Shown here: one piece after another, positions 1 to 42,697 of the stretch | Layout of the letters: the number at the start of each line of letters is the position of its first letter | Position numbering within the stretch: the stretch's first letter is position 1 | Assembly: GCA_005888595.1 (NCBI GenBank) | Contig: VBAL01000028.1 | Location: forward strand, 1 to 42,697 | Length of the DNA stretch: 42,697 bases | Source of the DNA: Candidatus Segetimicrobium genomatis | GTDB lineage: Bacteria > Sysuimicrobiota > Sysuimicrobiia > Sysuimicrobiales > Kaftiobacteriaceae | Direction of reading: 5' to 3' | Position numbers and translations under genes: made by a program | The notes under the pieces: model-generated | Told to the model about the DNA's origin: nothing | Seen by the model: only the letters and a program-made list of their open reading frames with translations | The model's database searches: none

Positions 1-1620
1 TAGCGCCATGAAAGGGTCCTCCAGCCGGGAACCCATGCGCCGGGCCATCTGGAGAAGGCTCCGGAACTGTTCGGCGACGGTCGCGATCGGTTGATCCGAC
101 ATCAGTCCCGCGATCGGCAGGGGGAGTTTCGCTGCTTCCCGGCCGGCCACCGCCACAAGTCCGCCGCGCATCTCAAGGATCAGTTCGACCGCCGCCCGCA
201 TCGCGTCGTCGCTGCAGCCAACCACGATGATGTTGTGCGCATCATGCGCCACCGTCGATGCCAGCGCGCCGAGTTGCAGCCCGAAGCCCCGCACAAAGCC
301 CAGACCGGTGCGACCGCTGCCGGTGTGGCGCTCAATTACAGCCAGTTTGAGCAGGTCGCGACCGGGATCGGCGACGGCCTCTGCGTGTGAAATGGATGCC
401 TCGTCCGTGGCGGCTTTTGTCACGATCTGGTTGGAGACGATCTCGATGACGCGAATGTGGTTGCCTTCTGCCGGAATGTGAAACTGCAGCCCCGCCCGCG
501 GCACGCTCAGTGACACCGGGAGCGCAGGTAGTCGCAGCGGCCGTTCGTAGGGCAGTAGTTCGCCATCCCGCGCCACCAGCCGTCCGTGCCGGAATACCAG
601 CCTCACCCGCGGCGCCCGTACGTCGTCGAAGGCGATCAAGTCCGCGCGCCTGCCGGGGGCGATCGCCCCGCGATCGCGGAGTCCAAAGTATTCAGCCGCG
701 TTGAGGCTGGCCAGTTGGAACGCCAGCAGCGGCTCCAGTTCCAAGGCGATCGATTGCCGGACCATGGCATCGATATGTCCCTCGTCCAGCAGGGTCACCG
801 GCGTGCGGTCGTCGGTGCAGAAGACGAAGCGCCGCGACGTCTGCGGGGTGACCAGCGGGAGCAACTCGGCCAGGTTCCGTGCTCCGGTCGCCTCTCGGAT
901 CATGATCACCATCCCCCGGCGGAGCTTCTCCTGCGCTTCCTGACGGGTGGTGCACTCATGATCAGATCCGATGCCGGCGGCCACGTACGCGTTCAGATCG
1001 GCGCCCTGCAGTCCGGGCGCGTGGCCGTCAATCGGTCGGTCCCCCGCAGCGCGCAGTTTGGCCAGCACGTCCTCATCCGTTGCCAGCACGCCGTGGAAAT
1101 TCATCATTTCCGCGAGACCCAGCACCCACTTGTCCTGCAGCAGGCTTTCCAGATCGTAGGCCGAGAGCTGGGCGCCGGAACTTTCCAGCGGGCCGGCCGG
1201 CACGCATGACGACGCCATTACGAACACGGACAACGGATTGTACTTTGCGGCGTCCAGTATGTATCGGATGCCGGTCATGCCCAGCACGTTGGCGATCTCA
1301 TGCGGGTCGGCGATGACCGTGGTGGTCCCATGAGGGACGACGGCCCGCGCGAACTCCGGAACGTTCACCATCGAGCTCTCGATATGAACGTGGCCGTCGA
1401 TCAGGCCCGGGGCAAGGTAACTGCCGTGGAGATCCAGGACCTCGCGGGCCGGATAGGTGTCCGTTTCCGGTGGGGCGATCCCGGTGATCCGATCGCCGGT
1501 GATGGCGACGTCGGCCGGGATGATGTCGCAGGCGTAGAGGTCGAGGACGCGGGCGTTGGTCAGCAGGAGATCGGCAGGCTCTCTCCCACGGGCAACCCGG
1601 ATCAATCTGGCCAGGTCCAT
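1..1620 (-). CDS. ade: adenine deaminase, C-terminus cut by window edge
   Basis: The minus strand is open from the ATG at 1620 to the window edge (540 codons, no stop). Visible N-terminal motifs are DGHVHIESSM (metal-binding HxH) and GTTTVIADPHEIANVLG, followed by GLAEMMNFHGV; the last residues read EDPFMAL, a stretch found close to the C-terminus in this family, so only some tens of residues are missing. These are hallmarks of the Ade/AdeC amidohydrolase that converts adenine to hypoxanthine and ammonia in the cytosol. It opens the purine degradation island and is divergent from the phosphoribosyltransferase at 1851. The family assignment is strong; the gene end cannot be judged. Confidence 0.93.
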   Translation of the reverse strand, partial: MDLARLIRVARGREPADLLLTNARVLDLYACDIIPADVAITGDRITGIAPPETDTYPAREVLDLHGSYLAPGLIDGHVHIESSMVNVPEFARAVVPHGTTTVIADPHEIANVLGMTGIRYILDAAKYNPLSVFVMASSCVPAGPLESSGAQLSAYDLESLLQDKWVLGLAEMMNFHGVLATDEDVLAKLRAAGDRPIDGHAPGLQGADLNAYVAAGIGSDHECTTRQEAQEKLRRGMVIMIREATGARNLAELLPLVTPQTSRRFVFCTDDRTPVTLLDEGHIDAMVRQSIALELEPLLAFQLASLNAAEYFGLRDRGAIAPGRRADLIAFDDVRAPRVRLVFRHGRLVARDGELLPYERPLRLPALPVSLSVPRAGLQFHIPAEGNHIRVIEIVSNQIVTKAATDEASISHAEAVADPGRDLLKLAVIERHTGSGRTGLGFVRGFGLQLGALASTVAHDAHNIIVVGCSDDAMRAAVELILEMRGGLVAVAGREAAKLPLPIAGLMSDQPIATVAEQFRSLLQMARRMGSRLEDPFMAL

Positions 1621-1667
1621 TTTCCCGTGGTTTCGTTTTGAGTTAGACGGTTCCTCCGAGAAGAAAA

Positions 1668-1780
1668 GTCTCCCAGGTCTACCACGTCTTCCATGTCTAC
1701 CGGGTCTAACGACTAACTCGTGTAGTGGGTACTGAGACCTGGTAGACCTAGTCGACTTGGTAGACCCGGCAGACGTAGTC
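1668..1780. repeat. five-word inverted array, 9-nt words (R1)
   Basis: Left arm 1668-1712 is five consecutive 9-nt words of the form GTCTNCCRN; right arm 1736-1780 is five 9-nt words each starting with GAC (starts 1736, 1745, 1754, 1763, 1772), reading as the reverse complement of the left pattern. Spacer 23 nt. It fills the divergent spacer between adenine deaminase and the phosphoribosyltransferase. A transcript of either strand could form a long imperfect hairpin. A close relative lies at 37509-37630. Confidence 0.85.
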
Positions 1781-1850
1781 TTAAGAGGGATTCATTTCCG
1801 TTAGAAAGAAACTGCCGAAGGCGTTCCGAAATTACGAGTGAGGGGAAAAG

Positions 1851-2441
1851 ATGGCTCATATTTTGCCGTTCCGCGGCCAATCGAGCTACGATCTGGAGAT
1901 CGCTGGCACGGTCCGGAGCCTGCCGCTTATTCAGGTGTCCCCCGATACGTGGATCGCCTACTACTACAGCCTCGGCGACACCGAAGTCATCGACCGGGCG
2001 GCGCGGGAGCTGGCGCCGAAGATGAAGAACTGCGACCTCTTCGTGACCACCGAGACGAAGGGCATCCCGCTGGCGCATGCCATCGCCACGTACCTCGGGC
2101 TCAAACCCTACGTCGTATGCCGCAAAGAGATCCGCCCGTTCATGCTCTCCCCGGTGGTAGTGCGGTACAAGCCGATCACCGCGAAGATGGAACAGGAACT
2201 CTACATTGACGGCCGTGACTCGGTGAAGGTGAAGGGCAAACGGGTGGGGCTGGTGGATGACATCGTCAGCACGGGGGAGACGCTGCAGGCCATGGGCGAG
2301 CTGGTCCGGCGCGCCGGCGGTACCGTGGTGGCGAAGGCCGCCCTGCTCGTGGAAGGCGACGACCGCGCCGATGTACACCACCTCGGCATCCTGCCTGTCT
2401 TCAAGATGATGGATGCCGGCGGGGGCCAGCCGCATGGCTGA
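1851..2441 (+). CDS. purine phosphoribosyltransferase (xanthine/adenine type)
   Basis: The 196-residue protein carries the type I PRTase PRPP loop VDDIVSTGET at about residues 135-144. It would transfer phosphoribose from PRPP to a free purine base, salvaging it to the nucleotide. Base specificity (adenine, xanthine or hypoxanthine) cannot be read from the motif; its place beside adenine deaminase and the urate genes only supports a purine. A GAGGGGA ribosome binding site precedes the ATG. The stop overlaps the start of the HIU hydrolase gene (ATG at 2434), implying translational coupling and an operon 1851-3205. It could alternatively be regulatory, as some PRTase-fold proteins are, but no extra DNA-binding domain is visible. 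Confidence 0.8.
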   Translation: MAHILPFRGQSSYDLEIAGTVRSLPLIQVSPDTWIAYYYSLGDTEVIDRAARELAPKMKNCDLFVTTETKGIPLAHAIATYLGLKPYVVCRKEIRPFMLSPVVVRYKPITAKMEQELYIDGRDSVKVKGKRVGLVDDIVSTGETLQAMGELVRRAGGTVVAKAALLVEGDDRADVHHLGILPVFKMMDAGGGQPHG

Positions 2442-2745
2442 GCGGCGTCCGTCCATCTCCACGCATGTGCTGGATACGGACCGCGGCCTGCCCGCACGGG
2501 GTGTGCGCGTTGAGCTGTACCGGCAGGGCCGGCTGGTCTCGGCCCAGCAGACTAACGATGATGGCCGCGTCGCCGATCTGGTTCAGGGCGCACTGGAAGC
2601 GGGTGTCTACCGGCTGGTCTTCCATGTGCCATCGCCGTTCTTCTCGAAGCTGGAGGTCGAGTTCAACGTGGCCGATGCCGGCCGTCACCACCACATTCCG
2701 CTGATCGTTGCTCCCTACATGTGCGCAACATATCGCGGTTCCTGA
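2434..2745 (+). CDS. uraH: 5-hydroxyisourate hydrolase (transthyretin-like)
   Basis: This 103-residue protein opens with STHVLDTDRGLPARG and ends with YRGS, the two signature ends of HIU hydrolases (PucM/UraH); the C-terminal HHHIPLIVAP supplies the usual histidine-rich active-site strand. The enzyme hydrolyses 5-hydroxyisourate, the uricase product, to OHCU. The ATG at 2434 lies inside the end of the upstream PRTase gene; an ATG at 2413 would add seven residues but would deepen the overlap. Full length for the family. Next gene is the following enzyme of the pathway (UraD). Confidence 0.93.
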   Translation: MAERRPSISTHVLDTDRGLPARGVRVELYRQGRLVSAQQTNDDGRVADLVQGALEAGVYRLVFHVPSPFFSKLEVEFNVADAGRHHHIPLIVAPYMCATYRGS

Positions 2746-2794
2746 ACCCACACGAGCAACACGACCTACACAATCTACACAATCTATGAAACTT
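2741..2794. repeat. single-arm array of 9-nt words (R2)
   Basis: From 2750 there are four consecutive 9-nt words: ACACGAGCA, ACACGACCT, ACACAATCT, ACACAATCT, immediately followed by the uraD start codon at 2786; the fifth phase (ATGAAACTT) carries the start. No complementary second arm is visible nearby. It separates uraH from uraD and no clear Shine-Dalgarno sequence is present in it. Confidence 0.65.
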
Positions 2795-3205
2795 ACTGTG
2801 GAGGAATTGAGTCGCCTGTTCGAGGGACGCTCCAAGTTTGTGGACCGGCTGGCGCAGTACGATGATCCACTCCGGCGTGCGCGGGAGGTGCTGCGATCGC
2901 TAGCGGACGAAGAACTTCGCGAAGCGTTGAACGCCCACCCTCGAATTGGCGATCGGTCTGTTTCCGCTGCCTCGGTGGCAGAGCAGGGAACTCAGGAAGA
3001 TCAGTCGATAATAGCAGAGTTGAACCGGCTCAACCGCGCATATGAATCGAAGTTTGGTTTCCGGTTTGTGGTGTTCGTGAACAGGCGTCCACGGTCGCAG
3101 ATCATTCCCGTGCTGCGGGAGCGGCTTGCCCGGACCCGCGAACAAGAAGTGGCCACCGCCATAGATGAGCTGGTTGCTATTGCGGAAGATCGGCACCGAA
3201 AATAG
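2786..3205 (+). CDS. uraD: OHCU decarboxylase
   Basis: The 139-residue protein contains AHPRIGD (residues 50-56), whose His is the catalytic acid/base in this family, an EQ-containing loop, and FGFRFVVFVNRRPRSQIIPVLRERL in shortened form, matching the UraD C-terminal half (family proteins run about 160-170 residues, so this one is compact). It decarboxylates OHCU stereospecifically to (S)-allantoin. It completes uraH-uraD in order. The start at 2786 directly follows the 9-nt word array; upstream in-frame residues would be encoded by repeat sequence and are therefore excluded. Confidence 0.88.
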   Translation: MKLTVEELSRLFEGRSKFVDRLAQYDDPLRRAREVLRSLADEELREALNAHPRIGDRSVSAASVAEQGTQEDQSIIAELNRLNRAYESKFGFRFVVFVNRRPRSQIIPVLRERLARTREQEVATAIDELVAIAEDRHRK

Positions 3206-3313
3206 GGAAGAAGGAAGAGGGAAGAAGAAAGACAGGGAACGTGAAGAGGGGAAACCTTTAGAGCTGAACGACGAAGCGGTCCCCCTCTTCCATTTTCCCT
3301 CTTCCTTCTTCCT
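3206..3313. repeat. five-word inverted array, 7-nt words (R3)
   Basis: Left arm 3206-3240 is five 7-nt words (GGAAGAA, GGAAGAG, GGAAGAA, GAAAGAC, AGGGAAC); right arm 3279-3313 is five 7-nt words of TCTTCCN type. The arms are reverse complements in pattern, with a 38-nt spacer. It begins at the base after the uraD stop and ends just before the stop of the convergent BMP gene, so it sits where a bidirectional terminator would be. Confidence 0.8.
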
Positions 3314-3318
3314 TTGTG

Positions 3319-4482
3319 TTACGGTTCGCCCGGCCACGGGCCGACCACACCCGAAGCCGCCCATTCCATGCTGGTGAGCTCGGCCACCGTCAGCGTCTGG
3401 CCGGCTGGGACCCGGAGGACGCCCTTCCGATCCTTGATGGGTCCCGCAAAAGGATCGAACGCGACCGGATTCTTCGACATCTGCGCAATGCGTTTCTGCA
3501 CGAGATCGTAGACAGAGAGTGTGCCGAGGTCCTCCGTCTTCACCGTCGCCGCCTTCAGCCTCGACACGAACAGCGGGTTGATCATCATTCCGGGTTCTGC
3601 GCCTACCTCCACAGCCTTCTCGGCCAGCAGCCACCAGTAGTCGACGTTCTGCAGGTTGTCGGCCGAGTACTTTCCGGCGAGGACTTTCCGCAGGAAGTCG
3701 AGGTAAATCGTCTCCCAGTGCACCAGTTCACCAGAGACCACTTGCTTGGGCGCGAACTTGTACATGGGCGAGTAGTGCGCGAAACTCAGCAAGTTCTTCT
3801 TGGCCGATTCCTGGATCACGGTGGGGCTGTCCTCAGTAAAGGCGAACACGTCCACCCCGTCGGCGATCAACGCCTGCGTGGCTTCCTTGGCTTTCGGCGG
3901 GCTAAACCAGTCCTGGAGCCAGCGCACCTGGATGGTGGCCTGCGGATTGACGGCCCTCACCCCCAAGGCGTACGCGTCAAGGTGCCGTTTGACTTCCGGA
4001 ATCGGGAAGGCGCCAACGTATCCGACCTTGTTCGTCTTCGTGAGCGCGCCGGCCATCAGGCCGTTTAAGTAGTAAACTTGGTAGAAGTCGGCCATGTACG
4101 TGGCGAGGTTCCGCGCGCGTTTGAAGCCACTGGCGTGCGCGAAGATGACGTTCGGATACCGCTGCGCGGCGGCCACGGTGCCGTCCATGAAACCAAAGCT
4201 GGTGGTAAAGATCACCTTCGCGCCCTGGGCAACAAGCCGATCGATGAAGGGCTCGACCCGTCCTTCGGGCACGGATTCCACGTAGAGCGTCTCGACGGGC
4301 AGCTGCTGCTCTACGAGACGCCTGGCGACGTCATGGGCATTGGTCCATCCATAGTCGCCGATGGGACCGACGTAGATAAATCCCACCTTGAGCTTCTGCT
4401 GCGCGTACCCCATCGGGATGAACGCCAGCAGTACTGCGATCACCACGGCTGATGTCAGCCAGCGGCTAACGTGCCCCCTCAT
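3319..4482 (-). CDS. BMP-family ABC transporter substrate-binding protein
   Basis: The 387-residue exported protein starts MRGHVSRWLTSAVVIAVLLAF and ends its signal peptide near GYAQQ; there is no lipobox cysteine. The mature protein shows the BMP pattern (KVGFIYVGPIGDYGWTNAHD; TSFGFMDGTVAAAQRYP). BMP proteins bind nucleosides or purine-type ligands for ABC import; the surrounding catabolic genes suggest a purine or ureide ligand (inference). The ATG at 4482 is chosen because GGAGG at 4494-4498 sits 11 nt upstream; a GTG at 4494 would overlap that site. It is the last gene of the leftward transporter operon, separated from the permease by a palindromic repeat. Confidence 0.88.
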   Translation of the reverse strand: MRGHVSRWLTSAVVIAVLLAFIPMGYAQQKLKVGFIYVGPIGDYGWTNAHDVARRLVEQQLPVETLYVESVPEGRVEPFIDRLVAQGAKVIFTTSFGFMDGTVAAAQRYPNVIFAHASGFKRARNLATYMADFYQVYYLNGLMAGALTKTNKVGYVGAFPIPEVKRHLDAYALGVRAVNPQATIQVRWLQDWFSPPKAKEATQALIADGVDVFAFTEDSPTVIQESAKKNLLSFAHYSPMYKFAPKQVVSGELVHWETIYLDFLRKVLAGKYSADNLQNVDYWWLLAEKAVEVGAEPGMMINPLFVSRLKAATVKTEDLGTLSVYDLVQKRIAQMSKNPVAFDPFAGPIKDRKGVLRVPAGQTLTVAELTSMEWAASGVVGPWPGEP

Positions 4483-4582
4483 CGCTACATGCACCTCCGG
4501 CCTGATAAGCTACCTGCTAGGCTTTGCAGGCTACAGTTCGCTTCGATCGCTCACCTCCCCTTGCGGCAATTCCCACAGGACC

Positions 4583-4664
4583 CTGTCATTGCGAGGGCCG
4601 AAGGCCCGAAGCAATCCCCGTTTCGCGCGAGATTGCTTCGTCGCTACGCTCCTCGCAATGACAG
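4583..4664. repeat. REP-like palindrome, copy a
   Basis: Outer arms CTGTCATTGCGAGG and CCTCGCAATGACAG are exact reverse complements, with inner complementary segments GAAGCAATC and GATTGCTTCG. The same element occurs at 9178-9253. This TCATTGCGAGG palindrome type recurs as a dispersed intergenic repeat in many unrelated bacterial genomes (recollection, not searched). It lies inside the transporter operon between permease and binding protein. Confidence 0.85.
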
Positions 4665-4681
4665 AAGTAGGTGACATCCCG

Positions 4682-5551
4682 CTACCGTTCGCCGCGGAGG
4701 TAGGGCAGCCCCAGTGCCGCCGGCGCCTGCCAGGCGCGGGCGCCCCAACGCGCTGCTATCGCCAGGACCAGGATCGTGAAGGCGAAGGGCATCATCTGCA
4801 AGGGCTCCGGTGGGATCCACGCTTGGAGGCGGAACGAGAGATGGAACAGCGTGCCAAACAACAGCGCCGCGCCGATGGCCCGCAGCGGATCCCAACTGGC
4901 GAAGATCGCCAGGGCGACGACGATCCATCCGATACCACCCGTCATGCCCTCGGTCCACGACGGCCGGTACGCTACGGACAGGAATCCTCCCGCCACACCC
5001 GCCAGCATGCCGCCGAATACGACGGCGAGATAGCGCACGAGTGCGACGTCGATGCCCATAGCGTCCGCTGCTGCGGGGGACTCTCCGACCGTGCGCAGAA
5101 TGATGCCCCACCGCGTGTGATACAGAAGCGCCCACAACGCCACGGCCAGCAGCACCCCCAGCGGAGGTAGGATCGAAAGTTCCGGGAGCGGGTTGCTGAG
5201 CGGGAAACCTTCCCAACCTCGTCCCAGCAATCCCGCCAGTCCCAACCCGAGCATAGACAGGGCCAGTCCCGACACGAACTGGTTGGCACGCAGGGTGACC
5301 GAGACGAACGCGTGAAGCAGCGCGGCCATGCCGCCGATTACAGCGGCGACAAGCAGACCAAGTCCCGGGTGACCGGTCACCTGCGCCGCGGCGAACGCGA
5401 AGAACGCCCCCAGGATCATCATGCCTTCCACGCCGAGATTGACGACCCCGGCTCGCTCGGCATAGATCTCGCCAAGCGCTCCCCACAATAGCGGTGTGCC
5501 CAGCGCCATCCCTCTGACCAGGACGCCGAGGATCCAGTCCACTACTCCCAT
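4682..5551 (-). CDS. ABC transporter permease, BmpD/NupQ type
   Basis: The 289-residue polytopic protein has the BPD_transp_2 layout: MGVVDWILGVLVRGMALGTP then LLWGALGEIYAERAGVVNLG, followed by GVEGMMILGAFFAF. The GEIYAERAGVVNLGVEGMM block is characteristic of the second permease in nucleoside/BMP importers. It would form the membrane channel with the permease at 5542. Its ATG lies inside the end of that gene (10-nt overlap), a coupling that usually keeps permease pairs stoichiometric. Confidence 0.9.
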   Translation of the reverse strand: MGVVDWILGVLVRGMALGTPLLWGALGEIYAERAGVVNLGVEGMMILGAFFAFAAAQVTGHPGLGLLVAAVIGGMAALLHAFVSVTLRANQFVSGLALSMLGLGLAGLLGRGWEGFPLSNPLPELSILPPLGVLLAVALWALLYHTRWGIILRTVGESPAAADAMGIDVALVRYLAVVFGGMLAGVAGGFLSVAYRPSWTEGMTGGIGWIVVALAIFASWDPLRAIGAALLFGTLFHLSFRLQAWIPPEPLQMMPFAFTILVLAIAARWGARAWQAPAALGLPYLRGER

Positions 5552-6615
5552 TGTTCTTCGCCCGAGGGCCGGTGAGGCGCCGCTGCGGGCGCCGGGGGGT
5601 CGGCGGGTGCAGGTCTGGGCGCCCACCTCACGCGGTACGCCAGCAGTCGCTCGCTGCCGATCAAGAAAAACAGAATCAGCCCGTTGAACACGCTGGTGAC
5701 CCGGAACGGCATCTGGAGGGATACCTGCATCACGTCGCCGCTGCTGTAGATCAACCCGAAGAGCGTCGCGGTGATCAGCGTGGCCAGCGCCTGTCCTCTC
5801 GCCAGCCATGCGACAATGATCGCGGTGTACCCGTAGCCGAGCGAGACCTGATTGGGATCCAGGAGCTTGTGGTGCACGCCCGCAACCTCTCCGACGCCGG
5901 CGAGCCCCGCCGCTCCACCGGAGAGCAGCATGACCAGCAGCGTCGTCCGGAGCGCGTTGATGCCGACATAGCGCGCCGCCTCGGGATTCTCGCCCTGCAC
6001 GCGGATCGCAAACCCCAGCCGGGTGCGGGCCAGCAGTACTGCGCATCCCGCGGCCAGCACAACGCCCAGCGCCAGCGTCGGCCAGTGAATGCGGGTCCCC
6101 GGAATGAGGGGCAGCCAGGCAGCCGCCGGGAACTGATCCGTGTAGGCGAAGCCGCGCACGCTCGGGCCTCTCCAGGGGCCGGTCACCAGCCAGCTGACGA
6201 AGTACAGCGCGATGTAGTTCATCATAAGCGTCGTGATCACTTCGTTGACGTTCAGCCGGAGCTTCAGCAGACTGGGCAGCAACCCCCACAGCGCGCCGCC
6301 CACGAATCCGGCGGCGAACATCACCGGCAGCGTCATGGGGCCTCGAACCGGCGTAAACAACGCCACGCCCGTGGCGGCCACAGCGCCGGCCAGTAACTGG
6401 CCTTCAGCGCCGATGTTGTAGAACTGGGCGCGGAACGCGAGGACGAGCCCGACACCGGTCAGGAGGAGTGGAATGGTGGATCGGAAGATCTCCGGGAACG
6501 CTCCGGGGACCACGAGGGCGTCGTGGGCGATGACGGCGTACGCGTGGATCGGATTGATCCCGTACGCCGAGAAGATGCCACCCGCGGCGATAAAGGCCGC
6601 GAAGATGGCGACCAC
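5542..6615 (-). CDS. ABC transporter permease, BmpC/NupP type
   Basis: The 357-residue permease has the usual FRAQFYNIGAEGQLLAGAV segment (EAA-like coupling region of this family), LNVNEVITTLMMNYIAL and GVHHKLLDPNQVSLGYGYTA. Start choice is awkward: the only standard start in frame after the upstream stop is GTG 6615, which already lies in the first membrane segment region (VVAIFAAFIAAGG). Homologues commonly have 15-30 residues before it, and the in-frame sequence up to the preceding stop does encode plausible residues without a standard start, so a non-standard start or a sequence error near 6620-6685 is possible. The C-terminal proline/alanine-rich tail ends at 5542. Confidence 0.85.
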   Translation of the reverse strand: MVAIFAAFIAAGGIFSAYGINPIHAYAVIAHDALVVPGAFPEIFRSTIPLLLTGVGLVLAFRAQFYNIGAEGQLLAGAVAATGVALFTPVRGPMTLPVMFAAGFVGGALWGLLPSLLKLRLNVNEVITTLMMNYIALYFVSWLVTGPWRGPSVRGFAYTDQFPAAAWLPLIPGTRIHWPTLALGVVLAAGCAVLLARTRLGFAIRVQGENPEAARYVGINALRTTLLVMLLSGGAAGLAGVGEVAGVHHKLLDPNQVSLGYGYTAIIVAWLARGQALATLITATLFGLIYSSGDVMQVSLQMPFRVTSVFNGLILFFLIGSERLLAYRVRWAPRPAPADPPAPAAAPHRPSGEEQWE

Positions 6616-6684
6616 GCCCCGGAGGGTTGACTTACCTCGATGCGAAATGGCCCGAGTTGCTTCACGGCATACTACACCCTCCGC

Positions 6685-8235
6685 TTAGACACGCTGCCCG
6701 GCCATCAGCAAACCAACTGTTTCCCGATCGGTGCCCGCGGGCACGACCGCGACGAGCTCGCCGCCGTACATGACGCCGATTCTGTCAGCCAGGGCCCGAA
6801 TTTCGTCCAAGTCTTCTGACACCAGCAGCACCGCCGCACAGTCGTCCCGTCGCTGCAGCAGCAATCGGTGGATCCGGTCGGTGGTGCTGACATCGAGCCC
6901 GTACGTCGGGTGCGCCGCGATGATGAGGTCCGGACGGTGGGAGAGCTCACGCGCCAGGATGAGCTTCTGGATGTTACCGCCAGACAGCAGACGTGCCGGC
7001 GTGCGCGGGCTGGGCGTCTGGATGCTGTACTCGACGATCAGCTGCTGGGCAAAGCGCGTGGCGCTGACATAGTCCATGAGCGGTCCACGGGAGAACGGGG
7101 GCTCTTCATACCGCCGCAAGATGGCGTTTTCGGTCACGGACATCGGCGGCACGATGCCCATCCGTATTCGCTCCTCCGGGATGTGCGCCACGCCCATCTT
7201 TGACATCGTGCGTGGAGACCACCGGCTGACGTCGCGGTCCAACGCTGTGACGCGGCCGCGCTCCACCCGGCGCAGTCCGGTGAGCGCTTCGACAAGTTCG
7301 CGCTGGCCGTTGCCGGCCACACCGGCGATCCCGAGAATCTCCTGCCGGTGCAATACGAACGAAACGCCGCGCACCACCGGCAGGCCGCGATCACCCTGGA
7401 CCCAGAGGTCCTCGACCACCAGGGCAGGCGCACCGGTTCCCGGCCGGCGGGCAGGGAGCTGAAAGTCGACATCATGTCCCACCATCATCCGGGCCAGCTG
7501 AGGTTTGCTTGCCATTCCGACGGGCACGGTGTCGATCACGCGGCCCTTGCGCATCACCGTGACGCGGTCCGCCGCCGCCAGCACTTCATCGAGTTTGTGC
7601 GTGATGAAGATGACCGACTTGCCCTCCTCCTTCATCCGCCGCAGGACCCCGAACAACTGCGTGGCTTCCTGCGGCGTCAAGACGCTGGTCGGCTCATCGA
7701 GAATCAGGATCTCGGCGCCCCGCAGCAGCGCCTTCAGGATCTCCACCCGCTGCTGCTCACTGATTGACAGGTGCCAGACGGCGGCGTGCGGGTCAACACG
7801 CAGACCGTAGCGGTCCGCAAACGCGTTGATCTGCATCTCTACGCCGCGCACCGGGAGAAGGAAGCGCGTGCCCGATAGGCCCAGGGCGACATTCTCTGCC
7901 ACCGTATGCCGGCGGACAAGCAGGAAATGCTGCGGCACCATGCCGACCCCATGCGCGATGGCGTCACGCGGCGAGCGGACGCGGACTTCGCGGCCATCGA
8001 TCACAATCTCCCCCGCGTCGGGCTGGTAAATGCCGTAGAGAATGTTCATGAGCGTGGTCTTGCCGGCGCCGTTCTCGCCCAGCAGGGCATGGACTTCGCC
8101 TCTGCGGACGTCCAGCGTCACGCGGTCGTTGGCGACGACTCCAGGGAAGGTCTTGCTGATCTCTTTGACGGCGAGGCGAACGGAGGCGCCGGACGGCACC
8201 GACGGCAACGCCGAGGGTGCAGATGCGGAATGCAT
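6685..8235 (-). CDS. ABC transporter ATP-binding protein, double NBD
   Basis: The 516-residue protein has two nucleotide-binding domains, as in RbsA/NupO-type importers. NBD1 has an intact Walker A GENGAGKTT (about residues 53-61), signature LSISEQQRVEILKAL and Walker B ILILDEPTS. NBD2 has a degenerate Walker A (GVAGNGQRE), signature LSGGNIQKLILAREL and LIIAAHPTYGLDV. Such asymmetry is normal in this family. It leads the importer operon and is divergent, across 48 bp, from the molybdenum hydroxylase operon, so both promoters must lie in or near 8236-8283. ATG 8235 is chosen because it leaves about 18 residues before the NBD; further upstream sequence is antisense to xdh. Confidence 0.93.
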   Translation of the reverse strand: MHSASAPSALPSVPSGASVRLAVKEISKTFPGVVANDRVTLDVRRGEVHALLGENGAGKTTLMNILYGIYQPDAGEIVIDGREVRVRSPRDAIAHGVGMVPQHFLLVRRHTVAENVALGLSGTRFLLPVRGVEMQINAFADRYGLRVDPHAAVWHLSISEQQRVEILKALLRGAEILILDEPTSVLTPQEATQLFGVLRRMKEEGKSVIFITHKLDEVLAAADRVTVMRKGRVIDTVPVGMASKPQLARMMVGHDVDFQLPARRPGTGAPALVVEDLWVQGDRGLPVVRGVSFVLHRQEILGIAGVAGNGQRELVEALTGLRRVERGRVTALDRDVSRWSPRTMSKMGVAHIPEERIRMGIVPPMSVTENAILRRYEEPPFSRGPLMDYVSATRFAQQLIVEYSIQTPSPRTPARLLSGGNIQKLILARELSHRPDLIIAAHPTYGLDVSTTDRIHRLLLQRRDDCAAVLLVSEDLDEIRALADRIGVMYGGELVAVVPAGTDRETVGLLMAGQRV

Positions 8236-8283
8236 ATGGGAGGGTTCGCTGCAGGAGCCGCAAGAAACCTGTGTGGAAACGTC

Positions 8284-9171
8284 ATGAGGATCATGGATGT
8301 CCTGCTGCCCCGCACACTCGATGAAGCGCTGGAGATGAAGGCGGCCGCTCCCGCCGCCATGCCCATTGCCGGCGGGACCGACGTCATGGTCGAGCTGAAC
8401 TTCGACCGGCGGCGGCCGGCGACCATCCTGGACGTCAGCCGGCTCCCCGAGTTGAGGACCTGGCGGAAGGAAGACGGGGCGTTCTTTCTCGGCGCGGGTG
8501 TCACCTACGCCCGCATCGTCAACGATCTCACGATGTTCCCCGCGCTCATGCAGGCGTCGCGGACCGTGGGCTCCCCGCAGATCCGCAATCGCGGCACTGT
8601 CGGCGGCAATCTCGGCACGGCAAGCCCGGCCGGCGATGCCCTGCCCGTCCTCGCCGCCTACGACGCCGAGGTCGTGCTGGCGAGAGCCGGCGGTGTCACG
8701 CGGGCGCTGCCGTGGCACCAGTTCATGGTCGGGCCGAAGAAGACGGTCATCGCTCCGGACGAACTGATCCTCGGCGCGAGGTGGAAGATCGCCCGCGGCC
8801 CGGGGTCCTTCTCAAAGGTTGGCACGCGGAACGCCATGGTGATCGCCGTCGCGAGCCTGTGCCTGCTCTTCGACGAAGGCGGCAGGACCGTGCGGGTCGC
8901 GCTGGGGTCTGTGGGACCGACCATTCTGCGCGCGCCGGACGCGGAGCAGTTTCTCGCCCGCGTCCTGCATGACGCCGGTGCGTGGGACAACCCTCGTGTT
9001 CCGGTGCCGCCGGCCGCCATCGAGGAGTTCGCCGGCCGCGTAGCCCAGGCCGGGCGGCCGATTGACGACGTGCGCGGGACCGCGGCCTATCGCCGGCATG
9101 CCTGCACTGTACTTGCGCAACGTGCGCTGACGTGGGCGCTGAGTGACAGAAAGCTGAAGGAAACGCGATGA
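8284..9171 (+). CDS. xdhB: molybdenum hydroxylase FAD subunit
   Basis: The 295-residue protein has AGGTDVMVELN near the N-terminus and TVGGNLGTASPAGD in the middle, the two FAD-binding motifs of xanthine dehydrogenase/CO dehydrogenase medium subunits. It passes electrons from the Fe-S subunit (9293) to NAD or another acceptor. An ATG at 8284 is used; M4 at 8293 is possible. It heads the operon 8284-14965. Substrate assignment as xanthine dehydrogenase rests on the ureide genes around it, since the fold is shared with CO and aldehyde dehydrogenases. Confidence 0.9.
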   Translation: MRIMDVLLPRTLDEALEMKAAAPAAMPIAGGTDVMVELNFDRRRPATILDVSRLPELRTWRKEDGAFFLGAGVTYARIVNDLTMFPALMQASRTVGSPQIRNRGTVGGNLGTASPAGDALPVLAAYDAEVVLARAGGVTRALPWHQFMVGPKKTVIAPDELILGARWKIARGPGSFSKVGTRNAMVIAVASLCLLFDEGGRTVRVALGSVGPTILRAPDAEQFLARVLHDAGAWDNPRVPVPPAAIEEFAGRVAQAGRPIDDVRGTAAYRRHACTVLAQRALTWALSDRKLKETR

Positions 9172-9177
9172 TACCCG

Positions 9178-9253
9178 CTGTCATTGCGAGGGGCGAAGCC
9201 CCGAAGCAATCTCCCGAGGCGAGGAGATCGCTTCGCTCCGCTCGCGATGACAG
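9178..9253. repeat. REP-like palindrome, copy b
   Basis: Begins CTGTCATTGCGAGG and ends CTCGCGATGACAG, with GAAGCAATCTC / GAGATCGCTTC as inner arms. It is the second copy of the element at 4583-4664 and lies between two subunit genes of one enzyme, within an operon, so any terminator action would have to be partial. Confidence 0.85.
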
Positions 9254-9292
9254 CAACCACCGCGGGTCCCCGGTCCCGACGGAGAGTGGTTC

Positions 9293-9757
9293 ATGCTGAT
9301 ACGTACAAACGTGAATGGGGAAGAGCGTCAGGCTGACGTCTGGCCGGGAACAAGTCTGCTTTCGATGCTGCGCGACCATCTGGGGCTGGTCGGCTCGAAG
9401 AACGCATGCGAGCAGGGCGAGTGTGGGTCGTGTTCTGTGTGGCTGGACGGCGAGCTGGTCTGTGCCTGTCTGGTGCTGGCGGCGCAGGCCGGCGGACGCG
9501 ACGTGCGTACGGTGGAATCGCTGGCTCAGGGCGACCGGCTCCATCCGGTCCAGAAAGCCTTCGTCGATGCCGGTGCGGTGCAGTGCGGTTTCTGCACGCC
9601 GGGATTGATCGTGGCGACCGCGGATTTGCTGCAGCACGACCCCACGCCCGGCGAGGAGACGATCCGCGAGGCCCTGGCAGGCAACCTGTGCCGGTGCACG
9701 GGCTATCAGAAGATCATTGATGCGGTGAGGATCGCCGCGGAGTGCAGGCGGGCCTGA
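9293..9757 (+). CDS. xdhC: molybdenum hydroxylase 2Fe-2S subunit
   Basis: The 154-residue protein has the plant-type ferredoxin motif CEQGECGSC-x11-C in the first half and the helical-domain motif QCGFCTPG then CRCTGY in the second, so both [2Fe-2S] clusters are accounted for. Length is normal for the small subunit. It relays electrons from the molybdopterin subunit (11244) to the FAD subunit (8284). Its stop TGA overlaps the ATG of the next gene (TGATG). Symbol follows the E. coli XdhABC order. Confidence 0.94.
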   Translation: MLIRTNVNGEERQADVWPGTSLLSMLRDHLGLVGSKNACEQGECGSCSVWLDGELVCACLVLAAQAGGRDVRTVESLAQGDRLHPVQKAFVDAGAVQCGFCTPGLIVATADLLQHDPTPGEETIREALAGNLCRCTGYQKIIDAVRIAAECRRA

Positions 9758-11247
9758 TGGTGGCGAAAGCGCGGAAACGCGGAACTCCCCACGCTCGCGT
9801 GGCTTCCTCGCGGCGCGGTGCGAAGGCGCCGACGTTCAGCCGGAGGCGCCGGCTGTTGATTCGCGCCTGTGATGTTGTCGTCACCATGGACGACCCCGGG
9901 ACGGAACTGCCGGGTGGGTCGATCCTCATCGACGACGGCGTCATCATCTGGGTGGGCCGTGGAGATCCGCCGCCGGCCGATGGAGTGGAGGTTGTCGATG
10001 GACGCGGCCTGATCGCCATTCCGGGGCTGATCAACGCTCATCACCACCTCTATCAATCGATGACTCGGTCGCGTGCGCAGGATCAAGGGCTGTTTGGCTG
10101 GCTCCAGCAGCTGTATCCGGTGTGGGCCGGTGTGGATGTCCCCTGGATGCGGGCGGCCGCGGCGGTGAGCCTGGCCGAGCTTGCCCTGTCGGGCTGTTCC
10201 ACCACCACCGACCACCACTACGTGTTTCCCAGCGGGGTCGCGGGCATCATGGAGGCTGAAGTTCACGTCGCCAGACAGATCGGCATGCGCTTCCATCCCT
10301 GCCGCGGCTCGATGGATCTGGGCGCCGGCAAGGGGGGGTTACCGCCGGATTCCATCGTGGAAGATACCGATGCCATCCTGACCCAGACCGAAGACGCGAT
10401 CAGGCGGTGGCATGATCCCCGTCCAGGCGCGATGGTCCGGGTAGCCGTGGCGCCGTGCTCGCCATTTTCCGCGACACCGCGGCTGATGCGCGAATCGGCC
10501 GCCCTGGCCAGGCGCGCCGGTGTGCGGCTGCACACGCATATCGCGGAGACCGTAGACGAAGAAGACTATTGCCGGCGGATCTTTGGGCGCCGGCCGCTGC
10601 AACTGCTGGACGATCTGGAGTGGCTGGGACCGGACGTCTGGCTGGCCCACTGCGTGCACCTCAACGGCGATGACATTCGCCGCGTCGCCCAGACCGGCAC
10701 CGCGGTGGCGTGGTGTCCCACGTCGAACCTGCGCCTGGGGTCGGGCATCGCGCCGGTGGGAGAACTTCTCGAGGCCGGTGCTGCGGTGGGGCTGGCGGTG
10801 GACGGCTCCGCCTCCAACGATGCGGGGCATATGCTGGCCGAAGTCCGGCAGGCCATGCTGCTCGCACGCGCCCGTGGCAATCCGAAGCGGATGAGCGCGC
10901 GCGATGCATTGCGTATCGCCACGCGGGGAAGCGCCCGGTGCCTGGGACGGGACGACGTCGGGGCGCTCCTGCCGGGAAAGCGCGGCGATGTCGCGTTGTA
11001 TTCCGCGGACAGTCTGCCCATGGCCGGGACGCAGTTTGATCCGGTGGCTGCGCTGGTGTACTGCTTCCCGCAGCGGGTCCGGCATCTCGTGGTGGACGGC
11101 CGTCAGGTCGTCCGGGACGGGCGGCTTGTGAACATGGACGAGGACGTCATCGCCGCCGACGCGCGGAGTGTGGAGCAACGGATTCTGACGGGAACGCGGG
11201 AACGCGGGAACAGGGGAACGCGACGCGCACGGAGGGGCGGGATGTGA
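9757..11247 (+). CDS. 8-oxoguanine/guanine deaminase-type amidohydrolase
   Basis: The amidohydrolase core shows NAHHHLYQSMTR, HTHIAETVDEEDYC, AHCVHLNGDD and VDGSASNDAGHM, the metal and active-site set of the ATZ/TRZ-like subgroup that includes 8-oxoguanine deaminase. The DHHYVFP and RGSMDLG segments also fit 8-oxoguanine deaminase. Likely reactions are 8-oxoguanine to urate or guanine to xanthine, feeding the same pathway; chlorohydrolase homologues are the alternative. The ATG at 9757 overlaps the upstream stop. The first roughly 30 residues are arginine-rich and lie over repeat-like DNA, so translation might instead begin near the TTG around 9855. The last residues lie over an 8-nt word array. 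Confidence 0.8.
   Translation: MVAKARKRGTPHARVASSRRGAKAPTFSRRRRLLIRACDVVVTMDDPGTELPGGSILIDDGVIIWVGRGDPPPADGVEVVDGRGLIAIPGLINAHHHLYQSMTRSRAQDQGLFGWLQQLYPVWAGVDVPWMRAAAAVSLAELALSGCSTTTDHHYVFPSGVAGIMEAEVHVARQIGMRFHPCRGSMDLGAGKGGLPPDSIVEDTDAILTQTEDAIRRWHDPRPGAMVRVAVAPCSPFSATPRLMRESAALARRAGVRLHTHIAETVDEEDYCRRIFGRRPLQLLDDLEWLGPDVWLAHCVHLNGDDIRRVAQTGTAVAWCPTSNLRLGSGIAPVGELLEAGAAVGLAVDGSASNDAGHMLAEVRQAMLLARARGNPKRMSARDALRIATRGSARCLGRDDVGALLPGKRGDVALYSADSLPMAGTQFDPVAALVYCFPQRVRHLVVDGRQVVRDGRLVNMDEDVIAADARSVEQRILTGTRERGNRGTRRARRGGM
11190..11229. repeat. single-arm array of 8-nt words (R4)
   Basis: Four words GGGAACGC, GGGAACGC, GGGAACAG, GGGAACGC and a fifth degenerate one (GACGCGCA) run in phase. They are translated as the arginine/glycine-rich C-terminal tail of the amidohydrolase and stop 14 nt before the next start codon. 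Two weaker words of similar type (GCGGAAAC, GCGGAACT) occur at 9771-9786 near the start of the same gene, in the same orientation. Confidence 0.7.
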
Positions 11248-13610
11248 GCACGAAGGTCGCGGAACGGACGCGGGGCGGCGTCGGAGAGAGCGTCCGGCGC
11301 GTGGACGGCGTCCCAAAGGTGAAGGGACAGTTCCTCTACGGCAGCGATTTGTGGGCCGAAGAGATGCTGTGGGGGTACACGCTGCGCAGCCCGCACCCTC
11401 ATGCGCGCATCGTCTCAATTGACATCTCCCGCGCGCTTAGCAGCACCGGCGTGCACGCCGTCCTCGTGGCGTCGGATGTCCCTGGGCGGAAGACATATGG
11501 ACTCGAAATTCCCGATCAGCCGGTGCTGGCGATCGACCGCGTGCGGTATCAGGGCGAGGCGGTCGCCGTGCTTGCCGCCAACGATCTCGAACTGGCCCGC
11601 CGTGCTGCGGAACGCATCACGGTCGCCTATGAGGTGCTGCCTGCCGTCGCCGACATGGAACAGGCGCTGCGCAGCGACGCGCCAAACGTCCATGACTTCG
11701 GCAACGTGCTGCGCCACATCCGTATCGCGCGTGGAGATTACAATACGCCGGCAGACGTGTGGGTCGAGGGATACTACGAGACCGGCATGCAGGATCAGGC
11801 CATGCTGGGTCCGGAGTCAGGGCTCGCGATCCCGGCCGAGGATGGGGGCATCGACCTGTACGTCGCCACACAGTGGCTGCACGTAGATCGGGATCAGATT
11901 GCGCCATGTCTGGACCTGCCCCCCGACAAGGTGCGGCTTCATCTCGCCGGCATCGGCGGCGCGTTTGGAGCGCGCGAAGACCTCAGCATGCACCTCCATG
12001 CCTGCCTGCTGGCGCTGCGCACCAGGAAGCCCGTGAAAATGGTCTATTCGCGCGAGGAGTCGTTCTACGGCCATGTGCACCGGCACCCCGCGCGCATCTG
12101 GATGCGCCACGGCGCGACCCGCGGCGGCATGCTGACCAGCGTCTATGCCCGGATCGTGATTGACGGCGGCGCCTACGCGTCGTCCTCGACTGCGGTCATC
12201 GCCAACGCGTCCACGTTTGCGGCCGGGCCCTATGAAGTGCCCAACGCGCTGGTGGAGGGGACCGCCGTCTACACGAACAACCCACCCTGCGGCGCGATGC
12301 GGGGCTTCGGCGCGGTGCAGGCCTGCGTGGCCCACGAAGCCCAGATGGACAAACTGGCGCGGGCGTTGCGTCTGGATCCGGTTGAGCTGCGCGTCAAGAA
12401 TGCCGTCTCGACCGGATCCGTGCTGCCGACCGGCCAGATCATCCGCGGGAGTGCGCCGGTCCGTGAAGTGATCCGCCGGTGTGCGGCGATCGAACTCCCT
12501 CCGGCGCCATCCGAGCGCGATCCGCTGACCTACCCCGGGGGGGCCGGCAATGTGAGTCGGGGAGAGCGGTTGCGGCGGGGGGTCGGGTTTGCCGTCGGCT
12601 ACAAGAACATCGCCTACAGCGGGGGGTTTGACGATTCTGCCGAATGCCGCGTGAAATTGTTCAGTGGACCGGGCGGCGTCATCGCCGAGGTGCACAGCGC
12701 CGCCGCAGAGGTGGGGCAAGGCGTGCACACCCTCCTGGTACAGATTGCGCGGGAGGAACTGGGCATTGACACTGTGGTCCTGCATCCTGCGGATACCTCT
12801 GTGGGTTCGGCAGGATCCAGTTCGGCGTCGCGGCAGACGATGATGTCCGGCGGGGCCGTGCAGATGGCGTGCCGGGCGGTGCGCGATGTCCTCTTCGAGC
12901 GCGCCCGCCGTGCGGGCCTGGATCGCGAGCTGGCTCCTGACATCCCCGTGGCCATTCGCGACGGGCAGATCTTTGCCGGTGCCCGCCGTGTCGGCGCGCT
13001 GGTCGAATTCCTTGACGAGCCGATCGAGCAGACCCGCGTCTACCATCATCGGAAGACCACCCCGCTTGACCGGGACGGGCAGGGCGATCCGCATGTTACG
13101 TTTGCGTTTGCCGCACAGCGCGCCGTCGTGGAGGTGGACGAAGATCTCGGCCTCGTGCGTGTCGTGCAGATCGCGGCCGCCCAGGACGTTGGACATGCAC
13201 TGAACCCGCAGAGCGTCTTTGGTCAGATCGAGGGAGGCACCGCGCAGGGTTTAGGGTTCGCGTTGATGGAGGAGATTCAACTGAAAGACGGACGGATCCG
13301 TAATCCGTCGTTTACGGACTACCTGATCCCGACCATTCTCGACATGCCGCCGGTCGTTTCGGTGCTCATCGAGGAACCCGAACCCGGCGTTCCGTACGGC
13401 GCCAAAGGAGCAGGGGAACCATCCGCCATCGTTTCCACCGCAGCCATTCTGGCAGCACTGCGCGATGCCACCGGCCGCGAACTCAACCGGGTCCCGGTGC
13501 GGCCAGACGATCTCATCGGGCTGGCGCCGCCGGTCCAGTCGTCCGGGCCGCCCCCAGCCCCGAACGTCCCGTACCCGGAGCCGGTTCCTAAAGCCCTTGG
13601 GATCTTGTGA
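11244..13610 (+). CDS. xdhA: molybdenum hydroxylase molybdopterin (large) subunit
   Basis: The 788-residue protein has the Mo-MPT motifs GGAFGAREDLSMH, PCGAMRGFG, QMACRAVRDVL and GAKGAGEPS, whose Glu is the catalytic base in this superfamily. It hydroxylates hypoxanthine/xanthine (inferred from context). GTG 11244 overlaps the previous stop (ATGTGA). The Cys of CO dehydrogenase (CSFR motif) is absent, arguing against CO oxidation. The end overlaps allantoinase by four bases (GTGA). Confidence 0.92.
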   Translation: MSTKVAERTRGGVGESVRRVDGVPKVKGQFLYGSDLWAEEMLWGYTLRSPHPHARIVSIDISRALSSTGVHAVLVASDVPGRKTYGLEIPDQPVLAIDRVRYQGEAVAVLAANDLELARRAAERITVAYEVLPAVADMEQALRSDAPNVHDFGNVLRHIRIARGDYNTPADVWVEGYYETGMQDQAMLGPESGLAIPAEDGGIDLYVATQWLHVDRDQIAPCLDLPPDKVRLHLAGIGGAFGAREDLSMHLHACLLALRTRKPVKMVYSREESFYGHVHRHPARIWMRHGATRGGMLTSVYARIVIDGGAYASSSTAVIANASTFAAGPYEVPNALVEGTAVYTNNPPCGAMRGFGAVQACVAHEAQMDKLARALRLDPVELRVKNAVSTGSVLPTGQIIRGSAPVREVIRRCAAIELPPAPSERDPLTYPGGAGNVSRGERLRRGVGFAVGYKNIAYSGGFDDSAECRVKLFSGPGGVIAEVHSAAAEVGQGVHTLLVQIAREELGIDTVVLHPADTSVGSAGSSSASRQTMMSGGAVQMACRAVRDVLFERARRAGLDRELAPDIPVAIRDGQIFAGARRVGALVEFLDEPIEQTRVYHHRKTTPLDRDGQGDPHVTFAFAAQRAVVEVDEDLGLVRVVQIAAAQDVGHALNPQSVFGQIEGGTAQGLGFALMEEIQLKDGRIRNPSFTDYLIPTILDMPPVVSVLIEEPEPGVPYGAKGAGEPSAIVSTAAILAALRDATGRELNRVPVRPDDLIGLAPPVQSSGPPPAPNVPYPEPVPKALGIL

Positions 13611-14965
13611 ACTATCAGCGGGTCGTCGCCGACGGCTTGATCGTCACCCCGGATGGGACCGTTCGCGGCAGCCTCGGGATTCACGACGGCCGCATTGCCG
13701 CGATTTCTCCCGATCCCCTGCAGGGGGATGAGGTTATTGACGCGCGGGACCGCGTCGTCCTGCCCGGCGCCGTCGATCTTCACGTGCACTTCAACGAACC
13801 CGGCCGCACCCACTGGGAAGGATGGGGTCCAGGCAGTCGCGCCGCTGCCGCCGGCGGGGTAACCACTGCGGTGGAGATGCCGCTCAATGCGATGCCGCCC
13901 ACCACAACGGCCGAGGCGCTCTCGGCGAAGGTCCAGGCGGCAGAGGCGTCGTCGGTGGTCGACTTCGCCTTATGGGGCGGCCTCATCACCGACAATCTCG
14001 CGCATCTGCCGGCGCTGGCGTCGGCAGGGGTCATCGGGTTCAAGGCGTTTATGTGTCCTACCGGGACGCCGGAGTTCACGCACGTCGAAGACGGCATTCT
14101 GTATGAAGGGCTGTGCCGGATCCGCGAATTGGGCCTTTTCCTCAGCCTGCACGCGGAGAGTCACTGGATTACGCGCCATAACACCGAGCGGCTACAGTCC
14201 CAGGGGCGCACTGACCGCCGGGCGTGGACCGAGGCGCGTCCTCCCGCCGCGGAATTGGAGGCCATCCAGCGGGCCCTCTTCTTGGCCGCGCGCGCCGGCT
14301 GCCGTCTGCACATTGTCCACATGACTCTGCCCGAGGGAGCCGAGATGATCCAGGAGTCAAAGGCGGCAGGCCAGCCGGTGACGGTGGAAACCTGCGCCCA
14401 TTACCTGACGCTGACCGATGATGATCTGGTGCGCCTGGGTCCGGTGGCCAAGTGTGCGCCGCCGCTGCGCGATCGCGCCACGCAGGAGGGACTGTGGCAG
14501 GATGTGCTGCAGGGGCGCATCGACTGTCTCACATCGGATCACTCCCCGTGCCCGACAGAAGACAAGACGCGAGGGGACGAGGATATCTGGCAGGCGTGGG
14601 GCGGGATCAGTGGCGTCCAGACGCTGGTGCCGTTGATGCTCAGCGAGGGGGTGCACCGCCGCGGCATGACTCTGCCACAGTTCGCGACGCTGTTGTCGGC
14701 AACGCCGGCAAAGATCGGCGGTTTGTGGCCGCGCAAAGGGGGTATTCAAATCGGCGCCGACGCCGATCTGTTGGTCATCGACATGAATCGAGAATGGGTG
14801 GTGCAGCGAGTGTGGCTACAGTCTCGTCACAAGCACTCTCCATTCGTCGGCCGGACCATGAAAGGATGGATCGATCTCGTCCTGCGGCGGGGACAGACGG
14901 TCGCGCAAGACGGTGAGGTGAACGCAGGTGGTGGAGGTGTGTGGCTGCGTTCCAAGGGAGGATAG
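13607..14965 (+). CDS. allB: allantoinase
   Basis: The 452-residue cyclic amidohydrolase has DLHVHFNEPGRTHWEGW (metal HxH), GFKAFMCPTG (Lys to be carboxylated), HIVHM, and SDHSPCP. The EGW variant after the HxH motif and the FKAFMC block distinguish allantoinase from dihydroorotase and hydantoinase. It opens the allantoin ring to allantoate. GTG start at 13607 is coupled to the xdhA stop. It is the last gene of this operon; repeats follow. Confidence 0.93.
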   Translation: MNYQRVVADGLIVTPDGTVRGSLGIHDGRIAAISPDPLQGDEVIDARDRVVLPGAVDLHVHFNEPGRTHWEGWGPGSRAAAAGGVTTAVEMPLNAMPPTTTAEALSAKVQAAEASSVVDFALWGGLITDNLAHLPALASAGVIGFKAFMCPTGTPEFTHVEDGILYEGLCRIRELGLFLSLHAESHWITRHNTERLQSQGRTDRRAWTEARPPAAELEAIQRALFLAARAGCRLHIVHMTLPEGAEMIQESKAAGQPVTVETCAHYLTLTDDDLVRLGPVAKCAPPLRDRATQEGLWQDVLQGRIDCLTSDHSPCPTEDKTRGDEDIWQAWGGISGVQTLVPLMLSEGVHRRGMTLPQFATLLSATPAKIGGLWPRKGGIQIGADADLLVIDMNREWVVQRVWLQSRHKHSPFVGRTMKGWIDLVLRRGQTVAQDGEVNAGGGGVWLRSKGG

Positions 14966-14970
14966 AATAG

Positions 14971-15083
14971 CCGGTCTGAGTCAAAAACAGGCTGGGGACT
15001 GTCCCCCCGATCCCCCCGTCTGGAGCCGGTTCCAGTGTACGGACTAACCGGTTTGAGTCAATTTCCGAAAGGGGACAGTCCCC
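14971..15083. repeat. two tandem units with GGGGACWGTCCCC palindromes
   Basis: CCGGTCTGAGTCAA (14971) recurs as CCGGTTTGAGTCAA (15048), a 77-bp period; each is followed by a palindrome, GGGGACTGTCCCC (14995-15007) and GGGGACAGTCCCC (15071-15083). A small hairpin CTGGAGCCGGTTCCAG lies between. The stretch 14966-15178 separates the convergent allantoinase and EthD-like genes and holds no gene that I can see. Confidence 0.75.
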
Positions 15084-15178
15084 TCCCAGAGTCCCCTTCC
15101 AGAGGATGCTCGGTGAAAGTCAATCGGGGACAAGGGGCTGACCGTTCTTTCTTCGCCGGTGGCGCTCTTGCTCGCGGT

Positions 15179-15853
15179 TCAGGTTTGTGAGAGGCCCCGG
15201 TAGATACCGCGCCAGGTGATGTCGATGATCTCGCTCAGGCGGCCGGCCGCTTTCAGATGTGGTCGGTGACTGCGACTGAATTCGTTGACGGCGGCAAGCG
15301 GATCGCCGTCCGTTTCGTACATGGCGAGGTACTTCCCTCCGCTCTGTCCTGCCATGGCCTGGAACCGGTGAGCCGAGTGAAAGAGGCCGGTGCCGAGAAG
15401 GTCAGGGATGTGAATCCGCTCGTACCACTCATTGAAGTCACGCTCGCGATCCGAGGCTGAGCAACTACTTTCGATGATGAATACGCCTGCCGTTCTGGCG
15501 CGCCCGGTCCGGTCCGTCGTAAACTTGCCGCCCAGACGTCTCCACATCGAACGCCGCACAATCTGCAGGTCGCCCAGCATCCGGCCGTCGCGATGCAAGC
15601 GCTGCACCAGGTCGGCAAATCTGTGCTGGATCTGCTCGAGATCAAGCCCGGAGAGTTCGTACAGCGCAAGATAGGCCGGGTTTGCGGATTCCGGATCGGC
15701 GTTGGCAAACCGCGTCCCGTGCGTCGCAACGCCTCCCGCCAGCACGTCTGGAATATGCGTCCGATCGTACCAGATATTAAACTCCGCCTCGCGCCTGCGG
15801 TCTGCGCAGGTGGTGAGGGTGAGGCGAACCGCCTCAGGATGCCGCCCGTTCAT
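15179..15853 (-). CDS. duplicated dimeric alpha/beta-barrel protein (EthD/DUF4286-like)
   Basis: This roughly 224-residue protein is an internal duplication: EFNIWYDRTHIPDVLAGG in the first half is matched by DFNEWYERIHIPDLLGTG in the second, and each is followed by a hydrophobic strand ending in YLALYE or YLAMYE. The motif resembles EthD/DUF4286-type ferredoxin-like barrels, which act as small oxygenases, isomerases or binding proteins. Function here is unknown. The gene is coupled to pucG (20-nt overlap), so a role in ureide metabolism is inferred from position only. ATG 15853 has GAGG upstream; ATG 15874 would add seven residues. Confidence 0.7.
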   Translation of the reverse strand: MNGRHPEAVRLTLTTCADRRREAEFNIWYDRTHIPDVLAGGVATHGTRFANADPESANPAYLALYELSGLDLEQIQHRFADLVQRLHRDGRMLGDLQIVRRSMWRRLGGKFTTDRTGRARTAGVFIIESSCSASDRERDFNEWYERIHIPDLLGTGLFHSAHRFQAMAGQSGGKYLAMYETDGDPLAAVNEFSRSHRPHLKAAGRLSEIIDITWRGIYRGLSQT

Positions 15854-17024
15854 ACACTCGGCGCGCCTCATCAACGCCGGCCCCGCGGGGAACTCGAGCG
15901 TAGAACGATCGCAGCACGTGCTCCAGCGCGGTGAGGACGGTCAAGACCGTTCGTAACTCCGCATTGTAGCCCATGGTCCCGATTCGCCAGATGCGGCCCC
16001 GCAACGGACCGAACGACGTGGCCACCTCTACGCCAAACTCTTCCAGCAGCCGCGCCCTCCCCTCTTCATCGGGAACCCCCTCGGGGAGCATCATGGCCGT
16101 AATCATCGGCAGCCGGTGCTTGGGATCACCGAACAGTTGGATGCCCATGGCTTCCAGGCCCGCTTTCAATGCATCTCCCGTACGCTGGTGGCGGGTCCAT
16201 CTGGCCTCGAGCCCTTCGTTGACGATCAGCCGCAGCGCTTCATGCAGTCCATAGGTCATGCTCGTCGGCAGCGTGTGATGGTTGAGCCGCTCTGGGCTCC
16301 AGTACCGCTGGAGTTGGGCGAGGTCGAGATAGTTGCTGATGATCGGCGTCTTGCGTGACGTGATAACCTCTTCTGCCCTGGCGCCATATGTGATGGGGGC
16401 CATTCCAGACGGGCACCCGATACACTTCTGTGTTCCTGCCGAGCCCAGGTCGATCTGCCAGGCGTCGGTATCCACCGGCATACCGCCCAGAGTGACGACG
16501 GCGTCCACGACCAGCAGCGCCTCATGCCGGCGGCAGGTGCGGCCGATTTCGTCCAACATCGGCTGCAGCATCCCCGTGGAGGTTTCCCCGTGTACGACGG
16601 CGACGATCTTCGGTCGAGTCCGCTGTAGCGCTGCATCGATTTGCTGAGGATCGATGACCTTTCCCCACTCCGCGGTGACCTGGCTGACAATCCCTCCATA
16701 ACGGGTGGCCAGGTCGACGAACAAATCGCCGAACCGGCCGCAGTTGGCGACCAGGACGCGATCGCCCGGCTCGACCAGCGACGCGATGCCGGCTTCCATC
16801 CCCGCCCGGCCGGTGCCGGAGATGGCAAACGTGCGGGGGTTCACCGTGCGGAACACCTGGCGGCCCAACTCCATCACGTCGGTCATGATCGCCGTGAACG
16901 CAGGATCGAACTGCCCCAGCACGGGTGCGCCCATCGCCCGCAGCACCCTGGGATCGGGATTGGTGGGGCCCGTCCCGCACAGCAGCCGCACGGGTGGACT
17001 CAACTCACCGATCAGATGCGACAT
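15834..17024 (-). CDS. pucG: (S)-ureidoglycine-glyoxylate aminotransferase
   Basis: The 396-residue class V aminotransferase has GTGRAGMEAGIAS (PLP phosphate loop), VVDAVVTLGG (Asp binding the pyridine N) and DLGSAGTQKCIGCPSGMAP with the Schiff-base Lys. Both the alanine-glyoxylate and ureidoglycine-glyoxylate enzymes share this fold; the neighbours (allantoate amidohydrolase, DUF1116) favour PucG, which converts ureidoglycine plus glyoxylate to N-carbamoyl-oxamate (oxalurate) precursor plus glycine. It is third in the leftward operon 19674-15179. Confidence 0.83.
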   Translation of the reverse strand: MSHLIGELSPPVRLLCGTGPTNPDPRVLRAMGAPVLGQFDPAFTAIMTDVMELGRQVFRTVNPRTFAISGTGRAGMEAGIASLVEPGDRVLVANCGRFGDLFVDLATRYGGIVSQVTAEWGKVIDPQQIDAALQRTRPKIVAVVHGETSTGMLQPMLDEIGRTCRRHEALLVVDAVVTLGGMPVDTDAWQIDLGSAGTQKCIGCPSGMAPITYGARAEEVITSRKTPIISNYLDLAQLQRYWSPERLNHHTLPTSMTYGLHEALRLIVNEGLEARWTRHQRTGDALKAGLEAMGIQLFGDPKHRLPMITAMMLPEGVPDEEGRARLLEEFGVEVATSFGPLRGRIWRIGTMGYNAELRTVLTVLTALEHVLRSFYARVPRGAGVDEARRVYERAAS

Positions 17025-17045
17025 CGCAACCCCCCCGATAGAAAA

Positions 17046-17137
17046 ATTGTAGATTGTGGATTGTTAATTGTGGATTGCCGGATCGTTGGCCAACTCACAC
17101 TCCTACAATTTACAATCGACAGTTCACAATTGGCAAT
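17046..17137. repeat. five-word inverted array, 7-nt words (R5)
   Basis: ATTG occurs exactly every 7 nt five times on the left (17046, 17053, 17060, 17067, 17074); CAAT occurs with the same period on the right (17106, 17113, one CAGT at 17120, 17127, 17134). The arms are complementary across a spacer of about 25 nt. It fills the gap between DUF1116 and pucG inside the leftward operon. The same ATTG/CAAT word type returns at 33586-33658. Confidence 0.85.
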
Positions 17138-17141
17138 TTCG

Positions 17142-18401
17142 TTATGTCGCGTAGCGTTCCGCAAATGCCGCCAGCGCTTGCTGGAAGCATGCCAGTGGAG
17201 CCCGGGCCACGCCGGCTCCGATCTGGCCGACGCCGGCGCGGCGGTGGGCGATGCCGGTGTTGATGACCGGCTCCGTCTCCAGTTCCACGACCCGGCGGAT
17301 GTCGATCCCGGTGGGCGTCCCCGCAAAGTCGAGGGCCGGAATCTTGAAGTGTGGATTCGGTCCAACCGTGATCTCACTCATTCTCGTGGTAGTCACAAGC
17401 GCATCTTGCGCGGATCGCAGGCCGACGAACCCTGCGACCGCGGGAGCCGCGGCCATCGCCATGCCTCCGAGTCCTACTGTTTCTACGATGGCGCTGTCAC
17501 CCATGTCGGGGTTGGCATCGGCGGCGCCATAGCCGGGAAAGTACAAGCCGTCCGGCACCGGCGCCGGCGCCGTAAACCACGCCGCACCCAGCCCGCTCAC
17601 ACGGAGACCGAACTCTACGCCGTTGCGGCTCATGGCCGTGACCACGGTGCAGTAGGGGATGTCCCGCAGGCCGTCCGCGACGCATTTGCATGCCGCCATC
17701 GCCACGTTGAGGAAGAACTGGTCGTTGTCGGCCAGGAAGCGCAGCACCGCTGCCGCAGTCGCCGCCGGGAGCGCGGCCTCCACCACGTGCGGCGCCAGCG
17801 CACGGACGAAGAGGGCGGTGGCGGCGATGTTGCGTTGATGCATCTCGTCCCCCATCGCCAGCGCCCGCGCCATCAGGGGGATCAGCGGCAGTCCCCCGAG
17901 TTTTTGCAGCGCAGCATCGATCGCCGGTCCCAGCGTCTCGCGAATCCACCGCAGGCGCTCCAGCACCGTTGTATCGTACGCCCCGAACCGCAGCACCGCG
18001 CCGATGCCTTCGTTGATCGGACAGCAGGCAACCCTCCCTGTCGTGGCATCGTGCACTTCGAACAGCGGCATCGTGGGTGAGATGATGCCGGCCATCGGGC
18101 CGACGGCACCGTGGTCATGCGTGCACAGCAGCGTAATCGCACCGGAGTCCAGCAGCCTGGCTGCCTCATCTGCCGTGTCCGCCCATCCTTCCACCAGAGC
18201 GGCGCCGAGGACGGCTCCGCGCATCGGACCGCACATCGCAGCGGGGGCGATGGGTGGGCCGGCATGGAGTAACGTACGGCCGGACAGCGCCGGAACCAGC
18301 GTCCGGGCATCTTTCACGCCACTCAACACGGGCGCGGCGCGCGCCAGCCGGTCCAGGGCATCAGCGTTTGCGGCGGCGATGCGGTCGGTCAGGCGGGCCA
18401 T
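17142..18401 (-). CDS. allG: DUF1116 protein, AllG-like oxamate carbamoyltransferase subunit
   Basis: The 419-residue protein matches the DUF1116/YlbE family (MCGPMRGAVLGAALVEGWA; HDHGAVGPMAGIISPTMP; NDQFFLNVAMAACK; GDSAIVETVGLGG). In E. coli, YlbE (AllG) works with FdrA (AllF) and YlbF (AllH) to convert oxalurate to oxamate and carbamoyl phosphate. AllF and AllH are not in this window, so whether the complete carbamoyltransferase exists is open. Following pucG chemistry, an oxalurate-using role is consistent. Its ATG lies two bases after the stop of the allantoate amidohydrolase gene. Confidence 0.8.
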   Translation of the reverse strand: MARLTDRIAAANADALDRLARAAPVLSGVKDARTLVPALSGRTLLHAGPPIAPAAMCGPMRGAVLGAALVEGWADTADEAARLLDSGAITLLCTHDHGAVGPMAGIISPTMPLFEVHDATTGRVACCPINEGIGAVLRFGAYDTTVLERLRWIRETLGPAIDAALQKLGGLPLIPLMARALAMGDEMHQRNIAATALFVRALAPHVVEAALPAATAAAVLRFLADNDQFFLNVAMAACKCVADGLRDIPYCTVVTAMSRNGVEFGLRVSGLGAAWFTAPAPVPDGLYFPGYGAADANPDMGDSAIVETVGLGGMAMAAAPAVAGFVGLRSAQDALVTTTRMSEITVGPNPHFKIPALDFAGTPTGIDIRRVVELETEPVINTGIAHRRAGVGQIGAGVARAPLACFQQALAAFAERYAT

Positions 18402-18402
18402 C

Positions 18403-19674
18403 TCAGCCTGCAGCGTACGCCAGCGGCAGGCGGCGGCTCATGTCGGGGGCGTCATCGAGGAACAGCAGGGTCTCCAGCAGCACCTGGGCGCCTGTCTCCA
18501 CGGCTTCCCATGGGGTGCGCTCATCCGGGGAGTGACTCAAACCGCCGGTGCTGACCACGAAGATCATGCCGGCCGGTACATATCGCGACATCACGCCGGC
18601 GTCATGTCCCGCCCAGCTGGGGAGTGTCAGCGGCGGATGCCCGCAGCGTTCGATGGCACGCACGACGGCGTCGCGCATCCGAGGATCCAGCGGCACCGGG
18701 GGCGAGAGATCCCAGGCGCCAAGCCGCACTGTAAGGTGATGGCGGTCGGCGATCTCCCGGGAACGTTCCTCGACGGCATCACGCAATGTCTCGAGCACCT
18801 GCGCATCAGGGCTGCGCAACTCCACGGTAAGTTCGACCCGGCCCGGAATGACGTTGGTGGCTCCCGGCAGGACATGCGCCCGCCCGATGGTGCCGACCGC
18901 GCGGTCACGCTCCGCGAGCGCGAGCTCTCGGACCGCCAGCACCAGTTCCGCTGCGCCGACGAGGGCGTCGGCCCGTCCCGGCATCGGCGTCGTGCCGGCG
19001 TGCGATGCCCGTCCTTCGATCACCACGGGTGTTCGAAGAATACCGGTGATGGATTCCACGGCGGCCACCACGCGGCCCATCCGTTCCAGCACGGGTCCCT
19101 GCTCGATGTGGAGTTCCACGTACGCACCCACCTGCGCCGGGACTTTCGCCGGGGGGAGGCCGTGCGTACGGGCGCGCAGGTAGTCGTCGACCGACCGCCC
19201 GGTTTCATCGCGGAGTTGGGCCAGACGGCTGCGACCGATTTCGCCCACGAGTGCTCGCGATGACAGCGTGCCGGCGCCGAAGGCATGCCCTTCTTCGTCG
19301 GCGAATGCCATTACAGCCAGGCCGTGTTGCAGTGGCCGGTTGGCCTCCCGCAGTGTCTGGGCGCACTCGATGGCCGCGACCACGCCAAGCGCGCCGTCGA
19401 AGATCCCGCCCTGCGGCACGGTATCCAGATGCGATCCGGCGAGCAGCGCCGCCTCGCGCCGTCCCGACCGCTGGCCGATCAGATTGCCGAACTCGTCGAC
19501 GCCGGCGTCCAACCCGGCCTCACGCATCATCTGCGCGGATCGCTGGACGGCCTGAACGTGGGCAGGAGCGAATGGCAGCCGGGTCAGGCCGCCGGCAGGG
19601 TCGCGGCCGATGGTGCCGAGCTGCTCCATCCGCTCGCGAAGCCGGCGCGGCGAAACCTTAATCGTCGCCATCAC
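18403..19674 (-). CDS. allC: allantoate amidohydrolase / N-carbamoyl amino acid hydrolase
   Basis: The 423-residue M20-type hydrolase shows GSHLDTVPQGGIFDGALGV (metal His and Asp), FADEEGHAFG (Glu pair), ELHIEQGPVLE and GRASHAGTTPM, the AllC/HyuC signature. AllC releases ammonia and CO2 from allantoate to give ureidoglycine; N-carbamoyl-L-amino-acid and ureidoglycolate hydrolases share the fold. Pathway neighbours favour AllC. It is the first gene of the leftward operon, divergent from the small gene at 19738 across about 60 bp. ATG 19671 is an equally good start. Confidence 0.85.
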   Translation of the reverse strand: MMATIKVSPRRLRERMEQLGTIGRDPAGGLTRLPFAPAHVQAVQRSAQMMREAGLDAGVDEFGNLIGQRSGRREAALLAGSHLDTVPQGGIFDGALGVVAAIECAQTLREANRPLQHGLAVMAFADEEGHAFGAGTLSSRALVGEIGRSRLAQLRDETGRSVDDYLRARTHGLPPAKVPAQVGAYVELHIEQGPVLERMGRVVAAVESITGILRTPVVIEGRASHAGTTPMPGRADALVGAAELVLAVRELALAERDRAVGTIGRAHVLPGATNVIPGRVELTVELRSPDAQVLETLRDAVEERSREIADRHHLTVRLGAWDLSPPVPLDPRMRDAVVRAIERCGHPPLTLPSWAGHDAGVMSRYVPAGMIFVVSTGGLSHSPDERTPWEAVETGAQVLLETLLFLDDAPDMSRRLPLAYAAG

Positions 19675-19737
19675 AAATGCTCGAATGTTCCGCGCCTTCG
19701 CAGGTCATCCCTGCCGGGTGGAATGGAGGTCTGTCCG

Positions 19738-19952
19738 GTGGCGTTCCGTGAGATAATGGTTTCATACACCGCGGTCGATGACCGCGTGCACGCAGCGGTG
19801 CTGCACGAGCTCCTTCTCCGCCGGACCCCGACTGTCGAGCAACTGGCGCGCGTGACGGGGTTGCCCGCGATATCGTTGATGACGCGACGGCGCGGTTGAA
19901 GGAAGGCGGCGCGGTAGTCAAGGTGTACCAGCGGTTTCGCCCCGAACAATGA
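19738..19952 (+). pseudogene. small winged-helix-like protein, frame broken by one base
   Basis: GTG 19738 has GGAGGT eight bases upstream and opens a frame reading VHAAVLHELLLRRTPTVEQLARVTG, a plausible helix-turn-helix. That frame stops at 19899. If one G is added to the run at 19857-19860 the frame continues ARDIVDDATARLKEGGAVVKVY to a stop at 19952, giving about 72 residues of convincing HTH composition. The break is either a one-base sequencing/assembly error or a recent inactivation. Position beside the allantoate operon makes a regulatory role thinkable, but no homologue is recognised. Confidence 0.5.
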
Positions 19953-19987
19953 GGTATCTGCTGGTATTGCGGTGCGCTGAAAAAGGC

Positions 19988-20063
19988 GGGAGCAGGAACA
20001 AGGAATTGCAGAACAGATCTCTTCCGGCCCGGTCCCCGGTTCCCAATCCCGTAGTTGCGAGTT
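19988..20063. repeat. degenerate inverted array, 7-nt words (R6)
   Basis: Left words GGGAGCA, GGAACAA, GGAATTG, CAGAACA (from 19988) face right words CCGGTCC, CCGGTTC, CCAATCC, CGTAGTT (from 20029). The pattern is complementary but weaker than at R1, R5 or R11. It fills most of the spacer before the VKOR-like gene. Confidence 0.5.
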
Positions 20064-20073
20064 GAGTGGGGTG

Positions 20074-20451
20074 ATGCCGATTTTCTGGCTCGGACTGGCA
20101 GGAGTGGCGATCAGCGGCTACGTCTGGTACAAGCACGTCACCGATGGTCCCGTGGTGTGCCTTGGCTCAGGCTGCGCCACGGTGATCCGCAGCGAGTATG
20201 GCCGGCTCCTAGGTATCCCCAACGGTGCGCTGGGCGTGCTCTACTTCAGCGCGGTGACCGCGACGCCCCTGTTGGAGCGGTGGTTCGTGCCGGACGCTCG
20301 GTCGCTCATGCTGATCCCCACGTCGGTGGCACTCATCCTCTATCTCTACCTCACCTATCTCCAACTCTTTGTGCTGCGGGCCTTGTGTAACTGGTGCCTG
20401 ATGTCCGCCGGCCTTACCCTGGTCATTTTCGGGACGTTGATCTTCAGTTAG
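20074..20451 (+). CDS. vitamin K epoxide reductase (VKOR) family protein
   Basis: A 125-residue, four-helix membrane protein with the loop pair VCLGSGCATVIRSEYGRLLGIP and the CXXC site CNWC, as in bacterial VKOR homologues that reoxidise DsbA-like thiol oxidants with quinone. No fused thioredoxin domain is present, so a separate partner is expected. ATG 20074 is preferred; TTG 20062 and GTG 20071 are in frame. Its place upstream of the sugar genes does not obviously relate to them. Confidence 0.88.
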   Translation: MPIFWLGLAGVAISGYVWYKHVTDGPVVCLGSGCATVIRSEYGRLLGIPNGALGVLYFSAVTATPLLERWFVPDARSLMLIPTSVALILYLYLTYLQLFVLRALCNWCLMSAGLTLVIFGTLIFS

Positions 20452-20475
20452 ATCTTCGGTGCCGAGGCGCAAAGG

Positions 20476-22812
20476 ATGGACGCACGCGGCGCTCGCGCTC
20501 GACCGGCGTTCGGGCGCCCGGGTATCGAACCGCACTGGACCCGCAGTGCCAAAGACGGGGCCGGCACCGCCTATGCCACCAGCAGCCGGCTCTGGTACAC
20601 ACTCTCCCTGGGCATCATCACAGAAGTCTACTTCCCCACCATCGACCGGCCGCAGCTGCGCGACCTGCAGTACCTGATCACCGACGGTCAGTCGCTCTTT
20701 CATGACGAGCGGCGAGACCTGGTGACCAGCCTGGATGCCCTCTCCGAACACGCGCTGGGATTCCGCGTCACCAACACCGATCGTGAGGCCCGGTACCAGA
20801 TTGGCAAAGAGGTCGTCGCCGACCCGCATCAGGCCTGTCTGCTCGTCCGCACACGGCTGGACGGTGGGGCCTCGCTGCTCCCGTCGCTGCGTCTGTTTGT
20901 CTTGTGTGCCCCGCACTTGGAAGTTGGCGGATGGGGGAACACCGCTGAGGTTATCAGCGTGTCGGGCCGCCGGCTGCTCATTGCGCATAAGGGCACAACC
21001 TGGCTGGCATTGGGCGCGACCACTCCGTTCCTGCGATGCTCTTGCGGCTACGTCGGGGCGAGCGACGGCTGGACCGACCTGCACGACAACCTGGAGCTGG
21101 ACTGGGAGTTTGATTACGCGCCGGACGGTAACGTGGCGCTCACCGGTGAACTCGACCTGCGCTTGGGGCGGGAGTTCACGCTCGGGCTGGCGTTTGGCGA
21201 CACCTTCCAGAGCGCCGTCACCACGCTCTTCCAGTCGCTCGGGCTTCCCTTTGTGCGCCAGCGCCACCGGTTCATCGAGCAGTGGAACCGGGGGTGCCGC
21301 CACACCCTGCCGTTGGACCGCGTTGCCCACGACGGCGGCCGTCTCTACCACATGAGCCAGAGCCTGCTGCTGGCACACGAGGACAAGACGTACCCCGGCG
21401 CCATGATTGCGTCGTTGAGCATCCCGTGGGGAGAGACCAAGGGCGATGAGGAGCTCGGGGGCTACCACCTGGTCTGGACCCGCGACCTTGTTCATAGCGC
21501 CGGCGGATTACTGGCGGCCGGCAACATGGAGACGCCGTTGCGCGCGCTGATCTATCTGGCGACCACCCAACGCCCAGACGGCGGGTTTCACCAGAACTTC
21601 TGGCTGAACGGCGATCCGTACTGGCGGGGTGTGCAGCTGGACGAGGTAGCCTTTCCCATCCTGCTGGCCTGGCGTCTCCACCGACTGAGCGCGCTGCAGG
21701 AGTTTGACCCATACCCGATGGTGATGCAGGCGGCCGGATACTCGCCGTCGACACTGGCAGTGTGTATCGCCGCGCTGACCTGCGCGGCGATGTACGCGGA
21801 TCACCGCGGTGACGAGAGTACGGCCGCTTTCGTCCAGGCGTACGCCGACTTCCTGGAGCGCCACACGGAGTCTTGGACCGTGACGACCTCCGGCAGGCTT
21901 GTGCCCGGCATCTCGCGCCACTACATCCGGATCCATCCGGTTGCCATGGACGAGGTGCAGCCCGATGAAGATCCCAATCGTGGGATGCTGCGTTTGACCA
22001 ACCAGCCGCCCGGCGGCCCGGCCGAATTTCCGGCCAACGAAGTCGTCGATGCCGGTTTCCTGGAACTCGTGCGGTATGGGATCCGCGATCCACAGGATCC
22101 TCTCATCGTCGATTCCGTGCGCGTGATCGACGCCGTGCTGAAGGTCGAGACGCCGTTTGGTCCCTGCTGGCATCGCTACAACCATGATGGGTACGGTCAG
22201 CGCCCCGATGGAGGGCCATTTCAGGGATGGGGGCAAGGCCGGGCCTGGCCGCTGCTGACCGGAGAGCGGGGCCATTACGAACTGGCTGCGGGCCATCCCG
22301 TAGGGCCATTGGTCCGGGCGCTTGAAGGATTCGGGCACGGGATTGGTTTGCTCCCGGAGCAGATCTGGGATGAGGCAGACCGGCCGGACCGATACCTGTT
22401 CGGGGGCCGGCCTACCGGCGGGGCCTGTCCATTGATGTGGGCCCATGCCGAGTACATCAAACTCCTGCGATCCATCCATGACGGGCAGGTCTTCGATTTC
22501 ATCCCCGAGGTGGCCGATCGCTACCGGCACCGCGAGGCTGCCCCGCTCGAGGTCTGGAAGTTCAACCGGCAGCCGCGAGTCGTACCACGTGAATCCACCC
22601 TGCGGATCCTGGCGCCGGCCCCGTTCCGCCTGCACTGGACTCGCGATGAGTGGCGTACCCAAGAGGATACGCCGTCATCGTCCACTGCTCTGGGAATGGA
22701 ATTCGTCGACGTCGCCGTTCCCGCAGCGCAGCGGGCCCCATTGCGTTTCACCTTCTTCTGGCCGGCCGCAGGACACTGGGAAGGACGCGATTATCAGGTT
22801 GGGATAGAATGA
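20476..22812 (+). CDS. GH15 glucoamylase / glucodextranase-like hydrolase
   Basis: The 778-residue protein has an N-terminal beta-sandwich typical of prokaryotic GH15 (SSRLWYTLSLGIITEVYFP) followed by an (alpha/alpha)6 barrel with GGYHLVWTRDLVHSAGGLLAAG, GGFHQNFWLNGDPYW, DAGFLELVRYGIRDP (candidate general acid Glu) and PLMWAHAEYIKLLRS (candidate general base Glu). It would release beta-glucose from alpha-glucan ends. There is no signal peptide, so it probably acts on cytosolic glycogen or oligosaccharides. First gene of the run leading to gnd, glk and pgl. Confidence 0.9.
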   Translation: MDARGARARPAFGRPGIEPHWTRSAKDGAGTAYATSSRLWYTLSLGIITEVYFPTIDRPQLRDLQYLITDGQSLFHDERRDLVTSLDALSEHALGFRVTNTDREARYQIGKEVVADPHQACLLVRTRLDGGASLLPSLRLFVLCAPHLEVGGWGNTAEVISVSGRRLLIAHKGTTWLALGATTPFLRCSCGYVGASDGWTDLHDNLELDWEFDYAPDGNVALTGELDLRLGREFTLGLAFGDTFQSAVTTLFQSLGLPFVRQRHRFIEQWNRGCRHTLPLDRVAHDGGRLYHMSQSLLLAHEDKTYPGAMIASLSIPWGETKGDEELGGYHLVWTRDLVHSAGGLLAAGNMETPLRALIYLATTQRPDGGFHQNFWLNGDPYWRGVQLDEVAFPILLAWRLHRLSALQEFDPYPMVMQAAGYSPSTLAVCIAALTCAAMYADHRGDESTAAFVQAYADFLERHTESWTVTTSGRLVPGISRHYIRIHPVAMDEVQPDEDPNRGMLRLTNQPPGGPAEFPANEVVDAGFLELVRYGIRDPQDPLIVDSVRVIDAVLKVETPFGPCWHRYNHDGYGQRPDGGPFQGWGQGRAWPLLTGERGHYELAAGHPVGPLVRALEGFGHGIGLLPEQIWDEADRPDRYLFGGRPTGGACPLMWAHAEYIKLLRSIHDGQVFDFIPEVADRYRHREAAPLEVWKFNRQPRVVPRESTLRILAPAPFRLHWTRDEWRTQEDTPSSSTALGMEFVDVAVPAAQRAPLRFTFFWPAAGHWEGRDYQVGIE

Positions 22813-22834
22813 ACACCGCTGTGGGAGGTGCGCG

Positions 22835-23740
22835 ATGGAACTCGGCATGATCGGCCTGGGCCGGATGGGAGCGAACATGTCGGTGCGCCTGCTGCGGGCC
22901 GGCCACCGGGTCGTGGGATATGATCCCCGCGCCGAGAGTGTGCAGCATCTCCGTGACGGTGGCGGTCTTGGAGCGGAGACCCTTCCCCAGTTAAGCCAGC
23001 AACTCTCTGCGCCGCGGGCGGTCTGGCTGATGGTGCCGTCTGGACAGCCCGTCGACGAAACGATCGATGCCCTGCTTCCGCTCCTCGCGCGCAATGATGT
23101 GATCATCGACGGCGGCAACTCCTACTATCGAGACTCGATGCGGCGGGCCGCAAAGGTGGCCGAACGGGGCCTGCACTTCCTCGACGTCGGCACGAGCGGC
23201 GGCATCTGGGGGCTGACCGAGGGCTTCAGCCTGATGGTCGGCGGCAAGCGCGAGGTCGCAACCCGCTTGAGCCCTATCCTCCAGGCGCTGGCACCAGCGC
23301 CGGACCGGGGATGGGGATACGTCGGCCCATCTGGAGCCGGCCATTTCGTAAAAATGATCCACAACGGGATCGAGTACGGGTTGATGGAGGCGTACGCCGA
23401 AGGGTTCGAACTGCTGCGGGCCAAACAGCAGTTCCACTTGGACCTTCCGCAGATTGCGGACATCTGGCGTTTCGGCAGTGTGGTGCGCTCCTGGCTGCTG
23501 GACCTCGTGGCGCGAGCCCTGCATGAGAATCCCGAACTGGAAGGGATCGCGGCGTACGTGCCGGACAGCGGGGAGGGCCGGTGGACGCTGATGGAAGCGC
23601 TGGAACTTGAGCGGCCGATTCCGGTCATCGCCCTATCACTGGACCGGCGATTCCGCTCCCGCCTGGAGAATCCGTTCAGCGACCGGTTGCTGGCGGCTCT
23701 GCGCCAGCAGTTCGGCGGGCACCCCGTCAAACATTTATGA
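22835..23740 (+). CDS. gnd: 6-phosphogluconate dehydrogenase, short form, copy 1 (NAD-like pocket)
   Basis: The 301-residue protein is a short (YqeC/GndA-type) 6PGDH: GLGRMGANM dinucleotide loop, IDGGNSYYRDS, DVGTSGGIWG and GAGHFVKMIHNGIEYG with the catalytic Lys. After the second strand it reads GYDPRAE; an Asp there is what NAD-preferring enzymes carry. It decarboxylates 6-phosphogluconate to ribulose-5-phosphate. GGGAGGTGC lies upstream of the ATG. A paralogue follows at 24844 with a different pocket. Confidence 0.92.
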   Translation: MELGMIGLGRMGANMSVRLLRAGHRVVGYDPRAESVQHLRDGGGLGAETLPQLSQQLSAPRAVWLMVPSGQPVDETIDALLPLLARNDVIIDGGNSYYRDSMRRAAKVAERGLHFLDVGTSGGIWGLTEGFSLMVGGKREVATRLSPILQALAPAPDRGWGYVGPSGAGHFVKMIHNGIEYGLMEAYAEGFELLRAKQQFHLDLPQIADIWRFGSVVRSWLLDLVARALHENPELEGIAAYVPDSGEGRWTLMEALELERPIPVIALSLDRRFRSRLENPFSDRLLAALRQQFGGHPVKHL

Positions 23741-23771
23741 CCAGGCCGCCCAGCGATCCGGCGTCCATCCC

Positions 23772-24764
23772 ATGAGCCGCGTGTTGGTGGGAGATCTTGG
23801 GGGCACCAATACTCGACTGGCAATTGTCTCCACGGACGACGGCCCTCGCCGGTGGGTGGCTCGGGAAGACTTTCGCAGCCGCGACCACGCCAGCCTGGAG
23901 GAACTTGTCCGCGCGTTCCTGTCACGGACGGAGCTGCAGGTGTCGAAGGCCACCTTTGGTATCGCCGGACCTGTCGTGGCAGGACGGGCCAGTATCACCA
24001 ATCTGCCATGGGTGATCGATACCGTGCGGCTGGGGACCGCGTGCGGTCTTCCCTTGGTCACGCTGGTGAACGATGTGCAGGCGCTGGCCCATGCCCTGCT
24101 CGTGCTCGGCGCGGATGATCTACACACGCTCAACCCCGGCGAGCCGGTCCGGGGCGGGGCGATGGCGGTGATCGCTCCGGGGACCGGCCTGGGGGAGGCT
24201 TTCGTGATCTGGGACGGCCGGCGGTACCAGGCCTGCGCGTCCGAGGGTGGGCATGCGGACTTTGCTCCTCGCGACAGCCTGCAGATTGAACTGCTGGCGT
24301 ACCTGCGCAGCAGATTTGATCATGTGAGTTATGAGCGCGTCTGCGCCGGCCCGGGGATTCCGAACATCTACGGCTACTTGAAAGAGCACGGCGCGGCCTC
24401 TGAGCCGCGCTGGCTGGCCGAGCAACTGCAGGCCGCCGGCGATCCGACCCCGGTCATCGTCACCGCGGCGCTGCAGGAAGCGGCACCGGCTCTGTGCCGG
24501 ATGGCGTTGGAGATGTTTGTCTCGATCCTGGGGGCGGAGGCCGGGAACCTGGCGCTGAAGGTACTGGCCACGGGCGGTATCTATCTGGGTGGCGGCATTC
24601 CCCGCCGGATCCTACCGGTGCTGGCGGGAGAGCGGTTCGTGGCCGCGTTCCAGCGCAAGGGACGCCTGGCTCAACTGCTGGAACACGTTCCCGTGCATGT
24701 AATTCTCAATCCCGATGCGGGGCTGATCGGTGCGGCCGTTTATGGACTGGACGAACGCTCCTGA
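23772..24764 (+). CDS. glk: glucokinase
   Basis: The 330-residue protein matches the Glk family: GDLGGTNTRLAI (phosphate-1 loop), FGIAGPVV, LPWVID, TLVNDVQALAHA (catalytic Asp) and APGTGLGEAF. It phosphorylates glucose with ATP in the cytosol. It lies 31 bp after gnd copy 1 and 79 bp before copy 2, so released glucose would be committed to glucose-6-phosphate in the same transcription unit. Confidence 0.92.
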   Translation: MSRVLVGDLGGTNTRLAIVSTDDGPRRWVAREDFRSRDHASLEELVRAFLSRTELQVSKATFGIAGPVVAGRASITNLPWVIDTVRLGTACGLPLVTLVNDVQALAHALLVLGADDLHTLNPGEPVRGGAMAVIAPGTGLGEAFVIWDGRRYQACASEGGHADFAPRDSLQIELLAYLRSRFDHVSYERVCAGPGIPNIYGYLKEHGAASEPRWLAEQLQAAGDPTPVIVTAALQEAAPALCRMALEMFVSILGAEAGNLALKVLATGGIYLGGGIPRRILPVLAGERFVAAFQRKGRLAQLLEHVPVHVILNPDAGLIGAAVYGLDERS

Positions 24765-24843
24765 CCCGGTCCTCAACGTTCCGCCATCTGTGAGACTATA
24801 AGGAAGCAACATCTGACCGAAGAGCCGGACAAGGAGATGACGT

Positions 24844-25752
24844 ATGCATCTCGCCATGATCGGACTGGGCCGCATGGGCGCCAATATGACCGAGCGGCTG
24901 GTACGCGCCGGTCACCGCGTCGTGGGGTATGCGCGCTCCGCGGAGTCGCGGCAACGCGCCGTGCAGGTGGGGGGAGAGGCGGCCACGTCGCTAGCTGACG
25001 TGATGGAAAAACTCCGCCCGCCGCGTGTCATCTGGTTGATGATTCCCGCGGGACCCACCGTCGATCAGACGCTGCAGACGCTGGTGCCGTTGCTGCGCCG
25101 CGGGGACACGGTCGTCGACGGCGGAAACTCCTATTATCGCGACACCCTTCGCCGCGTGCCGATGCTGGAAGAGCGCGGGCTCGAGTTTGTCGACGTGGGG
25201 ACCAGCGGCGGCATCTGGGGGCGGACAGAAGGGTACAGCCTGATGATCGGCGGGAAGCCCGAGATCGTCAGCGGGCTGCGGCCGATTTTCGAAGCCCTGG
25301 CTCCCGGTCACAACCAGGGGTGGGGGCATGTCGGCCCGCACGGTGCCGGACATTTCGTGAAGATGGTCCACAACGGGATCGAGTACGGCATGATGCAGGC
25401 GCTCGCGGAAGGCTTCGCATTGATGAAGCGCAAGAAAGAGTTCGGGCTGAATGTATACGAGATCTCCGAGATCTGGCGCTACGGCAGCGTGGTGCGCTCG
25501 TGGCTGCTCGATCTCACCGCGGCCGCCCTGCGGGGCGACCAGGAGCTCACCGACGTGATTCCGCGTGTGGCCGATTCCGGCGAAGGTCGGTGGACGGTAT
25601 TTGAGGCGGTGGAACTGGATTCTCCGGCGCCCGTGATCACGCTGGCGCTGCTGCAGCGGCTGCGTTCGCGCGACGACTACTCGTATGCCGACCGGCTGCT
25701 CGCGTTGATGCGGGAACAGTTCGGCGGACACGAGGTGCAGCGGAGAACCTGA
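24844..25752 (+). CDS. gnd: 6-phosphogluconate dehydrogenase, short form, copy 2 (NADP-like pocket)
   Basis: A 302-residue paralogue of the protein at 22835, with the same GLGRMGANM, VDGGNSYYRDT, DVGTSGGIWG and GAGHFVKMVHNGIEYG blocks. At the cofactor position it reads GYARSAES in place of GYDPRAE; Arg/Ser there fits binding of the NADP 2'-phosphate. The family role is certain; the cofactor call is inference from this one segment. Its stop overlaps the pgl start (TGATG). Confidence 0.92.
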   Translation: MHLAMIGLGRMGANMTERLVRAGHRVVGYARSAESRQRAVQVGGEAATSLADVMEKLRPPRVIWLMIPAGPTVDQTLQTLVPLLRRGDTVVDGGNSYYRDTLRRVPMLEERGLEFVDVGTSGGIWGRTEGYSLMIGGKPEIVSGLRPIFEALAPGHNQGWGHVGPHGAGHFVKMVHNGIEYGMMQALAEGFALMKRKKEFGLNVYEISEIWRYGSVVRSWLLDLTAAALRGDQELTDVIPRVADSGEGRWTVFEAVELDSPAPVITLALLQRLRSRDDYSYADRLLALMREQFGGHEVQRRT

Positions 25753-26528
25753 TGCCCACGCCGTCACCGACCAAGCCCGTCGTGTATGTCTATCCCGATA
25801 TCGACGGGATGAGCCGGGCCGCCGCCCGAGCGTTGATCGACCGCGCGCGGGAGGCTGTGGAATCGGAAGGCCGCTGCGCGCTTGTTCTCTCCGGGGGGAA
25901 CACTCCGCGCGCCCTCTACCGGCTGCTGGCCACCGAGTTTGCCCGGCGGATGCCGTGGGGACAGGTGGACCTGTTTTGGGGCGACGAGCGGTACGTGCCC
26001 GCAGATGACTCGCGCAGCAACTTTCACATGGCCAAGGAGACCCTGCTGGATCACGTCCCGATTCCGCCGGCGAACATCCATCCCATGCCCACGACCCATC
26101 CCGATCCCGAAGACGCTGCGCGCGCCTACGATGCCCTACTGGGGCAGCGATTCCCCGGTTCGTGGCCCCGGTTTGACGTCGTCTTGCTCGGCTTGGCGGC
26201 CGATGGTCACATCGCCTCCCTGTTCCCCGCCTCGCCGGCGCTGCAGGTCACAAACCGCCGCGTCGTGGCCGTCCAGGTGCCGGCCGAACCGCCGCGCCGG
26301 CTGACGATTACACTGCCGGTCATCAATCACGCTGCCGCGGTATTCTTTTTCGTCGCCGGAAAGGGGAAAGCCGGTTCGTTGCACCGGGCGTTGATCGGGC
26401 CGTGCGATCCGGTGACCTGTCCGGCGGTGGGGGTGCGCCCCGAGGCCGGTGACATCGTCTGGTGGGTGGACGAGGGCGCGGGCACTTTCCTCGGTCCGGC
26501 GGTGCGCGCGCCGTCGCCTCCGGACTGA
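25752..26528 (+). CDS. pgl: 6-phosphogluconolactonase
   Basis: The 258-residue DevB-type protein has LSGGNTPRALYRLLA, DLFWGDERYVPADDSRSN and GLAADGHIASLFP, the lactonase signature. It hydrolyses 6-phosphogluconolactone, the step before gnd. Coupled to gnd copy 2 by a one-base overlap; the next start at 26534 follows five bases after its stop. Glucose-6-phosphate dehydrogenase, needed to complete the branch, is not in the window. Confidence 0.93.
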   Translation: MPTPSPTKPVVYVYPDIDGMSRAAARALIDRAREAVESEGRCALVLSGGNTPRALYRLLATEFARRMPWGQVDLFWGDERYVPADDSRSNFHMAKETLLDHVPIPPANIHPMPTTHPDPEDAARAYDALLGQRFPGSWPRFDVVLLGLAADGHIASLFPASPALQVTNRRVVAVQVPAEPPRRLTITLPVINHAAAVFFFVAGKGKAGSLHRALIGPCDPVTCPAVGVRPEAGDIVWWVDEGAGTFLGPAVRAPSPPD

Positions 26529-26533
26529 GCGCC

Positions 26534-27724
26534 ATGGTGCAGGCTCCACCGGCCACCGCACGCGAGATCATCCACCGCGCCTATCACATCGCGGTTCGCG
26601 ATCTCCGCGCCTGTTACAATCCCGATGGTATTGTTGCGGGTCGCCTACACTTCAATGCGTACTGGGCCCGCGATGGGTTCTGCGCGTCGTTCGGCGCGTT
26701 GACACTGGGTGACGCCGACCAGGTGAAGGCGCTCCTGCAAATCTTCACGCAGTTCCAGATGGGTTCGGGCGAGCTGCCGGTGCGCATTGAGTTTCTCGGC
26801 CACACGTTCGGGCGTTACCATACCCAGCGCATGCATCCCAAAGCGCTCTTTCGCGCCGGGACGCTGTTCGCCGGCCCTCTGGATCCTGCGGCGCTGTTCA
26901 TCATCGCCGCACGGGAGTACCTCCTGCGTACGCATGACATGGAGTTCTGCGCGCGTTTCGAGCCCGCGATGGATCGCGCCATCGCCTGGCTGATGAGTCA
27001 GGATCGGGACGGCGACGCGCTCATCGAGAACCGGCACTTCCTGGCCGACTGGATGGACTCGATCCTCAAGAAAGACAAAGACTTCTACCTGAACCTGCTC
27101 TTCTTTGAGGGGCTGCGCGCCGGCCGGGCCGTGAAAGAGTGGCTTGGGCATGCCGACGATGCCCGCCGGTATGAAGAGCTCGCGGCCAGGACGGGGCGCG
27201 CCCTGCAACGCGTCTTTTGGAACGGCCAGTATTTCACCGATTGGGTGCGAGGCTCGCGGCACGGCGGGTTTGCCTCCGACGGCAATGTCCTGGCCATCCT
27301 CTTTGGGATGGCGAGTGCGGGCCAGGCGGAGTCGATCCTGCGGTTCATCACTGCGCAGGGGCTTGATCGCGAGACGCCGCTGCGAACTTGCGACCCAGTG
27401 TACCCCATCTGGCAGGTGTTTCCGTTCTACTTCCTGGCCGGAATCGCCGACTATCATCGGACCTTGATTTGGCCCTGGCTGGGTACGCTCAACGCGATCA
27501 ACAAATTTCGCCTGGGACACCAGGACGAGGCCCTGGCGGATCTGGCGCGCATCGGGGAGTGGTATGTGGCGCGCAACGCGGTGGCCGAGGTGTACGAGCA
27601 GGATGGGCGGCCGCTCAGCCGCCGCTTCTACCAAGCGGAAGTCCCGTTTGCCTGGAATGCGGGTGTATACGTCTACGCCGTACACGCGCTGGGGTTGGAG
27701 CCCCCCGCGCCGCAGAGCCTGTGA
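26534..27724 (+). CDS. six-hairpin glycosidase, debranching-enzyme/GH100-like
   Basis: The 396-residue protein has HFNAYWARDGFCASFGALTLGD (a W-x-RD motif like that in glycogen-debranching C-terminal domains), ENRHFLADWMDSILKKDKDFYLN, GGFASDGNVLAILFG and FPFYFLAGIADYHRTLIWPWLG. The repeated helical pattern fits an (alpha/alpha)6 glycosidase such as amylo-alpha-1,6-glucosidase, neutral invertase or glucosylglycerate hydrolase; I cannot decide among them. It ends the sugar operon and would plausibly act on branched glucan remnants or a compatible solute. Confidence 0.72.
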   Translation: MVQAPPATAREIIHRAYHIAVRDLRACYNPDGIVAGRLHFNAYWARDGFCASFGALTLGDADQVKALLQIFTQFQMGSGELPVRIEFLGHTFGRYHTQRMHPKALFRAGTLFAGPLDPAALFIIAAREYLLRTHDMEFCARFEPAMDRAIAWLMSQDRDGDALIENRHFLADWMDSILKKDKDFYLNLLFFEGLRAGRAVKEWLGHADDARRYEELAARTGRALQRVFWNGQYFTDWVRGSRHGGFASDGNVLAILFGMASAGQAESILRFITAQGLDRETPLRTCDPVYPIWQVFPFYFLAGIADYHRTLIWPWLGTLNAINKFRLGHQDEALADLARIGEWYVARNAVAEVYEQDGRPLSRRFYQAEVPFAWNAGVYVYAVHALGLEPPAPQSL

Positions 27725-27785
27725 AATAGTTCGAGGGATCTTGCCGTATCAGGAGAGAGAGGATCTGCCCCGGGAGGAGTCTGGA

Positions 27786-28019
27786 ATGCCCAAATCGGTC
27801 ACCGTCTACTCGCAACCGGGCTGACTGTTCTGCGGCAAGGTGAAGGAGTTCCTTCACCAAAAGGGCGTGGCGTTCGTCGAGAAGGATGTCAGCAAGGACG
27901 AAGCAGCCCTCGATGAGCTGCTGGAGAAGGGATTTGCCGCCACACCGGTGACGGTGATCGACGGCGAAGCCGTGGTCGGATTCAACCGGCAGCGGCTGGA
28001 ACAGCTACTGGGGTTGTGA
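27786..28019 (+). CDS. selenocysteine-containing glutaredoxin
   Basis: Reading through the UGA at 27822-27824 gives a 77-residue protein: MPKSVTVYSQPG-U-LFCGKVKEFLHQKG, continuing ATPVTVIDGEAVVGFN to a TGA at 28017. This is a complete glutaredoxin/NrdH-like fold with the cis-Pro motif TPVTV, and the UGA lies at the first Cys of CXXC (U13-L-F-C16). Both sides of the UGA are in the same frame and clearly one protein, so truncation is unlikely. AGAGAGGATC and CGGGAGGAG lie upstream, the latter about 9 nt before the ATG. A hairpin follows the UGA (separate entry). Confidence 0.88.
27839..27858 (+). promoter_or_regulatory. candidate bacterial SECIS hairpin (glutaredoxin)
   Basis: GGTGAAGG (27839-27846) pairs perfectly with CCTTCACC (27851-27858) around the loop AGTT. 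The loop begins 23 nt after the last base of UGA (22 nt between), and has G in its first two positions, as SelB-binding bacterial SECIS loops do. Confidence 0.75.
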
Positions 28020-28032
28020 AGGGAGCCCCACG

Positions 28033-28443
28033 GTGGAGTTGACCTGGGAGGCCGTGCGCAAGATTTTGGAGAGTACCAAGACGATCGCCGTCGTAGGACT
28101 GTCGGACAAGCCAGATCGCGACAGTCACGAGATCGCCGGCTATCTTCAGGAGGCGGGTTACCGGATCATTCCGGTCAACCCCACCATTCAGGAGACCCGT
28201 GGTGAAAAAGCCTACAAGAGCCTGCGGGACGTTGCTGAGCGTGTCGACGTCGTCCAGATCTTCCGCCGTCCCGAGGAGGTGCCGGGTATTGTGGATGACG
28301 CGATTGCCATCGGCGCGAAAGTTGTGTGGATGCAGCCCGGCACCGAGAACGAAGACGCCGCCGAGCGCGCTGAGGCCGCCGGGCTAAAAGCCGTCATGGG
28401 CGCCTGCATGCGCTCGGTGCACCGGACTCTATTCGCGCGGTGA
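28033..28443 (+). CDS. CoA-binding domain protein (YccU-like)
   Basis: The 136-residue Rossmann protein has TIAVVGLSDKPDRDSHEIAGYL, RIIPVNPTIQETRGEKAY, VVQIFRRPEEVP and VVWMQPGTENEDAAERAEAAG, the pattern of the CoA_binding_2 family (YccU), whose members bind CoA but lack a settled role. GTG 28033 has GGGAGC upstream, 13 nt after the glutaredoxin stop, so it is probably co-transcribed with it. It meets a paralogue head-on at its 3' end (15-nt overlap). Confidence 0.88.
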   Translation: MELTWEAVRKILESTKTIAVVGLSDKPDRDSHEIAGYLQEAGYRIIPVNPTIQETRGEKAYKSLRDVAERVDVVQIFRRPEEVPGIVDDAIAIGAKVVWMQPGTENEDAAERAEAAGLKAVMGACMRSVHRTLFAR

Positions 28444-28911
28444 CGCGGCCGGCTGACCGAATTTCGAGAAGAGGTGCTGCGTGCGGATGCAGCGGTCCTG
28501 GATCACAATCCGCCCGGCGCCGCGGGCGCGCGCAGCCGCCGCCTCATGAACGATACCTTTCTGCGTCCAGACCGCCAGGAGATTGGGCAGGTGCGCCAGT
28601 GCCTCGTCCACGATCTGGGGAAGTTCCGCGCTCGGGCGGAAGATCAGCACCAGCTGTACCCGCGCCGCGATGTCGGCGGGCAGGGCAGCCAGCGAGGGAA
28701 ACGCCGACTGCTCCAGGATGGTCGTTGCCGCCGGGTTGATGGGGATCAGGTCGTAGCCGTGCCGTTGCAGATGATACGCCACGATGTGGCTGTCCTTGTA
28801 GACGTTGCTGGACAGCCCCACGACGGCGATAGTCTTGCAGTGTTCCAGCACCCAATGGATCTGCGCCCGCTCATCCACGCCGGCTACCGGCGAGGCCGGT
28901 GCTGCGCTCAC
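28429..28911 (-). CDS. second CoA-binding domain protein (YccU-like)
   Basis: The 160-residue paralogue of the 28033 protein: TIAVVGLSSNVYKDSHIVAYHL, DLIPINPAATTILEQSAFPSL, VQLVLIFRPSAELPQIVDEAL and VWTQKGIVHEAAAARARGAG. It is transcribed towards its relative and overlaps it by 15 nt at the 3' end. Its ATG overlaps the stop of the diiron gene (ATGA), so it belongs to the leftward OsmC/diiron operon. Role unknown. Confidence 0.86.
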   Translation of the reverse strand: MSAAPASPVAGVDERAQIHWVLEHCKTIAVVGLSSNVYKDSHIVAYHLQRHGYDLIPINPAATTILEQSAFPSLAALPADIAARVQLVLIFRPSAELPQIVDEALAHLPNLLAVWTQKGIVHEAAAARARGAGRIVIQDRCIRTQHLFSKFGQPAASPRE

Positions 28912-29972
28912 ATCAGCCCTCCACTGCTCCGGATGTGCAACTGCGAGATGTGCTCGGCCAGCGGCTCGGGAAAGCCAGACTGCAGCAGCCGTTGTTTGCG
29001 GTTGGCGTTCAGCTCATCGATGAACTGCCGCACACGCTGCACCCCCCGCCCCAGCGCGACCGGGCTGCGGCCTCTGCCGGCCACGATGGCGAGTGCTTCC
29101 TGCACGTATGGCGGGAGGCCGGAGACCTCGTAGGTGAACGATAGCCGCGCCTCAAGCGCTTCGACGAACTGCTGCCCGACCGCGGCCACGTCACGCTGAG
29201 CCGAGAGGTGCGTGCGGAGGCGGCCGACGCCGTAGGCCACGTGGCGGGCTTCATCTTCCAGGGAGCGCACCATGATTTGCCGCGTGGCCTCGTCCGGTGC
29301 GATCTCGATGAGCAGATGAAAGAGGTCGGTGAACGTCCCCTCGCCCAGCACGTGCAACAGGAAGCTGGCGCGCGCAAAGTCGTCCTGCATCAGCAATCCC
29401 TTGATCGAACTCTCGGTGCCCGCCGCCACCTCTTGTAATCCGACCCCGTTCAGGTACAGCCGTTTGAGGAACGCCTCGATATGGCGGGCTTCATCGACGA
29501 TCTGGGTGGAGAGGAAGAGGCCGACCTCGGTGTAGGCGGGATGAATCTGGGCGACGAACTTTGCGGGGAGGTACCAGGCGGCGTACTCCTGCTGCAGCAT
29601 CCAGGTCAGGATCACGGCCACCGCGTCTTCCACGTCGGGCGCGACGTTCCGCCCCGCCGCCCAGGGGATATCGGTGCTGGCGTTCCACTGTCGCCGCTTG
29701 GCGCGTTCGATGAGCTCCTGCAGGTTGTCCGCCCAGACGAGTTCGCGTTGGGTGATGGTATAGGGCATCCCGGGGCCGGGTTGCGCCCGGGGCGCGCCGC
29801 GAAACACGACGCCTGCCGGTTCGACGCGGTCAGGCACGGGTGCCAGCGACAGTCCTGTCAACAGCAGGCTGCCGTCAGGTTCCAGCCTGGCGCCGACTCG
29901 CTCGGCCGTGGCCGTCTTCGCCGTCTCATCCGCGGCGGCGGTGCCGGTGATCTTGGGCTCCTGGGGATCCAT
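28908..29972 (-). CDS. ferritin-like diiron protein
   Basis: The 354-residue protein carries a four-helix carboxylate-bridged diiron set: QQEYAAWYLPAKFV, QIVDEARHIEAF (ExxH), VLGEGTFTDLFH, and LEDEARHVAYG (second ExxH). That is the arrangement of R2-like/ferritin-like oxygenases and N-oxygenases. The N-terminal 80 residues are disordered-looking. A GGAGG (minus strand) lies ahead of the ATG at 29972. It sits between OsmC and a CoA-binding protein, suggesting oxidative stress or an oxygenase reaction, not more. Confidence 0.75.
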   Translation of the reverse strand: MDPQEPKITGTAAADETAKTATAERVGARLEPDGSLLLTGLSLAPVPDRVEPAGVVFRGAPRAQPGPGMPYTITQRELVWADNLQELIERAKRRQWNASTDIPWAAGRNVAPDVEDAVAVILTWMLQQEYAAWYLPAKFVAQIHPAYTEVGLFLSTQIVDEARHIEAFLKRLYLNGVGLQEVAAGTESSIKGLLMQDDFARASFLLHVLGEGTFTDLFHLLIEIAPDEATRQIMVRSLEDEARHVAYGVGRLRTHLSAQRDVAAVGQQFVEALEARLSFTYEVSGLPPYVQEALAIVAGRGRSPVALGRGVQRVRQFIDELNANRKQRLLQSGFPEPLAEHISQLHIRSSGGLM

Positions 29973-29986
29973 GGAGGGTGTCCTCC

Positions 29987-30532
29987 TCACGTGATGCTGC
30001 GCACGGTGTACTGCACGTCTACCGGATGCCGGACCGTGTTGACCACCGGCGAGAGCTGGACCGCGCGATACGCGATCTCGTCCAGCAGCCTGGGCGGGGC
30101 GTCGCACCGGGCGTAGATCGTCACGCGAATCTGGGTGTACCCGGGGTTGCCTTCCAGGATGCCGAAAAACGACGGCAGGTTGATCGTGCCCTCCACCTCG
30201 ATCTCAAGTTCGTGGACGGGGACCTCGCGCAGCGCGGCATTCGCCGCGAAGCCGGTCGCGATGCAGCCGCCAATGGCCCCCAGCACGGCTTCGCTCGCCG
30301 CCATGGCGCGGTTCTTGCCGCCCAGCCATGCCGGCTCGTCGTAGGTATGTGAGGGGACATCTCGCGTGTAGGCCTGGCTGTGAAACCCGTCCACCCAACG
30401 CACGCGGACCCGGCGTGCATATCCGGAGAGCTCCTGGGCCAGTTCGGGATTGGTGTCTATCTGGGCCGCCAGGTTGACGACCGTCGTCAGGTCAACGCCG
30501 TTGAGCGAGAGTGAAACTCGCGCCTCAGACAT
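29987..30532 (-). CDS. OsmC-like peroxiredoxin-fold protein
   Basis: The 181-residue protein has AMAASEAVLGAIGGCIATGF, the first-Cys region of OsmC/YhfA, and ends VQLSPVVNTVRHPVDVQYTV. In most thiol-active members the second motif reads CPV; here it is SPV, so only one of the two catalytic cysteines is present in the usual place (another Cys occurs in ARCDAPP). GGGAGG lies six nt before ATG 30532; the longer upstream frame runs into repeat sequence and is not used. First gene of the leftward operon. Confidence 0.85.
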   Translation of the reverse strand: MSEARVSLSLNGVDLTTVVNLAAQIDTNPELAQELSGYARRVRVRWVDGFHSQAYTRDVPSHTYDEPAWLGGKNRAMAASEAVLGAIGGCIATGFAANAALREVPVHELEIEVEGTINLPSFFGILEGNPGYTQIRVTIYARCDAPPRLLDEIAYRAVQLSPVVNTVRHPVDVQYTVRSIT

Positions 30533-30607
30533 GTTTTCCTCCCTGTATGGAACCCGGCTGTCAGCGTTGGGCTTCTTTGTATCATCCTGCCGCGGGTTCG
30601 TCAATAA

Positions 30608-30704
30608 GGAGGTGGGATGAGGACCTTGGACCGGGGACCAGAAGAGCGGCTAAGGAGTGACTCAGTTACTGGCCCCCTTGTCCAAGCTCCTCATCCCACC
30701 TCCT
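30608..30704. repeat. five-word inverted array, 7-nt words (R7)
   Basis: Left arm 30608-30642 is GGAGGTG, GGATGAG, GACCTTG, GACCGGG, GACCAGA; right arm 30670-30704 is TGGCCCC, CTTGTCC, AAGCTCC, TCATCCC, ACCTCCT. The arms pair almost perfectly along 35-40 bp. It stands in the divergent region between OsmC and YbaK, where neither gene needs a terminator. Confidence 0.85.
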
Positions 30705-30729
30705 TAGTTGATCTGTTGGTGATCCCGGT

Positions 30730-30817
30730 GAGACCGGACGACTCTCGGAGACGGGACCCGTAACTCAATCACTCAATAGCCGCACTTCGGGTCCCGGTCC
30801 GAGGGTCGTCCGGTCTC
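30730..30817. repeat. long imperfect inverted repeat (R8)
   Basis: GAGACCGGACGAC...GGGACCCG (30730-30760) is complementary to CGGGTCCCGG...GTCGTCCGGTCTC (30788-30817) with three or four mismatches. No clear word period. It stands 25 bp from R7, so the 410-bp gene-free stretch 30533-30942 holds two successive large inverted repeats and, after them, GAGATGCATCTC (a perfect 12-bp palindrome near 30850). Confidence 0.75.
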
Positions 30818-30942
30818 GCTCGCCGGCGATTATACTGGATGAGCCTTTTGAGATGCATCTCTTTTGCGCGAGGATACCTATATCGGCGGGATCCGGGAGG
30901 AGGATCGACGACGACTTTGGAATGCATCGCCGTGCGCAACGC

Positions 30943-31416
30943 ATGATGTCCGCCGCTGAACGCGTCGCGGCCGTCCTCCGCCAGGCCGGCATCGACGCGC
31001 AGATTCTCGAATTTCCTCAGAGTACACGCACGGCTCGAGATGCCGCGGCAGCCGTGGGCACGACCGTCGCGCAAATCGTGAAGTCCCTGGTCTTTCTGGC
31101 CGACGGCCGTCCGGTGCTCGTGCTGGGGTCGGGCGCCAACCGCGTGGATGGGGCCAAACTGGCTGCCGCCGCAGGCGTGGGGCGCGTGGATAAGGCCGAT
31201 GCCGAAGTGGTCCGTGATGTCACGGGGTTTGCGATTGGCGGCGTGCCGCCGGTCGGGCACCGCAGCACGCTGCCGGTCTACCTCGACCGCGATCTGATGG
31301 CGTTTGACGTCGTCTATGCTTCGGCCGGGACGCCGAATACCGTCTTTCCAATCGCGCCGCGGGAGTTGGCGCGGCTGACGGCGGCCACGGTCGTCGATCT
31401 ACGCGAGGATGCGTGA
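30943..31416 (+). CDS. ybaK: YbaK/EbsC-type aminoacyl-tRNA editing protein
   Basis: The protein (157 residues from M at 30943) has the YbaK core: QIVKSLVFLADGRPVLVL (catalytic Lys), GANRVDGAKLAAAAGVGRV and GFAIGGVPPVGH. Free-standing members hydrolyse mischarged Cys-, Ala- or Pro-tRNA; specificity is not readable here. An ATG at 30922 is an alternative start; a strong GGGAGGAGG at 30895-30903 is about 18 nt before it, so the start is uncertain by about seven residues. Confidence 0.85.
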   Translation: MMSAAERVAAVLRQAGIDAQILEFPQSTRTARDAAAAVGTTVAQIVKSLVFLADGRPVLVLGSGANRVDGAKLAAAAGVGRVDKADAEVVRDVTGFAIGGVPPVGHRSTLPVYLDRDLMAFDVVYASAGTPNTVFPIAPRELARLTAATVVDLREDA

Positions 31417-31528
31417 CGGGGCATCGCCGCGACTCAGGACTTTACGCCGCCATCACTTCCATCCAACCGCGCCGGATCGGACCGATCCTCCGCCCGGCCT
31501 GCGCGTTCATGATATGCTGGTGGCCGGA

Positions 31529-32647
31529 ATGAACAGGTTCGTGCTTTGCGCAGTCATCGCCGCACTAGTAGGCATGACGGCACTGACGCCTGTCGCCCCT
31601 ACGGAGGCCCAGACCGTCGCGTTGCTCGGCGCCGGCGCGACATTTGCCTTCCCCCTCTACGCGAAGTGGTCGCAGGCCTATGCGCTCGAACGCGGCGTGC
31701 GCGTGACCTACCAGCCGGTCGGTTCCGGAGAAGGCATCCGCCGGTTTGTCACAGGGGCGGCGGATTTTGCCGGGACAGACGCCTTGCCCACCGATGCCCA
31801 GATGGGCCAGGCCAGCGGCCAGGTGCTCTATCTGCCGATGGTCGCAGGGTCCGTCGTTCCACTCTACAACATCAAAGATGTCGAGCCCAAGCCGGCGCCA
31901 CCCACCACCCCCGGTGTACCCCCGCCGCCTCCGCCTAAAGCGATCGGCCCTGGGCTTGCGTTCACGGGGCCGCTCCTGGCCGATATCTTCCTGGGGAAGA
32001 TCAAGACGTGGGATGACCCCAAGATCACGGACCTAAACCCGCAGGAGAAGATGCCGTCGACTCCGATTACCGTGATTCACCGCTCTGACGGCTCCGGGAC
32101 GACGGCGATCTGGACGAATTACCTGAGCAAAGTCAGCCGGGAGTGGAAGGACAGCGTGGGCGAAGGGAGCTCTGTGAAGTGGCCCACCGGCCTGGAAGCC
32201 AGAGGGAACCAGGGCGTCGCCGACCTGGTGAAACGCACGGCGAATTCCATCGGGTACGTCGAACTCGCCTACGCAGTGACGAACCGGATGACATTCGGCA
32301 GCGTCCGCAACAAGGCCGGACAACTGCTTGCGCCCTCCCTCACGACCACGATCAAGGCCCTGGACGCGGCGCTGCCCGGCATCCCGGACGACTATCTGAC
32401 GTTGATGACCAACCCGGATACCCCCGACGCTTATCCCATCGTGGGCCTCACATACCTCATGATCTATAACGAGCAGAGTGATTCGGTGAAAGGTCCGGCG
32501 CTCGCCCAGTTCCTCTGGTGGGCGATCCATGATGGCCAGAAGCATGCCCCGCCGTTGCTCTATGCTCCGCTGCCGAGAAACCTCGTGGTGAGGCTGGGAC
32601 GAACGGTGAAGGGCGTCACCGTCAACGGCCAGCCCGCGCTCCCGTAG
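31529..32647 (+). CDS. pstS: phosphate ABC transporter substrate-binding protein
   Basis: A 372-residue PstS: signal peptide MNRFVLCAVIAALVGMTALTPVAPTEAQ, then LLGAGATFAFPLYAKWSQAY, YQPVGSGEGIRRFVTGAADFAGTDA and HRSDGSGTTAIWTNYLS, the phosphate-binding loops. An unusual insert PKPAPPTTPGVPPPPPPK interrupts the segment between MVAGSVVPLYNI and LAFTGPLLADIFLGKIK. No lipobox, so it may be periplasmic or released rather than lipid anchored. PstC, PstA and PstB are not adjacent. ATG 31514 would add five residues. Confidence 0.93.
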   Translation: MNRFVLCAVIAALVGMTALTPVAPTEAQTVALLGAGATFAFPLYAKWSQAYALERGVRVTYQPVGSGEGIRRFVTGAADFAGTDALPTDAQMGQASGQVLYLPMVAGSVVPLYNIKDVEPKPAPPTTPGVPPPPPPKAIGPGLAFTGPLLADIFLGKIKTWDDPKITDLNPQEKMPSTPITVIHRSDGSGTTAIWTNYLSKVSREWKDSVGEGSSVKWPTGLEARGNQGVADLVKRTANSIGYVELAYAVTNRMTFGSVRNKAGQLLAPSLTTTIKALDAALPGIPDDYLTLMTNPDTPDAYPIVGLTYLMIYNEQSDSVKGPALAQFLWWAIHDGQKHAPPLLYAPLPRNLVVRLGRTVKGVTVNGQPALP

Positions 32648-32734
32648 CGCACACGATGACGACTGATCCGCGCCATATGGCGACCGGTGAACTGCGTGAA
32701 TTGAACGTCTGACGGCTCCCCGGCAGACGCGTGG

Positions 32735-32763
32735 CGCTGTAGGCCGGTCCTGCGTCTACAGCG
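32735..32763. terminator. hairpin between convergent pstS and aldo/keto reductase
   Basis: CGCTGTAG (32735-32742) pairs with CTACAGCG (32756-32763) over a 13-nt loop. It overlaps the stop codon of the leftward reductase gene. No T-tract follows, so terminator action is inferred from position only. Confidence 0.4.
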
Positions 32764-33586
32764 TGGGTAGATGCCGGCGGCGCGGCCGCGCGGCGGGGAA
32801 GGCCTCATCGATGCGTCGGATGTCGTCTTCAGTCAGCCGGAGGTCCCCGGTACCTGCATTCTCCTCGACGTGATCCACACGCCCCGCTTTTGGAATCGTG
32901 AACACGCTGGGGTGGCGGACGAGAAACCGCAACGCCACCTGCCGGGGCGTGGCCCCGCGGGCGCGCGCGATTTCCTCCAGCACGGGGTGGCTGCGAAAGC
33001 GGCCCTGTCCAAACGGGCTATATCCGACGATCGCGATGTTGTGGCGTTCGCAGATCGGAAGAATGTGGTGCTCGATGGTTCGTTCCTCCAAATGGTAGAG
33101 GACCTGGTTGCAGGCGACGCGGTTCGGCCCCCCGATGCGCACGGCTTCTGCGACGCGGTCCTCGTCAAAATTGGAGACACCCCAGGTCTTTATTTTGCCA
33201 TCCCGGACCAGTTGTTCAAACGCCGCGATCGTGTCGGCGAGACGATGCCGGCTGGGCCAGTGGAGCAGGTAGCAATCAAGGTACTCTGTGCGCAGGCGGC
33301 GCAGGCTGCGCTCACAGGCGGTCATGGTTCCTTGTCGTGAGGCGTTGTCCGGCATGACTTTTGAGACGAGGAACACCTCCTGCCGCCGTCCGGCGATGGC
33401 CTCCCCAACGATGTCTTCGACCTTCCCGTTCCCGTACATCTCGGCCGTGTCGATGTGCGTCATTCCCAGGTCGAGCCCGTGGCGAATTGCCGCGATGGAC
33501 GAGGCGCGATTCTGTTCCATCTCCCAGGTGCCCTGGCCGATGACGGGGACTGAAACTCCTGTCCACCCGAACAGACGCTGCTCCAT
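32756..33586 (-). CDS. aldo/keto reductase
   Basis: The 276-residue TIM-barrel protein has the AKR tetrad: HIDTAEMYG (Asp, Tyr), VSKVMPDNAS (Lys), LLHWPSRHRL (His), followed by GVSNFDEDRVAEAV and a nucleotide-binding IPKAGRVDHVEENAG. It would reduce an aldehyde or ketone with NADPH. ATG 33586 is chosen; an in-frame upstream extension is encoded entirely by the 7-nt word array R9. It is likely the third gene of a leftward unit behind the MOT1 transporter and ArsC. Confidence 0.9.
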   Translation of the reverse strand: MEQRLFGWTGVSVPVIGQGTWEMEQNRASSIAAIRHGLDLGMTHIDTAEMYGNGKVEDIVGEAIAGRRQEVFLVSKVMPDNASRQGTMTACERSLRRLRTEYLDCYLLHWPSRHRLADTIAAFEQLVRDGKIKTWGVSNFDEDRVAEAVRIGGPNRVACNQVLYHLEERTIEHHILPICERHNIAIVGYSPFGQGRFRSHPVLEEIARARGATPRQVALRFLVRHPSVFTIPKAGRVDHVEENAGTGDLRLTEDDIRRIDEAFPAARPRRRHLPTL

Positions 33587-33658
33587 AATCAAATTGCGGA
33601 TTGCGGATTGAATGGAATCAGTCCAATTTTCAATTGACAATTGGCAATTGTCAATTTG
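33586..33658. repeat. five-word inverted array, 7-nt words (R9)
   Basis: Right arm 33624-33658 is five perfect-phase words starting CAAT (CAATTTT, CAATTGA, CAATTGG, CAATTGT, CAATTTG); the phase continues with CGGTCCG and CAATCTC inside arsC. Left arm 33586-33620 has TAATCAA, ATTGCGG, ATTGCGG, ATTGAAT, GGAATCA. Spacer three nt. The arsC stop codon (33651-33653) falls inside the right arm. Confidence 0.8.
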
Positions 33659-34052
33659 CGGTCCGCAATCTCGTCGTCAGATCGTCGATCCGCCGCCGCA
33701 GTTCGTCTCGCAATCGCCGGTAGACGGCAAGGTCGGTGGCGCCGGCAGGATTGGGCAGCGGCCACTCTTCGCTGGGGACGCCGGGAACGACCGGACACGC
33801 CTCTTCCTGGCAGAGTCCAATCACCAGCGCCATGTCGGGACCGAGCGCATCCCGCAGATGTTTGGGGCGATGGCCGGAGATATCGATCCCGATTTCGCGC
33901 ATGACCGTGATCGCTTCCGGTCTGACCTGCGCAGCCGGCTCCGTTCCCGCGGAGTCTGCCCGCCACCCCGGCGGGGCCATCGCGTTGAACAGGCCTTCCG
34001 CCATCTGGCTGCGGGCGCTATTGCCGACTCAGACGAATACGACGTGTTTCAT
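33651..34052 (-). CDS. arsC: selenocysteine-containing arsenate reductase (LMW phosphatase type)
   Basis: From ATG 34052 the minus strand reads MKHVVFV-U-VGNSARSQMAEGLFNAMAP, with UGA at 34031-34029 as codon 8. This is the catalytic P-loop CX5R of thioredoxin-coupled ArsC, with UGA in place of the nucleophilic cysteine (U8...R14). The rest of the protein is intact for 133 residues, including GHRPKHL, the second and third redox Cys in GLCQEEACPVVPG (spacing x4, shorter than the x6 of B. subtilis ArsC), and EEWPLPNP. Loss of the start by mutation is unlikely because N-terminal residues before the UGA match the family. A hairpin follows the UGA. Lies 86 nt after the MOT1 stop on the same strand. 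Confidence 0.85.
33993..34016 (-). promoter_or_regulatory. candidate bacterial SECIS hairpin (arsC)
   Basis: On the minus strand GCC-cgca-GCC AGAT GGC-ggaa-GGC forms an outer 3-bp and inner 3-bp stem around a 4x4 internal loop. The loop AGAT begins 22 nt after the UGA and, like the AGTT loop of the glutaredoxin hairpin, has G in position two. Weaker than the other two candidates. Confidence 0.5.
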
Positions 34053-34077
34053 AGCTGACTCCTATCTACGTTGTTTG

Positions 34078-34161
34078 GCGGTCGAGCAGTCGAGCGGTCA
34101 AGCGGTCGGGTCGGTTCCTCCTTGACCGCCCGACCGCCTCATCGCGCGAGTCCTGTCAGCC
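34078..34161. repeat. inverted array, 8-nt words (R10)
   Basis: Left words GCGGTCGA, GCAGTCGA, GCGGTCAA, GCGGTCGG (from 34078, plus a degenerate fifth) face TTGACCGC, CCGACCGC (from 34122) and a degenerate continuation that runs into the end of the MOT1 gene. Spacer about four nt. Confidence 0.65.
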
Positions 34162-35317
34162 CTCGACCCACGAGCGACGCGAGCAGCGTTCCGACCACCA
34201 GTCCGACAAGATAGCCGTACGGGAGCCCGATGACACTCAGTCCTACGACGAGGACAATCGCGAAGTCGGCGGGTGATGCCGCCATGTCCCCGACCAGCCG
34301 CATGAGCATCAACCCTTCGAACATCAAGATGACGCCGAGGATCGGCAGCGGAAACAGCTGGATGAGTTCGCCAAACGCCCCGCTGAAAAATAGACCGAGT
34401 GCAAGGTAGAGCGCACCGTACATGACGACCGACCCGCCCGTGCGCGCGCCGAACGTGTAGTGACCCACAATGCCGCCTGAGCCATGGCAGGTCGGTACTC
34501 CGCCGAGGAACGGATTGATGAGGTTCATCAGCGCATACGTCAGGCTGATCTCTCGCACACTGATGGCTCGGCGAGGAAAGAGGTCGGCGGTGACCTGCCG
34601 GGTGGCCAGGATGGAGTTCCCCAGCGAGAGCGGAAGCTGGGGCAAGGCCAGGACTACGAACCCCGTCAGGATGTCGGGGATGTGGGGGACAGAGGCATGA
34701 GGCAGGGTGAAGCCGATGCCCCGCCCCAGCGCGCCGATGTCCAGCTTGAAGAGGACGGCGTATGCGACGCCGAGCAAAATGACCAACAAGGCGGGCGGGT
34801 ATTTCCTGTTCCCCAGCAGCGCCAGTGTGATGACGAAACCGGCGCCGGCCAGGGCGTATCCAGGGAGGCCGCCGGTCGGGATGTAATCCTTCAACGCCAG
34901 CGACGCAAGCTGGAGTCCCAGCCCGAACTGAATGCCCCGCACCACGCTCTTCGGCACCGCTTTTGCCACCCAGTCGATGAGACCAGTGGTCGCCAGCGCC
35001 AGCATCATGATGCCGATCGCCAGCCCGCCGCCATAGAGAATCCCGCCGCTGAGTTTCTGCGTGATCACGAGCACCGCCATCGCCTTCAATGGCTGCACGG
35101 GCATTGGCATTCTGTAGAACGTGCCTGTGAAGATCTGCATGAGGCCAAACATGATCAGGACGCTGGCCGTGTCGAGCTTTGCGATCAGGATCATGCTGAC
35201 AAGGAGAGGAAAATCCGTGCCGATATCCCCGAACGCCCCTGAGAGCTCGTTGCGATCAAATCTCAAGGCGGGTCGCGCGTCCTGGGTTCCGAGGGGTGGG
35301 GCGTTGGGATGATTCAT
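34139..35317 (-). CDS. MOT1-type molybdate/sulfate transporter
   Basis: The 392-residue polytopic protein has GAFGDIGTDFPLLVSM, RMPMPVQPLKAMAVLV, LPQLPLSLGNSILA and GGVPTCHGSGGIVGHY, the conserved segments of the MOT1/SulP-related molybdate transporters (PF16983). About ten membrane segments are visible. Molybdate supply would suit the molybdenum hydroxylase at 8-14 kb, a link inferred only from shared metal. It is the first gene of the leftward unit with arsC. ATG 35317; no clear ribosome binding site. Confidence 0.88.
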   Translation of the reverse strand: MNHPNAPPLGTQDARPALRFDRNELSGAFGDIGTDFPLLVSMILIAKLDTASVLIMFGLMQIFTGTFYRMPMPVQPLKAMAVLVITQKLSGGILYGGGLAIGIMMLALATTGLIDWVAKAVPKSVVRGIQFGLGLQLASLALKDYIPTGGLPGYALAGAGFVITLALLGNRKYPPALLVILLGVAYAVLFKLDIGALGRGIGFTLPHASVPHIPDILTGFVVLALPQLPLSLGNSILATRQVTADLFPRRAISVREISLTYALMNLINPFLGGVPTCHGSGGIVGHYTFGARTGGSVVMYGALYLALGLFFSGAFGELIQLFPLPILGVILMFEGLMLMRLVGDMAASPADFAIVLVVGLSVIGLPYGYLVGLVVGTLLASLVGRGLTGLAR

Positions 35318-35323
35318 GGGAGC

Positions 35324-35404
35324 ATGACCACTGGCCCGGCGCGCCTGCTGGTGGTCATCCTCACGATAGTAGCACTGGTGGTGCTTTTCCGGCTGGGCGC
35401 CTGA
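35324..35404 (+). CDS. possible single-span membrane peptide
   Basis: A 26-codon frame reads MTTGPARLLVVILTIVALVV then LFRLGA, a clean single hydrophobic segment. Its ATG is seven bases from the divergent MOT1 start, so its promoter would lie inside the MOT1 gene; there is only a poor GGGAGC ahead. No family recognised. Could be chance. Confidence 0.2.
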   Translation: MTTGPARLLVVILTIVALVVLFRLGA

Positions 35405-35544
35405 GCGCGCACGTGTGACCGGTCTAGAGCTCTCGGAGGGGGGGCAGGAATTTGATACCCAGAGGCGAACACGGACGGGGATTTTTCCGGCACGTTCATG
35501 TGCCACCCTCCCGACATCCTCGGAGAGCTCGACAACACGGGTGA

Positions 35545-36387
35545 ATGATGCGACGAAGAGCACGGCGATACTGGGGTGGATTGCTCGTAGTCGGCCTCCT
35601 GATCATCCCGGCATACAGCTCCGATACCCCGGTGGGACCCTCGGCTGCGCCCGTTCGGTTCCTGGCCACCGCCGAGGTATTGAGTCGCGCGATCCAGACG
35701 CTCTCTTCATTTGTTACCGAATCGCCGATTTTACTGCCGATCATGGGCGATCCCAAACCCACGGCACCCCAGACAGCCTTGCGCTCCGCCGTGCACGGCT
35801 CATCGGCCTCCCTGGTGACGGCCTCCTTTCAGCCGGCGTTCGTGATTGTACAGGACGGTCAGACACTCTGGGAGATCGCCCAGACGTACGGCGTGTCCGT
35901 GGATTATCTCGTCGAAGCTAATGGGTTGTCCAGTGGAGACCTTATCCACCCTGGACAGCGGCTGGCGATACCGGGCGGCGCAACCGACATCCCCATCCGC
36001 ATGACGCTCTCCCGCAGACTCGGTTCAGCGATCAGCATTGCCCGTGGATTCCTCTGGCCGGCGCGCGGTCGCGTGACCTCGGGATTTGGATTTCGCCAGC
36101 ACCCCATCTTCGGGACGCGGGAGATGCATACGGGCATCGATATCGGCGCTCCAACGGGCAGCCCCGTCCTCGCCGCCCGAGCCGGCCGCGTGACCGTGGC
36201 GGGATACGGGGATGGAGTGACGACCTGGTACTCTCATCTCTCGGTCATCGCCGTCCGGGTCGGTCAAGTCGTGGAGTATGGCGAGATGGTCGGGCAGATC
36301 GGCAGTACGGGATTCAGCACGGGTCCGCACCTGCTGTTTGAGATCCGCGTCAACGGAAGGCCGCTCGATCCACTGAAGTACCTCTAA
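35545..36387 (+). CDS. LysM plus degenerate M23 (LytM) protein, NlpD-like
   Basis: The 280-residue exported protein has a signal segment (GGLLVVGLLIIPAYS), a LysM domain (FVIVQDGQTLWEIAQTYGVS ... LSSGDLIHPGQRLAIPGG, about residues 98-144), and a C-terminal M23 fold (GRVTSGFGFRQHPIFGTREM, MHTGIDIGAPTGSPVLAARAG, YSHLS). The zinc HxxxD pair is present (HTGID), but the closing HxH motif reads HLLFEI instead of HLHFEI, and the strand before YSHLS is shortened. A missing ligand predicts no amidase/endopeptidase activity. NlpD/EnvC-type proteins are LysM or coiled-coil plus degenerate LytM regulators of amidases, a reasonable model. Two ATGs, 35545 and 35548. Confidence 0.88.
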   Translation: MMRRRARRYWGGLLVVGLLIIPAYSSDTPVGPSAAPVRFLATAEVLSRAIQTLSSFVTESPILLPIMGDPKPTAPQTALRSAVHGSSASLVTASFQPAFVIVQDGQTLWEIAQTYGVSVDYLVEANGLSSGDLIHPGQRLAIPGGATDIPIRMTLSRRLGSAISIARGFLWPARGRVTSGFGFRQHPIFGTREMHTGIDIGAPTGSPVLAARAGRVTVAGYGDGVTTWYSHLSVIAVRVGQVVEYGEMVGQIGSTGFSTGPHLLFEIRVNGRPLDPLKYL

Positions 36388-36452
36388 GCCCGTTCCAAGT
36401 CGCCAGGCACATGCTGCGTGACCGAAAGCCTGGCAGGCGACTTGGCACGGGC
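36388..36452. repeat. palindromic element P1 (AGCCCGTTCCAAGTCG family)
   Basis: GCCCGTTCCAAGTCGCC (36388-36404) faces GGCGACTTGGCACGGGC (36436-36452), one mismatch; an inner stem CCAGGC/GCCTGG is also present. It starts right after the M23 gene stop and could terminate it. Confidence 0.85.
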
Positions 36453-36543
36453 CTAACCGGTCGTTGATTCTGCTCCAGCCGCATGCTAGCATTGCTGCTG
36501 ACAACCACATAATACGACCTTCGGGGCAGGGTGAGCTGACGGC

Positions 36544-36618
36544 CAGTAGGCAGTCGGCAGCATGCAGTCGGCAGTCCATGACAGACTGCTGACTGGGGAC
36601 TGGAGACTGCGGACTGTC
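36544..36618. repeat. five-word inverted array, 7-nt words, in riboswitch P2 loop (R11)
   Basis: Left arm is CAGTAGG, CAGTCGG, CAGCATG, CAGTCGG, CAGTCCA (36544-36578); spacer five nt; right arm is GACTGCT, GACTGGG, GACTGGA, GACTGCG, GACTGTC (36584-36618). Exactly 35 + 5 + 35 nt. It sits between the GGG and CCC of riboswitch stem P2. Confidence 0.9.
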
Positions 36619-36733
36619 GTTATGCGATTCCCGACCGGCGGTAATTCCGTTCCGATAGGACGGAAGAGCCCGCGACCCGCCGCCGTAGATACGGCGGCGG
36701 TGGATCCGGTGCAAGGCCGGAGCCGACGGTAAG

Positions 36734-36799
36734 CCCCGTTCCAAGTCGGCAGATCGATGGTCCGATCACGTGACATGGGCCTGCCGACTTGGAACGGGG
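36734..36799. repeat. palindromic element P2 in riboswitch P6 loop
   Basis: CCCCGTTCCAAGTCGGCAG (36734-36752) and its exact reverse complement (36781-36799) enclose 28 nt. Same family as P1 and P3. It replaces the short GAAA-like loop between GACGGTAA and TAAGTCCGG of the aptamer. Confidence 0.9.
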
Positions 36800-36821
36800 T
36801 AAGTCCGGATGGGAGAAGGTC

Positions 36822-36935
36822 ACACACGCGACCATGGGACCACGCGACCATGGGACCAAGCAGGATGGATTATGCCTGGTACCCTGGCGGCCTGGTTCCT
36901 TGGTCCCGTGGTTTGTGTCCTGCCCCCTGGTCGCC
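36822..36935. repeat. inverted array, 8-nt words, in riboswitch expression platform (R12)
   Basis: GACCA recurs every 8 nt at 36830, 36838, 36846, 36854 (a degenerate word precedes); CTGGT-type words recur every 8 nt at 36876, 36884, 36892, 36900, 36908, with more complementary sequence to 36935. It stands between the aptamer and the GGAGGGG of ribU, where a switching hairpin would be. Confidence 0.8.
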
Positions 36936-36952
36936 TAGATCGGAGGGGCAGC

Positions 36953-37501
36953 GTGAGACGATTCGTGCAGGTCGCAGTCCTCGGCGCGGTGGCTTTTGCC
37001 TTCATGTACGTGGACTTCCCGATCCCACCCTTTCCGCCGTTTCTCAAGTATGATCCCAGCGACGTGCCTGCCCTCATTGCTACGTTCGCGCTGGGACCCA
37101 GCGCAGGAATCTCCGTTGAGGTGATTAAGGCGCTGCTGATCCAGTTGCTGCGTTCCGGCACAGTGGGCGGACCGTTTGGGGTTTTCATGAACCTGCTCGC
37201 CGGCGTGACGCTGACGGGGGCGGCCGGCGTTTACTATCTGATCGACCACACCAGGCCCGGTGCGATCAAGGCGCTGGTGCTGGGGGTGCTGGCGATGACC
37301 GGTGTCATGATCCTGGCCAACCTGGCGCTCACACCGACCTTCTTCGGCATTCCGAGACCGCAGGTGGTGGCGCTCGTGCTTCCCGCGCTGCTGCCGTTCA
37401 ACATCGTCAAAGGGACGGTGACGTCGCTGCTGACCTACGTGGTCTACAAGCGCGTTCGCGTCTACCTGTACGAGTGGATCGGGGACCGCACGGCTTGGTA
37501 G
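36953..37501 (+). CDS. ribU: ECF transporter riboflavin S component
   Basis: The 182-residue membrane protein has MYVDFPIPPFPPFLKYDPSDVPALIATFALGP, GGPFGVFMNLLAG and LLPFNIVKGTVTSLLTYVVYKR, the RibU substrate-specificity pattern. It captures riboflavin and works with shared EcfA/EcfA'/EcfT energising subunits located elsewhere. GTG 36953 has CGGAGGGG five nt upstream. The FMN riboswitch in its leader confirms the assignment and predicts repression when FMN is plentiful. Confidence 0.93.
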   Translation: MRRFVQVAVLGAVAFAFMYVDFPIPPFPPFLKYDPSDVPALIATFALGPSAGISVEVIKALLIQLLRSGTVGGPFGVFMNLLAGVTLTGAAGVYYLIDHTRPGAIKALVLGVLAMTGVMILANLALTPTFFGIPRPQVVALVLPALLPFNIVKGTVTSLLTYVVYKRVRVYLYEWIGDRTAW

Positions 37502-37508
37502 TAATGCA

Positions 37509-37630
37509 GTCCTCCCAGTCTTCTTAGTCTTCACGGTCTTCCCGGTCCACACCGACCGTGTCCAACAACAAACTTTCTGATTGTAGACTGGGGAGACTGG
37601 GTAGACTGAGAAGACCGGGTAGACCATGAA
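37509..37630. repeat. five-word inverted array, 9-nt words (R13)
   Basis: GTC occurs every 9 nt at 37509, 37518, 37527, 37536, 37545 (words GTCTTCNNR); GAC occurs every 9 nt at 37586, 37595, 37604, 37613, 37622. Spacer 32 nt. The last word contains the start codon of the amidohydrolase (ATG 37626). Word sequence is close to that of R1, about 36 kb away. Confidence 0.85.
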
Positions 37631-39239
37631 AGATGCTCTGTTCATCAACGGTCGGATTTACACTCTCGAGCCATCCCTTCCGTTCGTCGAAGCGCTCGCC
37701 GTCCGTGACGGTCGCATCGCGGCCATCGGGCGAAGCGCAGACCTGCGCGACTCCTGCTCCGGGTTTCGGCGCGTCGACCTGGGCGGCCGGACCGTCGTCC
37801 CAGGATTTGTCGACAGCCACATTCACGTGCCGTCGTTCGGCCTCAGCCTCCACCTCGTTGACCTGACGGGTACGCGATCACTTGTGGAGGCGGTGGGTCT
37901 AGTCGCCGCCGCAGTGCGGCGGGCACGGCCGGGGACGTGGGTCCGGGGCCGGGGGTGGAACAAGAACGCGTGGCCCGAGCAACGATTTCCTGCAAAAGAC
38001 GATCTTGATCCGATCAGTCCCGAGCATCCCGTCGCCCTGGGCAGCCGGGACGGCCACCTGTTGTGGGTGAATTCCGCCGCGTTGCGCCTCGCCCGCATCG
38101 ATCAGAGGACGCCAAATCCTTCCGGCGGGGAAATCTACCGTGACGGGCGCGGCCAGCCGAGCGGTCTCATCAAGGAAGAAGCGAAGCAACTGATCTGGAA
38201 GGTGATGCCCCCTGTTGATGACGAGACAATCGAGCAGGGAATCCTCACCGCGGCGGAAGCCCTGCACCGGCTGGGAATCGTCGGCGTCCACAGTTTTGTC
38301 GGGACAGAAGGCTACGAAGGCGCACCAGCATTTGCCGCATATCAGCGGCTTCACGCGCGCGCCGCCCTGAAACTCCGGGTGTGGACGACCCTGCCGGTAC
38401 AGGCGCTGGACGCTGCAGCTGGGGCCGGTCTGCGGACCGGTTTTGGGAATGAGTGGCTGCGCGTCGGACCGGTGAAGATCTTCGCCGATGGCACCCTGGG
38501 GTCGCAGACTGCCAGCATGCTGGAACCGTTTGACAGTCAAACGGGGAACACCGGGATCGCCGTCTACACGCGGGAGGAACTTGCCGACCTCGTAGAACGC
38601 GCGGTGAAAGGCGGGTTCTGGTGCGCCATCCACGCCATCGGCGACCGCGCCAACCGGTGGGTGCTCGACGCCTACGAAGCCCACGCCGGCGCGTCCGCGC
38701 GGCTGGGGGCCCGGCACCGCATCGAACACGTACAGCTCCTCCATCCCGACGACCTGCCGCGCCTGGCCCGATTGCGGGTGGTCGCCTCCATGCAACCCAT
38801 TCACGCCACCAGCGATCGCGATATTGCCGAGCGCTACTGGGGGCGCCGCAACCAATACGCGTATGCGTGGCGCGCTCTGCTCGGATGTGGCACGGCGCTG
38901 ACGTTCGGTTCTGACGCGCCGGTGGAGACCCCCGACGTTCTCCAAGGCGTGTATGCCGCCGTGACACGCCGCCGTGCCAGCGAGCCTGGTGGGGTGTCCT
39001 GGCATCCGCAGGAGGCGCTGACGGTCGATGAGGCGTTCCGTGCCTACTCCGTGGGTGCGGCGTACGCATCAGGCCAGGAGGACAGTGGCGGGACGCTGGC
39101 GGTGGGGAAACTGGCCGACTTTGCGATCCTCGATCACGATGTCATTCGGGAGCCGCCTGAAGCGCTACTCAACACGCGGGTTGAGGCGACGGTGATCGGT
39201 GGAGAGGTAATCTACGCGGGGCCCGGGTTCACGGGCTAG
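37626..39239 (+). CDS. YtcJ/AepA-type amidohydrolase
   Basis: The 537-residue protein has FVDSHIHVPSFGLSL (HxH), GRGWNKNAWPEQRFPAKDDLD, SRDGHLLWVNSAALR, CAIHAIGDRANRWVLDAYE, RHRIEHVQLLHPDDL and FGSDAPVETPDVLQG. This is the amidohydrolase_3 family (YtcJ, AepA), mostly of unknown substrate, some N-substituted formamide or amide hydrolases. No ribosome binding site is seen because the five-word array R13 occupies the leader; translation could be leaderless or coupled. The stop overlaps palindrome P3. Confidence 0.88.
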   Translation: MKDALFINGRIYTLEPSLPFVEALAVRDGRIAAIGRSADLRDSCSGFRRVDLGGRTVVPGFVDSHIHVPSFGLSLHLVDLTGTRSLVEAVGLVAAAVRRARPGTWVRGRGWNKNAWPEQRFPAKDDLDPISPEHPVALGSRDGHLLWVNSAALRLARIDQRTPNPSGGEIYRDGRGQPSGLIKEEAKQLIWKVMPPVDDETIEQGILTAAEALHRLGIVGVHSFVGTEGYEGAPAFAAYQRLHARAALKLRVWTTLPVQALDAAAGAGLRTGFGNEWLRVGPVKIFADGTLGSQTASMLEPFDSQTGNTGIAVYTREELADLVERAVKGGFWCAIHAIGDRANRWVLDAYEAHAGASARLGARHRIEHVQLLHPDDLPRLARLRVVASMQPIHATSDRDIAERYWGRRNQYAYAWRALLGCGTALTFGSDAPVETPDVLQGVYAAVTRRRASEPGGVSWHPQEALTVDEAFRAYSVGAAYASGQEDSGGTLAVGKLADFAILDHDVIREPPEALLNTRVEATVIGGEVIYAGPGFTG

Positions 39240-39328
39240 CCCCGTGCCAACTCGATGCCCGGGGCTAGCTCTCGCGCGTTGCGCTGGTTTTGATAGGGAG
39301 ATGTGACGATCGAGTTGGTACGGGGCTA
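39237..39328. repeat. palindromic element P3 (AGCCCCGTGCCAACTCG family)
   Basis: TAGCCCCGTGCCAACTCGAT (39237-39256) faces ATCGAGTTGGTACGGGGCTA (39309-39328), one mismatch. The left arm contains the stop codon of the amidohydrolase and the right arm the stop codon (39326-39328) of the convergent zinc-ribbon gene, so both genes end inside the element. Confidence 0.85.
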
Positions 39329-39484
39329 GACTTCATCCTCATCGGCCGGCTCGCCGGGCTCCTCGGCTTCCATCTCGTGTCCGCACTCCGGACACACGTA
39401 CACCGTCCTGCCGCGCCGCGGTTTGGTTCGCGGCTCCATCTCCGAACCACACTGCGGACATGGAGCTGTCAGCGGGAATTCCAC
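39326..39484 (-). CDS. small two-CxxC zinc-ribbon protein with acidic tail
   Basis: A 52-residue protein starts MEFPLTAPCPQCGSEM, has a basic middle (PRTKPRRGR), a second CxxC (VCPECGHEM), and ends AEEPGEPADEDEV. Four cysteines in CxxC pairs predict one zinc ribbon. The GTG at 39484 has GGGAGG six nt upstream. Too short to appear in a 60-residue search. No function recognised; its acidic tail is unusual for a nucleic-acid ribbon. Confidence 0.6.
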   Translation of the reverse strand: MEFPLTAPCPQCGSEMEPRTKPRRGRTVYVCPECGHEMEAEEPGEPADEDEV

Positions 39485-39591
39485 ACGATGCCTCCCACCA
39501 CAGCGGACTTGCAGCGAATCCGCGGTGTCCCCGGGGGGGGTTCGGCTTGCGTCCAGATTCCTCCTCCGCGGGTGTAACTTCGCTTTCGCAG

Positions 39592-39801
39592 CTACTCCGG
39601 CGGAGTGATTGTGCTTTTTGGCTGCTCCTCCTGGATGCGGTAGTCCGCCTTCCGGTAGGTCAGCCGCTGTCCACAGTGCGGGCAGAGATGGTAGTTGGCC
39701 GCCAGCGTGCCGCGCTCGAAGCTCTTGCGATCGAGCCGCATGCGCGTGTCAAACTCTCGACCGCACGACTTACACACCACCCAGAGCCGGAGTTTACCCA
39801 T
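39592..39801 (-). CDS. small zinc-ribbon protein
   Basis: The 69-residue protein MGKLRLWVVCKSCGREFDTR ... LCPHCGQRLTYRKADYRIQ has two CxxC knuckles and a lysine-rich end. It is coupled to the HTH gene (its ATG 39801 lies inside the end of 39794-40156, on the same strand), so they form a small leftward operon. The 107-bp gap to 39484 holds no gene I can see. Confidence 0.72.
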   Translation of the reverse strand: MGKLRLWVVCKSCGREFDTRMRLDRKSFERGTLAANYHLCPHCGQRLTYRKADYRIQEEQPKSTITPPE

Positions 39802-40156
39802 GGGACTGAAGGTATCGCTCCACATCCGCTTTTCGCCAGATGGCCCGATGCTCTCGGCGGAAGACCGGCGCTGGGAAATCGGGACGCGCCGCGACATCCT
39901 CCAGAAACGCCCGCGGAGGGACGCCGGCCAGATCGGCCGCTTCGACTGCCGTAACGACGGCTTCACCGGCCTTGACCATCCGGCAGATCATCTCCAGGAA
40001 CCCGTCCTGCGCGCCCGCGCGTCCCAGCAGGAACTCAACCGCCGACATCCCGCGCGGATGTGTCTGCTTCATCAGGTTGGCGTAGCGGTGCAACTCCTCA
40101 GGATACCCCCGCAAATGCGGCAGTACCTCGAAGTCACCGGCAAATGGTTCGCTCAC
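39794..40156 (-). CDS. helix-turn-helix protein (AlpA/excisionase-like C-terminus)
   Basis: The 120-residue protein starts at GTG 40156 (MSEPFAGDFEVLPHLRGYP); AAAGGA lies six nt upstream. The C-terminal half EAADLAGVPPRAFLEDVAAR and RREHRAIWRKADVERYL resembles a MerR/AlpA-like helix-turn-helix with a wing, although no DNA contact can be proven. The N-terminal half (TYHRYANLMKQTHPRGMSAVEF-like helices) is not recognised. Its partner is the zinc ribbon at 39592. Confidence 0.65.
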   Translation of the reverse strand: MSEPFAGDFEVLPHLRGYPEELHRYANLMKQTHPRGMSAVEFLLGRAGAQDGFLEMICRMVKAGEAVVTAVEAADLAGVPPRAFLEDVAARPDFPAPVFRREHRAIWRKADVERYLQSHG

Positions 40157-40269
40157 GAGGCGTCCTTTCTTGGGCCCGCTGCCGTCTCGTACGTAGGGAA
40201 TGCGTGGAGCCACGCTGCTGTTATAGTAATCGTAATCGTAACACGCACCCGGGAGGAGAATCGCTTCGG

Positions 40270-40965
40270 ATGCCATTCTTGCAGGAACAAGACGCGGCGT
40301 TCGTCCGCACACGGTTTGCCCAAGAGCTGCGGGGAGACGTCACGTTGGAATTCTTCGCGCCGGTCACCGGTGGCCTGGCTCTTCCCGGTCAGGATGGCGC
40401 GATCGCCGAGTATGCCAGACAGATTCTGGCTGAGGTCGCAGCACTCTCCCCCAAGATCCGGCTGAACGTGCACAGCCTCATGGCTGATCCTGAGGCGGCG
40501 AAGGCCTTTGGGATTACCCGCACACCCGCCACCGCCGTCATCGGGGCGCAAGACTATGGGGTCCGGTTCTACGGCATGCCCGCTGGCTATGAGTTTGCGA
40601 CGCTGCTCGATCTGATTATCGCCGTGTCGCAAGGATCGACGGCCATCGCCCCGCACACCCGTGAGCTCCTCACGCGCCTGTCGCAGGACATCCACGTGCA
40701 GGTGTTTGTCACTCCCACCTGACCGCACTGTCCGCGCGCGGCCAGGCTGGCCGCGTTTCTGGCAATCGAGAGCCCCAAGGTGCGGACCGATATCGTTGAA
40801 GCCGGCGAATTTCCCGACCTGGCGGAACGATACAACGTGTACGCCGTGCCGAAGATCGTCATCAATGACACCGTGGAGTTCGTCGGCGCCCAGCCCGAAC
40901 CGCACTTCATGAGGTACGTGGCCCAGGCGGCCGGAGTGCAGGAGGCCCCACCGACGGACGAGTAA
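40270..40965 (+). CDS. selenocysteine-containing protein disulfide oxidoreductase
   Basis: Reading through UGA 40720-40722 gives 231 residues. The first half (VTLEFFAPVTGGLALPGQDG ... PATAVIGAQDYGVRFYGMP) is a thioredoxin fold whose CXXC position has no cysteine. The second half reads VQVFVTPT-U-PHCPRAARLAAFLA ... YAVPKIVINDTVEFVG, with U151-P-H-C154 as the redox motif and the cis-Pro VPKIV. The layout matches PDO/glutaredoxin-like double-thioredoxin proteins. GGGAGGAG lies 13 nt before the ATG. TATAGTAATCGTAATCGTAA at 40222 onward looks like a -10 region or short tandem. The next gene starts 10 nt later. Confidence 0.88.
40737..40755 (+). promoter_or_regulatory. candidate bacterial SECIS hairpin (PDO-like)
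   Basis: CGCGGCCA (40737-40744) pairs perfectly with TGGCCGCG (40748-40755) around the loop GGC. The loop begins 23 nt after the final base of the UGA and its first two bases are G, as required for SelB recognition in other bacteria. Confidence 0.75.
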
Positions 40966-40975
40966 TCGATCTATC

Positions 40976-42323
40976 ATGAATGACGTTTTCGGTTACATCG
41001 ACGGACACCGCCGGCAGTTCATCGAGCGTCTGCAAGAGTTGTGCCGCCAGCCCAGTATCGCCGCGCAGAACGTCGGCATCCAGGAAACGGCGCGGATGGT
41101 CGCGGGGCTCATGGAGCACATTGGGGTCAAGACCGAGCTCTATGCGACCGACGGCGCCCCTGTCGTCTTTGGTGTCGTCGGCAGCGGGCCGCGTACTTTG
41201 CTCATTTACAACCATTATGATGTGCAGCCCCCGGAGCCCCTGGGGGAGTGGCACTCCCCGCCGTTCGCCGCCGAGGTCCGCGACGGCAAGCTCTATGCGC
41301 GCGGCGTGGCAGACAACAAGGGCAATCTGGTTGCGCGGCTGTCTGCGGTGGAAGCGTGGCTGCAGACCCGTGGGGCGCTGCCGCTGACCGTGAAGTTCGT
41401 GGTGGAAGGCGAAGAGGAGACCTCCTCCGCGCACCTGTACCAGTTCGTCCGGCAGCACCAGCCGCTGCTCCAGGCCGATGGGTGTCTATGGGAGGCTGGG
41501 GGCAAAGACATCCAGGAGAATCCTGGAATCTACATGGGCGCGAAGGGCATCCTGTACGTCGAGCTGGAAGCGAAGGGCGCGAATCGCGATCTGCACAGCA
41601 GCCAGGCCACGATCGTTCCCAATCCGGCGTGGCGTCTGGTGTGGGCGCTGTCCACACTCAAGGGCCGGTCCGAAAACATTCTCGTCGAGGGGTTCTATGA
41701 CGAGGTCGTGGAGCCCTCATCCGAGGAGATGGAACATCTGCGCCGGCTGGCGGCGGCCCGCGACGACGATCTGCGGCGCCGCGATCTCGGCATCGATCAG
41801 TTCTTGCTCGGCGTGTCCGGCCTGCAGCTGGTCAAACGCAACCTGTACCAGCCCACCTGCACGATTTGCGGGATTGAGTCTGGCTACACTGGGCCAGGAT
41901 CGAAAACGGTCCTTCCGCACCGCGCCACGGCGAAGATCGACTTCCGGCTGGTGCCCAATCAGCGGCCCGATGATATTTTCGAGAAAGTGAAACACCATCT
42001 CGCGCAGCACGGATTCGCGGATGTCCAGATACGGCAGTTGGGCGCTGAGCACCCGGCGCGTACGCCGGTCCCAGGAGACGATCACCGAGATCTATGGACG
42101 CGAGCCGATGGTCTCGCCGTTGATGGCGGCGACCGGACCAATGTACGAACTCACCGCGCAGTTCGGAACTCCCACTGTGGGGACAGGCTGCGGGTACGCG
42201 CACAGCAACGGCCTCGCGCCCAACGAGAATATCCGGCTGGACGATTTCTTCCAGCATCTCAAGCATGTGGCGCTCTTGTTTGAGCGTTTTGCCGCGGTCG
42301 AAGACACCCCCGTCGCGAAATAG
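40976..42323 (+). pseudogene. M20 family dipeptidase with internal deletion/frameshift
   Basis: The frame from ATG 40976 reads an M20 peptidase: YNHYDVQPPEPLGEW (metal His), RGVADNKGN (Asp), EGEEETSS (Glu pair) and ends its homology at LGAEHPARTPV near 42070. The expected continuation, QETITEIYGREPMVSPLMAA then CGYAHSNGLAPNENIR with the last metal His, is in another frame (to a stop at 42323). Family proteins have about eight more residues at this junction, so the lesion looks like a deletion of roughly 25 nt, not a single-base error. As read, the enzyme would lack its last ligand. Probable carboxypeptidase/dipeptidase before disruption; 10 nt after the Sec gene. Confidence 0.8.
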
Positions 42324-42545
42324 CCGTACCGGGCAGTTTCAGCGGATTCGTCAAAAAGAAGGTGATTGGTCAATGCTCTACATTTATCTCATCCGCAGAA
42401 GCGGCAGCCGCGATAGCGCCCCGACTCTAGCCGCGACGGCCCCAGCGACCCCTGCAAACGGACGGGGGCTCAGAAGCAAAAAGTATTGAGAATTGGGCAG
42501 ATACCCTGATAGGAGACTTTTATTCGAACCCAGACGAGGCTACCC

Positions 42546-42697
42546 ATGACGAAAAATGTGCGAACGGCCAGGCGTGTGAAGCTGGGCAGTGCGACCGCGG
42601 CACGGCCGCGAAAGGGGTCACGACCGCGGCCGGCCAGCCCGATAGACTTTGAAGCGAAAGTCGAGGAAGTTCGCGGATTGGCGAGGCCCGACGTCAA
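42546..42697 (+). CDS. hypothetical protein, N-terminus only
   Basis: ATG 42546 with GAGG six nt upstream opens a frame that runs past the window end: a strongly basic start (KNVRTARRVKLGS, RPRKGSRPRPASP) followed by IDFEAKVEEVRGLARPDV. No family can be recognised from 50 residues. The preceding 42324-42545 contains a 38-codon frame at 42374 that I do not regard as a gene. Confidence 0.4.
   Translation, partial: MTKNVRTARRVKLGSATAARPRKGSRPRPASPIDFEAKVEEVRGLARPDV

Follow-up and report, generated by a model that had tools for sequence, protein, structure and literature searches.

A mobile, MITE-like palindrome within the P6 loop of an FMN riboswitch of Candidatus Segetimicrobium

The 2.94-Mb draft genome of Candidatus Segetimicrobium (G000) has an FMN riboswitch at positions 36516-36821 of the window, i.e. 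of the whole 42,697-nucleotide stretch of DNA that was analysed, with all RFN segments in order. We consider it very probable that this is a riboswitch with an intact core, that its P6 was interrupted by a MITE-like, GIY-YIG-related palindrome before the sampled species split, that the palindrome then spread, and that the array in P2 is a separate matter.

The sequence of events that we propose is as follows. The palindrome would have entered the P6 loop before the three sampled Segetimicrobium species (G000 and its sister species G001 and G002) diverged. Because insertion duplicated a 4-nt target (TAAG), L6 nucleotides would have been left on either side of the new 19-bp helix. The palindrome would be a non-autonomous relative of a GIY-YIG element of ~300 nt with the same terminal inverted repeats, and the nuclease of that element may cut CNNG-like sites and mobilise both the coding and the palindromic forms. 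From P6 of one riboswitch, the copy probably spread to further FMN riboswitches in the genome, at least once via ectopic gene conversion. The P2 insert would be an independent, quickly changing heptamer-array hairpin. Both inserts may have been kept because they lengthen peripheral helices and leave the core and junctions intact.

Structure of the interrupted riboswitch

All features of the riboswitch lie on the forward strand. The 5' strand of P1, J1-2 and the 5' strand of P2 form the segment GACCTTCGGGGCAGGGTGAG (36516-36535), which is paired in the minimum free energy (MFE) fold and identical at 20/20 positions in G001 and G002. The P2 insert follows (36536-36625; fold of 36516-36635 with z -4.3). 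It is a heptamer word-array hairpin with arms of 7-nt units, CAGTCGG at 36544-36576 and GACTGCG at 36584-36616, both called by TRF. The 3' strand of P2, P3, P4, P5 and the 5' side of P6 (36626-36733) were located with the RF00050 alignment, are conserved except in the P3 and P4 loops, and end in the left target duplication, TAAG (36730-36733). Next comes the P6 insert (36734-36799; fold z -6.2), a palindromic MITE-like element with a 28-nt spacer between its arms. The right TAAG (36800-36803) opens the segment GTCCGGATGGGAGAAGGTC (36800-36821), which comprises the 3' side of P6 and the 3' strand of P1, is paired in the MFE fold and is identical at 22/22 positions in both sister species. Downstream lie the expression platform with a further word-array hairpin (36825-36934), for which G002 has different words, and the putatively regulated gene (36953-37501), encoding an ECF transporter substrate component (PF12822, E 1.6e-22) that is RibU-type by context. 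The ribosome-binding region of this gene (36945-36957, GGGGCAGCGTGAG) matches the start of the aptamer (36523-36535, GGGGCAGGGTGAG) at 12 of 13 nt.

Unconstrained MFE folding of 36510-36825 recovered P1 to P6, with P1 as GACCUUC/GAAGGUC and a hairpin for each of the two inserts (-180.9 kcal/mol, z -9.9; equally low energies in 0 of 100 shuffles). The core segments agree with those of intact relatives and of the sister species. We infer that the interrupted RNA functions as an FMN-responsive riboswitch. Matches to MIR1846 and other miRNAs were discarded as chance matches to the hairpins.

The original prediction named a real FMN riboswitch with inserts of two unrelated kinds, and this agrees with the RFN segments, the P1-P6 fold, the riboflavin-type transporter gene downstream and the distinction between the P2 heptamer array and the P6 MITE-like palindrome. 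The 66-nt palindrome that it placed in P6, with perfect 19-nt arms, was found at 36734-36799. Its expectation that the inserts extend helices without disturbing the core is borne out by the recovery of P1-P6 in the MFE fold and by the conservation of the core around them. It had also expected RF00050 to align with two long insertions. The model did match the core (E 2.6e-10), but at 49.6 bits, below the gathering score of 66.2, which is a curation cut-off rather than a structural definition. The alignment covers 36584-36754 instead of the true span of 36516-36821; the length of the inserts shifts P1/P2 and the 3' portion of P6/P1 out of register.

The P2 array is a separate, fast-changing repeat class, unlike the P6 palindrome family. 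In G001 the P2 loop is an array of other words, and in G002 it is a plain short P2; the aligned identity of the P2 insert between G000 and G002 is 4/90. No target duplication or other evidence of mobility ties the array to the palindrome family, and the earlier proposal that both inserts are insertion elements thus stands for the P6 palindrome and not for the P2 array. P2 extensions are common across the order. Intergenic hairpins with arms of 7-9-nt word arrays are also common in the genome; at a given site the words differ from one sister species to another, with the pairing kept. Such hairpins occur in the window at 1668-1774, 3200-3312, 36544-36616, 36825-36934 and 37527-37624, and elsewhere at 2106-2191 of locus L003 and 1266-1365 of locus L078.

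The palindrome family and its GIY-YIG partner

The P6 insert is mobile DNA and belongs to a family of palindromes, with termini CCGTNCNAA, that make 4-nt target duplications and are found genus-wide in Segetimicrobium. The end pattern CCCGTNCNAA...TTNGNACGGG detected 12, 8 and 11 palindromes in three genomes of the genus; beyond the genus, among seven further members of the family, it detected a single copy, in one genome of another genus. A reversed control pattern gave zero matches in the searched genomes. These counts are lower bounds, since a pattern-based census misses diverged copies; in G000 at least 18 copies are known, coding ones included.

With the copies aligned on their ends, 32 of 46 had an exact 4-nt target duplication at one single offset (orthologues counted separately), whereas control offsets that are not shifts of the true one gave identical 4-nt flanks in 0-1 copies. 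The duplications are mostly CNNG (CTAG, CAAG, CTTG, CATG, CCAG and others), with an overall target preference of YNNR/CNNG; that of the P6 copy is TAAG. Over 22 copies the arms co-vary, with 14.9 of 16 positions paired against 11.6 ± 0.3 in mismatched joins. The palindromes thus show the MITE features that were tested, namely terminal inverted repeats, lack of an ORF, several scattered copies and a target duplication. Rfam searches at gathering level of 20 other palindrome loci returned no structured RNA. Reading frames across the other palindromes carry no information in this GC-rich genome.

Two further copies lie on the forward strand of the window. One (36388-36452) stands right behind the stop codon of an M23 peptidase gene and is flanked by CTAA; G002 has a clean empty site here (CTCTAGCC versus CTCTAA[insert]CTAACC). 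The other (39240-39325) has a longer spacer and the duplication CTAG. At two seemingly orthologous copies (L118 1071-1133 and L090 1502-1564) the duplication is CGTG in G002 and CATG in G000, alike on both sides, which reflects either a concerted change or a new insertion at the same site. The window also contains two adjacent long, near-perfect hairpins of unrelated sequence (30605-30706 and 30728-30819).

In the genus, two short GIY-YIG genes of G000 and one of G002 lie between inverted repeats of the palindrome type (297-302 nt end to end). The nuclease is the only gene of these ~300-nt elements that share the palindrome termini. Elements with the same ends and CTAG duplications occur in Acidobacteria and Bryobacterales, and one GIY-YIG element of Taylorbacteria has TCCCGTACGAAACA ends. 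An acidobacterial 76-nt copy with the duplication TTAG resembles the two ends of a coding element joined together, as judged by eye against the 3' end of the gene. Within the phylum, strong-scoring matches to the nuclease were restricted to this genus, the same distribution as that of the palindromes. A GIY-YIG gene bounded by the terminal inverted repeats was not found in G001, plasmid and phage homologs were distant only, and NCBIfam holds no model for these nucleases.

Because the same termini and duplications bound the GIY-YIG elements, the palindromes appear to be MITE-like derivatives of these elements, presumably moved by the nuclease. They have their ends in common with a coding element, which would be the autonomous partner. 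A second terminal-repeat type (TTTACCC.../ACCCCGTTA...) bounds homologs of the nuclease gene in Taylorbacteria and in three other lineages. GIY-YIG genes with this type, at L146 1491-1776, L147 1480-1756, L155 796-1084 and L136 1465-1753, suggest a wider class of GIY-YIG elements. Other subfamilies of GIY-YIG genes, and many homologs at a greater distance, were checked and showed no such terminal repeats.

It is a tentative proposal, to which we give somewhat less than even confidence, that these elements are an undescribed minimal class of prokaryotic transposons (~280-315 nt, with terminal inverted repeats and 4-nt CNNG duplications) moved by a lone GIY-YIG nuclease of ~95 residues, and that their palindromic derivatives reside in peripheral helices of working riboswitches. 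The open-access literature yielded no report of prokaryotic GIY-YIG elements with terminal repeats or of MITEs in riboswitch loops, and no precedent for transposition by a GIY-YIG enzyme.

Filled and empty alleles, target choice and alternative explanations

G000 has three FMN riboswitches, upstream of the ECF gene of the window, of ribD and of an ECF riboflavin transporter gene (ECF-ribofla_trS), and P6 of all three holds a nearly identical palindrome. The orthologues of the window riboswitch in G001 and G002 both have the P6 copy with the TAAG duplication, and hence this insertion is older than the split of the three species. The ribD riboswitch of G001 has an empty, normal L6 (GGTATAGTCC) and an RF00050 score of 87.0, against 65.0 for the filled ribD riboswitch of G000. 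This allele, together with the plain P2 of G002, supplies the uninterrupted sister alleles that the original prediction had called for. The G000 ribD copy differs from the window copy at 2 of 66 nt and has discordant flanks (TATAG left, TAAG right). Because the flanks are mismatched and the sister allele is empty, P6 of the G000 ribD riboswitch was probably filled by ectopic gene conversion between FMN riboswitches rather than by a new insertion.

L2 and L6 touch each other in the solved FMN aptamer, where L2 is a T-loop (PMC3764141), which confirms the contact that had been invoked earlier. The further claim that exactly this pair of loops had been altered did not hold, as inserts also occur in P3 and P4 of sister loci. 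The ribD riboswitch of G001 carries a different palindrome in P3, and P2 of the ECF-ribofla riboswitch holds a palindrome in G000 and G002 and a word array in G001. Target duplications are absent from the P2 and P3 palindrome copies, and these copies could therefore be remodelled or otherwise derived. A P6 insert was seen in this genus only; in all of the ~35 L6 loops that could be extracted from outside it, GGT and GTC are 3-4 nt apart. In a related genus, the P5 loop of one FMN riboswitch (L068, G003:C33) holds an unrelated insert of ~70 nt. At the only cobalamin riboswitch found in G000 (L078 963-1029 and 1022-1211, minus strand), a palindrome of the P6 family, present in G001 too, adjoins the aptamer at its 3' end; a position within an aptamer loop was ruled out here, since the palindrome lies in the expression platform.

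The aptamer has been retained along with its P6 helix, and its core is near-invariant while the inserts diverge. In a comparison of G000 with G002, the core segments are identical at 20/20, 19/21, 13/14, 35/36 and 22/22 positions and the expression platform at 57/119, while the P6 arms are identical at 19/19 and 19/19 and the spacer between them at 18/28. The identity of the arms could stem from selection on the helix or from homogenisation of the copies. A rival explanation is domestication of the palindrome as part of the riboswitch, for example as a genus-specific P6 extension that takes the place of the L2-L6 contact or provides a site for RNase III or another protein, and that is positively selected instead of tolerated. 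Palindromes in all three FMN riboswitches of G000 speak for this explanation, as do the 38/38 identical arm positions across species and loci despite spacers that match at only 18/28 or 17/29 positions. However, the orthologous ribD riboswitch of G001 has a normal L6 without a palindrome, gene conversion among riboswitches also explains the identity of the arms, and some copies outside riboswitches likewise have identical arms between species. Domestication is possible, but on present evidence we regard it as unlikely.

Still less likely is that riboswitch hairpin loops are the true targets, recognised by the nuclease as cruciforms or single-stranded loops. Four of the known copies of G000 sit in its three FMN aptamers and represent at least two independent insertions, with one more in G001, even though aptamers are a tiny fraction of the genome (~450 nt of 2.94 Mb without the inserts). 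We estimated the chance of at least two among ~15 independent insertions at ~2e-4, even on the assumption that only ~350 kb of non-coding DNA was available. Stems of at least 5 bp were in excess in rebuilt targets (6 of 26 versus 1.9 expected; p 0.013, uncorrected), and a target in Acidobacteria forms a perfect 7-bp hairpin whose loop contains TTAG. Yet the 26 rebuilt targets did not differ from mismatched joins in mean folding energy (-6.3 versus -6.4; p 0.55) or mean stem length (p 0.15). Hence the original idea that hairpin loops are the general insertion site of the elements was not supported. As the targets overall lack a clear hairpin preference, permissive loops combined with exchange among paralogous riboswitches offer a simpler account.

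Decay of the riboswitch, with regulation destroyed by the inserts and the sequence left as a relic, is improbable. It would accord with the normally invariant length of L6 in relatives and with the RF00050 score under the gathering level. The core, however, is almost unchanged over three species although the inserts and platform have diverged, the pairing of P1 and P2 is intact, and so is the downstream transporter gene. Finally, it was judged highly improbable that the palindromes are of the REP type, with a Y1 tyrosine transposase (RAYT) as their mobiliser: each genome has two Y1_Tnp genes, but the Y1_Tnp loci retrieved from the genus carry palindromes of other kinds and lack an inverted pair of CCGTNCNAA termini, and the family makes 4-nt target duplications, which are not expected from REP/IS200-type Y1 insertion. 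The short palindromes near the RAYT-like genes are at L160 1365-1397, L162 2093-2117 and L163 1214-1287, and are unlike the CCGTNCNAA family.

Relation to known elements and significance

The riboswitch shares with the FMN riboswitches of RF00050 (RFN elements) the P1-P6 fold, the conserved core and the position upstream of genes for riboflavin transport or synthesis, and differs in the long inserts in its P6 and P2 loops and in scoring below the gathering threshold. Like prokaryotic MITEs (PMC10969869), the palindromes are short, lack ORFs, have terminal inverted repeats and target duplications, and have ends in common with a coding element. In contrast to those MITEs, the partner encodes only a GIY-YIG nuclease, a protein that this review does not mention (PMC10969869), the element is nearly all palindrome, and it lies inside aptamer loops. 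The Rickettsia palindromic elements are likewise small palindromes tolerated within functional genes, but by description they are set apart as larger (~150 bp) and best known in-frame in protein genes (PMC10969869). Homing endonucleases of the I-TevI type have the GIY-YIG catalytic domain in common with the nuclease described here, and the CNNNG preference of the I-TevI nuclease domain (PMC3943268) is similar to the CNNG duplications. Here, however, the gene does not lie in an intron; it belongs to an element that ends in terminal inverted repeats, is flanked by direct duplications and has dispersed to many sites.

The occurrence of a minimal GIY-YIG element in several phyla raises the question whether a GIY-YIG nuclease can act as a transposase. 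The filled and empty alleles are natural variants of a well-studied riboswitch, so that sequences already tried by evolution can serve to test whether the L2-L6 contact is needed. More generally, mobile DNA can give structured RNAs new peripheral helices, with the target duplication preserving the loop nucleotides on both sides.
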